From the NCBI RefSeq assembly GCF_000515415.1, contig NZ_KI911783.1:1032501-1096500 (forward strand): 64,000 bases of DNA, read 5' to 3'. The stretch is from Bradyrhizobium sp. WSM1417 (lineage in GTDB: Bacteria; Pseudomonadota; Alphaproteobacteria; Rhizobiales; Xanthobacteraceae). The notes under the pieces were generated by a model that worked only from the letters and a program-made list of their open reading frames with translations, made no database searches and was not told the origin of the DNA. The position numbers were made by a program, and so were the translations under genes. This document shows positions 1-64,000 of the stretch, in pieces; positions within the stretch are counted from its first letter, which is position 1, and the number at the start of each line of letters is the position of its first letter.

Positions 1-163
1 CCCCGTCGATGTAGTAGGGCGAAGGGAATGCGGCTTCGCGCGTCTTACGGCGAATCCATTCGTCGGATGTGTCGCCGTATCTGGCGCGGACGCCGGCGAC
101 TCTAAGGTAGCGCTTCAGCTTGGGTAGTTCGGATGGTTCAATGACGTTGCCAGGCATAGGCAT
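1..163 (-). CDS. Small helix-turn-helix protein of the integrated element, AlpA/excisionase-like (C-terminus beyond window)
   Basis: Partial gene; 54 codons are visible and the frame stays open to the window edge. Translation from ATG at 163 shows a charged N-terminus followed by a short HTH-like stretch (RYGDTSDEWIRRKT) and then FPSPYYIDG. That layout, a recognition helix followed by F-P-x-P-x-x-I-x-G, is seen in AlpA/MerR-like DNA-binding proteins and excisionases carried by integrated elements. A GGGAGA Shine-Dalgarno lies 6-7 bases before the start; a second in-frame ATG is two codons later. It points the same way as the integrase and lies on the element side of the attachment site, so a role in excision or element regulation is likely. 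The family assignment is by pattern only, on a partial sequence. Confidence 0.6.
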   Translation of the reverse strand, partial: MPMPGNVIEPSELPKLKRYLRVAGVRARYGDTSDEWIRRKTREAAFPSPYYIDG

Positions 164-441
164 AGCTAGTCTCCCACGCATCGCTTGCGCGACGGCGTCA
201 GAGGTTCTAGCCCCGCTCGCTAGTCTATGTGCCCAAACCTAAACGCGTTATCGCGCAAGGACGGATTACAGGGCTAATGCATCGCCGTTGCGGAACGGCA
301 GGCATTATTGCCTTCCCCAGCTAAGAGGCCGACTTTGCGTCGGAGGCTTCTGAGGAGTGCCCCGAACTGGATTGCGCGTCCAGATTTGTACGGGGCCATT
401 GCCTGGTATTTATCCTGCCGCCTGAAAAAGTCAAAGGAACG

Positions 442-1698
442 TTAGCGGCGCAGCGGCACGACTTTGGAATCCTGTTCACCGTTGACAATCCGCGCCACTT
501 CAGCGGCAAGCGCTTCGAAGGCTTGGCGCTTTTCGTTGGAGTAGTCGTGCCGATTGTAAACGCCGGCGACACCCTTGATCGTGTGGTTGCAACAGGCTTC
601 GCGAACTTCGAACGGAATCCCTAACCGCTGCATGACGCTTGTCCCCGTACGCCGCAGGTCGTGCAGCGTCCATGGTGCGACCGCGTCGCCGGTCAGCGCG
701 TCAAGCTTCTGCTTTAGGTCACTGAAGCCGCCGATGGGACGGTTATGATGGCGGCCTTCGAACACGAACGCCGTGTCGTCGCCGCGCTTCACGGACGCCA
801 GCACGTCGTTAAGCAAAGGGGTTCTTGCGATTTCGTTCGGGCGGCCGTTCTTTGTGCGAGTTCCGTCAAGGGACCACATCGACTTCGACAGTTCGCAAAT
901 TGGCATGTCGGACACTTCGGACCGGCGGGCGAGCGTCAAAATCATGGTCTTAACCATCGCGCCGAAATTCGCTAACGAACCGCACGCTAGCCACACGGCG
1001 CGCAACTCGGCGTCAGTCAAGGCGCGCTCTCGGCTCGGTGCGATCTCGCCGGTCTGCACGCCTGCTGCCGGATTGACGGTCACAGTCGCGTTGCGGTCCA
1101 TCGTCCAGCCGAAGAAATGCGACAGGCGTGTCTTCCCCTTGCGCCGGGCGTCCTTGTAGCCCTTCAGGTCGTCCAGCAAGACGACCACGTCTTGCCGGGT
1201 GATGGAACCGACCGGGCGACGGCCCCACAGGGGCAGCACGCGACGCAGGAAGAACGACCGGGTCGCGGCGGCAGTTTCTTCGCCGATGGCCGGCTCAACC
1301 GCCTTGGCGCGGCTGCGCTCGCCGGTTTCGTGGTCGATGTACTCGCGGCCCCATGAAAGGTGGCCCAGGTCATAGGCTTTGAATGCGGCCAAGACCGTGT
1401 TTGCCGGTGCCGTCTTACGGGTTTCGGCCTTCAGCCCGGCTGGGTCGCCGCCCTTGGCGACCTCGCCCCGCGCCATCGCCGCGTCGGCGCGGGCCATGTC
1501 GAGCGTCAGTGCAGGATACTGGCCCAGGGTCAGCTTCCGGGTAGCCCCCGCGATCACATAACGGAACGCCCATGACTTCGCGCCGGACGGCTGCACGACA
1601 AGGTGTAGGCCTGGACAAGCCGCGTCCCTGACCTCATAGCGGGTGCCAGAGGGCTTCGCACCTTCGACCCTGTCGCGGGTCAGCTTCAAGACAGGCAT
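442..1698 (-). CDS. Tyrosine-type site-specific integrase with DUF4102 arm-binding N-terminus
   Basis: 418-residue tyrosine recombinase that inserts and excises the element at the tRNA-Gly site. The N-terminus (about 1-95: LTRDRVEGAKPSG, then KLTLGQYP and LDMARADAA) is the arm-DNA-binding DUF4102 domain of island and prophage integrases. The catalytic domain has all expected residues: Arg259 (ARRSEV), His346 and Arg349 (HDLRR), His372, and nucleophile Tyr381 in GVYNRHDY. I chose ATG at 1698 because DUF4102 proteins begin close to this point and because upstream alternatives (1737 and 1791) would run through a tandem 10-bp repeat that looks like binding sites. It reads away from the attachment site at 1851-1903. 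Intact, so probably functional. Confidence 0.93.
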   Translation of the reverse strand: MPVLKLTRDRVEGAKPSGTRYEVRDAACPGLHLVVQPSGAKSWAFRYVIAGATRKLTLGQYPALTLDMARADAAMARGEVAKGGDPAGLKAETRKTAPANTVLAAFKAYDLGHLSWGREYIDHETGERSRAKAVEPAIGEETAAATRSFFLRRVLPLWGRRPVGSITRQDVVVLLDDLKGYKDARRKGKTRLSHFFGWTMDRNATVTVNPAAGVQTGEIAPSRERALTDAELRAVWLACGSLANFGAMVKTMILTLARRSEVSDMPICELSKSMWSLDGTRTKNGRPNEIARTPLLNDVLASVKRGDDTAFVFEGRHHNRPIGGFSDLKQKLDALTGDAVAPWTLHDLRRTGTSVMQRLGIPFEVREACCNHTIKGVAGVYNRHDYSNEKRQAFEALAAEVARIVNGEQDSKVVPLRR

Positions 1699-1706
1699 GA
1701 CGGTCT

Positions 1707-1807
1707 CAGGGTAAAGCAGGGTAAAGAATGCTCGCATTTTGTTCTGTGATAGTATGCCAACCACAAAACGGCGCGAAGCGCAAAATGTCAATTGAATCAG
1801 GGTTAAG
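1707..1807. repeat. Three copies of CAGGGTWAAG, candidate arm-type integrase sites
   Basis: CAGGGTAAAG occurs twice in perfect tandem at 1707-1716 and 1717-1726, and once with a single change (CAGGGTTAAG) at 1798-1807. All lie in the same orientation between the integrase start and the tRNA-Gly fragment. Integrases with a DUF4102 domain bind short direct repeats flanking the core site, so these are candidate arm-type sites. The sites are read directly; the binding role is inference. Confidence 0.45.
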
Positions 1808-1850
1808 CCGGGTTTTTACGTTGGCAACATATGCCCACATTTCCCATCCC

Positions 1851-1903
1851 TGACGACCTTGCCAAGGTCGGGGTCGAGGGTTCGAGCCCCTTCGCCCGCT
1901 CCA
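1851..1903 (+). other. Attachment site: 3' fragment of tRNA-Gly(GCC)
   Basis: The sequence has an anticodon stem CGACC/GGTCG (1854-1858, 1866-1870) around loop TTGCCAA (anticodon GCC), then a T-arm with TTCGAGC, an acceptor half CGCCCGC, the discriminator base T and CCA (1901-1903). The matching 5' half (GCGGGCG, D-arm) is absent upstream, where the sequence becomes AT-richer and unrelated. This is therefore not a functional tRNA but the duplicated 3' end left when an element integrates into a tRNA-Gly gene. The intact tRNA should lie at the other end of the element, left of this window. Confidence 0.88.
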
Positions 1904-1978
1904 ATTTTTCCCAAGCATCCAGCCGAACCGGACGGGCACGTGGTCTTCCACGCGGCTGGCGGCTGTATTGGGTCACGA

Positions 1979-2965
1979 ATGACGATTCTGGTTACCGGCA
2001 GCGCGGGCCATCTCGGTGAAGCCCTTCTCCGCACGCTCCGCGGGCGCGGTTCGCCTGCGCGTGGGATCGACCTGAAGGCGTCGCCCTTCACCGATGCCGT
2101 CGGCTCGATCGTCGATCCCAATTTCGTGCGGGGCCAGATGGACGGCGTCACCGCCGTGATCCACACCGCGACGTTGCACAAGCCGCATGTGGCGACCCAC
2201 AGCAAGCAAGCCTTCATCGACACCAACGTCATCGGCACGCTCAACCTGCTCGAAGCGGCTGTGGTCGCCGGCGTGCGCAGCTTTGTCTTAACCAGCACCA
2301 CCAGCGCGTTCGGCTCGCAGCTTCGCTCCGAGGCGGGACAGGCCGCGGTGTGGGTCACCGAGGACCTGCGGCCGATCTCGAAGAACATCTACGGCACGAC
2401 CAAGCTCATGGCAGAGACTCTCTGCGAGCTGTTCCGTCGCGAGCGCGGCCTGCCTGTCGTGGTCTTGAGGACCTCGCGCTTCTTCCCGGAAGACGATGAC
2501 GATCCGGCGATGCGGTCGGCTTACGCGCCGGAGAATGCGCAGGCCAACGAGCTGCTCTATCGCCGGCTGGATATCGCGGACGCGGTGAGCGCCCATCTGC
2601 TCGCCGCCGAGCGCGCGCCGGACATCGGGTTTACCCGCTACATCCTGTCGGCCACGAGCCCGTTCGAGCAGCGCCATCTCGCTGCGCTGGCGCGCGACGC
2701 GACCGGTCTCGTGCGCGAGCTCTATCCGGATTGTGAGGAGCTCTATGCGGCGCGCGGCTGGCGGCTGTTCCCCGCGATCGACCGCGTCTATGTGAACGAG
2801 CGCGCGCGGCGCGAGCTGGGCTGGCGGCCCGAATTCGACTTCGCGCATGTCCTGAACTGTCTTCGCGATGATCGCGATTTTCGCAGCATGCTGGCGCGGG
2901 ATGTCGGCTCGAAAGGCTATCATGAGACGATTTTCAACGACGGTCCCTACCCCGTCGCCCAGTAG
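1979..2965 (+). CDS. NAD-dependent epimerase/dehydratase (extended SDR)
   Basis: 328-residue extended short-chain dehydrogenase/reductase. The N-terminal nucleotide-binding motif is TGSAGHLG (residues about 6-13), and the catalytic tyrosine and lysine lie in NIYGTTK. The family acts on nucleotide sugars or similar carbonyl substrates with NAD(P); nothing here fixes the substrate. I chose ATG at 1979 because the Rossmann fold starts at once; an open frame continues upstream into the tRNA fragment but cannot be coding. This is the first chromosomal gene after the integrated element, and no partner enzymes lie next to it. Confidence 0.85.
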   Translation: MTILVTGSAGHLGEALLRTLRGRGSPARGIDLKASPFTDAVGSIVDPNFVRGQMDGVTAVIHTATLHKPHVATHSKQAFIDTNVIGTLNLLEAAVVAGVRSFVLTSTTSAFGSQLRSEAGQAAVWVTEDLRPISKNIYGTTKLMAETLCELFRRERGLPVVVLRTSRFFPEDDDDPAMRSAYAPENAQANELLYRRLDIADAVSAHLLAAERAPDIGFTRYILSATSPFEQRHLAALARDATGLVRELYPDCEELYAARGWRLFPAIDRVYVNERARRELGWRPEFDFAHVLNCLRDDRDFRSMLARDVGSKGYHETIFNDGPYPVAQ

Positions 2966-3341
2966 TCGCCACCTTTGCTAATTCGCTCGACGCGTCAGAT
3001 GTCTACCCGGGGTCACCGGCAGCAAGATGGCCAGAGCCATTCTACTGTGCATGGGGTTGTTTTCGCGTTTTTTTGTTCCGGACCTCCTGCTGCCTGCAAA
3101 TTAGCGGCGCGTGATCTTGATTCCGCGCTGCAGCGAGAGCGGTGTCGTCGCCGGATTCGCCATCGTTGACTTTCCGTCTCAATTTTTAATGAGCGCTATC
3201 GCAGCGCACGCGGCGCGCTTCTCACCGCTCGCAGATGTGCTAACCTTTCGCGCCTGTCCTCTCGACAGTCCGAACTTCGCCTCTCGATAGCAAAATAAAA
3301 TAAATGTGCAGCCCTGATGGCTGCCTTAGGGGAGTGACGCG
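2966..3341. other. 376-bp intergenic region, no gene seen
   Basis: No supported reading frame. An AT-rich stretch (about 3288-3305) followed by the hairpin GCAGCC/GGCTGC at 3308-3324 lies just before the Shine-Dalgarno of the sugar dehydrogenase gene. This part probably contains that gene's promoter and leader. Nothing else is recognisable. Confidence 0.5.
3308..3324 (+). promoter_or_regulatory. Small leader hairpin before the sugar dehydrogenase gene
   Basis: GCAGCC (3308-3313), a 5-base loop, GGCTGC (3319-3324). It ends 5 bases before the GGGGAG ribosome binding site (3330-3335) of the gene at 3342. It could stabilise the mRNA 5' end or affect translation; there is no further evidence of function. 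Confidence 0.25.
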
Positions 3342-4622
3342 ATGAAATTCCATCGATCCGTCTTTCAATCTATCCTGGCGCTTGCAGCGGTTGCCCTTCT
3401 CGCGGGGACAAGCGCCGGTCACGCGCAGCAGCAGGACAAGAACAAGCCGCTGAAGAAATACGAATCCGGCACCAAGGAGTTCTGGACCCATCCGCCGGAC
3501 GACTGGTTCCTCGGCGACGAGACCGAGGCGCAGAAGGGCCTGGCGCCGCCGTCGGGTCCGCCCACCGGCGCGTCCGATTCCGAGCTCGCCAACATCGTCA
3601 AGAAGGTCAAGCTGCCGCCGGGCTTCAAGATGGAAGTCTACGCGTCCGGCGTGCTGGCCGCGCGGCAGATGGCCTGGGGTGACAAGGGCACGCTGTTCGT
3701 CGGCTCGTTCGGCCTCGGCAACGTCTACGCCATCAAGGACAACAACGGAAAGAAAGAGGTCAAGACCATCCTCAAGGGGCTGAACATGCCCACGGGTCTG
3801 GCCGTCAAGGACGGTGCGCTCTACGTCATCGCGGTCGACAAGTTGATCCGCTACGACGACATCGAGAACAAGCTCGACAATCCCGGCGAGGGCAAGGTCG
3901 TCTATGACGACATGCCGTCCTATGCCGCGCATGGCTGGAAGTACATCGCGGTCGACAAGGAAGGCTGGTTCTACATTCCGTTCGGACCGCCCTTCAACAT
4001 CGGCGTGCCCCCGACCAGCGTCTCGCAGATCCGCCGCGTCGATCCCAAGACCGGCAATGCGGAAATCTACGCGCTCGGCGTTCGCAATTCGGTCGGCGGC
4101 GACGTCGATCCGCGCACCGGCAAGTTCTGGTTCACCGAGAATGCGCGCGACTGGATCAGCGACGATCTGCCCTCGGACAAGCTGAACATGATCAGCAAGA
4201 TCGGCGAGCACTTCGGCTATCCCTACTGCCACCAGGGTGACCTGCCGGACACCAAGTTCGCGATGGGCCACAAATGCTCCGAGTTCACGCCGCCCGTGCT
4301 GAACCTCGGCGCTCACGTCGCTCCGCTCGGCATGAAGTTCTATACCGGCGACCAATTTCCGGCCGAGTACAAGAACAACATCCTGATCGCCGAGCACGGC
4401 TCCTGGAATCGTCACAAGTACCAGGGCGGCCGCATCATGCGCGTGATCGTCGGTCCCGACGGCAAGAACGCCAAGCAGGAGGTGTTCGCCTCCGGCTGGA
4501 TCGAGGGCGACCAGGGCTATCTCGGCCGTCCCGACGACATCATCCTCGCCAAGGACGGCTCGATCCTCGTCGCCGACGATTGGGCCGGCGCGATCTACCG
4601 CATCAGCTACAGCAAGAAGTAG
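3342..4622 (+). CDS. Periplasmic PQQ-dependent sugar (sorbosone-type) dehydrogenase
   Basis: 426 residues with a Sec signal peptide (basic start, hydrophobic core, likely cleavage after AGHAQ). The mature protein matches the glucose/sorbosone dehydrogenase beta-propeller family: LPPGFKMEVYASG, a blade motif GTLFVGSFGLGNVYA, and the late motif IAEHGSWNRHKYQGGRI. Members oxidise sugars or sugar aldehydes in the periplasm using PQQ and pass electrons to a cytochrome c. The diheme cytochrome c gene 183 bp downstream on the same strand fits that role. GGGGAG at 3330-3335 is a good ribosome binding site for ATG at 3342. The substrate cannot be read from the sequence. Confidence 0.85.
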   Translation: MKFHRSVFQSILALAAVALLAGTSAGHAQQQDKNKPLKKYESGTKEFWTHPPDDWFLGDETEAQKGLAPPSGPPTGASDSELANIVKKVKLPPGFKMEVYASGVLAARQMAWGDKGTLFVGSFGLGNVYAIKDNNGKKEVKTILKGLNMPTGLAVKDGALYVIAVDKLIRYDDIENKLDNPGEGKVVYDDMPSYAAHGWKYIAVDKEGWFYIPFGPPFNIGVPPTSVSQIRRVDPKTGNAEIYALGVRNSVGGDVDPRTGKFWFTENARDWISDDLPSDKLNMISKIGEHFGYPYCHQGDLPDTKFAMGHKCSEFTPPVLNLGAHVAPLGMKFYTGDQFPAEYKNNILIAEHGSWNRHKYQGGRIMRVIVGPDGKNAKQEVFASGWIEGDQGYLGRPDDIILAKDGSILVADDWAGAIYRISYSKK

Positions 4623-4637
4623 CCTAAGACGACACGA

Positions 4638-4668
4638 GGCTGCGGTGCCGAGGGGCGCCGCAGCCTTT
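4638..4668 (+). terminator. Rho-independent terminator after the sugar dehydrogenase gene
   Basis: A 12-bp stem (GGCTGCGGTGCC, 4638-4649; GGCGCCGCAGCC, 4654-4665, one G-T pair) with GAGG loop, followed by TTTCTCATTTC. It starts 16 bases after the stop codon. It suggests that the downstream cytochrome gene has its own promoter or depends on read-through. Confidence 0.75.
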
Positions 4669-4805
4669 CTCATTTCAATTTCGCACGCTGTCGTTCCTGC
4701 TTACGTAGAAGTCCGGAACCCATAGTGACGAACGGGGGTTATCGAACTCCGGGCACGCGCTTCGCCGCCCCGGAATGAGCGTTCGACAGATCGGAAATTC
4801 CAATC

Positions 4806-5399
4806 ATGCGCCGGCAATTCATCTCGCACGCAATCAGCGCGGCTGCGCTTCTCGCGCTCGGTTCTCTCGCCGCAAGCGCCGCTGACAATGCCGCGGTCAA
4901 GGAGAAGGCCGCCGTCTGCACCGGCTGTCACGGCGAGAACGGCATCTCGCAGACCGAGAACATCCCTTCGCTCGCCGGCCAACCCGATCAATTCCTGCAA
5001 TGGCAGCTGGTGTTTTTTCGCGCCGGCTCGCGCAAGAACGACCAGATGCAGCCGATCGCCGAGGAGATCACCAATGAGGACGTTCGCAATCTCGGCGCCT
5101 ATTTCGCCGCGCTGACGCCGCCGATAGCGGCGGAAGACAAGGATCCGGACCTGTCGAAAAAGGGCGCCCAAGTGGCCGTCGGCCGCCGCTGCGCCTCATG
5201 CCATACGGATAATTTTGCCGGCACCAAGGCCGTCGCGCGGCTCGCGGGCCAGCGCGAGGAATACCTGATCAAGGCGCTGCACGACTACAAGAGCAGCCAG
5301 CGCGTCGGCGGTGGAGGCGCTGCGATGGCCGATGTCGCCTATCACATGAGTGATGAGGAAATCACCACCGTCTCGCACTATCTCGCGTATTTCAAATAG
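4806..5399 (+). CDS. Diheme c-type cytochrome (c4/c553-like), periplasmic
   Basis: 197 residues with a signal peptide (cleavage near ASAADN). Two CXXCH heme sites are visible: CTGCH (about residue 38) and CASCH (about residue 136), each followed by the family pattern of a distal methionine (NDQMQPIA and AAMADVAYHMSDEE). Two similar halves indicate a duplicated cytochrome c domain, as in cytochrome c4. It probably accepts electrons from the PQQ enzyme encoded just upstream and hands them to the terminal oxidase. The ribosome binding site before ATG 4806 is weak. The redox role is inferred from family and context. Confidence 0.87.
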   Translation: MRRQFISHAISAAALLALGSLAASAADNAAVKEKAAVCTGCHGENGISQTENIPSLAGQPDQFLQWQLVFFRAGSRKNDQMQPIAEEITNEDVRNLGAYFAALTPPIAAEDKDPDLSKKGAQVAVGRRCASCHTDNFAGTKAVARLAGQREEYLIKALHDYKSSQRVGGGGAAMADVAYHMSDEEITTVSHYLAYFK

Positions 5400-5411
5400 C
5401 GGAAGGTGCGG

Positions 5412-6335
5412 TCAGCTAGCCCGCTGCTTCTCATACGCCTTCAAATGTGTGTACGCGATGCGCAGCTTCGGCACCGGCACCTTGGCGGCGTCGGCGCGCG
5501 CGATGAGGTCGCCGATGACGTGATCGGCCTCGACCGGCAGACCCGCCTTGACGTCGCGGAACATCGAGGCCGTCATCGGTGAACCCTCGGTAGTGAGGTT
5601 GCCCTTCACGCGCTCGAAGAACGGCCCGCCCGGCGTATAGCCTGACGCGGCGGCGATCGCGCTGGTCTCGTCCAGCATGCCGAGCAGGAAATCCCTGCCG
5701 CCGGGAGCAGCGAGGATGTTGCCGACAGAGGTGCGCATCAGGCTGGTGGACGCCGCCAGCGAGGAGAGGAACACCCACTTCTCCCACATGTCCTGCATGA
5801 TGTTCTGGCTGGCGGTGGCACCAGCGATGCCGCTCTTGAAGGCTTCGTCGATCGCCTTGACGCGATCCGACAGCTTGCCGTCGCGCTCGCCGTAATTGAT
5901 CGACTGCATCGGCTGGAGCTGCACCACCTCGCGCTTCTCGTTGAGCGTTGCGGCGATGGCGCAGAGGCCACCGAGCACGCGCTCCTTGCCGAACTTGTCG
6001 TCGAGGATGTCGAGATGCTTGATGCCGTTGAGCATCGGGATGATCGCGGTATTCGGCCCGACTGCTGCCGCGAACGACTTGATGGCGTCGTCGAGGTCGA
6101 AGGCCTTGCAGCTGAGCAGCACGACGTCGAACTTGTCCTTGAGCGCGTCGGCCTGAACGGTCGGCGGATTCTTCAAGGTCACGTCGCCGTTCGGGCTCTT
6201 GATGACAAGACCCGCGCTCGCGAGCTCGGTGGCGCGCCGTGGCCGGACCAGGAAGGTGACGTCGCGGCCGGCCTGCAGCAGCCTTCCACCAAAATAGCCG
6301 CCGATGGCGCCAGCGCCGACCACGAGGATACGCAT
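5412..6335 (-). CDS. 2-dehydropantoate 2-reductase family protein (ApbA/PanE)
   Basis: 307 residues. N-terminal NADP-binding motif GAGAIGGYFGG, then KAFDLDDAI and the conserved PMLNGIKH segment. The C-terminal helical half contains NIMQDMWEKWVF with the family's conserved lysine, and VEADHVIGDL near the end. PanE reduces ketopantoate to pantoate for CoA synthesis, but alphaproteobacteria often carry several paralogs of unknown substrate, so I do not assign panE. AGGA lies 8 bases before ATG 6335. The gene is convergent with the cytochrome c gene, whose stop is 12 bp away. Confidence 0.83.
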   Translation of the reverse strand: MRILVVGAGAIGGYFGGRLLQAGRDVTFLVRPRRATELASAGLVIKSPNGDVTLKNPPTVQADALKDKFDVVLLSCKAFDLDDAIKSFAAAVGPNTAIIPMLNGIKHLDILDDKFGKERVLGGLCAIAATLNEKREVVQLQPMQSINYGERDGKLSDRVKAIDEAFKSGIAGATASQNIMQDMWEKWVFLSSLAASTSLMRTSVGNILAAPGGRDFLLGMLDETSAIAAASGYTPGGPFFERVKGNLTTEGSPMTASMFRDVKAGLPVEADHVIGDLIARADAAKVPVPKLRIAYTHLKAYEKQRAS

Positions 6336-6363
6336 GGGATCGTCCTTGTTGTTGGTTCTTTTC

Positions 6364-6483
6364 GTCGTCCTGGCGAAAGCCAGGACCCATTACCCCGACT
6401 GCCTCTTGTCGGACAAGTCGGAGCCCCAGCCTATCGCCAAACGCGATTCGGTGGTTATGGGTCCTGGCTTTCGCCAGGACGAC
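6364..6483. repeat. Dispersed inverted-repeat element, family A copy 1
   Basis: A perfect 27-bp inverted repeat (6364-6390 and 6457-6483) flanks a 66-bp centre. Each arm is itself a hairpin (TCCTGGCGAAAGCCAGGA). The same architecture with closely related arms occurs at 14732-14848. This is a paired-hairpin intergenic repeat of the REP/BIME kind. Confidence 0.85.
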
Positions 6484-6520
6484 CTCGAGGAGATTGTTCG
6501 GTTTCCCTACTTCGAGAAAA

Positions 6521-7135
6521 TCACTTCCCCGAGACCATCTCCTCGACCTCGCGCAACTGTTCCTTGCCGAAGAACATCTCGTCGCCGACGAAGAAGGTCG
6601 GCGAGCCGAACGCGCCGCGCGCGACGGCCTCCTCGGTGTTCTTGATCAGTCTGCCCTTCACCTCGGGTTCCCCGGCACGGGTGAACAGCTTTTGCGCGTC
6701 GAGGCCGGAGGACGCCAGCGCCTTCGCCGCGATTTCCGGATCGTCCATCTTCTTCGGCTCGCGCCACATGTGATGGAAGGTGGCCTCGACGTATGTTTCG
6801 AACACGCCTTCGAGCTGCGCCGCGATTGCCGCGCGCATCAGGTTCAGCGTGTTGACCGGGAAGAAGGGATTCCAGACATAGGGCTGCACCTTGAAGCGCT
6901 TGACGAAGCGCTCGGTCTCGACCGCCTGGAATTCCCGCTTGTTCTTGACACCGGCAAGCGTCTCGGCCGGCGACTTGTTGTTGGTCGACTTGAAGATGCC
7001 GCCGAGCAGGATCGGCACGTACTCGAACTTGACGCCGATGCGCTGCTCGATCGCCGGAATCGCGAGATGACTGAGATAGGCGTTCGGGCTGCCGAAATCG
7101 AACAGGAATTGCGGGGCTGTGCGGGTCAAAATCAT
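6521..7135 (-). CDS. 2-hydroxychromene-2-carboxylate isomerase-like protein (DsbA/kappa-GST fold)
   Basis: 204 residues. The N-terminus FLFDFGSPNAYLSH is the signature of HCCA isomerases and kappa-class GSTs, with the serine that replaces the DsbA cysteine. WNPFFPVNTLNLMR and GAFGSPTFFVGDEMFFGKEQL (shown only in part in the family logo) complete the thioredoxin-fold pattern. Characterised members use glutathione in naphthalene breakdown; no aromatic-degradation genes lie nearby, so the substrate is unknown. The start is uncertain: GGGAGG abuts the ATG at 7135 with no spacing, whereas a TTG two codons later (7129) has the normal 6-base gap. Confidence 0.85.
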   Translation of the reverse strand: MILTRTAPQFLFDFGSPNAYLSHLAIPAIEQRIGVKFEYVPILLGGIFKSTNNKSPAETLAGVKNKREFQAVETERFVKRFKVQPYVWNPFFPVNTLNLMRAAIAAQLEGVFETYVEATFHHMWREPKKMDDPEIAAKALASSGLDAQKLFTRAGEPEVKGRLIKNTEEAVARGAFGSPTFFVGDEMFFGKEQLREVEEMVSGK

Positions 7136-7221
7136 CCTCCCTGACGTCGCTTTTTCGCATTGTGGCGCAGCGCACGCCGCGGGTCCACCTTTTAATGACG
7201 GTCATAATCTCTTGATGTTCG

Positions 7222-8571
7222 TCAGGACAGACGCCGGATCGTCCGCTTGCGCCACACCAGAAGGTAATAGCCCATCTGCAACAGGAACATGGCGCAGAAT
7301 ACGATCGGATAGGCAGCCCACACACCCTCAAGGCCGATCGTGCGGCTCAGGATCACCGCGGACGGCAGCTCGATTGCTCCGATGGCGAAGATCGCGAGCA
7401 GCATTGGCGTCAGTGCCACGCCGGCAGCGCGCATCGCACCGGAAAACACCGTCGCCAGGCCGAACGGCACCGAGCTCCACAGCGCGATGTTGAGCAAGCG
7501 CTTCGCCAGATCGAGCACGGTGTCGTCAGTGATGAAGATGCCGAGCACGGCCCGAGGCGTGAGATAGATCAGTGCCACCAGCCCGCCCGTCAGGACGATG
7601 TTGAACGCAAGTCCGGTGCGTACGATGCCGTCGAGCCCCGCTCTGTCGCCGCGGCCGACCGCCTGGGCGCCGAGGATCGAGACCGCGATTGAAATCGACA
7701 TCGCCGTGAACTGCGTGTAGCCCATTACCTGGTTGACCGCGCCATAAGCCGCGGTTGCGTTCGAGCCGAAGCCGTTGACGAGGCCGAGCAGCACCAGCTC
7801 GGCGATCGCCATCACCACCATGCCGATCGCGCTCGGCAGTCCAATGCCGAGGATCTGTCCCAGCACCACACGATTGAGCCGCAGATGGCGCAGCAGTGCA
7901 GCGTCCGGTGCCAGCGCATGGTTTCTTCGCAGCAGATAGGCCGCCAGCGCGATCAGCGTCAGAGCGTTGGCGATCGCCGCGGCCCAGGCCGGGCTGGTGA
8001 TGCCGGCCGCCGGCAATCCGAACGACCCCCGGATCAGCACCGGCGTCAGGATCAAGCCGATCGCGGTCGACAAGGCCAGCGCCAGCAGCGGCGTCAGCGC
8101 ATCGCCGACGCCGCGGATCATCGCCGTCATCAGCAGGAAGACGAAGCCGAGCGGCATGGTGAGCAGCATGATGCGGGCATAGGCGCTGGCCTGGTCGAGA
8201 ATGTCCGGGGGCGTGGCGAGCATCGTCATCAATTGGCGGCTGAAGATGCCGCCGATCAGTGCAATTGCAATCGAGAGCATCAGGCCGATCGCGAGCGTCG
8301 TGCCGACGATGAGCTTGATCCGGCCCTGCTCGCCCGCACCATAGGCCTGGCCGATCAGCACCGTGGCGCCGGTGCTCAGGCCCATGACGAAGGCGAACAG
8401 GAAGAACATCACCGGAAAGAACACCGAGACCGATGCGAGCGCGTCGATCCCGATCATCTGGCCGAGATAGACGTTGCTGACGGTGCCGAACAGCGATTGC
8501 AGCGCGTTGCTCAGCATCAGCGGTGCGAGGAAGCGCAGAAAAGTCTTCCAGAGCGGCTTGGCGGCGGACAT
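7222..8571 (-). CDS. MATE-family multidrug/cation antiporter
   Basis: 449 residues, twelve hydrophobic segments in two similar halves. The first half carries LAPLMLSNALQSLFGTVSNVYLG and GLSTGATVLIGQAYG (given here as separate short stretches), the second GYTQFTAMSISIAVSILGAQAVGRGD, matching the duplicated MATE pattern of a conserved Q-x-x-G after each first helix pair. Members export drugs and cationic metabolites in exchange for sodium or protons. I prefer ATG 8571 (AAAGG 7 bases upstream) over the in-frame ATG at 8586. The nearest upstream neighbour is the DUF2239 gene in the same orientation; no dedicated regulator is adjacent. Confidence 0.88.
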   Translation of the reverse strand: MSAAKPLWKTFLRFLAPLMLSNALQSLFGTVSNVYLGQMIGIDALASVSVFFPVMFFLFAFVMGLSTGATVLIGQAYGAGEQGRIKLIVGTTLAIGLMLSIAIALIGGIFSRQLMTMLATPPDILDQASAYARIMLLTMPLGFVFLLMTAMIRGVGDALTPLLALALSTAIGLILTPVLIRGSFGLPAAGITSPAWAAAIANALTLIALAAYLLRRNHALAPDAALLRHLRLNRVVLGQILGIGLPSAIGMVVMAIAELVLLGLVNGFGSNATAAYGAVNQVMGYTQFTAMSISIAVSILGAQAVGRGDRAGLDGIVRTGLAFNIVLTGGLVALIYLTPRAVLGIFITDDTVLDLAKRLLNIALWSSVPFGLATVFSGAMRAAGVALTPMLLAIFAIGAIELPSAVILSRTIGLEGVWAAYPIVFCAMFLLQMGYYLLVWRKRTIRRLS

Positions 8572-8659
8572 GGATTGGCCTTTCATCAGGCGTGCGAAAG
8601 CGTTGCCACGCGAAGTGCGCGTGGCCTGGCCGTCGATGGGGTTGGGAGAAGGCGCGCGC

Positions 8660-9256
8660 CTAAGCGCGATCGCTGTAGGCGAGCTTGACGATGTGGTCGC
8701 GGATGTCGGCGGGCCAATCTACGATCAGTCCGATGAATCGCCGCCGGTCATCCGCAAACAACGCGCGCGATGCTTCCTCGAACTGCGGCAGATCGCCGGC
8801 CATGGTCGACATGAAGTGATAAGCCGCATCGCGCGCCTGCCGCTCGCGGTCCTTGTCGCCACTGGCGCGCCGCGCCTCTTCGACAAGTTTCCGCAGCGCA
8901 ACCGAGGCGCCGCCGGCTTGCGCGCTGAGCCACTCCCAGTGCCGTGGCAGCAGCGTCACCTCGCGCGCGACCACGCCGAGCTTCGGCCGGCCGCGGCCGC
9001 GCGGTTCGCTCGGCGACGGGGTCTCCTCAACCGGGGGCGGCACAAGCTTCGCCAGCCGCGCCAGCACCTCGCGGTCTCCGCCGCGCAGATCGAAGTCGAT
9101 CGTTCGGCCCGTGGCATCCTCGAAGATGATGATGGGCTCGTCCGGCCGCTCCGCCATCCGCTTGATGACCAGCGCGACCTCTCCGGCAGGCCCAGAGACC
9201 AGACGGCGATGCCCTTGGAAAGCGGTGAAAGTCTTCTGCATTGGAATCATTGCCAT
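8660..9256 (-). CDS. DUF2239 family protein
   Basis: About 198 residues. Begins QKTFTAFQGHRRLVSGP, has IIIFEDATGRTIDFDLRG, then a proline-rich basic linker (PRGRGRPKLGVVAREVTLLPRHWEWL) whose second part is the DUF2239 core, and ends with a helical region (AYHFMSTMAGD, FIGLIVDWPADIRDHI). The function of the family is unknown; the GRGRPKLG stretch is AT-hook-like, so nucleic-acid contact is possible. Start uncertain among ATGs at 9256, 9250 and 9241; no clear ribosome binding site. Divergent from the GST gene, with a palindromic operator candidate between them, so the two may be co-regulated. Confidence 0.75.
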   Translation of the reverse strand: MAMIPMQKTFTAFQGHRRLVSGPAGEVALVIKRMAERPDEPIIIFEDATGRTIDFDLRGGDREVLARLAKLVPPPVEETPSPSEPRGRGRPKLGVVAREVTLLPRHWEWLSAQAGGASVALRKLVEEARRASGDKDRERQARDAAYHFMSTMAGDLPQFEEASRALFADDRRRFIGLIVDWPADIRDHIVKLAYSDRA

Positions 9257-9280
9257 ATTGGTCACGGTGGCGACTTTAAT

Positions 9281-9315
9281 ATCCGGGTGAATTACCGAGG
9301 TCAATATACCCGGAT
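9281..9315. promoter_or_regulatory. Palindromic operator candidate between the DUF2239 and GST genes
   Basis: ATCCGGGT (9281-9288) and ACCCGGAT (9308-9315) form a perfect 8-bp inverted repeat, with a degenerate third half-site ATTACCGAGG (9291-9300) between. The region is AT-rich around the arms, as a promoter would be, and sits between divergent genes. A regulator of the MarR, TetR or HxlR kind would fit; none is encoded next to it. Confidence 0.5.
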
Positions 9316-9406
9316 GAAAATATCTGACCGGATGGCTCGACATTGTGTTCCCAGGCTGGCACGAACGCGCGGCCGATCGACCATGCCTAGCCCCGGGGAC
9401 CACGCG

Positions 9407-10072
9407 ATGCTGACCGTTCATCACCTCAACAATTCCCGCTCGCAGCGCGTGCTGTGGCTGCTCGAGGAGTTGGGCGTGCCCTACGAGATCGTGCGCTACG
9501 AGCGCCAGCCTGACATGCGCGCGCCGAAGGAGCTCCGCGCCATCCATCCGCTCGGCAAGTCGCCCGTCATCACCGACAACGGCACCACCATCGCCGAGTC
9601 AGGCGCGATCATCGAATATCTCATCGCCACCTACGGCAACGGCCGGCTGGTCCCGCCGCCGAACACGCCGGAGCGGCTGCGCTTCACCTATTGGTTGCAC
9701 TATGCGGAGGGCTCGGCGATGCAGCCGCTGCTGCTCAAGCTGCTGTTCACGCTGATGCCGAAGCGCGCGCCGGCGTTGCTCCGCCCGCTGGTGCGCAAGG
9801 TTTCGAACCAGGCGCTCACTGCGCTGGTCAATCCGCAGCTCAAGCAGCACATGGATTATTGGGAAGGTGAGCTCGGCAAGAGCGAGTGGTTCGCCGGCAA
9901 CGAGTTCACCGCCGCCGACATCCAGATGAGCTTTCCGCTCGAGGCAGCCCAGGCGCGCGGCGGGCTCGAGCTTGGCCACCCCAAGGCGATGGCGTTCCTG
10001 GAGCGCATTCACGCGCGGCCGGCTTACAACCGCGCCCTCGAAAAGGGCGGGCCGTATCAGGTCGGACGATAG
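9407..10072 (+). CDS. Glutathione S-transferase family protein
   Basis: 221 residues. The thioredoxin-like N-domain shows HHLNNSRSQRVLWLLEEL, HPLGKSPVITDNG (cis-proline SPV) and the glutathione-contact motif IAESGAIIEYL; the helical C-domain ends EFTAADIQMSFPLEAA with the N-capping motif of GSTs and HARPAYNRALEKG. Serine in NNSRSQ probably activates glutathione. Start at ATG 9407 follows GGGGAC; an ATG at 9383 is possible. Likely roles are conjugation or reduction of electrophiles in the cytoplasm. The DUF2239 gene is transcribed divergently from the shared 150-bp region. Confidence 0.88.
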   Translation: MLTVHHLNNSRSQRVLWLLEELGVPYEIVRYERQPDMRAPKELRAIHPLGKSPVITDNGTTIAESGAIIEYLIATYGNGRLVPPPNTPERLRFTYWLHYAEGSAMQPLLLKLLFTLMPKRAPALLRPLVRKVSNQALTALVNPQLKQHMDYWEGELGKSEWFAGNEFTAADIQMSFPLEAAQARGGLELGHPKAMAFLERIHARPAYNRALEKGGPYQVGR

Positions 10073-10082
10073 CTAGCCTGCA

Positions 10083-11378
10083 TCAGTCCGCGTGCAGCAC
10101 GCGCCCGCGCGTCTCCGGCAGCGCGAAGGCGGCGATGAAGAACAGCGCATAGGCCACCACCGCGAAGATCGCGATCGCATTCGCAAGCGACGTCGTCGCC
10201 GACAGCGCTCCGACCAGGAACGGAAACAGCGCGCCGATGCCGCGGCCGAAATTGTAGCAGAATCCCTGGCCCGAGCCGCGCAGTCGCGTTGGATAAAGCT
10301 CGGTCAGGAACGCGCCGACGCCGGAGAAATAGCCCGAGGCGAAAAAGCCGAGCGGGAAGCCGAGCACCCACAGGATTTCGTTGGTGAGCGGCAGCTGGGT
10401 GTAGAGCAGCACAACCGCCATCGCGCCGATCGAGAAGATCAGGAACAGATTGCGCCGTCCGATCCGGTCGGCGAGCCAGGCGCCGGTGAGATAGCCGATG
10501 AACGAGCCGATGATCAGGGTCGAGAGATAGCCGGTCGAGCCGACGATCGACAGATGCCGCTCCTTCGTCAAAAACTGCGGCACCCAGAAGGTGACGGCGT
10601 AGTAGCCGCCCTGGCAGCCCGTCGCCATCAGCGACGCCAGGATCGTAGTCTTCAGAATCGGACCGGAAAAGATTTCCCAGAGCGCCGGGCGATTGCCGCT
10701 CGCGGCGTGCTTGGCACGGGCCTCAGCCGCGATCTCCGGCTCGGTCACGGAGCGGCGAATGTAGAACACCAGCAGCGCCGGCAGCGCGCCGACCACGAAC
10801 ATCCAGCGCCATGCCGTCTCTGGCGGCAAAGCCGAGAACAGGATCGCCTGCGACAGCACTGCGAGGCCCCAGCCGACGGCCCAGCCCGACTGCACCGAGC
10901 CGACCGCACGCCCGCGATATTGCGGCCGGATCGCTTCACCCATCAGCACGGCGCCCGCCGCCCACTCTCCGCCGAAGCCGAGGCCCAGCACCGCGCGTGC
11001 GATCAGGAGCTGTTCGAAATTCTGCACGACCGCGCAGACCAGCGAGAAGAACGAGAACCAGATGATGGTGATCTGGAGCGTTCTGACCCGGCCGATATGG
11101 TCGGAGAGATAGCCGCCGAGCCAGCCGCCGATGGCGGAGGCCAGCAGCGTCACGGTGCCGGCGAGCCCGGCCGATCCCGCATCGACCTTCCACAACGCGA
11201 TGATGGTGCCGATCACCAGCGGATAGATCATGAAGTCCATACCGTCGAGTGCCCAACCTGCGGCGCAGGCCCAGAACGTCCGCCGCTCCGGCGCGTTCAT
11301 GTCGCGATAGAAGGCAAGAAGGCTGGTGTCCTCGATCTCGGCGCGTTCGATGCGCTGGTTCGGATCAACTGTGGTCAT
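10083..11378 (-). CDS. Major facilitator superfamily permease (sugar/organic acid:proton symporter type)
   Basis: 431 residues with twelve membrane helices. GWALDGMDFMIYPLVIG and GWLGGYLSDHIGRVRTLQ hold the MFS loop 2-3 motif (G-x-x-x-D-x-x-G-R), repeated in the second half as GAWLADRIGRRNLF. GGEWAAGAVLMGEAI resembles the helix 4 region of the sialate/aromatic-acid symporter groups. ATG 11378 has GGGAAA 6 bases upstream; longer in-frame starts lead into non-coding sequence. The gene reads in the same direction as gamma-glutamyltransferase, 112 bp behind it, so it could take up products of that enzyme, but the substrate is not evident. Confidence 0.85.
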   Translation of the reverse strand: MTTVDPNQRIERAEIEDTSLLAFYRDMNAPERRTFWACAAGWALDGMDFMIYPLVIGTIIALWKVDAGSAGLAGTVTLLASAIGGWLGGYLSDHIGRVRTLQITIIWFSFFSLVCAVVQNFEQLLIARAVLGLGFGGEWAAGAVLMGEAIRPQYRGRAVGSVQSGWAVGWGLAVLSQAILFSALPPETAWRWMFVVGALPALLVFYIRRSVTEPEIAAEARAKHAASGNRPALWEIFSGPILKTTILASLMATGCQGGYYAVTFWVPQFLTKERHLSIVGSTGYLSTLIIGSFIGYLTGAWLADRIGRRNLFLIFSIGAMAVVLLYTQLPLTNEILWVLGFPLGFFASGYFSGVGAFLTELYPTRLRGSGQGFCYNFGRGIGALFPFLVGALSATTSLANAIAIFAVVAYALFFIAAFALPETRGRVLHAD

Positions 11379-11490
11379 GTGCGTTTCCCGACCGTGTTTT
11401 CTTTGGCAGTTTCTTCTGGCCTCGCGGTGGTAGCACGCGCGGCGGCGCGTGCAAGCGGGCCGCCGGACTTCGCGCCATGCAAGGACAGAG

Positions 11491-13245
11491 TTACTGCCCC
11501 GCTGCTTCCGCACCCCGGCTACGCGGATCGGGCGCGCCGAGCGGCCCGTTGGCGGTCACCGCGATCGAATTGGCGGAGGTCTGTCCCATCGGCGCGACGA
11601 TGAGATGATCCATCGCCTTCAGCTCGAGCAGCACATCATCCGGGAAGCCGCTCTCGACCCGGACCTCGTCGGGCAACCATTGGTGATGCAGCCGCGGCGC
11701 GGCCACGGCAGCCGCGACGTCCATTTTGTAATCGAGGACGTTGACGATCACCTGGAGCACGGTCGAGATGATGCGGCTGCCGCCGGGCGAGCCCGTCACC
11801 AGCACCGGCTTGCCGTCCTTCAGGACGATGGTCGGCGACATCGAGGACAGCGGCCGCTTGCCCGGCCCGGGCAAATTGGCCTCGAAGCCGACGAGGCCAT
11901 AGGCATTGGAAGCGCCGACCGCCGCTGTGAAATCGTCGAGCTCGTTGTTGAGCAGCACGCCGGTGCCGTCGGCGACGAGGCCGACGCCGTAGCTGAAGTT
12001 CAGCGTATAGGTGTTGCTGACGGCGTTGCCGCTGCCGTCGACGACGGAAAAATGCGTGGTATTGCTGCCCTCATGCGGTGAGGTCGCGGTGGAAACGAGC
12101 TGTTTCGACGGCGTGGCGCGATCGGCGGAGATGGTTGCCCGCAGCTTCGCGGCATAGTCTTTGGCGGTGAGTGTCGCAATCGGTGCGTTGACGAAGGCGG
12201 GATCGCCGAGATAGCGCGCCCGGTCCGCATAAGCGCGCTTCATGGCCTCGATCAGCAGATGCAGCGAGGCCGGCGATCCCTGCTTCAGATCGGCGAGCTG
12301 AAAACCTTCGAGAATATTGAGCGTCTCCACCAGCACCACGCCGCCCGACGACGGCAACGGCATCGACACGATGTCATAGCCGCGATAGGTGCCGCGAACC
12401 GGCGCGCGGATGACCGCCCGATAGGATTTCAAATCGGCCGGCGTCATGATGCCGCCCGCGTCAGCCACGGCTTTGGCGAGCTTCTCTGCGACCGGCCCCT
12501 CGTAAAAACCGCGCGCGCCCTGTGCGGCGACAGCCGACAGCGTTTCGGCGAGGTCGCTCTGCACCAGCCTGTCGCCTTCGCCGAGCGGCGTGCCATCGGG
12601 CCGCGAGAAGATCCTGGCCGAGGAAGGCCAGCGCACCAGCCGCTTGTGCCAACCCGGCAGCGTGTCGGCAATGTCGTCGTCGACGAGGAAGCCATCGCGG
12701 GCGAGCGCGATCGCGGGCTCGAGCAGTTGCGCCAGCGTGAACCGGCCCGAGCCATATTTTTCCAGGGCCAGCGCAAGACCCGCGACGGTGCCGGGCACGC
12801 CGACGCCGAGCGCGGAATCCCGCGACTTCGCCGCGTCGGGCTTGCCGTCGGCGCCGAGGAAAATCTGCGGCGTGGTCGCAGCCGGCGCGGTCTCGCGATA
12901 GTCGATCGTGATGTCTTCGTTGCGCTCAGTGGAATGAATCACCATGAAGCCGCCGCCACCGATATTGCCGGCACGCGGATAGGTCACGGCCATCGCAAAG
13001 CCGGTCGCGACCGCGGCGTCGACGGCATTGCCGCCGCGCCGCAGGATGTCGGCGCCGACCTGCGCGGAGATTTTCTCCTGCGCCACGACCATACCGTGCT
13101 CGGCGGGAACGGCATGCACCGTGTCGAGCGCGGGCGGCACATAGGCCCGCCGCGCATCCTGCGCGGTCGCGGCCGGAAGTCCGAACGCCAGAGTGGCAAG
13201 GAAGGCGAAAAATGTCCGCCGTGTCGAGAAAGACGACATCATCAA
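11491..13245 (-). CDS. ggt: Gamma-glutamyltransferase / glutathione hydrolase
   Basis: 584 residues, the usual length for a bacterial periplasmic GGT precursor. Signal peptide at 1-29 (RRTFFAFLATLAFGLPAATAQ). The self-cleavage site and nucleophile are Thr396 in SNTTHFSVVDGSGN; LPSSGGVVL, the glutamyl-binding ETAPAATT segment and GSPGGSRIISTV also match. The enzyme hydrolyses glutathione and other gamma-glutamyl compounds in the periplasm, releasing glutamate and Cys-Gly. An MFS permease gene follows on the same strand. It is divergent from the UMF1-type MFS gene, the starts being 97 bp apart. All catalytic residues I can check are present. Confidence 0.93.
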   Translation of the reverse strand: MMMSSFSTRRTFFAFLATLAFGLPAATAQDARRAYVPPALDTVHAVPAEHGMVVAQEKISAQVGADILRRGGNAVDAAVATGFAMAVTYPRAGNIGGGGFMVIHSTERNEDITIDYRETAPAATTPQIFLGADGKPDAAKSRDSALGVGVPGTVAGLALALEKYGSGRFTLAQLLEPAIALARDGFLVDDDIADTLPGWHKRLVRWPSSARIFSRPDGTPLGEGDRLVQSDLAETLSAVAAQGARGFYEGPVAEKLAKAVADAGGIMTPADLKSYRAVIRAPVRGTYRGYDIVSMPLPSSGGVVLVETLNILEGFQLADLKQGSPASLHLLIEAMKRAYADRARYLGDPAFVNAPIATLTAKDYAAKLRATISADRATPSKQLVSTATSPHEGSNTTHFSVVDGSGNAVSNTYTLNFSYGVGLVADGTGVLLNNELDDFTAAVGASNAYGLVGFEANLPGPGKRPLSSMSPTIVLKDGKPVLVTGSPGGSRIISTVLQVIVNVLDYKMDVAAAVAAPRLHHQWLPDEVRVESGFPDDVLLELKAMDHLIVAPMGQTSANSIAVTANGPLGAPDPRSRGAEAAGQ

Positions 13246-13341
13246 ACTTCCGCAATGGCCATGGGCAGTTCACATGCAGCGCTGCAATGCTATACGGTTT
13301 GCCCCGACAGAGGCAAAACTGTTCGTGATGAGGATTATGTA

Positions 13342-14730
13342 GTGACGACGATCGCCCCGGATGCGCGCATCGCCGGCGCGCAGCGGACCTATCCGCCGCG
13401 CAGCGCCGTCGTCAGCTGGATCTTCTTCGATTGGGCCGCGCAGCCTTATTTCACGCTGATCACGACCTTCGTGTTCGCGCCCTATTTCGCCACCGGCATT
13501 GCGCCGAATCCCGCCACCGGGCAATCGCTATGGGGCTTTGCGATGGCTGCCGCGGGCCTCGCGATCGCGCTGATGTCGCCGGTGTTGGGGGCTATCGCCG
13601 ATGCTTCGGGCCGCAGGAAGCCATGGATCGCCGGATTCGGCGCAGTGCTGGTGCTGGCATCCTGCACGCTGTGGATCGGCAAGCCCGGCGACCCTTCGAT
13701 CATTCCGCCGCTGCTCATCGCGGTCGCGCTCGCCAGCGTCGGCGCGGAATTCGCCACGCTGTTCAACAATGCGATGATGCCGACATTGGTGCCGCCGGAG
13801 CGTATCGGGCGGCTTTCCGGCACCGGCTGGGCGACGGGTTATGTCGGCGGCATCGTCAGCCTGATCATCGTGCTCGGCCTGCTCGCAGCCAATCCCGAGA
13901 CCGGCCGCACGTTGCTCGGTCTCACGCCTCTGTTCGGGCTCGACCCCATCAGCCATCAGGGCGACCGGGCCGCCGGACCGTTGACCGGGCTTTGGTTCAT
14001 CATTTTCGTGACGCCGATGTTCCTGTTCACGCCGGACTATCCGGCGAAGCGTCCGGTGCGCGAGGCGCTGCGCGAAGGCTTGTCTGAGCTGAAGCAATCG
14101 ATCAAGGGTCTGCCGCACCAGAAATCGCTTGCGGCATTTCTGCTCGCCAACATGATCTACACCGACGGTCTGGTGTCGCTGTTTGCCTTCGGCGGCATTT
14201 ATGCGGCGGGCACGTTCGGCTGGCACACGATCCAGAACGGCACCTTTGGCATCATGCTCGCGATCGCCGGCGCGTTCGGCGCGTGGTTTGGCGGCAAGCT
14301 GGACGATCGCTTCGGGCCGAAGCGCGTGATCGCGGGCAGCATGCTGATCCTGCTGCTGGCGCTGGCGGCGATCCTGCTGGTCGACAAGGATTCGATCTTC
14401 TTCATCAAGGTCGCGCCGCCCGCGCCCGGCGGTGCATTGTTCGCCGCTGCGTCAGAGCGCGCATATCTGGTGCTTGGCTGCCTGATCGGTGCAGCCGGTG
14501 GTCCGCTGCAAGCCGCCTCTCGCACGCTCCTGATCCGTCTCGCACCGAAGGACCGCATCGCGCAGTATTTCGGTCTGTTCGCACTGACGGGGAAAGTGAC
14601 ATCCTTCATCGGCCCGCTCCTGATCGGCGTGATCACCGCGGTGACGGCGAGCCAGAAAGCCGGCATGGCCGTGCTGGTGGTGTTCTTCGTCGCGGGGCTG
14701 GCGCTGTTGATGCGGGTGCGGGAAAATTAG
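13342..14730 (+). CDS. UMF1-type major facilitator transporter
   Basis: 462 residues, about 12 helices. WIFFDWAAQPYFTLITTFVF at the N-terminus is characteristic of the UMF1/Atg22-like branch of the MFS; GAIADASGRRKPWI is the loop 2-3 motif. GTG at 13342 is chosen as start: GAGG (13330-13333) is 8 bases upstream, whereas the only nearby ATG (13337) is followed at once by a stop. The open frame extends far upstream antisense to ggt but there it lacks protein-like sequence. UMF1 transporters are poorly characterised; the substrate is unknown. Confidence 0.83.
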   Translation: MTTIAPDARIAGAQRTYPPRSAVVSWIFFDWAAQPYFTLITTFVFAPYFATGIAPNPATGQSLWGFAMAAAGLAIALMSPVLGAIADASGRRKPWIAGFGAVLVLASCTLWIGKPGDPSIIPPLLIAVALASVGAEFATLFNNAMMPTLVPPERIGRLSGTGWATGYVGGIVSLIIVLGLLAANPETGRTLLGLTPLFGLDPISHQGDRAAGPLTGLWFIIFVTPMFLFTPDYPAKRPVREALREGLSELKQSIKGLPHQKSLAAFLLANMIYTDGLVSLFAFGGIYAAGTFGWHTIQNGTFGIMLAIAGAFGAWFGGKLDDRFGPKRVIAGSMLILLLALAAILLVDKDSIFFIKVAPPAPGGALFAAASERAYLVLGCLIGAAGGPLQAASRTLLIRLAPKDRIAQYFGLFALTGKVTSFIGPLLIGVITAVTASQKAGMAVLVVFFVAGLALLMRVREN

Positions 14731-14731
14731 T

Positions 14732-14848
14732 GTCGTCCCGGCGAAGGCCGGGACCCATACTGCGTGATTTCTCGTTGCCGCGACGCGGCGAGTACCGCAC
14801 ACCAAACTACTTCCTGGGGCTATGGGTCCCGGCCTTCGCCGGGACGAC
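14732..14848. repeat. Dispersed inverted-repeat element, family A copy 2
   Basis: A perfect 28-bp inverted repeat (14732-14759 and 14821-14848), each arm a hairpin (GTCCCGGCGAAGGCCGGGAC), around 61 bp. Same consensus as the copy at 6364-6483, with CG pairs replacing AT pairs in a compensatory way. It sits between convergent genes and may also act as a two-way terminator. Confidence 0.88.
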
Positions 14849-14875
14849 CTGTTGAGAGTTTGGTACACGACAGAT

Positions 14876-16468
14876 CTAGTGCCTGAAGTGCCGCGTGCCC
14901 GTGAACACCATGGCGATGCCATGCTCGTCGGCAGCCTTGATGACCTCATCGTCGCGCATGGAGCCGCCGGGCTGCACCACGGCGGTTGCGCCGGCCTCGA
15001 TGCAGGCGAGCATGCCGTCGGCGAACGGGAAGAACGCATCCGACGCCACGACCGAGCCCTTGGTGAGCGGTTCGGCGAGCTTCAGCTCGGCCGCCGCATC
15101 CTGGGCCTTGCGTGCCGCGATCCGCGCTGAATCGACCCGGCTCATCTGGCCGGCGCCGATGCCGACGGTGGCGAGATCCTTGGCGTAGATGATGGTGTTG
15201 GACTTGACGTGTTTTGCGACACGGAAAGCAAACTTCAGATCGCGCATCTCGGCATCAGTGGGCGCGCGCTTCGTGACAACCCTGAAGCTCATGTCGTCGA
15301 CCACGGCGTTGTCGCGGCTCTGCACCAGGAGACCGCCCGCCACCGTCTTGGCGGTGAGGCCGGGCGCGCGCGGATCGGGCAGGCTGCCGGCGAGCAGAAG
15401 CCGAAGGTTCTTGCGCGCGCCGATGATGGCGACCGCCTCTTCGCTTGCGTCGGGTGCGATGATCACCTCGGTAAAGATTTTCGTGATCTCGCGCGCGGTG
15501 TCGGCATCGAGTGCCCGGTTCATCGCGATGATGCCGCCGAAGGCCGAGGTGGAATCGCAGGCCAGCGCCTTGCGGTAGGCGCTGACGAGGTCGGAGCCCT
15601 CCGCGACGCCGCAGGGATTGGCATGCTTGACGATGACGCAGGCCGCGGTGCGCTTGGCGTCGAACTCGCCGATGCATTCATAGGCCGCATCGGTGTCGTT
15701 GATGTTGTTGTAGGAGAGCTCCTTGCCCTGGAGCTGCCGCGCGGTCGAGACGCCCGGCCGCTTGTCGGGGGTCGCATAGAACGCCGCGGTCTGGTGCGGA
15801 TTCTCGCCATAACGCAGCGACTGGATCAGCCGGCCGCCGAACGCGCGGAAATCGGGCGCGCCGATCTCGAGCTGGCGGTTGAACCAGTTCGAGATCGCGG
15901 CGTCATAGGCGGCAGTGCGCGCGTAAGCCTTGGCGGCAAGGCGCCGGCGCAACTTCAGCGTGGTCGCACCTTTGTTGGCGGCGAGCTCGTCGAGCACGGC
16001 CTGATAGTCCTGCGCCTCGACCACGACGGCGACGTCGTCATGGTTCTTCGCGGCGGCGCGGATCATTGCGGGGCCGCCGATATCGATGTTCTCGATGCAA
16101 TCCTCGAAGCCCGCGCCTTTGTCGACGGTCGCCTCGAACGGATAGAGATTGACGACGAGCAGATCGATCGGCGCGATGCCATGCGCCGTCATCGCGTCCG
16201 CATGGTCCTTGTTGTCGCGGATCGCGAGCAGGCCGCCATGCACCTTCGGATGCAGCGTCTTGACGCGGCCATCCATCATTTCCGGGAAGCCGGTCAGTTC
16301 GGAGACGTCCTTCACCTCGAAGCCGGCCGCGGCGATCGCCTTCGCGGTGCCGCCGGTCGAGACCAGCTCGACATCGTGCGCGGCAAGCGCCTTCGCGAAG
16401 TCGATCAGGCCGGTCTTGTCGGAAACGGAGAGAAGTGCGCGGGTGACGCGGCGGGGATGGTCAGTCAT
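14876..16468 (-). CDS. purH: Bifunctional AICAR transformylase / IMP cyclohydrolase
   Basis: 530 residues, full length. The N-terminal IMP cyclohydrolase (MGS-like) domain shows [21 protein letters not shown] and [15 protein letters not shown]; the transformylase domain has [11 protein letters not shown], the catalytic KHANPCG, and [17 protein letters not shown] near the end. It performs the last two steps of purine synthesis, AICAR to FAICAR to IMP, in the cytoplasm. ATG 16468 matches the family start; the upstream in-frame extension is not conserved in type. Its upstream neighbours on the same strand are the heparinase-family gene and rsmB, a gene group known from alphaproteobacteria. Confidence 0.97.
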
Positions 16469-16634
16469 GAGCAAGATCCTCTGTCTGAAGGAGTGTCTAT
16501 GCCCAGGCGCGCGGCTTCTCAGTCTCGCGCTTCCCGATGGTGCTCCATCCAAGGTCGCCAGTCGCGCGAGCGAGGGCTCGATAGCAGTTTTTGGTCGCTT
16601 TCACAACGATCAGATGGGGCCGAATCGCATGCGT

Positions 16635-18392
16635 CTACAGCGGAAGTTCCGGCTCCCGCCGCGCATTTCTGCGGGCATTCGTGATCGCCGGCGAGGCGGT
16701 GGAGCGGACAAAACTCCAGCGGATCGAGGGCGCCTGCCGCGCATCCTGACGGATCACGATCTGCGCGGTGCGGCGCGGGCCGTCATTGCCGGCCAGGGAT
16801 ACGCTGTCCTCCAGCTCGACCTTGTCGTCGAGCGCCTCGAAGGTCCAGACGTCGCGGTTCGGCAGCACCAGCATGACGCCGCGGGCATCGGACAGCCGGC
16901 TCGCCTTCACTGCAGGGTGCAGATGGAATCGCAGTGCGAAATCGGCATCCGGGCCCTTGAAGCGTCCGCCTTGCGGCGGCGACAGCGTGTCCTCTCCGTC
17001 GATGCGCGCGCCGTCATTGGCGATCATCAGCACGCGGCGGTGGATCGCGCCGAATTTTGTCAGGTAACCGTCATGCGACGTCGTGAGCAGCGTGCCGTTC
17101 TGCACGATTTCCCGATAGCTCTCGACCTCGACGGGGCCGCTGGTGACCGGTGCGCCGTGCAAGAGCCGCTTCATCGCCGACATCTCCACGAACTGGCATG
17201 ACGAGGTGTCGTGATAGGTCAGCGTCGAATGCGCCGCCGTCCCGCGTGCGAACGGCCGCCAATTGTCGCGGCCCGTGGTCGGCATGCCGCAATTGGTGAC
17301 GATGCGGCTGATGCCGGAGGATAGTTCGAACGACAGGCAGCCGGCATGGGCGTCGTGGCTGACACTGGCCGCCGGCGGCGGGCCGGTGTCGATGATCAGC
17401 GTGGTCTGGCCGGCATCGAGGCGCTGGAAACCGGTATGCGGCATGTTCGACATCGGCGCGCCGTGGGTGTCGTCATAGGCAAGCAGCGTCGCGAGCAGGT
17501 CCGAGGGCGTCGCGCTCATGCCGTTGAACAGCGCGAAATTGCCGTCGCCGTGGCGGAAGAAGCGCAGCATCGGCATCATGCGGTCGATCGCGTTGAGCAG
17601 CGCGGGCGGCGGCGCGATGTTGCGCGCGGCAAAGGTCTGCCGCAGCGGCAACAGGTCGATCAACAGCTCGATCAGCGCGCCCGGGTTGCGCGAGACATGC
17701 CCGCCGTCGGGCAAGATCTGCCGCTGCAATTCATCCGAGAGCTTTTTCGAGGTGCTGCGGATGTGACTTGCCTGGTTGGCGAGGCACAGCGCCGCATAGC
17801 ACAGCGCGATCAGCACCTGGAGCTTCGGCACGCCGTCGGGAATGTTGACCATGGTGTAGCGCAGCAAGCGGATTTCGCGTGCCAGCGCGCGCAGATAGCG
17901 GCGGTAGAATTTGTTGTCGGTGTCGTTGAGCACCAGCGGCGCCTGCGACAGCAGGGAGATCACGCGTCGCGCCAGCACGTCGGCGCGTCGCGCGACGGGG
18001 CGGCGCTTGCTGGCAGGATTGCCGATCCAGTCCTCGATCAGCGAGCGCGCATTCGCGCGCGTCAGCGCGGTGTCGGCGGCGCGCAAATGGCGCAGCCAGC
18101 CGAAGCCGAGCAGCGCAACCTCCCAATCCTCCGACGGCGGCTCGAGATCGAAGATCGAGCGGCCGTGGCAATTGACAATCTTGCCGGCGAAGACGAAGCG
18201 GCCGGCATAGATCTCGGCGGCGCGGGTCGCATCCGCGGTGCGCAGATCATGGGGCGCGATGATCAGCCGGTCGGCGCGGCCGGGCCAGACCCGCGATAGG
18301 GCGACGGAACCGCCGCTCGCGCGCGCGAGCATGTTCCGCGCGAAGCGGTTCATCACCAGCGTCGAGATACGTCTGCGTTGAGCGACCGACAC
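16635..18392 (-). CDS. Heparinase II/III family protein
   Basis: 585 residues. The N-terminal alpha/alpha-toroid region contains LGFGWLRHLRAAD, NPGALIELLIDL and DGNFALFNGMS; the C-terminal beta region has the DAHAGCLSFELSSG and NWRPFARGTAAHSTL segments of heparinase II/III polysaccharide lyases, with candidate catalytic histidine in TAAHSTL. No signal peptide is visible. The true substrate in bacteria without heparin is unknown; a cell-envelope or exopolysaccharide role is plausible. The GTG at 18392 follows AGG with a 7-base gap; an ATG at 18353 is the alternative. It lies between rsmB and purH on one strand, 166 bp before purH. Confidence 0.85.
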   Translation of the reverse strand: MSVAQRRRISTLVMNRFARNMLARASGGSVALSRVWPGRADRLIIAPHDLRTADATRAAEIYAGRFVFAGKIVNCHGRSIFDLEPPSEDWEVALLGFGWLRHLRAADTALTRANARSLIEDWIGNPASKRRPVARRADVLARRVISLLSQAPLVLNDTDNKFYRRYLRALAREIRLLRYTMVNIPDGVPKLQVLIALCYAALCLANQASHIRSTSKKLSDELQRQILPDGGHVSRNPGALIELLIDLLPLRQTFAARNIAPPPALLNAIDRMMPMLRFFRHGDGNFALFNGMSATPSDLLATLLAYDDTHGAPMSNMPHTGFQRLDAGQTTLIIDTGPPPAASVSHDAHAGCLSFELSSGISRIVTNCGMPTTGRDNWRPFARGTAAHSTLTYHDTSSCQFVEMSAMKRLLHGAPVTSGPVEVESYREIVQNGTLLTTSHDGYLTKFGAIHRRVLMIANDGARIDGEDTLSPPQGGRFKGPDADFALRFHLHPAVKASRLSDARGVMLVLPNRDVWTFEALDDKVELEDSVSLAGNDGPRRTAQIVIRQDARQAPSIRWSFVRSTASPAITNARRNARREPELPL

Positions 18393-18509
18393 GCCTTGCC
18401 TTGATGGGGGAGAGGATTCCGACGAATCCTTATTAATCCCAAAATCGGACGGCCGACACCACCTTGAACGACGCGAATCAGCGCCGTGGTTGCAAAATCC
18501 AGTGCAAAA

Positions 18510-19856
18510 TCAGGATTTAACGAGCCGGGCAGCGAAAAATCCGTCGAGCCCGCAGAGCTTGGGATCAGCGTTCGGCAGATGGCTGGGCAGAGTGCGCAGA
18601 TCGCCCTCGGCGGTGACGATCTCGCTGAGTCCCGACACCTCGGACGCATCGATCGGAACCCGGCGAAGCCCAGGCTCTGCGGCCAGCAGCGCGGCGACCG
18701 CATGCTCGCCCTCTTCGGGCTCCAGCGAGCAGGTACAGTAGACCAGCGTTCCGCCGGGCTTGAGCAGCGAGACCGATTTTTGCAGCAGCCGCCGCTGGAG
18801 CGCGGTCATTGCGGCGATGTCGGATTCCTGCCGAAGCCAGGATACGTCGGGATGGCGGCGGATCGTCCCGGTCGATGTGCAAGGCGCATCGATCAGGATG
18901 CCGTCGAAGCCATCGGCAGGGCCGGACCATTCCGCGGCGTCGGCGACGACGGTCTCGGCCTGGAGCGACAACCGCGTCAGATTCTCGCGCAGCCGCGCCA
19001 CCCGGGCAGGCGAACGGTCGATGGCGGTGACATGGGCGCCAGCCTGCGCCAGCTGCGCGGTCTTGCCGCCGGGAGCGGCGCAGAGATCGGCGATGGATTT
19101 GCCCTTGATGTCGCCGAACAGCCGGGCCGGCAACGCAGCGGCGGCGTCCTGCACCCACCATTGTCCTTCGGCGAAGCCGGGAAGCATGGTCACTGCGCCG
19201 TGCAGCACTGTACGCACCGATCCGGTCGGCAGGACTTCGCCATGGAGCCGGCTCGCCCATTGCGCGGCGTCCGACTTCACGGTCAGATCCAGCGAAGGAT
19301 CGTGGCTGAGCGCGAGCGCCATGTCTCTTGCGACTGTTTCGCCGTAATGCGCGCTCCAGCGTGCGACCATCCAGGGCGGCAGATCCAGCGATTGCGCGGC
19401 AACCTCGTCCACCAGCGCCTTGCCCTCGCGGGCGCAGCGGCGCAGCACGGCGTTGACGAGGCCGGCATAGCGCGCGGCGCGCCGGTCGGATTGCACGAGG
19501 CGAACGGAGAGATCGACGGCTGCGTGATCGGGCACGTCCATCCAGAGGATCTGGGCAGCGCCGATCAACAGCGCGCTCTGCGCGCGCGGCGCGTCGGAGG
19601 GAATGCCCTTGTCGAGCAGGCGGGACAGCACATGGCCGAGCGTGCCTAGCCGGCGCAGCACGGTGGCGACCAGGCGGCGCATCAGCGCGCGGTCGCGGTC
19701 GGGGAGCGTCTTCAGTCCGGGATGGGCGCCGCTGCCGTCGAGCTGCTCGTCAAGTGTGCGGTGCTTTTGCAGCACGCCGTCGACGATGTCGGCGGCAATC
19801 CGCCGCGCCGCGAGACCGGGCACTTCGGATGGAGGAGCGAAACGTTGAGATGGCAT
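18510..19856 (-). CDS. rsmB: 16S rRNA (cytosine-5) methyltransferase RsmB
   Basis: 448 residues. The N-terminal NusB-like domain (about 10-150: AARRIAADIVDGVL, DRALMRRLVATVLRR) precedes an SAM-dependent methyltransferase domain with IADLCAAPGGKTAQLA, the motif IV cysteine in DAPCTSTGTIRRHPD and the motif VI cysteine in VYCTCSLEPEEGE. Those two cysteines define m5C RNA methyltransferases. The bacterial enzyme methylates C967 of 16S rRNA. ATG 19856 is preferred over an upstream in-frame start since the NusB fold begins soon after. First gene of the rsmB-heparinase-purH group. Confidence 0.95.
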   Translation of the reverse strand: MPSQRFAPPSEVPGLAARRIAADIVDGVLQKHRTLDEQLDGSGAHPGLKTLPDRDRALMRRLVATVLRRLGTLGHVLSRLLDKGIPSDAPRAQSALLIGAAQILWMDVPDHAAVDLSVRLVQSDRRAARYAGLVNAVLRRCAREGKALVDEVAAQSLDLPPWMVARWSAHYGETVARDMALALSHDPSLDLTVKSDAAQWASRLHGEVLPTGSVRTVLHGAVTMLPGFAEGQWWVQDAAAALPARLFGDIKGKSIADLCAAPGGKTAQLAQAGAHVTAIDRSPARVARLRENLTRLSLQAETVVADAAEWSGPADGFDGILIDAPCTSTGTIRRHPDVSWLRQESDIAAMTALQRRLLQKSVSLLKPGGTLVYCTCSLEPEEGEHAVAALLAAEPGLRRVPIDASEVSGLSEIVTAEGDLRTLPSHLPNADPKLCGLDGFFAARLVKS

Positions 19857-20043
19857 GCGGAAACAAGGTTCTGAGCGAGCGGCAGTTCGCCTTAATGGGC
19901 GCATGCCTTGAGAAGGCGATCTCTGGCACGCGAATATGCCAAATGTAAGAATCGCTTCCGGGTTTTTCAGCCCTCCGGACCCGATTTCAGGAATGCGTTA
20001 TTGGGCGTCGCGCCGCGGGCCGTCCCGCGCTAGAAAGCCGACA

Positions 20044-20253
20044 ATGAGTGACCAGTCTCCCGTTCCCGACCGCAAGCAGCTCACGCCGGCCGCCCAGCGT
20101 GCGCTGGCCGAGGCTGAAGCGCGCCGGCAGGCCGCGGCGGTCCGAGCCAAAAACGACGCCCAGGCGGCGCCAAAGGAGTTGCAGGGGCCAAAAGGACCCG
20201 AGCCGACCCGCTACGGCGATTGGGAGCGCAAGGGCATCGCTTCCGACTTCTGA
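20044..20253 (+). CDS. DUF1674 protein, succinate dehydrogenase assembly factor 4 (SdhAF4) type
   Basis: 69 residues. A charged, alanine-rich N-terminus leads to the conserved C-terminal motif GPEPTRYGDWERKGIASDF, nearly identical to the SdhAF4/DUF1674 signature. In mitochondria and alphaproteobacteria this family binds the flavinylated SDH subunit and promotes complex II assembly. It starts at ATG 20044, divergent from rsmB. No sdh genes are in the window. Identification rests on the very distinctive C-terminal motif. Confidence 0.85.
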   Translation: MSDQSPVPDRKQLTPAAQRALAEAEARRQAAAVRAKNDAQAAPKELQGPKGPEPTRYGDWERKGIASDF

Positions 20254-20310
20254 AGCCCGTCTTGTGAGGCTCGCTTGCCGGACTGCCCGACTCAGCCCTA
20301 GCGTGCGCGG

Positions 20311-20898
20311 ATGTCGCGTTTCGATCCAAGCCATCCGTATCGGCCTTCGTACAGCGGCTCGCCGTTTGGTCGCCGGTTCTCAGGCCTGTTGCCGTGGATG
20401 TTCGTGGTCGGAATCGTGGTGGCCGTGGTGTTCACGTTCCGGCACGGGATGAACGGGCCTTTCCATCGTGCGACTGACGGCCAATCGCGGGACGCCGAAA
20501 TCATCTTACAGCAGGGCAATCCCGACATTCGTCAGACGGTCGACGTCATCCGCACCATCGACGGCGACACCTTTCTTGCGCGCGTGCATCAGCAGGGCGG
20601 CCGCGACCTCGTCGCGCGCGTTCGCCTGCGCGGCATCGATGCACCCGAGATGAAAGCCTCCTGCCAGGAGGAACTGGACAAGGCCGAAGCCGCGGCCCGC
20701 GCATTGCGCGACCTGCTCGGCCAAGGTGGCGTGACGATTACCCATCTTGGACCTGACAAATACGGCCGCGTTCTCGCTGACGTCGCGACCAAACGCACGG
20801 CCAATGTCTCGGCGGCGTTGCTCGCGGGCGGCTACGCCCGGAGCTACAATGGCGGCCATCGCGACGGCTGGTGCGCGCGGAGCTGGCGCTTCTGGTAA
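20311..20898 (+). CDS. Membrane-anchored thermonuclease (SNase) family protein
   Basis: 195 residues. One transmembrane segment at about 26-43 (LLPWMFVVGIVVAVVF) follows a short basic N-terminus. The SNase-like domain begins at VDVIRTIDGDTF and has the hallmark RLRGIDAPE (arginine and acidic residues of the calcium/active site), then GPDKYGRVLADV with the second arginine. The domain ends early with a tryptophan- and arginine-rich tail. The predicted topology puts the nuclease domain outside the cytoplasm. It lies 57 bp after the SdhAF4 gene, possibly on the same transcript, with no evident functional link. Confidence 0.83.
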   Translation: MSRFDPSHPYRPSYSGSPFGRRFSGLLPWMFVVGIVVAVVFTFRHGMNGPFHRATDGQSRDAEIILQQGNPDIRQTVDVIRTIDGDTFLARVHQQGGRDLVARVRLRGIDAPEMKASCQEELDKAEAAARALRDLLGQGGVTITHLGPDKYGRVLADVATKRTANVSAALLAGGYARSYNGGHRDGWCARSWRFW

Positions 20899-20899
20899 C

Positions 20900-20926
20900 A
20901 AAAAAGCCGCGTCGAAAGACGCGGCT
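20900..20926 (-). terminator. Rho-independent terminator of the L,D-transpeptidase gene
   Basis: Nine-base perfect stem AGCCGCGTC/GACGCGGCT (20905-20913, 20918-20926) with GAAA loop. On the minus strand it is followed by TTTTTT, so it terminates the L,D-transpeptidase transcript; it starts one base after the nuclease stop codon and may also slow that transcript. Confidence 0.85.
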
Positions 20927-20953
20927 CTTGCCGTCTCGCCCTGATGCCGGCGA

Positions 20954-21469
20954 TCAGCGCGTCACGACCACCGTCGTGCCGACCGAGACGCGGCTGTAGA
21001 GATCCGTGATGTCGTCGTTGAGCATGCGGATGCAGCCATAGGAGACGAAGCCGCCGATCGAGCCCGGCACGTTGGTGCCGTGGATGGCATATTCGCCGCC
21101 GGACAGGGTCATGGCCGCGACGCCCATCGGATTGCGCGGCGAGCCGCCCGGGATGACGTCCGGGATGCTCGGCTTGTCGCGCTTCACCTCGGCGGGCGGC
21201 GCCCAGGCCGGATTGCGGTACTTGCCGTCGATGCGGGTGGTGCCGGCCCACTGCTTCCCGGACTTGCCGACGCCGACCGGATAGCGCACGGCGTGGCCGC
21301 TATCGAGAACGAGATAGAGCCGACGCTCGTTGGTTTTGACCACAATGGTGCCCGGCGAATAGTCGGCCAGGTGCGTTCCCACCATTTCCGGCCGCGCCTG
21401 CGCCGCCGTCGACATCAAGACCCCAGCCCCGATGGTGGCGGCCAGCGCCACAGCAATCCTCATCGACAT
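20954..21469 (-). CDS. L,D-transpeptidase (YkuD domain), exported
   Basis: 171 residues with a signal peptide ending near AAQA. The YkuD domain starts PGTIVVKTNERRLYLV and contains the catalytic motif HGTNVPGS...SYGCIRM (His130, Cys146). These enzymes make 3-3 crosslinks in peptidoglycan or attach lipoproteins to it. Two starts, ATG 21469 and 21463, are 6 bases apart; GGGGAA lies 5 bases before the first, which I prefer. A strong terminator follows the gene. Rhizobiales genomes carry many paralogs of this family. Confidence 0.92.
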   Translation of the reverse strand: MSMRIAVALAATIGAGVLMSTAAQARPEMVGTHLADYSPGTIVVKTNERRLYLVLDSGHAVRYPVGVGKSGKQWAGTTRIDGKYRNPAWAPPAEVKRDKPSIPDVIPGGSPRNPMGVAAMTLSGGEYAIHGTNVPGSIGGFVSYGCIRMLNDDITDLYSRVSVGTTVVVTR

Positions 21470-21775
21470 CGATTTTCCCCTTGCCCCGAACGGACCGTCC
21501 AAAATTACGCAAAACCGGCAATCGCTGGCCCGCCAAGCCCTTGTTAGAAGTCCTTGTCAGGGGACATTCTTAACCGCGCTTGTTAACCGCATGGTTTCCA
21601 CGCACGGCCGCCAAGGGCCAGGCAGCAGGGGGAACAAAGGAAATGTTCGAAACAAAGTAAATGACCTGAAAACAACACTCAGCGGGAAACATGCCCGGGC
21701 GCCCGGGCGCGGCCTGACAAGTGCGTGAGGGTATGAACGGCCGTTGTTCGGGGGAGCGCTAACGTGGAGATGCGG
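21470..21775. other. Intergenic region upstream of the L,D-transpeptidase gene, no gene seen
   Basis: No supported reading frame. It contains the L,D-transpeptidase leader and probably its promoter, and a short self-complementary GCCCGGGCGCCCGGGC stretch near 21692-21707. The following bases to 21916 form a repeat element. Confidence 0.4.
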
Positions 21776-21916
21776 TCTCGTGTTCCGGACACGGCGCAGC
21801 GCGAAGCAGTGCGACGCTGAGCCGGGAGCCAGAAAGCCACAGAGTCTGCGGTTGCATAGGCCCCGGCTCAACAGCGCACCGCCAAAGAGCGTTGCGCTGC
21901 GTCCGGGGGCACGAGA
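21776..21916. repeat. Dispersed inverted-repeat element, family F
   Basis: Left arm TCTCGTGTTCCGGACACGGCGCAGCGC (27 bases, given for position only as 21776-21802) and right arm about 21889-21916 are imperfect inverted repeats, with GAGCCGGGAGCC / GGCCCCGGCTC internally. It ends 5 bases before the acs stop. Paired-hairpin intergenic repeat like the other families listed, with a distinct sequence. Confidence 0.6.
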
Positions 21917-21921
21917 CTGCC

Positions 21922-23868
21922 TTACGCCGACTTCTTGTTCTGCCGGTTCTTGACGAGGTCGTCGACCACGCCGGGATCGGCCAGGGTCGAGGTGTCGCCC
22001 AGGCTGCCCGGCTCGTCCTCGGCGATCTTGCGCAGGATGCGGCGCATGATCTTGCCCGAGCGGGTTTTTGGCAGGCCGGGCGAGAACTGGATTTGGTCGG
22101 GCGCAGCGATCGGGCCGATCTCCTTACGGACCCAGGTGACGAGCTCCTTGCGCAGATCCTCGGTTGGCTCGATGCCGGCCATCAGGGTCACATAGGCGTA
22201 GATGCCCTGGCCCTTGATGTCGTGCGGGTAACCGACCACGGCGGCTTCAGAGACCTTCTCGTGTGCGACCAGTGCACTCTCGACTTCCGCCGTGCCCATG
22301 CGGTGGCCGGAGACGTTGATGACGTCGTCGACGCGGCCAGTGATCCAGTAATAACCGTCGGCATCGCGTCGGCAGCCGTCGCCCGTGAAATACTTGCCCT
22401 TGTAGGTCGAGAAGTAAGTCTGCTCGAAGCGGGCGTGGTCGCCATAGACCGTGCGCATCTGGCCCGGCCATGACCGCGTCAGGCACAGATTGCCGGATGT
22501 CTCGCCGTCCAGCACGTTGCCGTCGGCGTCGACGATCTCGGGCACCACGCCGAAGAACGGCTGCGTCGCCGAGCCCGGCTTGAGCTTCGTGGCGCCGGGT
22601 AGCGGCGTGATCAAAATGCCGCCGGTCTCGGTTTGCCACCAGGTGTCGACGATCGGGCAGCGGTCGTCGCCGACAACGCGGTGATACCACTCCCACGCTT
22701 CCGGATTGATCGGCTCGCCGACCGAGCCGAGCAGGCGCAGGCTGGCGCGCGAGGTCTTCTTCACGGGCGCGTCGCCGCTCTGCATCAGCGCGCGGATCGC
22801 CGTCGGCGCGGTATAGAAGATGTTGACCTTGTGCTTGTCGATGACGTTCCAGAATCGCGAATTATCCGGATAATTCGGCACCCCTTCGAACATCAGCGTG
22901 GTCGCGCCGTTGGCGAGCGGTCCGTAGAGAATGTAGCTGTGGCCGGTGACCCAGCCGACGTCGGCGGTGCACCAGTAGATGTCGCCGTCGTGATAGTCAA
23001 AGACGTATTGATGCGTCATCGCGGCGAACACGAGGTAGCCGGCGGAGGTGTGCAGCACGCCCTTGGGTTGGCCGGTCGAGCCCGAGGTGTAGAGGATGAA
23101 CAGCGGATCCTCGGCGTGCATGTGCTCGACCGGGCATTCCGTCGTCACCATTTTGGCGGCGTCGTGGTACCAGAGGTCGCGCGAGGGATTCATTTCGACC
23201 GCGCCGCCGGTGCGCTTGACCACGATGACCCAGTCGACGCCGTCTGCCTTGGCGAGCGCCGCGTCGACATTGGCTTTCAGCGGCACCTTCTTGCCGCCGC
23301 GCAGGCCCTCATCCGCGGTGATGATCACCTTGGACTGGCAGTCGTTGATGCGCTGGGCGAGGCTGTCGGGCGAGAAGCCGGCGAACACCACGGAGTGAAT
23401 CGCGCCGATCCGCGCGCAGGCCAGCATCGCGTAGGCCGCCTCCGGAATCATCGGCAGGTAGATGGTGACGCGGTCGCCCTTCTTGACGTTCCGGGTGCGC
23501 AGGATGTTGGCCATCCGGCAGACCTCGTCGTGCAGCTCCTTGTAGGTGATGTGCCGGGATTGTGAGGGATCGTCGCCTTCCCAGATGATCGCGGTCTGGT
23601 TGGCGCGGCTGTGGAGATGGCGGTCGATGCAATTATGGGCGACGTTGAGGATGCCGTCCTCGAACCATTTGATCGAGATGTTGCCGGGCGCGAAGGAGAC
23701 GTTCTCGATCTTGGTCGGCGCGTGCATCCAGTCGATGCGCTTGGCCTGCTCCGCCCAGAAACCGTTCGGGTCCGAGATCGAGCGGGCGTACATGTCCTTG
23801 TACTTGGCCTGGTCGACCCAGGCGCGCTTCGCCCATTCCGCGGGGACGTCGTAGATCTTCTCGGACAT
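21922..23868 (-). CDS. acs: Acetyl-CoA synthetase
   Basis: 648 residues, full length. The adenylate-forming motif [11 protein letters not shown], the TWWQTETGG core and [10 protein letters not shown] are present, and the C-terminal domain has the regulatory lysine (Lys606) in [10 protein letters not shown], the site acetylated by Pat-type enzymes in other bacteria. It activates acetate to acetyl-CoA through acetyl-AMP. GGAGGG lies 6 bases before ATG 23868. Monocistronic by position, divergent from topoisomerase IB with about 400 bp between them. Confidence 0.97.
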
Positions 23869-24264
23869 GCTTCCCTCCACATACGGCAAGCCGAGCACAG
23901 ACCACGGGCGAGCCGACTATCGTTGAACCGATTATGCGTCGGGCTAACCGGACCCGACAAGGTGCACAAGCTGGACCTTCGGCGAGCAGCCTGCCATGCG
24001 GAGGATCAAGCCGCTCCGTGCGACTGTCGCAGTTTTGAAACAGGGCGACGGGGGCTTTCGGGTCTTTACCGAGATCCTCGGAATGGGCCGGCGCAGAGCG
24101 CCATGCTCCCGGCAGCGGTATTTAGAAACCGCCCTCCCTGATTCGGGACTCGCAATGCGGTTCGGAACACCCTAAATGGCCAACCCGGGTCCAACGAGAC
24201 CCCTTGGAACAAAAATCAGAACAGCGGCATTGACCGATAACAAACAGGGCTAAGGCATAAGACT
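23869..24264. other. 396-bp divergent intergenic region between acs and topoisomerase IB
   Basis: No supported gene. It should hold the promoters of both flanking genes. GGAAC at 24206-24210 followed after 17 bases by CATT (24228-24231) resembles the EcfG general-stress promoter (GGAAC-N16/17-CGTT) with one mismatch, 34 bp before the topoisomerase start. By chance alone several such matches are expected in 64 kb, so this is only a candidate. Confidence 0.35.
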
Positions 24265-25434
24265 ATGATGGATCAGCAGAATCTCGGGACTTTGCGGCCC
24301 GCTTCAGCCGATCCTGCAGCCATTGCGCTGGCCAAAGCCCTCGGACAATGGCCGAAACCGGCCGGCTCCGGCCGTCCCAGTCCGAAAAAAGCGTTCGACA
24401 CGGCGCCTGCGGCGACGGTCGAGGCCCTCGCCAAGGAACTGGGCCTGCGGCTCGGCGACCAGAACGAGCTGACCATTCGCCGCATCAGGCGCGGCAAGGG
24501 CTATTCCTTCGTGCGGCCCAACGGCGTCCACATCCGCGATGCCCGCACCATTCGGCGGCTGCATTCGATGGCAGTGCCGCCGGCCTATCGCGAGGTGCGC
24601 TACTCGGCCGATCCGAGCACGCATCTTCAGGCGGTGGGACGCGATGCCGCGGGCCGGCTGCAATATCGCTATCACGCCGATTGGGAGAAGGTCCGCGAGC
24701 AACGCAAGGCGCATCGCCTGGAGAAGCTCGTCGGCGCGCTGCCCAAGATCCGGCGCAAGGTCTCGGCGTTCCTGTCGGGCGACGAGCCGACCCGCGAGTT
24801 CGCGCTCTCGGCCGTCATCGAACTGATTGCGCGCACCGCGATCCGCCCCGGCAACGAATCCTATGCCCGTCTCAACGGCACCCGCGGCGCCACCACGCTG
24901 CTGAAGTCCAACGTCTCGCTGGAAGACGACAGCTTCGTGCTGACCTTCAAGGCGAAGGGCGGCAAGGCCGTGCGCAAGGAGTGCGACGCGGCCAAGCTCG
25001 TGCGCGCCATCGGCATTTTGCAGGGCGTTCCCGGCAAGCGCATGTTCCAGTATCGCGATCCCTATGGCATCGTGCGTGCGGTTAGCACCACCCAGGTGAA
25101 CGCGTTTCTGCGCGAGATCGCCGGCATCAAGATCTCGCTGAAGGATTTCCGCACGCTGATGGCTTCCGCCGTCGTCGTGGAATCGCTGTCGCGGATCACG
25201 CCGGCGACCAGCCAGCGCGGCCGCAAGAAGCAGGTGCTGGAGGCGATCCGCGGCGCTGCCGATCAGCTCTCCAACACGCCGGCGATCTGCCGCAAGAGCT
25301 ATGTTCACGACACCATCGTCACCGCGTTCGAGGACGGCATCCTCGAACGCTTCGCTGCGACCATGAAGGGCCAGCGCTCGCAGGCCAGGCGCGAGCAACT
25401 TTTGCAGCAGGTGGTGGCGACCGCGGCGGTCTAA
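24265..25434 (+). CDS. DNA topoisomerase IB (poxvirus/eukaryote-like)
   Basis: 389 residues. The N-terminal domain contains YSFVRPNGVHIRDARTIRRLHSMAVPPAYR (shown in short parts: IRRLHSMAVPPAY), and the catalytic domain has ARTAIRPGNESYARLNGTRG, FKAKGGKAVRKEC, and the nucleophile Tyr346 in ICRKSYVHDTIV, just as in bacterial type IB enzymes related to vaccinia topoisomerase. It relaxes supercoils by nicking one strand through a 3'-phosphotyrosine bond. An N-terminal extension of about 45 residues, low in structure, precedes the domain. Starts MMDQ at 24265; the second codon is also ATG. A possible stress promoter is noted upstream. Confidence 0.92.
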   Translation: MMDQQNLGTLRPASADPAAIALAKALGQWPKPAGSGRPSPKKAFDTAPAATVEALAKELGLRLGDQNELTIRRIRRGKGYSFVRPNGVHIRDARTIRRLHSMAVPPAYREVRYSADPSTHLQAVGRDAAGRLQYRYHADWEKVREQRKAHRLEKLVGALPKIRRKVSAFLSGDEPTREFALSAVIELIARTAIRPGNESYARLNGTRGATTLLKSNVSLEDDSFVLTFKAKGGKAVRKECDAAKLVRAIGILQGVPGKRMFQYRDPYGIVRAVSTTQVNAFLREIAGIKISLKDFRTLMASAVVVESLSRITPATSQRGRKKQVLEAIRGAADQLSNTPAICRKSYVHDTIVTAFEDGILERFAATMKGQRSQARREQLLQQVVATAAV

Positions 25435-25445
25435 CCTCGGCGTCG

Positions 25446-25901
25446 TTACGCCTTGTTGGAAACGCCGTTGTCGGGACCGGGATCGCCGCCCGCGGCGGCC
25501 GTCGTGAGCCGTCCCAGATAATGCGCCCATCCCGTCGTGTGTGCGGCAGCCTGTTCCTCGGTCGGCAGCCCGCTATGGGTCATGCGCAGCAATGTGCCGC
25601 CGTCGCGTTCAATCAGGTCGATCTCAATCAGGCTCGAGCCGGGCGGCACTTCCTGGCCGCCCTCCCATCCAAACGTGTAGGCGAGACGATGCACCGGCAC
25701 GACTTCGCGGAACGCGCCGCGGGCGACGCCGCCGCGGGGGCCGATGCCTTTGAGCAGATACAGTCCGCCGGGATGCGGCTCCGTGGTCGCGTCGGAACCC
25801 ATCCAGCTCAAAATCTTCTCGGGGTCGGTCAGGTAGGCGAAAACGGTGGCACGTGGGGCCGCGATCTGGGTTTCGCGTCGCACTATGAACGGTTCGGTCA
25901 T
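25446..25901 (-). CDS. SRPBCC / AHSA1-family protein
   Basis: 151 residues. RRETQIAAPRATVFAYLTDPEKILSWMG is the typical first strand and helix of START-like (SRPBCC) proteins (quoted here only as pattern: APRATVFAYLTDPEKIL), followed by GGLYLLKG, YTFGWEGG and the C-terminal helix GWAHYLGRLTTAA. The family binds hydrophobic ligands or acts with ArsR-type regulators; none is adjacent. Convergent with topoisomerase IB (stops 11 bp apart) and divergent from the cyclase gene. Confidence 0.8.
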   Translation of the reverse strand: MTEPFIVRRETQIAAPRATVFAYLTDPEKILSWMGSDATTEPHPGGLYLLKGIGPRGGVARGAFREVVPVHRLAYTFGWEGGQEVPPGSSLIEIDLIERDGGTLLRMTHSGLPTEEQAAAHTTGWAHYLGRLTTAAAGGDPGPDNGVSNKA

Positions 25902-26002
25902 CGGCGATCATCCCTGGGCTGACTGTGGGACATGGCGGCGCCCGCGCGGCCCGTCAAGGATTGCCCGTGACAAAGAGGGCCAGGCTTCGTCATGATCGTG
26001 CC

Positions 26003-27097
26003 ATGCACCTCTCGCCGACGCTCGCCTGGCTTGTCGATGCCGCCGCCGATAGCGCCGGGGCCGACCGCCTGCTCGCGGACCTCGGCGCACATCTGGTCGC
26101 CGACGGCGTGCCGCTTGCGGCAGGCAGCCTGACACTCCAGGTGCCACATCCGCTGATCGCGAAGCGGACATGGTTGTGGCGCGCGGAGAGCGGCCGGGTG
26201 ATCGAAGCGCTCGGCTTCGCACCAGGCGGCCTCGCGCCCGACCCGCCCAACGATGCCGGCCGCCGCTGGCTGCGCGACATCGCGGAGGGTGAGGTGCACG
26301 AAGATTTGGTCGGCCGGCCCGACGGGCCGTTGCTTGGTTGGATTGGGCCGCGTCCATTCACCGCGGACGAGACCGAGCAATTGCGCCAGGCCGCGCGCTT
26401 TGCCGCGACGCCTCTTGCGGTGCTTGCCGCGCGTGCAACCTTGCGCGCGACGCTTGATGCCTATCTCGGCAAGCGCAGCGCGGAGCGGGTGCTGGCGGCA
26501 CCCCTGCGGCGCGATCTCGGCGAGACCATTCAGGCCGCGCTACTCTATGCCGATCTGCGCAACTTCACGCTCCTGTCGGAAACCACGCCACCTGCCGGCG
26601 TCATCGCGGCGCTCGATGCCTGGTTCGATCGCATCGCCGGTGCGGTCCACGCTTTCGGCGGCGAGGTGCTGAAATTCATCGGCGACGGCGTGCTCGCGAT
26701 CTTTCCGGTGGTCGGGGCGTCACCGCGCCAAGCGTGCGATGCAGCTCTGCGTGCCGCGAGCGCAGCCGAAGCCGGGATGGCCTATCTCAACGCGGAGCGC
26801 CGTGCCCAGGGTCTGCCGCCGCTCGCGTTCGGCGCGGCGCTGCATCTTGGCGAGATGCTATGGGGCAATATCGGCGCGGCCAACCGGCTCGATTTCACGG
26901 CGATCGGTCCCGCCGTCAATCTCGCCAGCCGGCTCGAAGGATTGTGCAAGCCGCTCGGCAGAACCGTGATGGTGTCGGGCGCGCTCGCCGCGGAGACGGA
27001 CATGCCTCTGATCGCGCTCGGATCGCATGCGCTGCGCGGCATTGCCGCGCCATGCGAGGTGTTTGCGCTGCCGGAGAAGCAAGCTCCGATATCGTAG
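26003..27097 (+). CDS. Class III adenylate/guanylate cyclase
   Basis: 364 residues. The C-terminal cyclase domain (about 165-360) has both metal aspartates: LLYADLRNFTLLSE and EVLKFIGDGVLAIFP, where the lysine before FIGDG is the adenine-specifying residue, and NRLDFTAIGPAVNLASRLE, which supplies the second purine contact and the transition-state Asn and Arg. The N-terminal 160 residues resemble the variable sensor region of rhizobial cyclases (LTLQVPHPLIAKRTWLW) and have no membrane segment. Start at ATG 26003 is chosen; GTG at 25967 would add 12 basic residues. Product is probably cAMP. A second cyclase of a different build lies at 43805. Confidence 0.87.
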   Translation: MHLSPTLAWLVDAAADSAGADRLLADLGAHLVADGVPLAAGSLTLQVPHPLIAKRTWLWRAESGRVIEALGFAPGGLAPDPPNDAGRRWLRDIAEGEVHEDLVGRPDGPLLGWIGPRPFTADETEQLRQAARFAATPLAVLAARATLRATLDAYLGKRSAERVLAAPLRRDLGETIQAALLYADLRNFTLLSETTPPAGVIAALDAWFDRIAGAVHAFGGEVLKFIGDGVLAIFPVVGASPRQACDAALRAASAAEAGMAYLNAERRAQGLPPLAFGAALHLGEMLWGNIGAANRLDFTAIGPAVNLASRLEGLCKPLGRTVMVSGALAAETDMPLIALGSHALRGIAAPCEVFALPEKQAPIS

Positions 27098-27137
27098 CGC
27101 GCATGAGCGTAGCGACATGCGGGATCCCAGCAGTAGT

Positions 27138-27163
27138 CCCGGATATCGCTTCGCTCGTCCGGG
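27138..27163. repeat. Short palindromic element downstream of the cyclase gene
   Basis: CCCGGA and TCCGGG (27138-27143, 27158-27163) flank TATCGCTTCGCTCG. It lies in the 81-bp gap between the convergent cyclase and EVE genes. It resembles half of a dispersed intergenic repeat and could also act as a transcription stop; no T-tract follows. Confidence 0.4.
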
Positions 27164-27178
27164 CAACAGCACCTAAGC

Positions 27179-27592
27179 CTACATCCCGCCCATCTTGCAG
27201 ACGAGCTTCCATTCCTCGGCCGTCACCGGCTGCACCGAAAGGCGGGAATATTTCACCAGCGCCATGTCGGCGAGCTTCTTCTCGGCCTTGATCGCGGCCA
27301 TCGTCACCGGACTCTTCAACGGCTTGTCGGCCTTGATGTCGACGCAGACGAATTTTTCGGTCTTGTCGGTCGGATCGAGGTAGGCTTCCTTGACGATCTC
27401 CGCGATGCCAACGATCTCCTTGCCCTCGTTGGAATGATAGAAGAACGCCTTGTCGCCCTTCTTCATCGCGACGAGATTCTGACGCGCGGTGTAATTGCGT
27501 ACGCCGGTCCAGGCTTCACCCTTGGCGCCTTTCGCCACCTGCTGGTCCCAGGACCACACCGATGGCTCGGATTTCACCAGCCAGTACGCCAT
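27179..27592 (-). CDS. EVE-domain protein
   Basis: 137 residues. MAYWLVKSEP is the exact family start, followed by SWDQQVAKG, WTGVRNYTARQNL and KGDKAFFYHSNEGKEIVGIAEI, all typical of EVE/THYN1-like proteins, which have a PUA-like fold and are thought to read modified bases such as 5-methylcytosine derivatives in DNA or RNA. AGAGGA is 6 bases before ATG 27592; the ATG at 27598 is too close to it. It follows gpsA with a 2-base gap, so it is likely the last gene of the tsaD-gpsA-EVE operon. Confidence 0.9.
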   Translation of the reverse strand: MAYWLVKSEPSVWSWDQQVAKGAKGEAWTGVRNYTARQNLVAMKKGDKAFFYHSNEGKEIVGIAEIVKEAYLDPTDKTEKFVCVDIKADKPLKSPVTMAAIKAEKKLADMALVKYSRLSVQPVTAEEWKLVCKMGGM

Positions 27593-27594
27593 GT

Positions 27595-28575
27595 TCATTC
27601 CTCTGCCTTGAAAGGTCGCGTCATGAGCCCCGAGATCGCGGCGTCGATCGTGCTTCTGCCGGTCAGGATCGATGCGACGGCCTCCGATACCGGCATTTCG
27701 ATGCGTTGTGAAGCCGCGAGCTCGATCAGTACCGGCGCGGTGAATTCGCCTTCGGCAAGCTTGCCGGCGGGCGGCTGCTCGCTGCGGCCAAGCGCCAGGC
27801 CGAGCGCGAAATTGCGCGATTGTGGGCTCGAGCAGGTCAGGATCAGATCGCCGAGGCCAGACAACCCCGTGAGTGTTTCGCTGCGTGCGCCGAGCGCGCG
27901 GCCGAGGCGTGTCAGCTCGGCAAAGGCGCGGGTGGTGAGTGCGGCTTGGGCGGAAGCGCCGAGCTTGCGCCCGACCGCGATGCCGACCGCGATCGCGAGC
28001 ACGTTTTTGGCGGCGCCGCCGATCTCGACGCCGCGGACATCGGTGGAGTGATAGGGCCGGAACGTCGGCGAGCCCAGCGCCTGTACCAGGCTGTTGGCCA
28101 GCGCTTCCTCCCTCGCAGCCAGCGTGACCGCGGTCGGCAGGCCACGCGCGACATCGTCGGCAAAGCTCGGGCCCGACAGGATCGCCGGCTGCGCGTGAGG
28201 CGCGGCCTCGACGATCACGTCGGTCATGAATTTATGGGTGCCGTGCTCCATGCCCTTGGCGCAGGCAATGATCGGCACCGGCTTTTCCAGGTGCGAGGCG
28301 AGCATGTTGACAGCACCGCGCAGATGCTGCGCGGGCACGGCGATCAGCAGCATGTCCGCCTGCGCGGCGAGCGCCAGTTCGCTCGTCACGACGATCTCCG
28401 GAGCAAGCCGCACGCCGGGCAGCCGCGGATTGTCGCGGCTGGATGCGATCCGCGTCGCGTGCTCGGGATTGCGCGCCCACAGCGTCACGTTCCGTCCGGC
28501 CCGCGCCGCCACCATCGCCAGCGCCGTGCCCCAGGCGCCCGCGCCGATCACCGCAACAGATCGGAACGCGGTCAT
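27595..28575 (-). CDS. gpsA: Glycerol-3-phosphate dehydrogenase [NAD(P)+]
   Basis: 326 residues. N-terminal dinucleotide motif [10 protein letters not shown], then [22 protein letters not shown] with the catalytic lysine further on at [13 protein letters not shown], and [19 protein letters not shown], all diagnostic. It reduces dihydroxyacetone phosphate to sn-glycerol 3-phosphate, the backbone for phospholipids. Two bases separate it from tsaD upstream and two from the EVE gene downstream, indicating one operon with tight coupling. Confidence 0.96.
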
Positions 28576-28577
28576 CG

Positions 28578-29651
28578 CTAGTATCCCGCGCGCGTCTTGC
28601 CGTATCCGGCGGGTGCCGTCGCGTTCGCATCGAGCAGCCAGCGCGCGCGGGGCTGTGCTTCCATCGTGTCGGTCATGCCGAGTGCGAGACGTTCGGCGCC
28701 GGCCCAGGCGATCATCGCACCGTTGTCGGTGCAGAGCGCCGGCGGCGGCATGATCAATTGTGTACCGGCTTTGCTCGCAACGTCATGCAGCGCGTCGCGG
28801 ATCGCCTGATTGGCAGCGACACCGCCGGCCGCCACCAGCGCACGCGGCGCGCCGAACTGCTCGCGGAAGAGTTTGAGGCCGACGCTCAACCGGTCGGCGG
28901 TGGAGTCGAGCACGGCAGCCTGAAAGCTCGCGCAGAGATCGCTGACGTCCTGCGGCGTGATCTCGGCCAACCGGCTCGCTTCGTTGCGCACCGCCGTCTT
29001 CAATCCCGAGAGCGAGAAGTTGGCGTCGGGGCGTCCCTGCAGCGGCCGCGGAAACGCAAATCGCGCCGGATCGCCGTTGGCTGCCGCGCGCTCGACCTGC
29101 GGCCCGCCCGGATAGGGCAGGCCCAGCATCTTCGCGACCTTGTCGAAGGCTTCGCCGATCGCATCGTCGACGGTGGTGCCGAGCCGCACATACTGGCCGA
29201 CGCCGGTGACGGCAACGATCTGGGTATGGCCGCCCGAGGCGAGAAACAGGCAATAGGGAAATTCGAGTGCGTCGGTCAGGCGCGGTGTCAGCGCATGCGC
29301 TTCCAGATGGTTCACCGCGACCAGCGGCGTGTCGTGCACCATCGCGATCGCCTTCGCGGTGGTGAGCCCGACGATGACGCCGCCGATCAGTCCCGGGCCT
29401 GCGGCGGCCGCGACACCGTCGAGCTGGGCGAAGTCGATGCCGGCCTCAGTCATGGCGCGGTCGATGATGCCGTCGAGCAGGTCGACATGGGCGCGGGCCG
29501 CGATCTCCGGTACCACGCCCCCGAAACGGGCATGCTCCTCGACCTGCGACCACACGATATTGGACAGGATCTTGCCGCTGCCGTCAGGCGCACGCTCGAT
29601 TACCGCCGCGGCGGTCTCGTCGCAGGTGGTTTCGATGCCCAGTACCAGCAT
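28578..29651 (-). CDS. tsaD: tRNA N6-adenosine threonylcarbamoyltransferase TsaD
   Basis: 357 residues of the Kae1/Gcp/ASKHA family. [17 protein letters not shown] starts the protein; the metal-binding histidines lie in HLEAHAL (two His), and [21 protein letters not shown] and [10 protein letters not shown] follow. Near the end, [12 protein letters not shown] and [12 protein letters not shown] hold the final metal ligand. It transfers threonylcarbamoyl to A37 of ANN-decoding tRNAs with TsaB and TsaE, which are not in this window. ATG 29651 is the family start. Divergent from hemD across 163 bp. Confidence 0.97.
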
Positions 29652-29814
29652 TGGCGAATTGCTATCCAATTTGCGCCTTCTCACGCCCCTTGCGCTCATC
29701 CGCAAAGCAGAGTTCTGGTACGTCCGGTAGCATTCCGGGGTCGGCCAACGCAATCGTCACGCGCGGCCGTCCCTCGTGAAAGCGCCACCGCCACGTGGTT
29801 CGGGAACACAAGCG

Positions 29815-30561
29815 ATGTCCATTCTTGTCACACGGCCCCATCCCGACAATGAGGCGACGTCGGAAAATCTGCGGGCACGGGGGCATGTGGTGCTGCTGGC
29901 GCCGGTGCTCAAGTTCGAGCCGGTCGCCTTCCATCCCGAGAGTGAAACAAGCTACAGCGCCGTCATTGTCACATCGGCCAATGCGATCCGTGCCGTCGCG
30001 CCGCAATTGCGGGACCTTGGTCTGCTGGAGCTGCCGCTGTTCGCGGTCGGCGAGCACACGGCCGTCGCCGCGCGCGATGCCGGCTTTGCCGAGGTTGCCG
30101 TCGCCGGCGGCGATGCCGCGGCCTTGCGCGACAAGGTGATGCAGAGCGCGCGCGACAAGCGGCTGAAGAAAAAGAGCACGTTGCTCTATCTCGCGGGCGC
30201 GGATCTGTCGCGCGATCTCGGCGGTGAGCTGGGCGCCGAAGGCTTCAACGTCGTCACGCACACGACCTATCGCATGGCGCCGGTCAAACTGTTGCCGCGC
30301 GATGTCTGTGAGGGCTTTGCCGCCCATGGGATCGAGGCGGTGCTGCATTACTCCCGGCGCAGTGCGCGGGCTTTCCTGGAGGCCGCGCGGGGCGAAGGCG
30401 TCGAAATCTCGGCTCTGGCGATCCCGCAATGCTGCCTGTCCGAGACGGTCGCCGGCGTGCTGCGCGAGGCCGGTGCCTCGCAGGTTCTGGTGGCGGCGAC
30501 GCCGGACGAAAATGCCTTATTTGACACCTTGGAGCGTGCTTTGCGCACCCGTTTGGCGTAA
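29815..30561 (+). CDS. hemD: Uroporphyrinogen-III synthase
   Basis: 248 residues of the fast-diverging HemD family. SILVTRPHPDNEATSENLRARGHVV at the start (short form: TRPHPDNEAT) with VLKFEP, SAVIVTSANAIRAV, FAVGEHTA, and YLAGADLSRDLG, then TYRMAP and VLHYSRRSARAF match the two-domain fold. It closes and inverts ring D of hydroxymethylbilane to give uroporphyrinogen III in the heme/siroheme/cobalamin route. In many alphaproteobacteria hemC precedes it, but here tsaD is directly divergent and no hemC is seen. Followed by mic60 and hemY on the same strand. Confidence 0.88.
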   Translation: MSILVTRPHPDNEATSENLRARGHVVLLAPVLKFEPVAFHPESETSYSAVIVTSANAIRAVAPQLRDLGLLELPLFAVGEHTAVAARDAGFAEVAVAGGDAAALRDKVMQSARDKRLKKKSTLLYLAGADLSRDLGGELGAEGFNVVTHTTYRMAPVKLLPRDVCEGFAAHGIEAVLHYSRRSARAFLEAARGEGVEISALAIPQCCLSETVAGVLREAGASQVLVAATPDENALFDTLERALRTRLA

Positions 30562-30630
30562 GAGGTCGGGCCGAATCCGACGCAATCGGATCCGTTCGTT
30601 CAGGGCATGTAAGTGTGAGGAACCGTCACG

Positions 30631-31887
30631 ATGGCCGACGACAAGCCTGAAGACGCAGGATTGGCTCCCGAGTCCGGCCGCGCCAAGCGCATCCCGCCCA
30701 CCATCGACCTCCAGGCAACCGAGGTCTCGACCCAGCCGCAGGAGGTGGCGGGCGAGCCTGAGGCAGCGACCGAACAGGCCGCGCATGAGCAAGCCAAATC
30801 CGAAGGGGGCAACTCTCAGGAGGAAAAGTCTCAAGAGGCAAAGTCTGGAGAAGCTCATGCCGAGCCGCAGCCCGAACCTGCCGAGGAAGAGTCATCCGTT
30901 GCGTCCGCATCGGTATCGCCGTCAATTTCACCCTGGGTTATCGCTCCGTTCTCCGGCGCCGTGGCAGCCGCCATTGTGATCGCGGTCGGCTGGATGCTGG
31001 GCTGGCCTGCGGTGCAGGCGCCCCCGGCTGCTCCGCAAGTGACGGGCGCAGCCGTCGAGGCGCTGAGCGGGCGCGTGGCCGCAGTCGAAGCCAAGGCGGG
31101 CAAGCCTGCCACCGATCCGGCCGTGGTGGCGCGACTCGATGCGCTGGAGAAATCCGCAACGAGCCTGCGCAGCGACATCGCCAGTCTGCGCGCGCAGTCC
31201 GACAAGACCGCGGGCGCCCTCAACGACACGAAATCGGCGCCATCTGCTGCCGCGCCAGATATTGCCGCCCTCAATGATCGCCTCGCGCAGCTCGAGCGTG
31301 CCAGCAAGACCGAACGTGCCGAACTCGCGCAGCAAAGCGAGAAGATCGCCGACGCAAAGACGATGGACGACAAACCGTTGCGCCATGTGGTGGCAGCGGC
31401 TCTGCTCGACGTCGCCGTTCGCCACGGCGATGCTTACGTATCGCAGCTCGCCGCCGCGCGGTCGCTGGCAGCAAAGCCGGATATGCTGAAGCCGCTCGAC
31501 ACCTTTGCATCGTCAGGCATTCCGACGCCAGTCGCGCTCAGTCGCGAGCTCCTCAGCATCGTGCCGAAATTGTCGCCGCCGGCGGAAGCCCCGGCCAGCG
31601 GCACCGGCATCGTCGAGCGTCTTCAGGCGGGGGCCTCGAAACTCGTCCGCATCGAGCGTACCGACGGGGTCGGCAACGACCGCGGCGCCATCGTCGCGCG
31701 GGTGACGGCGGCTGCGCTGCGCAACGATTTCGTCGAGGCACGGCGCGAGTTGAAGACGCTGCCCGAGGCCGATCGTGCACCGGCACAAGCCTGGCTCGAC
31801 AAGGCCGATGCCCGTGACGCCGCGCTCGCCGCCTCACGCAAATTCGCCGACGCCGCCATGGCGGATCTCGTCAAGCCTGGTCAATAA
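30631..31887 (+). CDS. Alphaproteobacterial Mic60 (mitofilin) homolog
   Basis: 418 residues. An acidic, Pro/Glu/Ala-rich N-terminus (1-100), one transmembrane helix at about 102-124 (PWVIAPFSGAVAAAIVIAVG), a long coiled-coil-forming region (about 135-250, many Ala/Glu/Lys heptads), and the C-terminal mitofilin signature (about 330-415: VARVTAAALRNDFVEARREL, LDKADARDAALAA). Alpha-Mic60 is the relative of the mitochondrial cristae-organising protein and bends intracytoplasmic membranes in phototrophic relatives. Between hemD and hemY, as known for alphaproteobacteria. GAGGAA is 8 bases before the start. Confidence 0.87.
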   Translation: MADDKPEDAGLAPESGRAKRIPPTIDLQATEVSTQPQEVAGEPEAATEQAAHEQAKSEGGNSQEEKSQEAKSGEAHAEPQPEPAEEESSVASASVSPSISPWVIAPFSGAVAAAIVIAVGWMLGWPAVQAPPAAPQVTGAAVEALSGRVAAVEAKAGKPATDPAVVARLDALEKSATSLRSDIASLRAQSDKTAGALNDTKSAPSAAAPDIAALNDRLAQLERASKTERAELAQQSEKIADAKTMDDKPLRHVVAAALLDVAVRHGDAYVSQLAAARSLAAKPDMLKPLDTFASSGIPTPVALSRELLSIVPKLSPPAEAPASGTGIVERLQAGASKLVRIERTDGVGNDRGAIVARVTAAALRNDFVEARRELKTLPEADRAPAQAWLDKADARDAALAASRKFADAAMADLVKPGQ

Positions 31888-31923
31888 AGGTTCGCGCAAC
31901 AATCAGCGCGTATAGGGATCGTC

Positions 31924-33723
31924 ATGCTTCGCATCGTCCTCTTCCTCGTCCTGATCGCGCTGGCGGCGGCCGGCGCGGCCTGGGTTGCCGACCAGCCCGG
32001 CGATCTCGTCCTGACCGCAGGCAGTTTCCGCGCCACAACGACGCTTCCCCGATTCGTGTTCTTGCTTGGCCTCTTTGCCGCGGCAGTCGTGCTGGTATGG
32101 AGCCTGCTGACGATGGTCTGGCGCGCCCCGGGGCGTCTGCGCCGCCGTCGTCACGAAAAGCGTCATGCGCGCGGCCGCCACGCCATCACCCACGGCCTGC
32201 TTGCGATCGGCCATGGCGATACCGCGCTTGCTCGTCGTCACGCTGATACCGCGCGGCGGCTGGCCGCAAACGATCCGCTCGCGCTTCTCTTGCATGCGCA
32301 ATCCGCGCAGCTCGACGGCAATCGCGACGAGGCCCAGCGCGTCTTCCGTGCCATGGCCGAGCGCGAGGACACGCGCCTGCTCGGTCTGCGCGGCCTGTTC
32401 ATCGAGGCGCAGCGCGCCGACGATGCGGTCGGCGCGGTGATGATCGCCGAGGAAGCGATCAAGCTGTCGCCGTCCTCGACCTGGGCCTCGCATGCGGTGC
32501 TCGGCTTCCGCTGCGCGCGCGGCGACTGGAGCGGCGCGCTCGCGATCCTCGATTCGAATCTGTCCGCGGGCCTGATCGACAAGCAAGCCTATCGCCGCCA
32601 GCGCGGCGTGCTGCTCGCCGCCCGCGCGCTGGAATTGGAAACGATGGACCGCGACGTCGCGCGCGAGAGCGTGATGCAGGCGGTCAAGCTCGCGCCGACC
32701 TTGGTTCCGGCCGCAGTGCTCGCTGCAAAATTCGAGAGCGAGGCGCATCAGGTGCGCCGCGCCATGAAGCTGGTGGAAACCGCCTGGCTCGCCAATCCGC
32801 ATCCTGATCTCGCGGATGCCTATGCGCATGTGAAGCTCGGCGATTCCGCGCGGCAGCGCTTGCAGCGGGTCGAGACGCTTGCGGCCAAGATTCCTGCCGA
32901 AAAGGCTGGTTATATCGAGGGCCAACTGGCGATCGCGCGCGCCGCGATCGATGCGTCCGAGTTCGCCCGTGCGCGCGAGGTGCTGGCGCCTTACGTCAAC
33001 GATCCGACCCAGCGCGTGGCACTGCTGATGGCGGAGATCGAGCGTACCGAGCATGGTGACGGCGGTCGGGCCCGCGCCTGGACCTTACGCGCGGTGCGCG
33101 CCCGCCATGATCCAGCCTGGACCGCGGACGGTTATGTCAGCGATCGCTGGCGTCCGGTGTCCCCGGTCACTGGCCGCCTCGACGCGTTCCAGTGGCAGAC
33201 GCCGGTCGCCAGTCTTCCTTCCGACAGGGGCGCGATGATCGAATCCTCAGCCTTCGAGGAAGCCATGCTGGCGGCTCCGCCACCGAAGCGGGTGACGGCG
33301 GCCCCGAGCGAAAGCCCGGCGGAACCGGCTGTCATGGCGCCGGATCCGGTGCCTGCCGCGCAGGACAATTCGCCACCCCTTGAGGACAAGGAAATCTCAA
33401 AGGAAATCGCCGGGGAAACTGTCAAGGAAACAGCCAAGGAAGAGCCGGTCGTCACGCCCGCCGAGCCGGTCAAACCGGCCCCTGAGGTCGCCGAATCATC
33501 GCCGGCGGCGGCAACGCCAGTGTTCCGGACCCGCGCCGAACTCGGCAAACCTGCACCAGCACCTATTCCCGCCGTCATCCCGATCGTCCGCGCCCCTGAT
33601 GATCCCGGGATCGACGACGAGGGTCCGAGCGATGAATTTGCGGAACAAATCGGCACGCCCCGGGACCACGCAAAGGCCCAGGCCGGCGGCTGGCGCGGAT
33701 TCTGGTCTCGCTGGGGCGGGTGA
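31924..33723 (+). CDS. hemY: HemY-family membrane protein with TPR repeats
   Basis: 599 residues. Two membrane helices (about 3-22 and 41-63) and the HemY N-terminal pattern (WVADQPGDLVLTAGSFRATTTL) precede a long TPR-like helical repeat region (to about 410; SDRWRPVSPVTGRLDAF is the conserved end of the domain). The last 190 residues are an unusual Pro/Glu/Val-rich tail with repeated KE(I/T) units (about 480-510) and a closing GWRGFWSRWGG. HemY of this kind is linked to protoporphyrin synthesis by gene position, not by known chemistry. 36 bp after mic60, so surely cotranscribed. Confidence 0.88.
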   Translation: MLRIVLFLVLIALAAAGAAWVADQPGDLVLTAGSFRATTTLPRFVFLLGLFAAAVVLVWSLLTMVWRAPGRLRRRRHEKRHARGRHAITHGLLAIGHGDTALARRHADTARRLAANDPLALLLHAQSAQLDGNRDEAQRVFRAMAEREDTRLLGLRGLFIEAQRADDAVGAVMIAEEAIKLSPSSTWASHAVLGFRCARGDWSGALAILDSNLSAGLIDKQAYRRQRGVLLAARALELETMDRDVARESVMQAVKLAPTLVPAAVLAAKFESEAHQVRRAMKLVETAWLANPHPDLADAYAHVKLGDSARQRLQRVETLAAKIPAEKAGYIEGQLAIARAAIDASEFARAREVLAPYVNDPTQRVALLMAEIERTEHGDGGRARAWTLRAVRARHDPAWTADGYVSDRWRPVSPVTGRLDAFQWQTPVASLPSDRGAMIESSAFEEAMLAAPPPKRVTAAPSESPAEPAVMAPDPVPAAQDNSPPLEDKEISKEIAGETVKETAKEEPVVTPAEPVKPAPEVAESSPAAATPVFRTRAELGKPAPAPIPAVIPIVRAPDDPGIDDEGPSDEFAEQIGTPRDHAKAQAGGWRGFWSRWGG

Positions 33724-33823
33724 GCGGCATTTCGGAGCCGGCTCCACCTTGCCAATTCGGGCCATGCCCGATATCAGGAGCGCGCGTAACGGGACCGGCC
33801 TCGCGCGGGCCCCGGCATGGTTC

Positions 33824-33899
33824 GCCGCAATAGCTCAGTTGGTAGAGCACGTCATTCGTAATGACGGGGTCGGGGGTTCGAATCCCTCTTGCGGCACCA
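33824..33899 (+). tRNA. tRNA-Thr(CGT)
   Basis: 76 nt with encoded CCA. Acceptor GCCGCAA/TTGCGGC, D-arm AGCTCAGTTGGTAGAGC, anticodon stem GTCA.. around loop TTCGTAA giving anticodon CGT, T-loop TTCGAAT, discriminator A. Complete cloverleaf. An IS481-type remnant starts 10 bases after the CCA. Confidence 0.96.
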
Positions 33900-33909
33900 G
33901 CGCCTTGAT

Positions 33910-34044
33910 TGTCCGGCCCGAAGACATGGGTAAACGTACCTAAGACATGGGTGACAGCCTCGTGCCGAACGGGTTGTCGAGAGGTTGCAGGGTTTTCTGC
34001 TCCAGGTCGAAATATCCCAGATCATAGTGCATGAAGCTGACAAT
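33910..34044 (-). mobile_element. 3' end remnant of an IS481-family insertion sequence
   Basis: The terminal sequence TGTCCGGCCCGAAGACATGG at 33910 and a repeated inner motif (AGACATGGGT, twice within 26 bases) are typical of the end of an IS481-type element. It leads directly into the C-terminal codons of the transposase on the minus strand. The rest of the element is lost; the sequence upstream of 34044 no longer matches. Confidence 0.72.
33940..34044 (-). pseudogene. IS481-family transposase, C-terminal fragment
   Basis: Reading the minus strand to the TAG at 33940 gives about 34 residues ending ...VSFMHYDLGYFDLEQ, then KTLQPLDNPFG and TRLSPMS. This is the well-conserved C-terminus of IS481-type transposases (VSFM-YDLGYFDLE-TLQP-NPFG). 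The DDE catalytic core is absent, so the gene is dead. Recognition is by pattern from memory of the family; a protein search of this 34-residue stretch would settle it. Confidence 0.75.
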
Positions 34045-34088
34045 GCTTCGCGGCCCGCGTGCCGCGCGCTTTGGTCATTTGCCTTGGA

Positions 34089-34117
34089 TTGACAGCGCGT
34101 CCGGACGGCCGAAACTA
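34089..34117 (+). promoter_or_regulatory. Possible sigma70 promoter for the 793-residue membrane protein gene
   Basis: TTGACA at 34089-34094 is a perfect -35 box; 17 bases later AAACTA (34112-34117) is a poor -10. The gene starts 27 bp further on. The -35 match and spacing are good, the -10 is weak. Confidence 0.3.
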
Positions 34118-34143
34118 AAGGCAATGCGGCGGCGCGAGGCAGC

Positions 34144-36525
34144 ATGCACGATATCCTGGTGGTTGGGCTCGTCGCGCTGACGTGCGGCGCCATTGGTCTT
34201 CCGTTCTCCCTGCTTCTGCCGTCTGACCGGTTTGCTGTGCGCTGGGCGCTCGCGCCGCCGCTTGGCTTCGGCCTTCTCGCCGCAGGAACCGCGGTCCTGT
34301 ATCTCTCCGGCGTCGCTCCATGGGTGACGCTGCTTGCGATGGCAATCGCCGGTCTTGTCATTGCCGCCGCAATGCGCTTACCGGCGCTGCGTCGGCGGCC
34401 CGAGCCATCGTTCGGACGCCGGCTTGCGATGGCGATAGCGGTCGCGGCGATTGCGATGGTGTGTCTTGCTCCCGGCTGGACCGGAGGCGCGCGCTTCCGC
34501 GTTTTCCAGGCCAACGTCTACGATCACATGCTGTACGTGGGCTCCTCGGTTTCGTATCGGGTGCTCGACCACGCAACCCTGGCAGTCCAGGGCGCCGACG
34601 AGACGAACTCCAATCCAATTTCAGTGATGGCGCTGAAGTTTGTCGACTATCGCGGCGCCGTGTCGATGATCCATGCGGCAATCGCCGCCATCAGTCGCGG
34701 CGATGTCGTCGATTGCGCCTATCCGTATATGGTCGGCATGCAGCTCAACATGCTGTTTGCGGCGCTGTTCGTCTTTGTCAACGCGCTCTCGATGCGGCGC
34801 TGGCTGGGGTTTGCGTGCGCCGCCGCGCTTACGATCGGATTCTTCGAGCAGTACGTCTTCGATATCAACGCCTGGTCGCAGCTTGCGACGCAGCCGATCT
34901 TCCTGCTCCTGCTCGCATTCGTGGCTTTCGCCTTCGACCACAATCGCTTTGGGCAGATGCCCGGCTCGATCATACGGTTGGGAGCGGTCTTTGCGGCCTT
35001 GATGACAGGCGCGTTCTTTCTCTACCCGGAATCGCTGACGATCTACGGTCCCGCCGCGGCGGTTGCGGCCGCGATGGGCTGCTGGCATCGCGCCTCGCGC
35101 AAGGCCTTGCCCGTGGCTGCGTCAGGCTTGGCGGCGGGTGTGGGAATATCGCTGCTCGCGTGCATCCCGCTCTGGTCCGGCACGGTTGCCTATGTCGTCC
35201 GCCAGCTGAGTCATGCAGCGATCAACCCGCCCGACTGGTGGAAGTACTATCAGCGTTACCTGTTCGGCAGCGACGCGAACTTTCTCGATGTCATCGCCAG
35301 TCCCGACAGTCGTATCGGAGAACTGGCGAACGCCTGGTTCTCATTGCCCGTTGAATCCGCGCTTGCGGGTCTCGGCCTCTATGCGGTGCTGCCGTCGGCG
35401 GGTTGGCCCGCCGCGGTGGCGGTCGCGTGCAAATTGCTGCTCTATGGCTTTCTGTTCGTGCTGTTGAGGGGGATTGCAAGAACAGCGTGGACGATCTGGC
35501 GCGCCGAGCCGGACGGAAGCGCCGCGCGACTCCTGGCAGGCAGCCTTGCCGGATGCCTCGTGCCCATTGCCATCCTCGCCGCCGGACATGGCTGGGCCGC
35601 AGGCAAGGGCCTGGCGATGGCAACGCCGATGCTCTTCACTCTTGTCATTGCTCCCTTGGCTCCCTTGGCGCCCTTGGCTGCGAAGCGGCGGAATCCAGAC
35701 GCCGTTGCCGCCGTTGCCGTCGTGGCTGTTCACCTCGGCCTTGGCATATTACGGCCGCTGCTAGTGATGCAAGCGGTGGGCGCGGGTCTTCCGGGTCTTC
35801 CGACCGCCGCCGCGCAGGTCAACGCGCAAAAGGCGACGTCTCTCGACTGGGACTACAATCGCCTGTCGGCGGACATCAAGAGCTGCAACGGACTCGTCAT
35901 CGATGTTGCGAATCCGATGATGCACAATTTGTTGCGCCGGCTCGCAGCGGAGCTTCGTGTGCCTTGGGCGGCGCCGAGAATCATGTCCTGGCCCGACAGG
36001 GCGGGGCGGCCGTATTTTCCCGAAGGCTTTGAAAAGTTCGACTGTCTGGTGGCGTCCGGACGGCTCACGGCCAATCCGGGGCAGCGGCTGATATCCGTGG
36101 CCACAGACCGGTCTTCGCGCGAATTCATGGATGGGCAACGCAATGTGCTTGAGGTCGGCACGGAAGCCCCGCCGGGGATCGCAACGCGCGGCCTTTTCGG
36201 CAAGGAAATGATCCCTGGCGGTGCGCTGCAATGGGCATCGCCGAACGCGCGCCTCGAGATTCCGAACAAGCCTGTGATGCCGGCGCGCACGTTGAAGCTC
36301 GAATTGTGGCCCATGCCGATCTCCGGCAACGAATTCCTGGTCAAGATCAATGGGCGTGAAATCTACAAAGGCGTCGTGCCCGCAAGCCCGTTGTCATTTC
36401 CGTTGGATCGATTCGCAAGCGACGAGACGCTCGTGGTCGAATTGGACACTAATGCCGTCACGCATTTCCCGGGCGATCCCCGCGACCTTGGTTTTGCGAT
36501 CCGGGAGCTCAGCGTTCGGCGGTAG
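34144..36525 (+). CDS. Large polytopic membrane protein with C-terminal beta-rich domain, function unknown
   Basis: 793 residues. Three N-terminal helices (about 1-75) and a fourth (about 97-118), then a polar loop with VFQANVYDHMLYVGSSV, followed by about eight or nine more helices to about 545. From about 570 to the end it is soluble: an alpha/beta part (SCNGLVIDVANPMMHNLLRRL) and a final beta-sandwich-like domain (LKLELWPMPISGN ... DPRDLGFAIRELSVRR). The layout, multiple helices with an acidic residue in the first big periplasmic loop, is like GT-C glycosyltransferases, and the last segment resembles C-terminal domains attached to glycosyltransferases and methyltransferases in polysaccharide loci. 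I do not recognise the family. GAGG precedes the start. It lies beside an IS remnant and tRNA-Thr, so it may be acquired. Confidence 0.8.
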   Translation: MHDILVVGLVALTCGAIGLPFSLLLPSDRFAVRWALAPPLGFGLLAAGTAVLYLSGVAPWVTLLAMAIAGLVIAAAMRLPALRRRPEPSFGRRLAMAIAVAAIAMVCLAPGWTGGARFRVFQANVYDHMLYVGSSVSYRVLDHATLAVQGADETNSNPISVMALKFVDYRGAVSMIHAAIAAISRGDVVDCAYPYMVGMQLNMLFAALFVFVNALSMRRWLGFACAAALTIGFFEQYVFDINAWSQLATQPIFLLLLAFVAFAFDHNRFGQMPGSIIRLGAVFAALMTGAFFLYPESLTIYGPAAAVAAAMGCWHRASRKALPVAASGLAAGVGISLLACIPLWSGTVAYVVRQLSHAAINPPDWWKYYQRYLFGSDANFLDVIASPDSRIGELANAWFSLPVESALAGLGLYAVLPSAGWPAAVAVACKLLLYGFLFVLLRGIARTAWTIWRAEPDGSAARLLAGSLAGCLVPIAILAAGHGWAAGKGLAMATPMLFTLVIAPLAPLAPLAAKRRNPDAVAAVAVVAVHLGLGILRPLLVMQAVGAGLPGLPTAAAQVNAQKATSLDWDYNRLSADIKSCNGLVIDVANPMMHNLLRRLAAELRVPWAAPRIMSWPDRAGRPYFPEGFEKFDCLVASGRLTANPGQRLISVATDRSSREFMDGQRNVLEVGTEAPPGIATRGLFGKEMIPGGALQWASPNARLEIPNKPVMPARTLKLELWPMPISGNEFLVKINGREIYKGVVPASPLSFPLDRFASDETLVVELDTNAVTHFPGDPRDLGFAIRELSVRR

Positions 36526-36627
36526 CCAATGAAGATGCGAGGGATGCCGCCGGCGTGATTCGCATCACATTACCCCGAGCGCGGCTCCCCTAGTGTCCAG
36601 CTCACGCCAAACACGGGGAGATTTCAT

Positions 36628-37017
36628 ATGCGCAAGATCATTCTGGTGGCCGCCATGGTGCTGGTCTCGGCCTCTGCCCAGGCCGGAGGCCCGCGCAGCC
36701 TGTCGCTGTCCGCGGTGAGCGAGCCGGCTTCGGTTCAGCAAACGGCGCCGGCGCTTGCTGCCGCGCCGACGCAGGTGAGCGAAGCAGCGCCAGCCGCCGA
36801 AGCTCCGAAATATCTCGATCGCCCGCCAGCGGTTTCGCTCACTCCGCCTGCGGCGGCCGCCACACCAACACCGACGACCACCACGGCCTCAGCGCCCGCG
36901 ACGACGACCCAACCCGCCGCGAAGACGACGGCCAAGGCAGACAAGCCGAAGCACAAGCGCAGCTGGACCGAAGGCCGCATCATCGGTGAGCTGCATCGCC
37001 ACGGCATCTACTGGTAA
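36628..37017 (+). CDS. Small exported Pro/Thr/Ala-rich protein, function unknown
   Basis: 129 residues. Clear signal peptide (cleavage after SAQA), a low-complexity middle rich in Ala, Pro and Thr (about 45-105), and a compact basic C-terminus (KHKRSWTEGRIIGELHRHGIYW). The disordered linker plus a short conserved-looking tail suggests a periplasmic spacer protein anchored by its end. GGGGAG lies 8 bases before the start. No homologous function known to me. Convergent with the deacetylase gene. Confidence 0.75.
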   Translation: MRKIILVAAMVLVSASAQAGGPRSLSLSAVSEPASVQQTAPALAAAPTQVSEAAPAAEAPKYLDRPPAVSLTPPAAAATPTPTTTTASAPATTTQPAAKTTAKADKPKHKRSWTEGRIIGELHRHGIYW

Positions 37018-37039
37018 GGTGCCTGCTCTCAAAAAGCAT

Positions 37040-37062
37040 ATGGCCGGGACAAGCCCGGCCAT
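37040..37062. terminator. Hairpin between convergent genes
   Basis: ATGGCCGGG (37040-37048), loop ACAAG, CCCGGCCAT (37054-37062): nine perfect pairs. It lies between the stop codons of two convergent genes, 23 and 30 bp away. No T-tract of note, so termination is probable rather than certain. Confidence 0.5.
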
Positions 37063-37091
37063 GACGCAAGAGTTTTGGATTTGATCGGCGC

Positions 37092-38138
37092 TTACTGCGA
37101 AACCGTCTGCACCACGCTCCCGATCGGACGCGCGCTCGAGGTCGGCACCTTCAGGTCCTTCAGCAGCGCCTCGTCATATTCCGGCAGTGTCTGGAAGGTC
37201 GTCTTGGCCTTCATCTGCACGATCTTGTAGCCGCCGGCCTTCAATCGCGCGAGCAGCGCCGGCATGGCTTCGCCGGTGTGCTTCTGGAAGTCGTGCATCA
37301 GGATGATGCCCTTGCCGAGCTTGTCGAGCCTGGTCATCACGGTCTCGATGATCTTCTCCGGCGTCGCGCCCTTCCTGAAGTCGAAGGAGTCGATGTCGGT
37401 CGAGAACATCGCGACGTTGCGAGTGCCGAAATAGCTCACGATCGCCGGATTGTGCTGAAGCTGCGGGAAGCGGAAGAACGGCGCGGGATTGGTGCCGAGC
37501 GCAAATCTCACTGCGCTAAAGCCCTTCTCGACCTCGTCCTTGGCCATTTGCTCCGTCATCTTCTTGCCGTTCAGATTGACGTGCGACCAGGTGTGCGCGC
37601 CGACCGTGTGGCCCTGCGCCAGCACCTGGCGCAGGATTTCCGGATGGTAGGTCGCATGCTTGCCGACCGAGAAGAACAGGCCCTTGGTGCATTCATCCGC
37701 GAGCGCCTTCAGCACGGCCGGCGTGTTGACCGGCCAGGGGCCGTCGTCGAACGTCAGCACGACCTCCTTGTCGGTGAGGAAGTCGAACTGCTTGAAATGA
37801 TCGAAACCGAAGCCCGGACCGCCGGTGGTGTCGATCTCGACCACGCGGGAGACGCCGAGCGCGTTGGGGTTGGCGCAGGTCGATTTCTGCTGAACCGGCA
37901 TCGGCGCGGGTGCGGGCGCCGGGGCGGCTGCCGCCGGCTTGGCCGCGATCGCCGCCGTGGTCGCGACGTCGTCCTTGGCGGCGAGCTTCGCCTGTGCCGG
38001 CAATGGATCGGCGGCACGGGCGGCAATTGTCTTGGGAGCGGCCTGGTCGGCGCGCGAGGAATAATAAAACCAACCGCCGGCGGCAATCACGACCGCCGCA
38101 ACTACACTGGCCAGCATCAGGCCCAACGCATTACGCAT
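37092..38138 (-). CDS. Polysaccharide deacetylase (NodB-homology domain), membrane anchored
   Basis: 348 residues. An N-terminal helix (about 3-25: LGLMLASVVAAVVIAAGGWFYY) anchors or exports the protein; a Pro/Ala-rich linker runs to about 90. The CE4 domain shows motif 1 TFDDGP (catalytic Asp and metal Asp), motif 2 HTVGAHTWSH (metal histidines), motif 3 FFRFPQ, and a late ILMHDFQKHT. It should remove N-acetyl or O-acetyl groups from a periplasmic polysaccharide such as peptidoglycan. ATG 38138 follows GGAAAG by 7 bases; an in-frame TTG upstream would place the binding site inside the gene. Divergent from the Cys-rich gene pair. Confidence 0.9.
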   Translation of the reverse strand: MRNALGLMLASVVAAVVIAAGGWFYYSSRADQAAPKTIAARAADPLPAQAKLAAKDDVATTAAIAAKPAAAAPAPAPAPMPVQQKSTCANPNALGVSRVVEIDTTGGPGFGFDHFKQFDFLTDKEVVLTFDDGPWPVNTPAVLKALADECTKGLFFSVGKHATYHPEILRQVLAQGHTVGAHTWSHVNLNGKKMTEQMAKDEVEKGFSAVRFALGTNPAPFFRFPQLQHNPAIVSYFGTRNVAMFSTDIDSFDFRKGATPEKIIETVMTRLDKLGKGIILMHDFQKHTGEAMPALLARLKAGGYKIVQMKAKTTFQTLPEYDEALLKDLKVPTSSARPIGSVVQTVSQ

Positions 38139-38391
38139 CGCTATTCTTTCCAATTACGCAACCAAACCGGCGGAATTTCCCGCTCGACGAGCCATTAATG
38201 CGAAGGAACAGTTAACGTGACACCAACACGACAGCGGATCCGAAGGAATTTCAGCGATGTGCGCCAAAGTGACCGAAGTCACAGAGATGCCCCCTCCCGT
38301 GACCGTCATCACAGTCGAAACTGTTTTGCTGGAGCATGGTCAATCCCATCAACAACGGGCCCGCTTCCAGCGGTGCCAATGGGAGCTTCAA

Positions 38392-38718
38392 ATGACCAAG
38401 TCGCTGAACACCAAGTCTCTGAACACCAAGTCCTTGAGTAGCAAGATCCGCGACACCAGCCTGGCTCTGGGCTTTGCCGCCATCGTCTCGATCGCCTCGA
38501 CCGGCTCGAGCTTCGCCTTCTCGTCCGAAGCGCAGCAGCAGTGCACCGGCGACGCCTTCCGTCTGTGCTCATCGGAAATCCCGAACATCCCGAAGATCAC
38601 GGCGTGCATGATGAAGCATCGTTCGGATCTGAGCGCCGGCTGCCGTGCGGTGATGGACAAGGACCTCGCCAAGGGTGGCGCGTCACGCAAGGTCGCTGAC
38701 GCCCAGGACAGTCAGTAA
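38392..38718 (+). CDS. Small exported Cys-rich protein, GLG1-like repeat (copy 1)
   Basis: 108 residues. A long basic n-region with a repeated unit (KSLNTKSLNTKSLSSK) leads into a signal peptide ending near SFA. The mature part has four cysteines in the pattern C-x7-C-x12-C-x11-C (QCTGDAFRLCSS ... ACMMKHRSDLSAGCRAVM). That spacing and surrounding residues resemble the GLG1/Cys-rich FGF-receptor repeat, and the downstream gene at 38899 has the same pattern, so the two are paralogs. Two disulfides are likely. GGGAG lies 7 bases before ATG 38392. Role unknown. Confidence 0.78.
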   Translation: MTKSLNTKSLNTKSLSSKIRDTSLALGFAAIVSIASTGSSFAFSSEAQQQCTGDAFRLCSSEIPNIPKITACMMKHRSDLSAGCRAVMDKDLAKGGASRKVADAQDSQ

Positions 38719-38898
38719 GAGACGGTCAGTAACAGCAACGATCGCTCGTTGCGTCGGTTAGCTCCCCTCGCGATGTGCCCCGGCGTGAATGCCGGAGCCA
38801 CGCGGCGGCGCAGGCCCGCCTGTCAATAAAGCCGTTGCGGCTTCGGGATCGTCGCTCTAGCTTCCCCCGCACATCTTCCGGGTAAGAGGCATTACGCG

Positions 38899-39111
38899 AT
38901 GACCAGATTTCTTTTCATCATTCCATTGATCCTGTTTGCATCGGCTGCGTCAGCGCAGCAGCCCGGACACGACGCCTGCGCACGCGACGTGACGCGCTTC
39001 TGCCGCCCGGTGATGAACAATGGCGATCAGGCTGTGCTCGCCTGCCTCAAGGAGAACCGTACGCGGCTCACCAAAGGCTGCGACAAGGTGCTGACAGATC
39101 ACGGGCAATAA
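38899..39111 (+). CDS. Small exported Cys-rich protein, GLG1-like repeat (copy 2)
   Basis: 70 residues. Signal peptide to about residue 20 (FLFIIPLILFASAASAQ), then one cysteine-rich unit with pattern C-x7-C-x13-C-x11-C: ACARDVTRFCRPV ... ACLKENRTRLTKGCDKVL. It matches copy 1 at 38392 in spacing and in the CL/CM-x-x-(H/N)R and CDKV/CRAV positions. A single GLG1-type repeat in an exported protein of this size suggests a periplasmic adaptor or inhibitor; nothing more can be said. 180 bp separate the two genes. Confidence 0.78.
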   Translation: MTRFLFIIPLILFASAASAQQPGHDACARDVTRFCRPVMNNGDQAVLACLKENRTRLTKGCDKVLTDHGQ

Positions 39112-39135
39112 GGCGTCGCTACGGACTCGCCAAAC

Positions 39136-40824
39136 CTACGTGCTGCTTCCCGCCGCGGTGGCGACCACGGGCAGCACCTCACTTGCGGCCTGGTCCGGCG
39201 TCTCCTCTTTCCAGCGCACCGAGCCGAACGGACGCTCGAGCATGCGGCGGATCCGCACCGGGTCGGGGCCGATGTGGAAATCGATCGCCTCCTGATGCAG
39301 CGCGCGTTCGGACTGGGTCGAGCGGTTGCGCTGGCGCAGATAATCGAGCCAGGTCGGGCAATGATAGCGTTCGGTCCACAATTCGGGATCGGCGATATCG
39401 CGCGCGATCGACCAGCCATAGGCACCGTTGCGCTGGCGGGAGAGCTGCACGTCCTGCATCACGTTGTGAAAGGCGCGGGCGTTCTCTTGGGCGACGCGGT
39501 ATTCGATCTCGACCACCAGCGGCCCGCTGCGTGCCGTGAGCGACAGCTTGACTTCAGGATCGGCCAGCACATCGGCGTCTTCGTTGCGGGCGCCGACGCG
39601 CGGCATCGCGAGCCAGATCCCCAGCACCGGCGAGATCAGCATCAGCCCGGCGGCCGTCAGCAGCGCGACCTCGACGCCGGCATAGTCCGTGAGATGGCCC
39701 CAGCCCCAGGCGCCGATCGCGATGCCCCCGGAAATCGAGGCCTGGAACGCCGCGAGCGAGCGGCCCGCGACCCAGCGCGGCGCCGAAAGCTGCACGCCGA
39801 TATTGAACAGCGCGATGGCGGCCATCCAGACCGCGCCGGCGAGCACCAGCGCAGCCGCGGTCAGGACCGGCTCGGTGCTCACGGCGAGCGCGGCCATCGC
39901 AAACGCCATCGAGATGGTGCAGGCGCGGATCGCAGCTTCGCCGCTCATGCGCTTGCGCAATTCGTGGATGTTGAGCGCACCGACCACGGCGCCCATCCCG
40001 AAAGCGCCGAGCATGATGCCGTAGGTCTGCGCGCCGCCATGCAGCAGATCGCGCGCGACCAGCGGCATCAGCGCCATGATGGCACCGCCGATCAGGCCCA
40101 TGACTAGCGTGCGCAACAGCACGATCTTGATCGGCGGCGAATTGGTGATGTAGCGGAAGCCCGACACCATGGCGCGGTTGAGCTTCTCCCGCGGCAGGCG
40201 CGAGGGTTCGGTGTTGCGGCGCCAGAGCAGCAGCACCACCAGCAACGGCAAATAGAGGATCGCATTGCACGCAAACGCCGCCACCGCACCGAGCGCGGCG
40301 ACGATGACACCGCCGACCGCGGGGCCGAAGCTGCGCGCGATGTTGTAGCTGATGCCGTTCAGCGCGACAGCCGACGGCAGGGCATCGGGCGGCACCTGCT
40401 CGCTGACCGAGGACTGCCAGGCCGGACCGAACAGCGCGTTGCCGCTGCCGACCACGAAGCAGAAAACGAGCAGCGTTTCCGGGGAAATGTAGTTGAGCCA
40501 GGCCAGGACCGTGAGCGCGGTCGCGCCAGTCAGCGCGATCATGAGCGCGATCAGGGTCACGATACGGCGGTCATACATGTCGGCGATGGCGCCAGCCGGC
40601 ATCGAGATCAGCATGATCGGCAGCATCAAAGCGGTCTGCACCAGCGCCACCTTGTCCGCCGAGGCCGCCATCTGCGTCATCGCCCAGGCGGCGCCCACGC
40701 CCTGGATCAGCAGGCCGAGATTGGAGAGCAGGCTGGCGAGCCAGATGCGCCGGAACACGGTGTACCGCAGCGGCGCCATGATACCGTCGGCCGCAATTTT
40801 CTGGCGGTTCGTCTGCTCGGTCAT
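39136..40824 (-). CDS. MFS transporter (EntS/DUF894 type) with C-terminal ABM-like domain
   Basis: 562 residues. Residues 1-410 hold about twelve helices of the MFS_3 (enterobactin exporter-like) branch: FRRIWLASLLSNLGLLIQGVGAAW (in short: IWLASLLSNLG), GAIADMYDRRIV as loop motif, FGPAWQSSVSEQVP and RSFGPAVGG. The last 120 residues form a soluble alpha/beta domain (PLVVEIEYRVAQENARAFHNVMQDVQ..., WTERYHCPTWLDYLRQ) like antibiotic biosynthesis monooxygenase folds, with a charged tail. ATG 40824 follows GGAAGGGG. Substrate unknown; the fused domain may sense or bind it. Confidence 0.85.
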   Translation of the reverse strand: MTEQTNRQKIAADGIMAPLRYTVFRRIWLASLLSNLGLLIQGVGAAWAMTQMAASADKVALVQTALMLPIMLISMPAGAIADMYDRRIVTLIALMIALTGATALTVLAWLNYISPETLLVFCFVVGSGNALFGPAWQSSVSEQVPPDALPSAVALNGISYNIARSFGPAVGGVIVAALGAVAAFACNAILYLPLLVVLLLWRRNTEPSRLPREKLNRAMVSGFRYITNSPPIKIVLLRTLVMGLIGGAIMALMPLVARDLLHGGAQTYGIMLGAFGMGAVVGALNIHELRKRMSGEAAIRACTISMAFAMAALAVSTEPVLTAAALVLAGAVWMAAIALFNIGVQLSAPRWVAGRSLAAFQASISGGIAIGAWGWGHLTDYAGVEVALLTAAGLMLISPVLGIWLAMPRVGARNEDADVLADPEVKLSLTARSGPLVVEIEYRVAQENARAFHNVMQDVQLSRQRNGAYGWSIARDIADPELWTERYHCPTWLDYLRQRNRSTQSERALHQEAIDFHIGPDPVRIRRMLERPFGSVRWKEETPDQAASEVLPVVATAAGSST

Positions 40825-40984
40825 ATCCCCTTCCAAATGGGCTGGCAGAAGTGGTCTTGACGTTGTCTTGGAGTGGTCTTTGGGCGATTCCGGCAAGTTC
40901 AGTGATGCCCGCGAAAGTCCTTCGCTGTCCAGTGGTTAGGCCGGTATAAGCGGTGCACAGAGATGTTTTGCGGGGGAGGAACAG

Positions 40985-42352
40985 ATGAAGCTGTCACGAC
41001 GGATGATCTTGCAAGGGGCCGGCAGCTTGCCCTTCGCAGTTGCGAGCTTGCGGACGGGCGCGCTGGCCCAAACGGCATCCGCCCCGCCGAGCGAGGTGCC
41101 TCCGATCCTGTTCGTCCACGGCAATGGTGATTACGACGCGCTCTGGATGACCACCATGTGGCGGATGGAATCCAACGGCATCGCGCGCGACCGCATGGCG
41201 GCGATCAATTTCACCGATCCCAATGCACGAAGTGACGACCAGGTCGAACAGGCGGGCCGCTCCTCGACCGAGGACCAGCGCCGCGAGCTCGCCGCCGCCA
41301 TAGCCGAACTGAAGCGCCGCACCGGCGCGGCCCGCGTGGCACTGGTCGGCAGCTCGCGCGGCGGCTATGCCATCCGCAACGTGATCAAAAACGGCGGTTC
41401 CGGCGATGTCAGCCATGCCGTGCTGTGCGGCACGCCCAATCACGGCGTGTTCGCGACCGACGACCAGCCCAACAGCGAGTTCAACGGCCGCGGCGCGTTC
41501 CTGCGCGGCCTCAATGAGGGCGAGAGCGAGGTGACACCAGGGGTTGCCTTCCTGACCTTGCGCAGCGACGGCATGGACAAATACGCGCAGGCCGATGGCC
41601 GCTTCATCGGCAAGCCCGGTACGCCAACGGGCGTCAGCGTCGAAGGTCCGGAGTTGAAGGGGGCCACCAACCTCGTGCTCGGCGCCCTCGATCATCGCGA
41701 GGTGGCGTTTCACCCTCGGGCCTTCCGCGAGATCTATAAGTTCATCGCCGGCCGCGAGCCCGCGCGCATCGCGATTGTGCCGGAGCAGGGCGTGAAGTTG
41801 AGCGGCCTGGTTACCGGCACGCCCGGCGGCGTGTCGACCAATCGCCCGGTGGCGGGTGCAACCGTCGAGATATTCCGCGTCGATCCTGATACCGGGGAGC
41901 GCAAGGGTAGCGCCGTGTACAGCGCGAAGACCGGCGCCGACGGCCGCTGGGGACCGGCGCAGGTCGAGCCTTCCTGGTCGCTCGAATTTGCCCTCGCATC
42001 GCCGGATGCGCCGACGACGCACATCTACCGCTCGCCCTTCCCGCGCTCGTCCGACGTCGTTCACCTGCGCGCCGCGCGTCCGCTCGGGCCCGCGGACAAG
42101 GACGCCGGGGCCGTCGTGATCATGTCGCGTCCGCGCGGTTATTTCGGCCTGCCGCGGGATGTGGTGCTGCTCGACGGCAAGGAGCCGGCGGACGTCAAAT
42201 CGGGTGTGCCCACGGATTCGACAGCAACACTGCGCCTTCCGGCCGGCGAGGTCGGGCGTAACATCGTGGCCCAATTTGGCGAAGAACGAATTGTGGCACG
42301 CGCCTGGCCTGCCTCCGAGAACAGGATTGCGATTGCCGAGCTCACTTACTAG
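40985..42352 (+). CDS. Tat-exported alpha/beta hydrolase (lipase-like) with C-terminal beta domain
   Basis: 455 residues. Tat-type signal LSRRMILQGAG with cleavage near ALAQT. The hydrolase part begins PPILFVHGNGDYDALW (oxyanion HG), has the nucleophile elbow VGSSRGGYAI (Ser about 123), and HREVAFHPRAFREIY, whose first His (about 240) is the likely triad base. From about 270 a beta-sandwich domain follows (GATVEIFRVDPDTGERKGSAVY, carboxypeptidase-regulatory/CNA-B-like), then a further beta region. Likely a secreted esterase or depolymerase for lipid or polyester. It is 34 bp before the P450 gene in an apparent operon. Confidence 0.82.
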   Translation: MKLSRRMILQGAGSLPFAVASLRTGALAQTASAPPSEVPPILFVHGNGDYDALWMTTMWRMESNGIARDRMAAINFTDPNARSDDQVEQAGRSSTEDQRRELAAAIAELKRRTGAARVALVGSSRGGYAIRNVIKNGGSGDVSHAVLCGTPNHGVFATDDQPNSEFNGRGAFLRGLNEGESEVTPGVAFLTLRSDGMDKYAQADGRFIGKPGTPTGVSVEGPELKGATNLVLGALDHREVAFHPRAFREIYKFIAGREPARIAIVPEQGVKLSGLVTGTPGGVSTNRPVAGATVEIFRVDPDTGERKGSAVYSAKTGADGRWGPAQVEPSWSLEFALASPDAPTTHIYRSPFPRSSDVVHLRAARPLGPADKDAGAVVIMSRPRGYFGLPRDVVLLDGKEPADVKSGVPTDSTATLRLPAGEVGRNIVAQFGEERIVARAWPASENRIAIAELTY

Positions 42353-42386
42353 CTAATTGCCTGCGTTACCTCTGCGGGAGAGAGCC

Positions 42387-43754
42387 ATGAACATCGCCAG
42401 TGTGCGTCGGCCCATCGTCCCTCCGACGCCGCCGCGTGCGCCCGACGACATGTCGTTCCTCGGCCGGCTTGCCGTGATCAAGCGGAACATGATCGCGACC
42501 TGGGGGCAGCGCGCCTACGAGGAAGACGTTATCGAGGGCCGCTTCTTCTTCCGCAACAGTTTCATCCTGAACCGGCCGGATGCGATCCGGCATGTCCTGC
42601 TCAGCAATTACGAAAATTATTCGCGCACTCCGGCGGGCATCCGCATGCTTCGTCCCGTGCTCGGCGACGGTCTTCTGATTGCGGAGGGTCATTCGTGGAC
42701 GTTTCAGCGCCGCACCCTCGCGCCGGCGTTCACGCCGCGGGCGACGGCAAATCTCGTTCCGCACATGACGGCGGTGCTCGACGAGACTATCGCGAAGCTC
42801 GACTTGCAAACGAGCGAGCCGGTCGATCTGCGCGAGATCATGCAGCGGATGACGCTGGAGATCGCCGGACGCACCATGTTCTCGTTCGGCATGGACCGTC
42901 ATGGTCCGACCTTGCGCAACTTTGTCATGGAGTATGGAGCCCGACTCGGACGGCCGTACTTACTCGATATGGTGCTGCCGCTGTCCTGGCCAAGCCCGAT
43001 GGATTTTGCCCGCGCCCGTTTCCGCAAGCGCTGGACCGAATTCGTCGCGATGCTGATCGCCGAGCGGCGTGAGATGGGCAAGAAGGACGGCGCGCCGCCG
43101 CGCGATCTGTTCGATCTCATGGACGAGGCGCGCGACCCTGAAACCGGCAAAGGCTTTTCGGACGAGCAACTGGTCGACGAAGTCGCGACCATGATCCTCG
43201 CGGGTCACGAGACCACGGCGACCGCGCTGTTCTGGGCGCTCTATCTGCTCGCGCTCGATCCCGATACGCAGGAGGAGATCGCCTCCGAGACGCGTGGCGA
43301 ACACCTCGACAGCATGGCCGACATCGATCGTCAGAAGTTCACCCGCGCCGCGATCGAGGAGACCATGCGGCTTTATCCGCCGGCCTTCCTGATCGCCCGG
43401 GCCGCGCGCGAGAAGGATAACGCGGCCGGCGTCGCCATCGGCAAGGGCGACATCATCATGATCGCGCCGTGGCTGCTGCACCGGCACGAGAAGCTGTGGG
43501 ATCAGCCGAACGCGTTCATTCCAAAACGCTTCATGTCGACGGAAGCGCCCGATCGGTTTGCCTATCTGCCTTTTGGCGCGGGTCCGCGGGTCTGCGTCGG
43601 CGCCCCCTTCGCGCAAGCTGAATCCGTGCTGGCACTGGGCCGGCTGATCGGCGCGTTCCGTGTCGAGCTTGCCGATACCAGCCCTGTCATCCCGCTCGGC
43701 GTCGTCACGACCCAGCCGGACCGTTCGCCCCTGTTCCGGATCACGCGTCGGTGA
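42387..43754 (+). CDS. Cytochrome P450 monooxygenase
   Basis: 455 residues. I-helix AGHETTATALFW (oxygen-activating Thr), ExxR in EETMRLYPP, and the heme-thiolate loop FAYLPFGAGPRVCVGAPFA with Cys403. No membrane anchor. The form of the motifs (LFWALYLLA after the I-helix, PFGAGPRVCVG) places it near the CYP102/CYP4-like fatty-acid hydroxylase branch rather than camphor-type P450s, so a fatty acyl substrate is plausible. No ferredoxin or reductase gene is adjacent. Start ATG 42387 follows GGGAGAGA. Probably cotranscribed with the lipase-like gene just upstream. Confidence 0.93.
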   Translation: MNIASVRRPIVPPTPPRAPDDMSFLGRLAVIKRNMIATWGQRAYEEDVIEGRFFFRNSFILNRPDAIRHVLLSNYENYSRTPAGIRMLRPVLGDGLLIAEGHSWTFQRRTLAPAFTPRATANLVPHMTAVLDETIAKLDLQTSEPVDLREIMQRMTLEIAGRTMFSFGMDRHGPTLRNFVMEYGARLGRPYLLDMVLPLSWPSPMDFARARFRKRWTEFVAMLIAERREMGKKDGAPPRDLFDLMDEARDPETGKGFSDEQLVDEVATMILAGHETTATALFWALYLLALDPDTQEEIASETRGEHLDSMADIDRQKFTRAAIEETMRLYPPAFLIARAAREKDNAAGVAIGKGDIIMIAPWLLHRHEKLWDQPNAFIPKRFMSTEAPDRFAYLPFGAGPRVCVGAPFAQAESVLALGRLIGAFRVELADTSPVIPLGVVTTQPDRSPLFRITRR

Positions 43755-43804
43755 CAGGCGTTCGCCTGGCCGACGGCGTGATCCACATCAGATAGAGTTA
43801 CGCC

Positions 43805-45214
43805 ATGAGCGACGTCCAGGCCCAGTTTTCCGTTCTGAAGCAGACCGCCGATGCGAAAGTGGTCGATGCCATCACGCGCCTCATCGAGGATGGCGAGGAT
43901 CACGAACTCAACCGCGTCAATGTCCTCGATTTCGCGAGGCAGCACGGTCTCGATGAAGAGCACGCGATCTCGGCATTCCTGCATTCGGCACGTCTTGGCT
44001 TGTTCGATCTGGGCTGGAATGTGCTGTGCCCGGGCTGCGGCGGCGTGTTGGGGGCGCACTCCACCCTGAAGGCGCTCAAACCCGACGATTATCATTGTGC
44101 GCTGTGCGCCTGCGGCTACAAGGCCTCCGTCGACGATCAGGTCGAGGTCTCCTTCACCGTCAATTCACGTGTCCGGCGCATTGCGGCGCATGATCCTGAT
44201 ACGCTTCCGGTCTGGGAGTACTTCAAGCAGGTGTTCTGGAGTTCCGGCGTCGACTTCAACAAGGAATCGTTTGCGACGCTCGCCAATGAGGTGACGCTGG
44301 ATACGATGGAGCTGCCGGCGGGCGAGAAGGCGACCATGTCGCTGCAACTGCCGAACGATTTCATCATCATCTTCGAACCGGTGACGCACGCCGCCCATTT
44401 CATCGACGTGCAGGGCGAGCCGACCAAGGACCGTCAGCAGCTCGCCATCATGTACAACAGGGTGCAGGCGCCGACGGGAACCACGACCATGCGGCCGGGC
44501 CCGCTGCGGCTGTCGCTGGAAAACCAGGCCGGCGTGCGCGTGCTGCCGTCGGTGTTCATCGCGGCCGAGGCGCTCCATCACCTCATCGGCAAGCGCAAAC
44601 CGTTCCTGACCGCCAAGCGGATGCTGTCGAACCAGACGTTTCGTGATGTGTTCAAGGCGGACAATCTCAGTCTCGACCAGCGGCTCCAGATCACCTCGCT
44701 GACCTTCCTGTTCACCGATCTGAAGGGCTCGACCGCGCTCTATGAGCGCGTCGGCGACCTCGCCGCCTTCGACCTCGTGCGCGCGCATTTCCACGCGCTG
44801 CTCGAGATCATCTCGTCGGAGAAGGGCGCGGTGGTGAAGACCATCGGCGATGCCGTGATGGCGACCTTCGTCCGTCCCGAGCATGCGATCGCAGCGGGTT
44901 TGCGGATGCGCGCGGCGATGGACGAGCTCAACAAAAAGCGCGGCACTGCCGATCTCATCGTCAAGATCGGCATCCACGAGGGTCCGTGTCTCGCGGTGAT
45001 GCTGAACGAGCGGCAGGATTATTTCGGCCAGACCGTCAACATCGCCGCCCGCGTGCAGAGCCTCTCGACCGCGCAGGAGATCCACATCACCGGCCCGGTG
45101 CTGGATGCACCGGCGGTCGCCGAAGTCCTCAAGCAGCGCGAAATCAGGCCAATCCAGAAGCAGGCCGCACTGCGCGGCATCGCCGACAAGATGGTGGTGT
45201 ACGAGATACCGTGA
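43805..45214 (+). CDS. Adenylate cyclase with DUF5939 regulatory domain
   Basis: 469 residues. The N-terminal 270 residues form a DUF5939-like module with a zinc-ribbon pair (CPGCGG and CALCACG, about 77-103). The class III cyclase domain (about 295-465) has LTFLFTDLKGSTALYERVGD (first metal Asp), AVVKTIGDAVMATF (Lys and second Asp), and DYFGQTVNIAARVQ (second purine contact, transition-state Asn and Arg). All catalytic positions are present, so an active cAMP-forming enzyme is expected, controlled by an unknown cytosolic signal sensed by the ribbon domain. It starts 50 bp after the P450 gene. Confidence 0.92.
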   Translation: MSDVQAQFSVLKQTADAKVVDAITRLIEDGEDHELNRVNVLDFARQHGLDEEHAISAFLHSARLGLFDLGWNVLCPGCGGVLGAHSTLKALKPDDYHCALCACGYKASVDDQVEVSFTVNSRVRRIAAHDPDTLPVWEYFKQVFWSSGVDFNKESFATLANEVTLDTMELPAGEKATMSLQLPNDFIIIFEPVTHAAHFIDVQGEPTKDRQQLAIMYNRVQAPTGTTTMRPGPLRLSLENQAGVRVLPSVFIAAEALHHLIGKRKPFLTAKRMLSNQTFRDVFKADNLSLDQRLQITSLTFLFTDLKGSTALYERVGDLAAFDLVRAHFHALLEIISSEKGAVVKTIGDAVMATFVRPEHAIAAGLRMRAAMDELNKKRGTADLIVKIGIHEGPCLAVMLNERQDYFGQTVNIAARVQSLSTAQEIHITGPVLDAPAVAEVLKQREIRPIQKQAALRGIADKMVVYEIP

Positions 45215-45237
45215 GGGACGACGGTCCCTACGGTCTC

Positions 45238-45324
45238 CGTCATTGCGAGGAGCACTTGCGACGAAGCAATCCAGACTGTCATCGCGGAAAGATTCTGGAT
45301 TGCTTCGCTGCGCTCGCAATGACG
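45238..45324. repeat. Dispersed inverted-repeat element, family B copy 1
   Basis: Left arm from 45238 (CGTCATTGCGAGGAGC ... GAAGCAATCCAGA) and right arm 45294-45324 (TCTGGATTGCTTCGCTGC, GCTCGCAATGACG) are inverted. The same arms recur at 53770-53885. Well-known sequence type in Bradyrhizobium-like genomes. Between two genes on the same strand. Confidence 0.85.
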
Positions 45325-45497
45325 TTGTGGAGGCAGGTTCGCGCCAAACCTTCGCCGTCAGCCCGGCAACGGCGAAGAGATTGCCGAAACGTAATGCAGC
45401 GCGCGGAACTGACGCACGTTGCGCCGGTTGAGTTTCCTGCTCATATAATGCTGGTAGCGGCCGCGCTCCGCGGCTTCATCGATTTCGGTAGGACCTT

Positions 45498-45986
45498 ATG
45501 CTCGACGGCCTGCGCCAATTCATCGCCGACATTGTTGCTCCCCATGCCCAGGACCGCGCATTCGGTGATAGTGACTACCGGCTGGCGGCGACCGCGCTGC
45601 TGGTTCATGTGATATCGCTGGACGGCCAGCCGACGGCTGCCGAGCAGCGCAAGTTGCACAGTCTGATCGAAAGCCATTTCGGGCTCGATCGCGGCACCGC
45701 GGATCGTCTGATCGCGGATGCGACGGAGGTCGAGGGCGAGGCGGTCGACCTCTACCACTTCACCAGCGTCATGATGCGCTCGCTCGACGAAGAAGGCCGC
45801 AAGCGGGTCGTCCAGATGATGTGGGAGCTGGTCTACGCCGACGGCCAGGTCACCGAGTTCGAGGACAATGTGGTCTGGCGCGCCTCCGACCTGCTCGGGA
45901 TCGCCCAACGCGACCGGATCGACCTGAAGCACGCGGTCGCAGACCGCGCCGGCGGCCAGGTCAAGGACGACGCGGTCGGGGGGTGA
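45498..45986 (+). CDS. TerB-like (tellurite resistance TerB) helical protein
   Basis: 162 residues, all helical. DYRLAATALLVHVISLDGQPTAAEQRKLHSLI and MWELVYADGQVTEFEDNVVWRASDLLGI each carry the acidic D-G-x-x-(T/S)-x-x-E motif of TerB proteins (only short parts quoted in the family logo: ADGQVTEFED, LDGQPTAAEQ), giving a pseudo-symmetric metal-binding pair. The family is linked to envelope stress rather than to tellurite itself in most bacteria. AGGA lies 6 bases before the start. No other ter genes nearby. Confidence 0.83.
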   Translation: MLDGLRQFIADIVAPHAQDRAFGDSDYRLAATALLVHVISLDGQPTAAEQRKLHSLIESHFGLDRGTADRLIADATEVEGEAVDLYHFTSVMMRSLDEEGRKRVVQMMWELVYADGQVTEFEDNVVWRASDLLGIAQRDRIDLKHAVADRAGGQVKDDAVGG

Positions 45987-46215
45987 TCCCTTGCCGACTC
46001 CGCCAATTGACGGTTGTGCAGATCACATGACGAAACTTTAATGTAGCCTCTGGGCTGCCTGGGGTTCCGAATTTCCGCTGTAAATCCGTGGTTTCCTGCT
46101 CCCCCGTTTCCCGCTCAAGTGGCTATGCGGCGGACGCCGCTTGCCTGCCGCGCTCGGCCTATGCTCTCGTTCCAGCATTGCGGGGCCAAAAAACTTACAT
46201 CAAGAGACTTCAATC

Positions 46216-46995
46216 GTGACTGAGCGGGTAACGTTGATCACCGGTGCCTCGGCGGGCATCGGCACGGAGCTGGCGCGTGTGTTCGCCGAGAACGGGCACC
46301 GTCTTGCGCTGACGGCGCGACGCGTGGACCGGCTCGAGGCGCTCGCGAACGAGCTCGCCGCCAAGGGCGGCAAGAAGCCGATCGTGATCGCCTGCGATCT
46401 CGAGGACGCGGAGGCCGGCGAGAAGATCGCCGCCGCACTCGCTGCCGAAGGCGTGGAGCTCGACAATCTCGTCAACAATGCCGGCTTCGGCGTATTCGGT
46501 GACGCAATCGAGCGCGACCGCGTCGAGCAGCTCGGCATCGTCGATGTCAATGTCCGGGCCCTGACGGATCTGTCGCTGCGCTTTGCCGATCAGCTGATCA
46601 GGAACAAGGGTGGCCTTCTCAACGTCGGATCGGTCGCGGGCTATCTGCCCGGCCCCGGCATGGCGGTCTATTACGCGTCCAAGGCCTATGTCATTTCCTT
46701 CACCGAGGCCTTGCGGGCAGAGCTTGCACCGCACGGCGTTCGCGTCACCGTCCTTTGCCCGGGCCCGGTGCCCACCGAATTCCAGGCGCGCGCCGGCGTT
46801 GGGTCCGGACATGATACGGCCCTTCTCAATGTTCCTGCCGCCGATGTCGCACGGCAGGCCTATCGCGGCCTGATGGCCAACAAGCGGGCAGTGCTCCCCG
46901 GTCTGGGCATCAAGATTGTGCCATTCGCACTGCGCTTCTTCCCGCGCGGCTTCATCCTGTCGGCTACCAGCCGGTTTCAGAGGCAAAGACGGTAA
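46216..46995 (+). CDS. Short-chain dehydrogenase/reductase
   Basis: 259 residues. TGASAGIGTELARVF is the NADP-binding glycine motif, NNAGFG follows, and the catalytic serine, tyrosine and lysine lie in NVGSVAGYLPGPGMAVYYASKAY. The C-terminal CPGPVPTEFQARAG motif fits the YqjQ/DltE-like classical SDR group, which reduces lipid-like or small carbonyl compounds. GTG at 46216 is taken as the start, since no ATG lies near and the glycine motif begins within ten residues; AAGAGA is 8 bases upstream. Stands alone. Confidence 0.88.
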   Translation: MTERVTLITGASAGIGTELARVFAENGHRLALTARRVDRLEALANELAAKGGKKPIVIACDLEDAEAGEKIAAALAAEGVELDNLVNNAGFGVFGDAIERDRVEQLGIVDVNVRALTDLSLRFADQLIRNKGGLLNVGSVAGYLPGPGMAVYYASKAYVISFTEALRAELAPHGVRVTVLCPGPVPTEFQARAGVGSGHDTALLNVPAADVARQAYRGLMANKRAVLPGLGIKIVPFALRFFPRGFILSATSRFQRQRR

Positions 46996-47120
46996 AGAGA
47001 GCTCTCGGTCCGTCGTGGCCCGGAGCTTGCTTTCTATCGGGTGTGTGTGCGCAAACTCACACGAAATTAACGATCGCTTAGTTATGCTGGCGGTCTGAAC
47101 CGATAGCACTCGCAAAGACC

Positions 47121-47915
47121 ATGTCGTTCCGGACGAACAGGTTTGGTGGCGCAGAAGTGGTGCCCTTCCCTAGAAGGACGCCTGATGTCGCCGCCTCCGA
47201 AACCCGGTTGCCGGTTCTGATCATCCTGCATCAGGAATCCTCGACGCCCGGCCGCGTCGGCAATGCGCTGCGCGCGCTCGGCCATCGCCTCGACATCCGC
47301 CGTCCCCGCTTCGGCGATCCGCTGCCCGAGACCCTCGACCAGCATGCCGGCGCCGTGGTCTTCGGCGGTCCCATGAGCGCCAACGATCCGGACGACTACA
47401 TCCGCCGCGAGATCGACTGGATCGAAATTCCGCTCCGCGAACAGCGGCCGTTCCTCGGCATCTGCCTCGGCGCGCAGATGCTGGCGAAGCAGTTAGGAGC
47501 TCGCGTCGCGCCGCATGCCGATGCGCTGACCCAGATCGGCTACTACCCGATCCGCCCGACAGAAGCGGGACACCGGCTCTGCCCGAATTGGCCGGCGCGG
47601 GTCTATCACTGGCATCGCGAAGGTTTCGAGCTGCCGGTCGGCACTGAACTGCTTGCCGAAGGCGATGATTTTCCAGTGCAGGCGTTCCGCACCGGCAACG
47701 CTTTCGGCGTGCAGTTTCATCCTGACGTGACCTACGCGATGATGCATCGCTGGACCACGCGCGGCTATGACGGCCTCAGCGCGCCCGGCGCGCGGCAGCT
47801 GCATCATCATTTCGCGGATCGTGCCGTCCACGACGCCGCCGAACGCGCCTGGCTCGATCACTTCATCGATGGCTGGCTGACGCGCCGACCGGTTCTGGCG
47901 CAAGCCGCCGAGTGA
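47121..47915 (+). CDS. Class I glutamine amidotransferase-like protein
   Basis: 264 residues. The GATase1 triad is clear: nucleophile Cys in LGICLGAQML, His and partner residue in GVQFHPDVTY. VFGGPMSANDPDDYIRREIDWI is typical of the stand-alone GMP-synthase-like/GuaA-N relatives found next to no synthase. YHWHREGFELP before the histidine motif is the region that usually contacts the partner or substrate. Possible roles are gamma-glutamyl hydrolysis (PuuD-like) or ammonia supply to another enzyme; not decidable here. Confidence 0.85.
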   Translation: MSFRTNRFGGAEVVPFPRRTPDVAASETRLPVLIILHQESSTPGRVGNALRALGHRLDIRRPRFGDPLPETLDQHAGAVVFGGPMSANDPDDYIRREIDWIEIPLREQRPFLGICLGAQMLAKQLGARVAPHADALTQIGYYPIRPTEAGHRLCPNWPARVYHWHREGFELPVGTELLAEGDDFPVQAFRTGNAFGVQFHPDVTYAMMHRWTTRGYDGLSAPGARQLHHHFADRAVHDAAERAWLDHFIDGWLTRRPVLAQAAE

Positions 47916-48013
47916 TCGCGCCTTAGCGCAAGCGCTTGCCTCTTCCCTTGATATGCTAGGCTCGCTGAAATGAGCGCGCGCAAACGCGTGCCGGCAAACA
48001 AAGGGAGAGCGCC

Positions 48014-48826
48014 GTGGCCTACGAGCACATTCTGTATGACGTCAGCGACAAGGTCGCGACCATCACGCTCAACCGTCCCGACCGCATGAATGCGTGGACG
48101 CCCATCATGGAGCGCGACGTGCGCCATGCAATGGAAGCATCGAGCGCCGATGACAATGTCCGCGTCATCGTCATCACCGGCGCGGGCCGCGCCTTTTGCG
48201 CCGGTGCCGACATGGACGCATTGAAGGGGCTCGACCCCGACGATGTCAGGCGCGCGTCGAACCTTCCGCCCTTCGACATGAACCGGCGGCCCGACTGGCA
48301 GACGCGCTATGGCTTCTATCCGTCGATCGGAAAGCCCGTCATCGCCATGCTCAACGGCGCGACCGCCGGCATCGGCCTCGTCCACGCGCTCTATTGCGAC
48401 CTGCGCTTTGCCGCCGACAACACGGTGTTCACGACCGCCTTCGCGCGGCGCGGATTGATCGCAGAGCACGGCATCAGCTGGATGCTGCCGCGAATCGTCG
48501 GCCACGCCAACGCGATGGATCTGTTGCTCTCGGCGCGGCGCGTTTCGAGTGACGAGGCGTTGCGGATCGGGCTGGTCAACCGGCTCTGCTCGCCGGAAAA
48601 ACTCCGCGAGGAGACCTATGCCTATGCGCGCGACCTCGCCGATTTCGTCTCGCCGAGCGCGATGGCCGTGATCAAGCGGCAGCTCTACGAGGTGCCATTC
48701 CAGACGCTGGCGGAGGCGACGATCGCGGCCAACCGGGACATGATGGTGGCGCTGAACGGCAGCGATTTCCGGGAGGGGGTCGCAAGCTTCATGGAGAAGC
48801 GGCCGCCCAGGTTTACGGGGAAGTAG
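48014..48826 (+). CDS. Enoyl-CoA hydratase/isomerase family protein
   Basis: 270 residues of the crotonase fold. TITLNRPDRMNAW, then the first oxyanion-hole segment AFCAGADMDAL, and the second in NGATAGIGLVHALYCDLRFA; TTAFARRGLIAEHGISWMLPRIVG has the position of the catalytic glutamate (AEHG), typical for hydratases that keep one Glu. GTG 48014 is the start, with GGGAGA 6 bases upstream. It hydrates 2-enoyl-CoA esters, probably for beta-oxidation of a fatty or branched acyl-CoA. No partner genes adjacent. Confidence 0.9.
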   Translation: MAYEHILYDVSDKVATITLNRPDRMNAWTPIMERDVRHAMEASSADDNVRVIVITGAGRAFCAGADMDALKGLDPDDVRRASNLPPFDMNRRPDWQTRYGFYPSIGKPVIAMLNGATAGIGLVHALYCDLRFAADNTVFTTAFARRGLIAEHGISWMLPRIVGHANAMDLLLSARRVSSDEALRIGLVNRLCSPEKLREETYAYARDLADFVSPSAMAVIKRQLYEVPFQTLAEATIAANRDMMVALNGSDFREGVASFMEKRPPRFTGK

Positions 48827-48843
48827 GGGAGGGATTCGGATGG

Positions 48844-48938
48844 AGCCCGGCTTCGCCCTTCGGGCTACGCCGCGGCAGCCTTCGCTCGTTTCGCTACGAG
48901 GGACTGTCCGGGCTTGCCGAGCCGTAGCTCGCGAAGGC

Positions 48939-48940
<2 letters not shown>
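48844..48940. repeat. Dispersed inverted-repeat element, family D
   Basis: GCAGCCTTCGCTCG near 48875-48888 and CGCGAAGGCTG at 48930-48940 are inverted; a second hairpin AGCCCGG ... CGGGCT lies at 48844-48866. It occupies the whole gap between the enoyl-CoA hydratase and tRNA-Ala, ending on the last bases of the tRNA's CCA. Confidence 0.55.
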
Positions 48941-49014
<74 letters not shown>

Positions 49015-49217
49015 TTTTGTAAGCCGCTCTGGTCAATGCGGCCGACAACCGGGCGCCATTTAAGTCCCCGCCAAGGTCAAGTCAAGGACGGCTGTAACCC
49101 GGTTTTAGCCATCCGGGCACCGACTTCCCTTGTTTGGACCGGGGGGAACCGATATCTAGCAAAAGACGTCAATCCCGACCGAAGCCAGACTATTCAAAAG
49201 CCAGAGTTTCAAAAGCC

Positions 49218-49508
49218 ATGCGTGCCGTTCTCGACATCGTCATCATCGTGCTCGACCTCTACGTCTGGCTGCTGATCGCGTCCGCGATCCTGTCCTGGCT
49301 GATCGCCTTCAACGTCGTGAACACCCGCAACCAGTTCGTGTCGGCGGTGGCGGAGTTCCTGTACCGAATCACGGAGCCGGTCCTGGCGCCGATTCGCAAT
49401 TTCCTGCCCAGCCTCGGCGGCCTCGACATCTCGCCGATCATCCTGATCCTGCTCATCATGTTCATCGAGCGGGTGATCCTGTATTACATTTACCCGAACG
49501 TGATCTAG
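49218..49508 (+). CDS. YggT family membrane protein
   Basis: 96 residues with two hydrophobic segments. VLDIVIIVLDLYVWLLIASAILSWL and ITEPVLAPIRNFLPSLGGLDISPIILILLI match YggT (short form: EPVLAPIRNFLPSLGGLDISP). The family is tied to cell division or envelope integrity in bacteria and to chloroplast division in plants, by genetics rather than chemistry. It is followed by DUF167 and folD on the same strand with gaps of 20 and 10 bp, a common alphaproteobacterial order. Confidence 0.9.
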   Translation: MRAVLDIVIIVLDLYVWLLIASAILSWLIAFNVVNTRNQFVSAVAEFLYRITEPVLAPIRNFLPSLGGLDISPIILILLIMFIERVILYYIYPNVI

Positions 49509-49528
49509 GCAGGCTGGAGCGCCCTGGG

Positions 49529-49873
49529 TTGCCAAAGAACCTTGTCATCAAGGAACCTTGGCGTTACGGGGCCGCAGGAATCAGCATCGCGCTGCGGGTA
49601 ACGCCGCGCGGCGGCCGCGACGACATCGACGGGATCGAGCAACTGGCCGATGGCCGCAGCGTGCTCAAGGTGCGTGTGCGCGCCATCGCCGATGGCGGCG
49701 AGGCCAACAAGGCCGTTCTGGTGCTGCTGGCGAAATCGCTGGGCGTGCCCAAGGCCAGCGTCAAACTCCTGTCGGGAGCGACCTCGCGGCTGAAGCAGAT
49801 CGCGGTCGACGGCGATCCGGCGCGGCTCGGCGAAGCCCTGCGCCAGCTCGCATCAGCCAAATCGACAGACTGA
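49529..49873 (+). CDS. DUF167 family protein
   Basis: 114 residues. [48 protein letters not shown] and [16 protein letters not shown] cover the whole DUF167 (YggU) domain; short diagnostic part: [17 protein letters not shown]. The fold is known, the function is not. TTG at 49529 is taken as start since GGAG lies 9 bases upstream and no ATG or GTG is available before the domain. Sits between yggT and folD, probably in one operon. Confidence 0.88.
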
Positions 49874-49883
49874 GGGAATTGAC

Positions 49884-50768
49884 ATGACCGCCAAGATCAT
49901 CGACGGAAAAGTCATCGCCGCGGAACTTCGCGCCCGCGTCGCGGACGAGGTCGCACGCGTCAAACGCGAGTACAATCTGGTACCGGGCCTCGCGGTGGTC
50001 TTGGTCGGAAGCGACCCGGCGAGCGAGGTCTATGTCCGCTCGAAACACACCCAGACCCAGGCCGCCGGCATGGCCTCGTTCGAGCACAAGCTGCCGGCCG
50101 ACGTCTCGCAAGCAGATCTCCTGGCGCTGGTCGCAAAACTCAACCGCGATCCCGCCGTGCACGGTATTCTGGTGCAATTGCCGCTGCCCAAGGGCCTCAA
50201 CACCGAGGCCGTCGTCAATGCCATCGACCCCGCCAAGGATGTCGACGGGCTGCATCCGAACAATGCCGGCCGCCTCGCCGGCGGTTTGGAGGCGCTGTCG
50301 CCCTGCACGCCGCTCGGCTGCATCATTTTGACCAAGAGCGTGCATGCTTCGCTCGAAGGCATGAACGCCATCGTCATCGGCCGCTCCAACCTCGTCGGCC
50401 GCCCGCTGGTGCAGCTGTTGCTGAACGAGAACGCCACGGTGACCATCGCGCATTCGCGCTCGCGCGACCTGCCCGGGCTCGTCAAGCGCGCAGACCTCGT
50501 CTACGCCGCGGTCGGAAAGTCCGAGATGGTGCGCGGCGACTGGCTGAAGCCGGGGGCGACCGTGATCGACGTCGGCATCAACCGGATCCCGAAGGACGAC
50601 GGCAAGACGCGTCTCGTCGGCGACGTTGCCTATCAGGAAGCGCTCGCAGTGGCTGGCGCCATCACGCCGGTGCCGGGCGGCGTCGGTCAGATGACAGTCG
50701 CCTGCCTGCTGGTGAACACGTTGCGCGCGGCCTGCGCGATTGCAGGGCTGCCGAAGCCGGCGGTGTAG
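49884..50768 (+). CDS. folD: Methylene-THF dehydrogenase / methenyl-THF cyclohydrolase
   Basis: 294 residues. [22 protein letters not shown] has the conserved Tyr and the general-acid Lys (YVRSK), [24 protein letters not shown] and the NADP-site motif [15 protein letters not shown] are all present, as is the C-terminal [18 protein letters not shown]. It interconverts 5,10-methylene- and 10-formyl-tetrahydrofolate, supplying PurH (also in this window) with one-carbon units. Start at ATG 49884, 10 bp after the DUF167 stop. Confidence 0.97.
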
Positions 50769-50778
50769 GTTTTCTTCA

Positions 50779-50910
50779 CCTCGCCCCGCTTGCGGGGAGA
50801 GGTCGATCGCGAAGCGATCGGGTGAGGGGGCTCTCCGCGAGTCCGACTGTTGCCGTTTATGCGGCAGCAGCCCCTCACCCCAACCCTCTCCCCGTAAGAA
50901 CGGGGCGAGG
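50779..50910. repeat. Dispersed inverted-repeat element, family C
   Basis: Arms CCTCGCCCCGCTTGCGGGGA.. (50779-50802) and ..CCCCGTAAGAACGGGGCGAGG (50885-50910) are inverted, with nested GGGTGAGGGG/CCCCTCACCC (50820-50829, 50871-50880). Fills most of the gap between convergent folD and ppa. Confidence 0.85.
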
Positions 50911-50938
50911 GAGCACACCATCGCTCGACGCGGTAGCT

Positions 50939-51475
50939 TTACGCCTTCTTCTTCTTCTCGCGATCGATGCCTTCGAGGATCAGCTTGTGTGCATCCTCCG
51001 GGCCGCCCCAGCGCAGGATCTTCACCCACTTGCCGGGCTCGAGATCCTTGTAGTGCTCGAAGAAATGCTGGATCTGCTGGAGCGTGATGTCCGGCAGGTC
51101 GGAATACGATTTCACCTTGTCGTAGCGCTGGGTGAGCTTGGACGAGGGCACCGCCAGGATCTTCTCGTCGCCACCGGCCTCGTCTTCCATGAACAGAACG
51201 CCGACCGGGCGCACGCTCATGACCGCGCCTGGGATGATGGCGCGGGTGTTAATGATGAGGACGTCGCAGGGATCGCCGTCATCGGACAGCGTGTGCGGGA
51301 TGAAGCCGTAGTTACCGGGGTAACGCATCGGAGTGTAGAGGAAGCGGTCGACTACCAGCGTGCCGGCTTCCTTGTCCATCTCGTATTTGATCGGTTCGCC
51401 GCCCACGGGGACTTCGATGATGACGTTGATGTCGTGGGGGACGTTTTTCCCGATCGAGATCGCATCGATACGCAT
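50939..51475 (-). CDS. ppa: Inorganic pyrophosphatase (family I)
   Basis: 178 residues. The active-site signature DGDPCDVL, preceded by [11 protein letters not shown] and with YEMDKEAG and [14 protein letters not shown] near the start, is that of type I soluble pyrophosphatases; KILAVP and [13 protein letters not shown] complete it. It hydrolyses pyrophosphate from biosynthesis, pulling reactions such as acetate activation by Acs. GGAG is 6 bases before ATG 51475. The C-terminal KKKKA tail is lysine-rich. Confidence 0.96.
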
Positions 51476-51652
51476 TCAAGGCTCCGTTGTTGCCGAGGTT
51501 AAATCGCACCCGGCAGCGATTTTGGCGCTGTCATACGCGGGCTTGGCCCGCCGATCCATCGCGTTTTTGTGAAATAATGAATCCAGCGATCACCGGCTCA
51601 AGCGGCAACGGTATCGACGGAAGGGAAACGCTGCCGGGTGGACTTCAGCAGC

Positions 51653-52162
51653 TCAATTGGTCCAAGCGAAGGCAACCTTGTCGAGCGACTTCGGCCCGAA
51701 ACGCTCCGAGGAGCGTGCCACCATGCGGCCGCCCAAGGCACGGTAGAACTCGGTGGCCGGCTCGTTGTCCGAGAGCGCCCACACCACCATGCTCTTCAGG
51801 CCGCTCTGCATCAGGTCGCGGCGGGCTGCGGTGAACAGCCGGCGGCCAAAGCCCAGGCCCTGGAATTCGGGACGCAGATAGAGCTCGTAGACCTCGCCGT
51901 CGAAATGCAGGCTGCGGGCGCGGTTGCGGCCGTAATTGGCATAGCCTGCGATCTTGTCGCCGAACACCAGCACGCTGACGCGGCTGCCCTTGCGGATCGC
52001 GCTGTCCCACCATTGCGGACCGCGGCGATTGATCAGCTTTTCCAGTTCGGCGCCGGGAATGATGCCCTGATAGGCGGAGCGCCAGGCTTCGTCATGGGTG
52101 GACGCCACCGCAGTTGCATCTGCGGCTTTGGCCGGCCGGACCTCGATCAGGGTTGTGCTCAT
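51653..52162 (-). CDS. GNAT-family N-acetyltransferase
   Basis: 169 residues. VRPAKAADATAVASTHDEAWRSAYQGIIP begins the fold (key part: AWRSAYQGIIP), and the acetyl-CoA site is LYLRPEFQGLGFGRRLFTAA, in which Q-G-L-G-F-G-R is the P-loop of motif A; NEPATEFYRALGG is motif B. Substrate unknown; the AYQGI start is frequent in amino-sugar or antibiotic-like acetyltransferases. ATG 52162 preferred to an upstream in-frame start. Sits 177 bp after ppa on the same strand. Confidence 0.87.
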   Translation of the reverse strand: MSTTLIEVRPAKAADATAVASTHDEAWRSAYQGIIPGAELEKLINRRGPQWWDSAIRKGSRVSVLVFGDKIAGYANYGRNRARSLHFDGEVYELYLRPEFQGLGFGRRLFTAARRDLMQSGLKSMVVWALSDNEPATEFYRALGGRMVARSSERFGPKSLDKVAFAWTN

Positions 52163-52425
52163 GGACGTGATCAAACCAAGTCGCCGCGCCGGCGGCAAGA
52201 CCTATCCTTAATTATCGGTTAACCTGTGGACTTTCTGCATCAGTATTTGAACCATGTTGTACCGAAAAAAGACAAGACGCCGATTCGAACGGCACCGGGG
52301 TGCTCTGCGCCGGTGCGAAACTGCTTTGCGGCAACGAATGAACGGCAATGGCAACGCAGAAAGTCCGCCGATATTGATTCGTTCCTACTAGTGTGACCGT
52401 CGCAGTTTCTCGCCTCCGGCCATTC

Positions 52426-53316
52426 ATGCGGCTCCCCAACATTCTCGTGCTCCTGGCTCTGCTGGCCTTGCTGACTGCGCCGCCTGTGTGCGCTCAGGTC
52501 ATTTTTGGTTCGTCGGGAGCGGAGGGCGATCCGTTTCGCCGTCAGCAATGGCGCGTGCCGTCGCCGGATACCGACATCGCCGCTCATGCCCTGCTGTTTC
52601 GTCCGCCGGGTGCCGGCCCGTTCCGGCTTGCGGTGATCGCGCATGCTTCGACGCAAAATGGGTTGCGGCGCGCGCAAATGTCTCAGCCGGAATACCGCGC
52701 ACTCGCTGCGTTCCTCGTCGCGCGCGGGTTCGCCGTGCTGGTGCCGGAACGGCTCGGCCATGGTGTAACAGGCGGCCGCTATGTCGAGGACCAGGGTGGC
52801 TGCGACGAGGCGGACTATGTGCGCTCGGGCCGCGCAACGGCCGACGAAATCGCGCTCGCGCTGGAGGATGTGCGAAAGCAGGATTTTATCCGCAAGGACG
52901 CCGCGATCGTGATCGGCCATTCCGCCGGCGGTTGGGGCGCGCTGGCGCTCGCGAATGCCGATCCGAAGGCGATCTCCGCCATCATCGCCATTGCGCCGGG
53001 GCGCGGCGGCCATGCCAATGACGAGCCGAACCGGATCTGCGCGCCGCATACGCTTCTCGCCGCGGCGGCTGAATTTGGCAAGGCCGCGCGCATCCCCGTC
53101 ACATGGCTTGTTGCCGCCAATGACAGCTACTTTGCACCGGCATTTTCGCTTGCGTTGGTCGATGCGTTTCGCGGCGGCGGTGGCAAGGTCGAGTTTCGTG
53201 CGCTGCCGGCCGTGGGCAGCGAGGGGCACTGGATGATCGAAACCGAGGCCGGTGTCAAAGCCGCGAGCGGCGACCTTGCGCGTGGGTTGAAGCCGGCGGC
53301 TGGCAAAAAGCCATGA
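52426..53316 (+). CDS. Exported alpha/beta hydrolase (dienelactone-hydrolase-like)
   Basis: 296 residues. Signal peptide (PNILVLLALLALLTAPPVCAQ; cleavage near CAQ). Oxyanion region RLAVIAHASTQNG, nucleophile elbow GHSAGGWGAL, acidic residue in VAANDSYF and catalytic His in GSEGHWMIE give a full triad. The signal peptide favours a periplasmic esterase. ATG 52426 is chosen since the signal peptide starts there; an upstream GTG at 52393 would add 11 residues. It is followed 43 bp later by the DCC-family gene. Confidence 0.82.
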   Translation: MRLPNILVLLALLALLTAPPVCAQVIFGSSGAEGDPFRRQQWRVPSPDTDIAAHALLFRPPGAGPFRLAVIAHASTQNGLRRAQMSQPEYRALAAFLVARGFAVLVPERLGHGVTGGRYVEDQGGCDEADYVRSGRATADEIALALEDVRKQDFIRKDAAIVIGHSAGGWGALALANADPKAISAIIAIAPGRGGHANDEPNRICAPHTLLAAAAEFGKAARIPVTWLVAANDSYFAPAFSLALVDAFRGGGGKVEFRALPAVGSEGHWMIETEAGVKAASGDLARGLKPAAGKKP

Positions 53317-53359
53317 CGCTGTATTCCCTGGTCGCGCCCCTCATGCTGGACAATCGCTG

Positions 53360-53767
53360 ATGCCCAAATGGCCTGACGACGACGTGATCCTGTTCGACGG
53401 CGTCTGCATCTTCTGCTCGCGCTGGGTCCGCTTCGTCGCCAAACGGGACGCAGCGAAGCGATTTCGCTTCACGCCGATTCAATCTGACTATGGCGCCCAA
53501 CTCGCGCGCACGTTCGGCATCGATCCCGCTGATCCCGACACCAATGCCGTGATTCACGGCGGCGAGGTGTTCATGAAGTCGGACGCTGCGCTGACGGTGC
53601 TGTCGCAGCTCCCCGGCTGGAGCTGGGTGCGCGCGTTGTTCACCGTGCCCAAAGCGTTGCGCGACCCGGTCTACAGCCTCATTGCGCGCAACCGCTACCG
53701 CATTTTTGGGAAGTATGATTCGTGTTTTGTGCCTGATGCCGATTTAAGGGCACGGGTGATCGAGTAA
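53360..53767 (+). CDS. DCC-family thiol-disulfide oxidoreductase-like protein
   Basis: 135 residues. VILFDGVCIFCSRWVRFVAKRD carries the DxxC-x-x-C hallmark (short: FDGVCIFC), followed by FTPIQSDYG and the later IARNRYRIFGK of this YuxK/DCC family. Related to thioredoxin folds; physiological role undefined. A repeat element follows, then the convergent amine oxidase gene. Confidence 0.87.
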   Translation: MPKWPDDDVILFDGVCIFCSRWVRFVAKRDAAKRFRFTPIQSDYGAQLARTFGIDPADPDTNAVIHGGEVFMKSDAALTVLSQLPGWSWVRALFTVPKALRDPVYSLIARNRYRIFGKYDSCFVPDADLRARVIE

Positions 53768-53769
53768 TT

Positions 53770-53885
53770 CGTCATTGCGAGCCACCGGGTCCGCGCGAAG
53801 CGCGGCCCCATGACAGGCTCCTCGAAGCAATCCAGGCTGCCGCGGCGGAAAGATTCTGGATTGCTTCGCTGCGCTCGCAATGACG
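53770..53885. repeat. Dispersed inverted-repeat element, family B copy 2
   Basis: Left arm from 53770 (CGTCATTGCGAGCC ... CGAAGCAATCCAG) and right arm 53853-53885 (ATTCTGGATTGCTTCGCTGC, GCTCGCAATGACG) inverted. Its right half is identical over about 40 bases to the copy at 45238-45324. It carries an extra inner hairpin (CCGCGCGAAGCGCGG). Between convergent genes. Confidence 0.87.
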
Positions 53886-53895
53886 GCGTGTGTGG

Positions 53896-55143
53896 TTACG
53901 GTTTGCCCAGAACCCCCAGCACTTCCTGCGCCGCCCGCTCCCCTGAGTCCCTTGCCCCGTGCGCCGTCGAGAAAAAGTTCGGCGACGTCGCTTCTCCCGC
54001 AAAAAACAGCCGTCCGTCCACCGGCGCCGCCAGCACGGCGCGGTCACCGGCGTGGCCCGGCAGCGCGTGCGAGTAGGAGCCTCTCGCGAACGGCTCGTGC
54101 GCCCAGCGCGACTCGCAGAGCGGCTTCAGCTTTCGCCTGATGTCGTTGCCGAGCAAGCCTGCGATCTCGTCGATGCTTTGCGCGGCAAGAGCGCCTTCGC
54201 CGGCGTCCTCCAGTTCGCGCGCAAAGCTGCCGCCGAAAAAGCCTTCGATGCAGGGCTGGCCGAACGGGCGGATATGATAGGTGCCCATGTCGGTGCGCAT
54301 CGTGGCGCCGCGCAAATTACCTTCCTTCGGGAAGGCCTCGGCATCCTCGAGCGCCAGCGTCACCTTGTCATCGACGCCGAGCGGCAGGCCGGCTGCGGCA
54401 TCGACCTTGGCGGGGAGAGGTGGCGAGAAGCGGATGGCCTCATTGGCGATAAGATTGGTCGGCACGGTGACGATCACCTTGTCCGCGGTCAGTGTGCCCT
54501 GCGATGTCTCGATGCGGATACGCTGGCCGCAATGATCGATCAGCGTGACGTTGCAGTTCAGCGCAATCGGGCAGGGCGCGCCATAGGCCGCGATCAGAGC
54601 GCCGTAGCCGCGGCGGACGCGCCAGTTGAGGTCGCTGTCCTCATAGGCGTCCCAGTCCAGCGTCGACATGTCCTTCAGTTCGCAGCCGTTGATGTAGGTC
54701 GAGATCGCGTCGATCATGGGATTCCAGCGATTGCCGGGCTCCAGGCTCAAGCTCGCGGGGACGTCCTTGCCATTCTGGGCGGCCTTCCACAGCCGCTGAT
54801 AGAAGGCGTCCATTGCGCGCATGAAATCGTCGCGCTCGGCTTTCGGAAACGCATTGCCATAGGCGCGCTCGCGCCAGGGCGGGAGGTCCTTGTTGACCTC
54901 GAAATCGAGCTGCTTTGCAACCGCGACAAAGGAGTTGTTGTCCGCCGAATGCAGCCAGCCGCAGCCGACATCGAAGGTGACTTCGGGCGAGGCCTGCACC
55001 GTCCAGGCCCGGCCGCCGAGCCTGTTACGCGCCTCCAGCACGATCACGGAGAGGCCGGAGCCCGCCAGCGCATGCGCTGCGCCGAGGCCGGCGGCGCCCG
55101 CACCGATGATCGCGACGTCAACGGAAGAGGGAAGGGAGCTCAT
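53896..55143 (-). CDS. FAD-dependent amine oxidase family protein
   Basis: 415 residues. FAD-binding GAGAAGLGAAHALAGSGLSVIVLEARNRLGGRAW (short: GAGAAGLGAAHAL, EARNRLGGRAW) at the start; DKVIVTVPTNLIAN in the middle and the closing FAD motif GRLFFAGEATSP are those of flavin monoamine oxidases. It probably deaminates a primary or secondary amine in the cytoplasm. Start ATG 55143 gives the family length; weak ribosome binding site. Divergent repeats flank both ends. Confidence 0.88.
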   Translation of the reverse strand: MSSLPSSVDVAIIGAGAAGLGAAHALAGSGLSVIVLEARNRLGGRAWTVQASPEVTFDVGCGWLHSADNNSFVAVAKQLDFEVNKDLPPWRERAYGNAFPKAERDDFMRAMDAFYQRLWKAAQNGKDVPASLSLEPGNRWNPMIDAISTYINGCELKDMSTLDWDAYEDSDLNWRVRRGYGALIAAYGAPCPIALNCNVTLIDHCGQRIRIETSQGTLTADKVIVTVPTNLIANEAIRFSPPLPAKVDAAAGLPLGVDDKVTLALEDAEAFPKEGNLRGATMRTDMGTYHIRPFGQPCIEGFFGGSFARELEDAGEGALAAQSIDEIAGLLGNDIRRKLKPLCESRWAHEPFARGSYSHALPGHAGDRAVLAAPVDGRLFFAGEATSPNFFSTAHGARDSGERAAQEVLGVLGKP

Positions 55144-55196
55144 GGGCGGGCTCTAGCACGTTCGCAAAGAGTGCTGAAGCCGCCGCAAGCACAGCT

Positions 55197-55299
55197 GTCA
55201 TCACCCGCGCAGGCGGGTGATCCAGTATTCCAGAGACATTTGTGATCGAACCGATAAGCCGCGGCGTACTGGATGCCCCGGTCGAGCCGGGGCATGACA
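55197..55299. repeat. Dispersed inverted-repeat element, family E
   Basis: TGTCATCACCCGCGCAGGCG..ATCCAGTA (55197-55228) and TACTGGATGCCCCGGTCGAG..ATGACA (55267-55299): outer arms TGTCAT/ATGACA and inner ATCCAGTA/TACTGGAT match inversely, while each half has its own hairpin with different bases. Between typA and the amine oxidase, both on the minus strand. Confidence 0.75.
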
Positions 55300-55317
55300 G
55301 TGTTGAGAGCAGTGGCC

Positions 55318-57144
<1,827 letters not shown>

Positions 57145-57400
57145 GAGTGGGCTTCTTTGCGGTCGGACAATGGGTTAAGCGCGATCTCGCCGGTCAGACC
57201 GGGACCTCTTCTCGAAACAACGCTTGAAGACTGGAAACGGGGCGCTTTCCGCCCAAAAGGGAAAGCCCGGCATATCGACCGGGCACCCTACGCGTTGCGG
57301 CGCAATATAGGCAAAAACGACCAAAAAACAATGTGTTCTTTGGCCGTTGGTTGATTGAATTTTGTCCGGGGATTCCCGGGGGTTAGGCGAAAAGCCCGGC

Positions 57401-57670
57401 TCAGCCGCGCCGGCCCTTGATGGCGGCCCAGATCAGAGCGACCCCGCCCAGCCCCACGACCAGGCCCAGGAACACCAAGGGCGCGACGTCGGAATCGATC
57501 CGGCCTCGGTCGGATATGGAGATTCCGCCGAACAGGAGTGCACAGGCGCCGGGCAGCAGCAGGATGATCCCGAAGATCGCCATGAGCGCGGTCAGGCAAC
57601 CGCTGCGCTTGTTCGGCGGGGCAGGAGGCGGTCCCGGCGGGGCTGGTGAAGGCGTGTCGCTGATGCTCAT
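57401..57670 (-). CDS. Small two-helix membrane protein of the radical SAM/Lgt-like operon
   Basis: 89 residues. A proline-rich cytosolic head (TPSPAPPGPPPAPPN, 7-20), then KRSGC and two hydrophobic helices (about 24-46 and 64-82). Function unknown. Its ATG (57668-57670) overlaps the TGA of the radical SAM gene (ATGA arrangement), so it is translated by coupling and belongs to that operon. The cysteine just before the first helix (SGCLTAL) resembles a lipobox position but there is no signal peptide ahead of it. It may hold the operon's soluble enzyme to the membrane. Confidence 0.75.
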   Translation of the reverse strand: MSISDTPSPAPPGPPPAPPNKRSGCLTALMAIFGIILLLPGACALLFGGISISDRGRIDSDVAPLVFLGLVVGLGGVALIWAAIKGRRG

Positions 57671-59097
57671 GCCTGCAGGGCTCCTTCGGTTGACTGCGCC
57701 GCCAGTTCGGCGCGGATGCCGTCGATCTTTCCGTTCCGGTAGAACAGATTGTAGGTGTCGAACGGGATGATCGCGCCGTTCTCGGTGACGAAATGAATAC
57801 AGCTGCGCTTGACGTTGCCGACGCAAAAATTGAAGCGGTCGAGAAACTGCACGATGGTGACGCGGAATACGTTCTCGTAAGTGATGCCCTGCGGGACCTC
57901 GAAGCTCGGCAGGCAGCACAACAATTCGCAGACGCGCTCGCTCGTGTTCAGCGGTCCCGAGGACAGCGAAAACAGATCGATGAATTTCTCCCTCAGCGCC
58001 GGATGCTTCTCCGGGCTTATCGTATTGGGCAGCAATGCGACGAGCTGCTCCTGCGGGATCAGCGAGGTCAGCGGCAGCACTTTGTCGCCGTTGCGCAGGC
58101 CGTAACCGATCGAGATGCTTTCGGGGTTGCAGGGCAGCGGGATCATGTCCTTGTCGCCGAACACGCCGGTTTCGACCACGCGCTTGCGGATCTCCGACAG
58201 CATGATGCGGTCGGTGTTCTTGTCGAAATTCTCGTTGCGGCCGGCATCCTGCACCGGCTGCAGCGTGACGCCGCGCACGCATTTCCAGGTCAGCGCGTGG
58301 CGAACGATGTCGCCGATCTCGGCATCGTTGACGCCGCGCTTGATGGTCGCGACCAGCGTGGTCGACACGCCGTAATGCTCGAGATTTTCCAGCGCCTGCT
58401 GGCGGATCTTGCGCAAATCCGCGCCGCGCAGATTGATCAAAGCGTCGCGTTCGAGCGAGTCGAACTGGAGATAGACCTCGAGCCCGCGCTTGTTCTCGGC
58501 GAGCCGCGCCACGAACTCCTTTTCGCGGGCGATACGCAGGCCGTTGGTGTTGATCATGACATGGCGGATCGGGCGGGCGCGCACGGCGTCGAGGATCGCG
58601 AAGAAATTTGGATGCAGCGTCGGCTCGCCGCCGGAGATCTGCACGAGGTCAGGCTCGCCCTCGCTCGCGACCAGCGCGTCCAGCATTCGCTCGATCTTGG
58701 CCAGCGGCGTGAAGCTGGTCCGCGCCGGCGAGGAATCGGCAAAGCACACCGGGCAGGTCAGATTGCAATGCTCGGTGATCTCGATCAGCGCCAGGCAGGA
58801 ATGCTGCTCGTGGTCGGGGCACAGGCCGCAATCGTAGGGGCAGCCGAATTCGGTGTGCCGTTGAAAGGCGAGCGGCCGGTCGCCGGGCTTGATGAAATCC
58901 TTGCACAGGCGCCAATAGGCTGCGTCCGTCGACACAAGCGTGGACTGGACGCCATGCTCCTTGCAGCGCTTCTCGTACCAGACCTCGTTGTCGAGGATCT
59001 GGATCTTGGCCGGCACCAGCTTCAGGCAGGTCTCGCAGAGAGATTGGGTCTGGCCCCAGAAAATATAGGGGCGCGACTTACGCAACGGCGCGTTCAT
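57667..59097 (-). CDS. Radical SAM enzyme resembling tetraether synthase (Tes / MJ0619 family)
   Basis: 476 residues. The radical SAM cluster motif is C111-x3-C115-x2-C118 (CNLTCPVCFA), with SGGEPT at about 155-160. Before it stand a rubredoxin-like CETC pair (Cys21, Cys24, also Cys45) and FGCPYDCGLCPDHEQHSC (Cys86, 90, 93, 101), and near the end CELLCC and CVGNVKRSC. This layout, N-terminal metal site plus auxiliary cluster cysteines around GCP-DCGLCP, is the one known from archaeal Tes, which joins lipid chains by C-C bonds. It overlaps the Lgt-like gene upstream by 20 bp and the small membrane gene downstream by 4. A lipid-tail coupling role is inferred, not shown. Confidence 0.82.
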   Translation of the reverse strand: MNAPLRKSRPYIFWGQTQSLCETCLKLVPAKIQILDNEVWYEKRCKEHGVQSTLVSTDAAYWRLCKDFIKPGDRPLAFQRHTEFGCPYDCGLCPDHEQHSCLALIEITEHCNLTCPVCFADSSPARTSFTPLAKIERMLDALVASEGEPDLVQISGGEPTLHPNFFAILDAVRARPIRHVMINTNGLRIAREKEFVARLAENKRGLEVYLQFDSLERDALINLRGADLRKIRQQALENLEHYGVSTTLVATIKRGVNDAEIGDIVRHALTWKCVRGVTLQPVQDAGRNENFDKNTDRIMLSEIRKRVVETGVFGDKDMIPLPCNPESISIGYGLRNGDKVLPLTSLIPQEQLVALLPNTISPEKHPALREKFIDLFSLSSGPLNTSERVCELLCCLPSFEVPQGITYENVFRVTIVQFLDRFNFCVGNVKRSCIHFVTENGAIIPFDTYNLFYRNGKIDGIRAELAAQSTEGALQA

Positions 59098-59794
59098 GCA
59101 TGGGTCTCGCTTTGGGCGCCGTCGCCAGCATGACGACGGCGTAGAGCAGGATGGACAGCGACAGCAGGTGAAACAGCGTGAAGGGGCCGATCAGTGTGCC
59201 GTAGGGTTTGAGGAATTCCCACAGGAAGCGCTGTGCGCCATAGTAGACGAGGACGAGGTAGAACCCATTGGTGATCACAAATGCGCTCCGGTTCAAGACC
59301 GCCAGCACGTAGAGCAGCGCGAATACCCCCATCGCGGCGCTTTCGTAGAGCTGCACGGGATGCCGAAGGATGCCGTCGCCGAAATCATGGCCCCAGGGCC
59401 ATGCCGTCGGCGTGCCGTAGGTGAAATCGTCGAGGCCCGCGAAATAGCAGCCGAGCCGGCCGATCGCGATGCCGAGCGCCAGCGGCAGCGTAAAACGGGC
59501 GCCGGTTCGTACCGTGATCCCTGCGGACCATTTGTAGAGCTCGATCGCCGCGATGCCCCCGGCGAGCGCCCCCTCGACCGAGCGCGCAATGCCGCTCTGG
59601 TCCGACAGCCACAGATTGGCGGAGCCGAACAGATAGGCGCCGAGCCCCGCACCGAAGACCAAAGCGGCAAGGTAGGACCGCTCGAAGGATTGCGCCGGAA
59701 ACCGCAAGCCCTGTCGCGACAGCCAGTACAGCGCCATGGCCGCCGCCAGCCACGCTGCGATGTCGAAGAGAGTGTGGAGGAAAGCCCCGCTCAT
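59078..59794 (-). CDS. Divergent prolipoprotein diacylglyceryl transferase (Lgt)-like membrane enzyme
   Basis: 238 residues with about seven helices. It keeps the Lgt arginine region GRLGCYFAGLDD and RHPVQLYESAAMG, but the canonical signature G-R-x-x-N-F-x-N-x-E is changed (Cys-Tyr-Phe-Ala in place of Asn-Phe-x-Asn). Lgt moves diacylglycerol from phosphatidylglycerol to lipoprotein cysteines; this relative probably handles another acceptor or reaction with the same lipid. ATG 59794 is chosen; a GTG at 59821 is possible, and ribosome binding sites are weak. Overlaps the radical SAM gene by 20 bp, indicating joint function. Confidence 0.82.
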   Translation of the reverse strand: MSGAFLHTLFDIAAWLAAAMALYWLSRQGLRFPAQSFERSYLAALVFGAGLGAYLFGSANLWLSDQSGIARSVEGALAGGIAAIELYKWSAGITVRTGARFTLPLALGIAIGRLGCYFAGLDDFTYGTPTAWPWGHDFGDGILRHPVQLYESAAMGVFALLYVLAVLNRSAFVITNGFYLVLVYYGAQRFLWEFLKPYGTLIGPFTLFHLLSLSILLYAVVMLATAPKARPMHERAVA

Positions 59795-59874
59795 GCGGGG
59801 GACATTAGCCCAGGTTCCCACCCGGCTGGATAGTGCGGCCGCTTCTTATCCCCGAAGAGGAGCGAGGCGGGCGG

Positions 59875-60639
59875 CTAGCCGGCTTGCCGCTCTTCGGTCG
59901 GATAGACGCCGCGCAGCACCTCCTCGAAGTGCAACTTCACGGCCTCGTTGCACAGGCAGGCGCGCAGGCGCAGGCCCTCGCGGTTGCGGACCAGGATCGA
60001 TCCGCGGCGCGTGTCGAGCACGCCTTCCGCCTTGAACGACTGGAGCACGCGGCTGGCATAGCTGCGGCCGACGCCGAGCAGCGTTGCGAGCTGTTCGTGG
60101 GTCAGCGGCACGCTGCTCTCGTCGCCGGTCCGCTCCATCGCCGCCAGCATCCATTTGGCGGTGCGCTGCTCGATGGAGTGAATGGCGTTGCAGGCGGTGG
60201 ACTGGAAGATCTGCGCCAGCATGCAGTCGGCGTAGCGAGCGAAGACATGGCGCAACGAGGACGAGCGCTGCTTGGCGGCCTCCAGCTTGCTGACGTGAAT
60301 GCGCGCAAACGGCCCGCCGAATTTCACGCAGATCCGCGTGTAGGCCGGCAGATAACCCTCGCTGACGATGCCGCCCACCGCGCCTTCGCGGCCGACCAGG
60401 ATGGTCTCGACATCACGACCGTCCTCGTTGGGAACGAGGAAGGTTGCAAGCGACGGGCCGCAGGGGAAATGGACGACCTGGACGTCGTCGCCGGGGTTAT
60501 AGAGCAATTCATTCGCCGCGGCGCTTTCGAGCATGACATGCGGTGCAAGCAGGGCGAAGTCGGCCGCGCTCAAGCGCCGCAGCAGATTGTTGGTAGGCCG
60601 GCTATCGATCTCGGTGGCGTTGCTGGTCCGCGCGTCCAT
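59875..60639 (-). CDS. Crp/Fnr-family transcriptional regulator
   Basis: 254 residues. The N-terminal cyclic-nucleotide-binding-like beta barrel (about 20-145: LLYNPGDDVQVVHFPCGPSLATF, GREGAVGG) lacks Fnr-type cysteine clusters and the exact cAMP-binding motif, so the ligand is unknown. The C-terminal HTH is LTHEQLATLLGVGRSYASRVLQSFKAEGVL (short: LATLLGVGRSYASRVL). GGAG is 7 bases before ATG 60639. It lies 80 bp upstream of the Lgt-like/radical SAM operon on the same strand and may control or be cotranscribed with it; the receiver protein is divergent. Confidence 0.87.
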   Translation of the reverse strand: MDARTSNATEIDSRPTNNLLRRLSAADFALLAPHVMLESAAANELLYNPGDDVQVVHFPCGPSLATFLVPNEDGRDVETILVGREGAVGGIVSEGYLPAYTRICVKFGGPFARIHVSKLEAAKQRSSSLRHVFARYADCMLAQIFQSTACNAIHSIEQRTAKWMLAAMERTGDESSVPLTHEQLATLLGVGRSYASRVLQSFKAEGVLDTRRGSILVRNREGLRLRACLCNEAVKLHFEEVLRGVYPTEERQAG

Positions 60640-60711
60640 CTTAAACTCCCATCCGCCTCCACACTAGCGAGTTCCGACGAGGTCCTGTGTGCACAAGTAG
60701 ACAGACCTGAC

Positions 60712-60736
60712 AACTGTGATGTGATGGTTTCGTTCC
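60712..60736 (-). promoter_or_regulatory. Possible EcfG-type general-stress promoter for the Crp/Fnr-family gene
   Basis: On the minus strand GGAAC (60736-60732), a 16-base spacer, then AGTT (60715-60712), against the consensus GGAAC-N16/17-CGTT: one mismatch. The gene starts 73 bp further. Such near-matches arise by chance several times in 64 kb, so position between divergent genes is the only extra support. Confidence 0.35.
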
Positions 60737-60796
60737 GGGAACCCTCCGCGCTGGGTACAGGCGTCGTGACCCGGTATCCCAATCAGAGAAAACCTC

Positions 60797-61198
60797 ATGC
60801 TCCAAGTTACGATGATGGCACCCGCTGTTTCCGATGGTTCAAACTGTCCCGCCGATGTCCTCATCGTCGAGGACGATCCGATCATCGCGATCGACTTCGA
60901 GGATCGCCTGCTCGGATTTGGCGTGAAGAGCGTGCGCACAGTAGGTTCAGTCGCGCAGGCGCTGACCGCAATCGCGGCGCGCGCCCCCGAATTCGCCATG
61001 CTCGACGTGGGATTAAGTCGCGAGAACAGCTTTGCGGTTGCCGAACGGCTCGCGGCCCTGAGAATTCCGTTCGTCTTCGTCACCGGCTACGGCGCTGACG
61101 CGCGCATCCCTCCGGAATTCGCCAGCCAGCCGCGCCTGCAGAAGCCGTGTTCGACCGACGCGCTGGAGGCGGCGCTGCAGGTACGCGCGGCGGACTAG
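60797..61198 (+). CDS. Receiver-only response regulator
   Basis: 133 residues. VLIVEDDPIIAIDFEDRL gives the acidic pair (EDD), the phosphoacceptor Asp is in FAMLDVGLSRENSF (about residue 75), the Thr switch is VFVTGYG, and the conserved Lys is LQKPCS. No output domain. It belongs to the single-domain receivers common in rhizobia, which pass signals to or from histidine kinases not encoded here. The N-terminal 20 residues are a variable leader. Divergent from the Crp/Fnr-family gene across 157 bp. Confidence 0.88.
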   Translation: MLQVTMMAPAVSDGSNCPADVLIVEDDPIIAIDFEDRLLGFGVKSVRTVGSVAQALTAIAARAPEFAMLDVGLSRENSFAVAERLAALRIPFVFVTGYGADARIPPEFASQPRLQKPCSTDALEAALQVRAAD

Positions 61199-61207
61199 CG
61201 ATACGCG

Positions 61208-62749
61208 TCAGGCCGGCTTCGGATCGAGCGTGGTCGACCACAGCGCGACGTCAGCGCGGTCGCGCAAGGTCACCGTCATCTGGCCGGAAGCGCCGTCGAT
61301 CTTGACGTGACCGAAGAACTGCATGCCGGCGGACGGCGGCAGGTTCTGGTTGTCGTTCCCCGGCGCCTTGACGAAACGCACCTCCGGCCCAAACGTATTG
61401 TCGAGCGCGTTCGGACCGAACGTGCCCGCGTGAAGCGGGCCCGACACGAACTCCCAGAACGGCTCGAAATCCTGGAATTGCGCCTTGTTCGGATCGTAAT
61501 AGTGCGCGGCGGCGTAATGCACGTCCGCCGTCAGCCATACGGTGTTGCTGACCGGCGCCATCTTGATGAAGCGCAGGATGTCGGCGATCTCGAACTCGCG
61601 GCCGCGCACCGGGCCGTCGCCCTGCGCAATGGCTTCCGATCCACCCTTTGCCGTATCTGACACGACGAGGCTGAGCGGCATGTCGGAGGCGATCACCTTC
61701 CAGGTCGCACGCGAATTCAACAGGCCGCGCTTGAGCCAGGCGATCTGGTCCGGGCCGAGGAAATAGCTGGCCGGGCCGTAAGCGGTTTCGAGGTCGGCGC
61801 CGTTCGGGCCGCGATAGCTACGCTCGTCGAGCACGAACACGTCCAGATGCGGACCGTAGGATATCTGGCGATAGACGCGGCCGGGCTCGACGATGCTCTC
61901 GCGCATCGGATACATCTCGTGGAAGGCACGGCCTGCGCGGGCCGCGAGCAGCGCGATGTCGCGCTCCTTGTAGGTCGCCGGCAGCTCCTTCGAGAGCGAC
62001 CAGTTGTTGGTCACCTCATGGTCGTCCCACTGCACGAAGATCGGCACTTCGGCATTGAAGGCGCGAAGATTGTCGTCCGTGAAATTGTATTTGTGCGCGG
62101 CGCGGTACTCGTCCAGCGTCTCGGCGACCTTGGCCTTCTCAGGGATCGTGACGTTCTTCCAAATCTTGCCGTCGGCGAGCTTCACCTCGGACGGGATAGG
62201 TCCGTCGGCATAGATGGTGTCGCCGGAGTGCAGGAAGAAATCCGGACGGTGCTTGCGCATCGCCGAGAAGGTGAACATGCCGCCGTCATCGGAGTTGATG
62301 CCCCAGCCTTGTCCTGCGACATCGCCGCCCCAGACGAAGCTGACGTCGCGGCGGTCGGCGGGCGCGGTGCGGAAGCGGCCGGTCACCGGCTCGCCCTCCA
62401 CCGCGGTGTGCGACAGATCGCGAAAGCGGACGCGGTAAAAGATGTCCTGTCCGCCCGGCAGGTTTTCGATCAGCATCTTTGCGGTGAAGTCGCTCTCGGG
62501 CAGCGCCGCGATCGGCGGCAGTGCGCGGGCATCCCTGAACGAGTCCGTCGTCGCCACCTCGACCAGCATCTGTGCGGGCCGGTCGGTGCGCGCCCAGACC
62601 ACGCCGCTGTCGATGGTGACGTCGCCCGACTGCACGCCATGGGTCACCGCCGGCCGGTCGGCCGCGCGGGAGAGATGGGGCATGGCGACCGTGCCGAGCG
62701 CGCCGGCACTGGTCGTTAGGAAACGGCGGCGGGAGAATTTGATGTTCAT
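61208..62749 (-). CDS. PhoD-like alkaline phosphatase, Tat-exported
   Basis: 513 residues. Tat signal SRRRFLTTSAGALG. An N-terminal beta domain (THGVQSGDVTIDSGVVWARTDRP) is followed by the PhoD metallophosphatase core: GGDVAGQG (metal Asp), LHSGDTIYADGPIP, FVQWDDHEVTNNW, ASDMPLSL, and TADVHYAAAHYYD with late metal ligands. PhoD enzymes cleave phosphomono- and diesters in the periplasm using calcium and an Fe/oxo site, releasing phosphate. I do not see a PHO box upstream. Convergent with the receiver gene (stops 9 bp apart). Confidence 0.92.
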   Translation of the reverse strand: MNIKFSRRRFLTTSAGALGTVAMPHLSRAADRPAVTHGVQSGDVTIDSGVVWARTDRPAQMLVEVATTDSFRDARALPPIAALPESDFTAKMLIENLPGGQDIFYRVRFRDLSHTAVEGEPVTGRFRTAPADRRDVSFVWGGDVAGQGWGINSDDGGMFTFSAMRKHRPDFFLHSGDTIYADGPIPSEVKLADGKIWKNVTIPEKAKVAETLDEYRAAHKYNFTDDNLRAFNAEVPIFVQWDDHEVTNNWSLSKELPATYKERDIALLAARAGRAFHEMYPMRESIVEPGRVYRQISYGPHLDVFVLDERSYRGPNGADLETAYGPASYFLGPDQIAWLKRGLLNSRATWKVIASDMPLSLVVSDTAKGGSEAIAQGDGPVRGREFEIADILRFIKMAPVSNTVWLTADVHYAAAHYYDPNKAQFQDFEPFWEFVSGPLHAGTFGPNALDNTFGPEVRFVKAPGNDNQNLPPSAGMQFFGHVKIDGASGQMTVTLRDRADVALWSTTLDPKPA

Positions 62750-62854
62750 GAAGACGGTCTCGATATCGCGTGAGGCGATCGCCCAGGGCGGCCGCCACGG
62801 TGAAGCCCGACGCTATATTGAGACAATGTGACGCAGCGATTACGCGCGAAGCGC

Positions 62855-64000
62855 TTACGCGTTGCCGGCGGCCCGGAATTGCGCGCCGGTGCGCTGCAGG
62901 TTCTGCGGCAGCCTGAACAGCACCGCCTTGCGGTCGGCAACCGCCGCATGGAACTGGTCGAGCGCGATGTTGAAGGCGGTGAGCGCACCTTCCTCGATCG
63001 CGCCGTGGTCGTAGCAGCGCAGCGTGTCGCGCAGGATCTCGTCGGCTTCGGTCTGCATCTGATCGAGATCTTCGGTCATCTCGCTCTTTCGTGCGGCGGT
63101 GATCATGTCGAGCAGCCGCTCGCGCAGATGGCTGTTGTTGTCGCGCTCGTCCTTCTTCAGATAGCCCGCAAACCAGGCGCCGATCGAGCCCATGGCCGAG
63201 AGCGCCATCAGGGTCCACCAGATGTAGTCACTGTATCTGTCGAGGAAGGTCTTTTCTTCGCCGTCGACGAAAGCGGCGGCGCCGGGATGCACGGGAATCA
63301 CCGCATCCTTGTCGGTGTCGGGCGTTTCGATCTTCGCCGCCAGCGGGAATTCCGTCACCAATTGCTGGCGTACGGAGAAAAGCTGACGCGTGAACGCCGC
63401 GATGGTGGTTTCGGACACAGCCTTGCGCGCTACGATGTGGTGCGAGAAGCTGATGGTCTTGACCTCGTCATCGGGACGATCGGGCGAGCCGCCGTAAGTG
63501 CCCGCGGGAATCTCGGCCGCTTCATAGACCGGATGATTTTGCGCAATCGCATCGGCAGAATCGATCGCGAGGAAAGTCGGCGTGCCGAACTCCTTGGCGG
63601 AAGTGGCGATCGCGTCCGAAGTGATCTTGCTGTTGACGGGACCGGCCGCGAGATAGGCATCGACCTTCTGCGACTTGATCGCCTCGGCAACTTCATTGGC
63701 CGGGAATTGCACGATCTCGACCTTGGCGGGATCGACGCCGTATTGCTGCAGGATCACCTTGAGCAAATTGACGTTGGCCTGGGTGCGGCCGACCACGCCG
63801 ACCCGATGTCCGGCGAGCTGCGCGACCTTGGTGATCTTCGCGCCCTTCTTCTTGCCCTTGCGGGACGGGGACCACAGCACCACGACGTTCTTGCGCAGGG
63901 TCGCAACCGCTTGCGCGTTCTTCGGTACGTCGACGTCGCCGCGAACGATGGCGAGGTCGGCCTTGCCTTCCGCGAGCAGATTGGCGCTGGCGGTGGCGCC
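62855..64000 (-). CDS. TAXI-type TRAP transporter solute receptor with C-terminal membrane segment (partial)
   Basis: Partial: the frame is open through 64000, so the N-terminus is beyond the window; 381 codons are visible. The TAXI fold shows ADLAIVRGDVDVP, KITKVAQLAGHRVGVVG, VDAYLAAGPVNS and FSHHIVARKAVSETTI. After about 110 more residues comes a single transmembrane helix (YIWWTLMALSAMGSIGAWFAG) and a helical, Glu-rich cytosolic tail of about 105 residues, which ordinary TAXI proteins lack. Membrane-anchored TAXI receptors of this kind are seen in rhizobia and may signal or bind without a TRAP permease. No permease gene is visible. Confidence 0.85.
   Translation of the reverse strand, partial: GATASANLLAEGKADLAIVRGDVDVPKNAQAVATLRKNVVVLWSPSRKGKKKGAKITKVAQLAGHRVGVVGRTQANVNLLKVILQQYGVDPAKVEIVQFPANEVAEAIKSQKVDAYLAAGPVNSKITSDAIATSAKEFGTPTFLAIDSADAIAQNHPVYEAAEIPAGTYGGSPDRPDDEVKTISFSHHIVARKAVSETTIAAFTRQLFSVRQQLVTEFPLAAKIETPDTDKDAVIPVHPGAAAFVDGEEKTFLDRYSDYIWWTLMALSAMGSIGAWFAGYLKKDERDNNSHLRERLLDMITAARKSEMTEDLDQMQTEADEILRDTLRCYDHGAIEEGALTAFNIALDQFHAAVADRKAVLFRLPQNLQRTGAQFRAAGNA

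Follow-up and report, generated by a model that had tools for sequence, protein, structure and literature searches.

A three-gene operon of Bradyrhizobium sp. WSM1417 may encode a three-part inner-membrane module, in which an Lgt-like enzyme transfers a lipid group onto a cysteine of a small membrane protein and a Tes-like radical SAM enzyme modifies lipid tails. This reading is tentative, with a probability of roughly 0.4. Family membership of the parts, their linkage, the conservation of single residues and the place of a cysteine after a hydrophobic stretch were established by computation, and are described below together with the other readings that they allow.

Three overlapping genes on the minus strand

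The window analysed is a stretch of 64,000 nucleotides, to which all positions refer, and the host genome is a single contig of 8.05 Mb. A first-pass annotation of this DNA had pointed to three overlapping genes on one strand, and this was borne out. All three are read from the minus strand, with an overlap of 20 bp between the Lgt-like and the radical SAM genes (hereafter, the pair), and of 4 bp (ATGA) between the radical SAM and the small-protein genes.

59078-59794, minus strand: Lgt-like integral membrane protein, PF01790, 238 aa (open reading frame and profile match)
57667-59097, minus strand: Tes-like radical SAM protein, PF23545 and PF04055, 476 aa (open reading frame and profile match)
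57401-57670, minus strand: small two-helix membrane protein, 89 aa, candidate acceptor (open reading frame)
59875-60639: Crp/Fnr-type gene, upstream of the trio

The Crp/Fnr-type gene, which the same annotation had singled out, is present directly upstream, but it is not a shared neighbour of the pair in distant lineages. It lies beside the pair in most of the Bradyrhizobium loci listed and is missing at the Rhodoplanes loci L073, L076 and L078, as well as at L072 and L075. It was therefore rejected as a part of the module, as were BipA and other neighbours, which are not common to loci beyond the family.

A Tes-like radical SAM protein

The N-terminal domain of the 476-residue protein is Pfam PF23545 and its core is PF04055; the Pfam search found no domain besides a zinc ribbon and the radical SAM core. 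It had been claimed that this protein has the cysteine layout of Tes. The claim holds for the N-terminal part, where CETC, FGCPYDCGLCP and CNLTCPVC were all found, but for the most part not for the late cysteines. Judged by the features of Tes, the rubredoxin CxxC...CxxH, the N-terminal CxxxCxxC with its His and the radical SAM CxxxCxxC are every one present. For the late cysteines the reference was a M. jannaschii Tes fragment with C438, C455, C456 and C470, of which C456 alone is retained in the 81-row alignment, the three others being replaced. The sites, all placed by alignment, are the following.

59026..59037, minus strand: first half of the rubredoxin-like site, Cys21-x2-Cys24, with Cys45 and His48 (Tes site as given in PMC9433317)
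58819..58842, minus strand: N-terminal auxiliary cluster motif, Cys86-x3-Cys90-x2-Cys93
58744..58767, minus strand: radical SAM motif, Cys111-x3-Cys115-x2-Cys118
58129..58131, minus strand: Cys323, Cys in 81/81 alignment rows, Ser in the M. jannaschii Tes fragment
57913..57918, minus strand: Cys394-Cys395, Cys in 81/81 alignment rows
57799..57801, minus strand: Cys433, equivalent of Tes C456
57757..57759, minus strand: Asp447, at the Tes C470 position, Asp in 81/81 rows and Glu in L125, L129, L154, L157 and L158

The invariance of C323, C394, C395 and C433 in the alignment, together with Asp or Glu in place of C470, indicates a rearranged C-terminal region, in which C323, C394 and C395 could replace the Tes cysteines as ligands of the C-terminal cluster. 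The position of Tes M439 is V416 in the window protein and is variable (S in 44, V in 29, L in 5 and M in 3 of 81 rows), Met being also found there in L129, L157 and L158. That of Tes Y459 is F436, with Phe in 81/81 rows.

The Tes equivalog NF045702 matched the protein at 261.1 bits, below its cut-off of 450, and the best NCBIfam match was TrsS (NF045646), at 299.9 bits, below its cut-off of 490. Fold comparison gave a whole-length match to Tes (41.4), and peptide maturases reached 19.0 at most. From fold and motifs, the enzyme appears to be built like a lipid-tail enzyme. Identity with Tes itself was rejected, given the score below the NF045702 cut-off and the loss of M439 and Y459, and TrsS was rejected since the NF045646 cut-off was missed. 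Two further candidates were dropped: pterin methylation, which is carried by the Pfam name and by database labels and which the Tes authors report they could not corroborate for MJ0619 (PMC9433317), and antiviral viperin, for which the PADLOC match spans the radical SAM core alone (46 bits).

The rearranged C-terminal region, with its four invariant cysteines and Asp or Glu for C470, and a best NCBIfam match to TrsS rather than to Tes are compatible with another radical change of an acyl chain (methylation, desaturation, sulfur insertion or a new C-C branch), the chain being then attached to the small protein by the Lgt-like enzyme. The adjoining methyltransferases of related branches that have no Lgt-like gene are in line with such a change. 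It is opposed by Tes being the whole-length fold match and by the Pfam result, which adds no further domain to the zinc ribbon and radical SAM core, and we hold it to be unlikely.

An Lgt relative with an altered active site

The 238-residue protein scores 63.2 bits with PF01790, above the curated 24.9, and the ordinary Lgt of the same genome, encoded elsewhere, scores 240.2 bits. It lies far under the Lgt equivalog cut-offs of NCBIfam, and a search of solved structures gave a chance match only. Its earlier description as an Lgt relative that has lost the signature and kept RHPVQLYES proved correct: it reads GRLGCYFA, versus GRLGNFIN in E. coli Lgt.

59456..59458, minus strand: Arg113 codon, equivalent of E. 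coli Lgt Arg143 (alignment and codon)
59447..59449, minus strand: Cys116 codon, at the Lgt Asn146 position, Cys in 23/23 Lgt-like proteins (alignment)

Lgt R143 and R239 are kept as R113 and R189 in the alignment, and E. coli Lgt Y26, H103 and N146 have become His, Glu and Cys. Among 23 Lgt-like proteins, H103 is absent from all and position 26 is mostly His. Y26, H103 and N146 are reported to be essential in E. coli Lgt, and H103 not to be absolutely conserved among Lgt proteins (PMC13251419). Because all three are altered in the window protein, diacylglyceryl transfer is not assured. The active site of Lgt is described as periplasmic (PMC4728403).

The pair is conserved in scattered bacteria of three phyla

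The first-pass annotation had left it to a survey whether the Lgt-like neighbour is conserved; the pair is kept, at 79 of 80 named loci and in three phyla. These 80 named loci were retained from a single scan, in which 221 loci encode a relative, and at the 80th, L065, the contig ends 13 bases before the radical SAM gene. The closest named relatives are from Bradyrhizobium, three strains being at 99% identity. In surveys at E 1e-30, made on overlapping sets, a relative was detected in 17 of 198 genomes of the family (14 at 74% identity or more), 6 of 385 of the class and 12 of 398 of the phylum. The distribution is patchy even within the genus, with a relative in 6 of the 11 same-genus genomes among those listed.

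PF01790 was searched in 66 genomes picked from the survey lists, 22 with clade members (at least 52% identity) and 44 without. A second, low-scoring match adjoins the radical SAM gene in 22/22 of the former. Among the latter, G1038 has a full-length extra Lgt homologue elsewhere and G001 a partial, weak match; G204 had no PF01790 match whatsoever. At L169, away from any Tes-like gene, G1038 encodes an Lgt homologue in which Cys takes the place of Asn146; the two distant Tes-like genes of this genome have no Lgt-like gene beside them. Outside the 66, the small genomes G567 and G398 have an Lgt-like gene two small genes away from a radical SAM gene of 32% identity. Twelve further stretches were inspected: nine have the Lgt-like gene, and the other three, in G1038 and G938, encode proteins 28-31% identical to that of L125. 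No Lgt-like gene was found at L112 and L113 (alphaproteobacterial, 37-39%), nor at the TrsS-type L114 and L115.

Ten plasmid records have a Tes-like gene, and in four of them an Lgt-like match adjoins it or lies within 1.3 kb: Persicobacter (Bacteroidota), M. branderi, Nonomuraea and, from the match list only, M. avium. Three of the six remaining plasmids were inspected, from Mycolicibacterium vanbaalenii (L130) and two haloarchaea (L131, L168); their Tes-like genes, 29-39% identical to the window protein, adjoin a methyltransferase gene and no Lgt-like gene. Since haloarchaea are said to make archaeol only (PMC8941075), these three genes probably serve another role.

At two loci from the same class, in genomes of 1.2-1.5 Mb (L118:9603-13255 and L119:6935-10466), a Tes-like gene is accompanied by two small membrane proteins, an Lgt-like gene with GCYFNGCC and an ICMT/PEMT-type methyltransferase; one of the small proteins has a SHOCT match just under cut-off. 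The small genes and the ICMT/PEMT-type gene were set aside as a local variant rather than taken as general parts of the module.

In a tree of 40 rows, 25 pair-bearing rows fall on one side of a 100/99 branch, with long branches flagged, and the position of MjTes is drawn from two fragments selected for likeness to the window protein. Four pair-bearing rows (L118, L119, L132 and L167) are placed elsewhere with weak support, so that the pair may have had one or two origins.

Gene overlaps are common in operons and, in Bradyrhizobium, the wider surroundings are shared as well, as would be seen if the genes were chance neighbours with no joint function and the small proteins common membrane open reading frames. 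However, the pair is held in three phyla, whereas, its own two genes aside, no neighbour cluster occurs at over 4 of 17 loci (some clusters lacking an annotation). The 22/22 genomes with an Lgt-like match beside the radical SAM gene contradict chance too, as does the low background of small proteins reported below (2/275 control frames), and this explanation is hardly credible.

A conserved cysteine in the small membrane proteins

57542..57544, minus strand: Cys43 codon, in a PGAC motif (alignment and codon)

In an alignment of 18 copies, which were chosen after the motif had been noticed in them, Cys43 is the sole invariant column and Gly41 is near-invariant, for a mean column identity of 28%. 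A profile made from two copies (frames of at most 160 residues, E < 1e-4) gave 31 matches, all with Cys at that place, in the contexts [GS]xC (22), PGxLC or PAxC (6) and FPMAC (3). Cys is thus more strongly kept than Gly, being found in 31/31 where the motif Gly varies.

The standard lipobox has the consensus [LVI][ASTVI][GAS]C, after a positively charged start and a hydrophobic stretch. For 26 copies of the small protein, position -2 is Gly in 24 and Ser in 2, position -1 is L, I, V or T in 19, and position -3 is P or S in 18. The last Lys or Arg precedes the Cys by 16 to 32 residues, with a median of 21 (25 scored; one copy has none before the Cys). The position of the Cys therefore fits a lipobox, but the motif does not.

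A scan was made for [GS]xC after 14 uncharged hydrophobic residues, with an upstream start codon and at most 130 residues after the Cys, lying on the strand of the pair, inside neither of its genes and no further than 700 bases away. It was positive at 73 of 75 Bradyrhizobium and near loci and at 27 of 29 other pair loci. The background was 1 of 11 loci at which a radical SAM but no Lgt-like gene is visible, and 2 of 275 control frames (of at least 260 codons, from the same loci). With G.C only, the counts were 73/75, 25/29, 1/11 and 0/275, respectively. The misses were L064 (contig end) and L069 (FPMAC) in the first group, and L123 (LSGTC, but with Glu in the stretch) and L155 (contig ending inside the Lgt-like gene) in the second; the lone unpaired positive, L065, is at a contig end. 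For the 29 pair loci, which are related and from some of which the rule was drawn, Fisher p was 8e-7 versus unpaired loci and 5e-34 versus controls. Ten pair loci had been gathered after the motif idea (L152 to L158, L162, L163, L167), and showed G.C in 7/10 and the widened form in 9/10; five of the ten (L152 to L154, L162, L163) are kin of earlier loci, 84-98% identical in the radical SAM protein.

In most of the lineages inspected, the gene of this hairpin protein comes 3' of the radical SAM gene; one branch of the gammaproteobacteria (L125, L152 to L154, L156) has it 5' of the Lgt-like gene, and in L118, L119 and M. branderi it is found between the pair. No second significant match to the small protein was detected in its own genome (next E 1.05), a Pfam search with eight small proteins gave no family above cut-off, and those of the most distant lineages are too divergent for mutual alignment. 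At L075, L077 and L127, tandem, strongly diverged Cys-bearing small proteins follow the radical SAM gene, which suggests fast evolution or several roles. At L125:8835-9653 and L155:6470-6904, in one branch of the gammaproteobacteria, the Lgt-like and radical SAM genes are separated by a gene whose product probably starts as an ordinary lipoprotein does (GGTGC); that of L125 has a Sel1 repeat.

Small, fast-evolving and often tandem proteins could also be substrates of the radical SAM enzyme, and be lipidated as well by the Lgt-like enzyme, the product being a ribosomally made modified peptide. The fold match is far weaker to peptide maturases (at most 19.0) than to Tes (41.4), no neighbour cluster beyond the two genes occurs in more than 4/17 of the incompletely annotated loci, and the Cys is predicted to lie across the membrane from the radical SAM enzyme. 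Such peptide maturation is very unlikely.

Proposed mechanism

In the preferred three-part module, we infer the reactions, the role of the acceptor, the topology and the order of steps as follows. On the periplasmic side, the Lgt-like enzyme would transfer diacylglyceryl, or a similar phosphatidylglycerol-derived group. The acceptor would be the conserved Cys of the small protein of the same operon, in its G-x-C motif where a membrane helix ends on the outer side. It is proposed because this Cys is placed like that of a lipobox, on the face of the membrane at which Lgt acts, and because the Lgt-like enzyme keeps the arginines considered to activate the donor. Cleavage by signal peptidase II is probably not to be expected, since the residue before the Cys is mostly bulky, and the small protein would probably stay in the membrane uncleaved and lipid-bearing. 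The cytosolic Tes-like enzyme would act on lipid tails, either those of the donor phosphatidylglycerol or those of the product, and would couple them or make another radical modification of an unactivated carbon.

Further points stand against this module, besides the altered Lgt residues. The radical SAM enzyme is expected in the cytosol and the Cys, probably, in the periplasm. G-x-C differs from the standard lipobox. Finally, most late Tes cysteines are replaced, in the region holding the C-terminal cluster, which in Tes is said to form a C-S intermediate (PMC9433317).

The radical SAM protein has the fold and metal sites of Tes, and might instead join the tails of two phosphatidylglycerols to give a membrane-spanning lipid. 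The Lgt-like enzyme would then transfer or remodel its diacylglyceryl group on a lipid acceptor, and the small proteins would do no more than build the complex or hold it together, with Cys116 of the Lgt-like enzyme as a possible partner of their own Cys. Bacterial phospholipids are reported in E. coli-made Tes (PMC9433317), the synthesis of membrane-spanning lipids has been proposed for bacterial Tes homologues (PMC8941075), and a conserved Cys is found in Lgt-like and small proteins alike. However, M439 and Y459, described as fully conserved in 1000 archaeal sequences, are not kept in the clade, M439 alone carrying little weight because M439A was active (PMC9433317). Three of four late Tes cysteines are replaced, the score is under the Tes cut-off, and a scaffold would not require Cys as its best-kept residue. 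We judge this lipid-only role fairly unlikely.

The idea of the first-pass annotation, tail-coupled or otherwise modified lipids or their attachment to an acceptor, thus stands as far as the Tes fold, the metal sites and the linkage of the pair are concerned, but not in respect of the family cut-off, M439 and Y459, and the late cysteines. The final product might be a tail-coupled anchor, another tail change, or a lipid only, with the small protein as a helper. A more specific form of the three-part module, in which the N146C Lgt-like enzyme anchors the hairpins at G-x-Cys and the Tes-like enzyme couples or remodels the tails into a membrane-spanning or tail-modified anchor, is doubtful.

Significance

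Searches of open-licence PubMed Central papers found no description of the combination of Tes-like, Lgt-like and small protein. Each part has known families as its relatives, and the biology of the combination is testable and possibly new. Relatives of Tes and Lgt, together with tiny Cys-bearing membrane proteins, point to an undescribed route to lipid-anchored proteins or modified lipids. The function of bacterial Tes homologues has been a question since 2022: published studies propose a role in brGDGT synthesis, describe the activity as unconfirmed, and report the distribution of these homologues as a potential marker of organisms that make membrane-spanning lipids (PMC8941075, PMC11868695). 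If the present branch belongs to a lipoprotein-like system, counts of such producers need correction and, if the proposal is true, a modified lipid anchor would be the physiological role of one branch of these homologues. The second Lgt subfamily (His26, Cys146) would also gain a concrete candidate substrate. Bradyrhizobium is non-pathogenic and open to manipulation and the operon is small, so that the question is directly testable.

Comparison with known systems

With Tes (GDGT-MAS; MJ0619; PDB 7tol, 7tom; NF045702), the window enzyme shares domain order, rubredoxin-like site, N-terminal cluster motif, radical SAM motif and whole-length fold. It differs from Tes in that C438, C455 and C470 are replaced, M439 and Y459 are unconserved, and C323, C394 and C395 are clade-specific, and in the linkage of its gene to those of an Lgt-like protein and of small membrane proteins. 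TrsS, a radical SAM (seleno)protein (NF045646), is its best NCBIfam match (299.9 bits), whereas the TrsS-type L115 passes the cut-off (569.7 bits), and neither L115 nor its relative L114 has a nearby Lgt-like gene or such a small protein.

The Lgt-like proteins depart from Lgt (phosphatidylglycerol:prolipoprotein diacylglyceryl transferase, PDB 5azb), with Cys for N146 in 23/23, H103 absent in 23/23 and mostly His for Y26. At these residues they resemble MSMEG_5408, the second Lgt homologue of M. smegmatis, reported to carry Y26H and N146C (PMC13251419). Mss, the bacterial membrane-spanning lipid synthase, here compared by description only, couples fatty acids in bacteria (PMC11868695), and its function would overlap the one proposed for the Tes-like enzyme.
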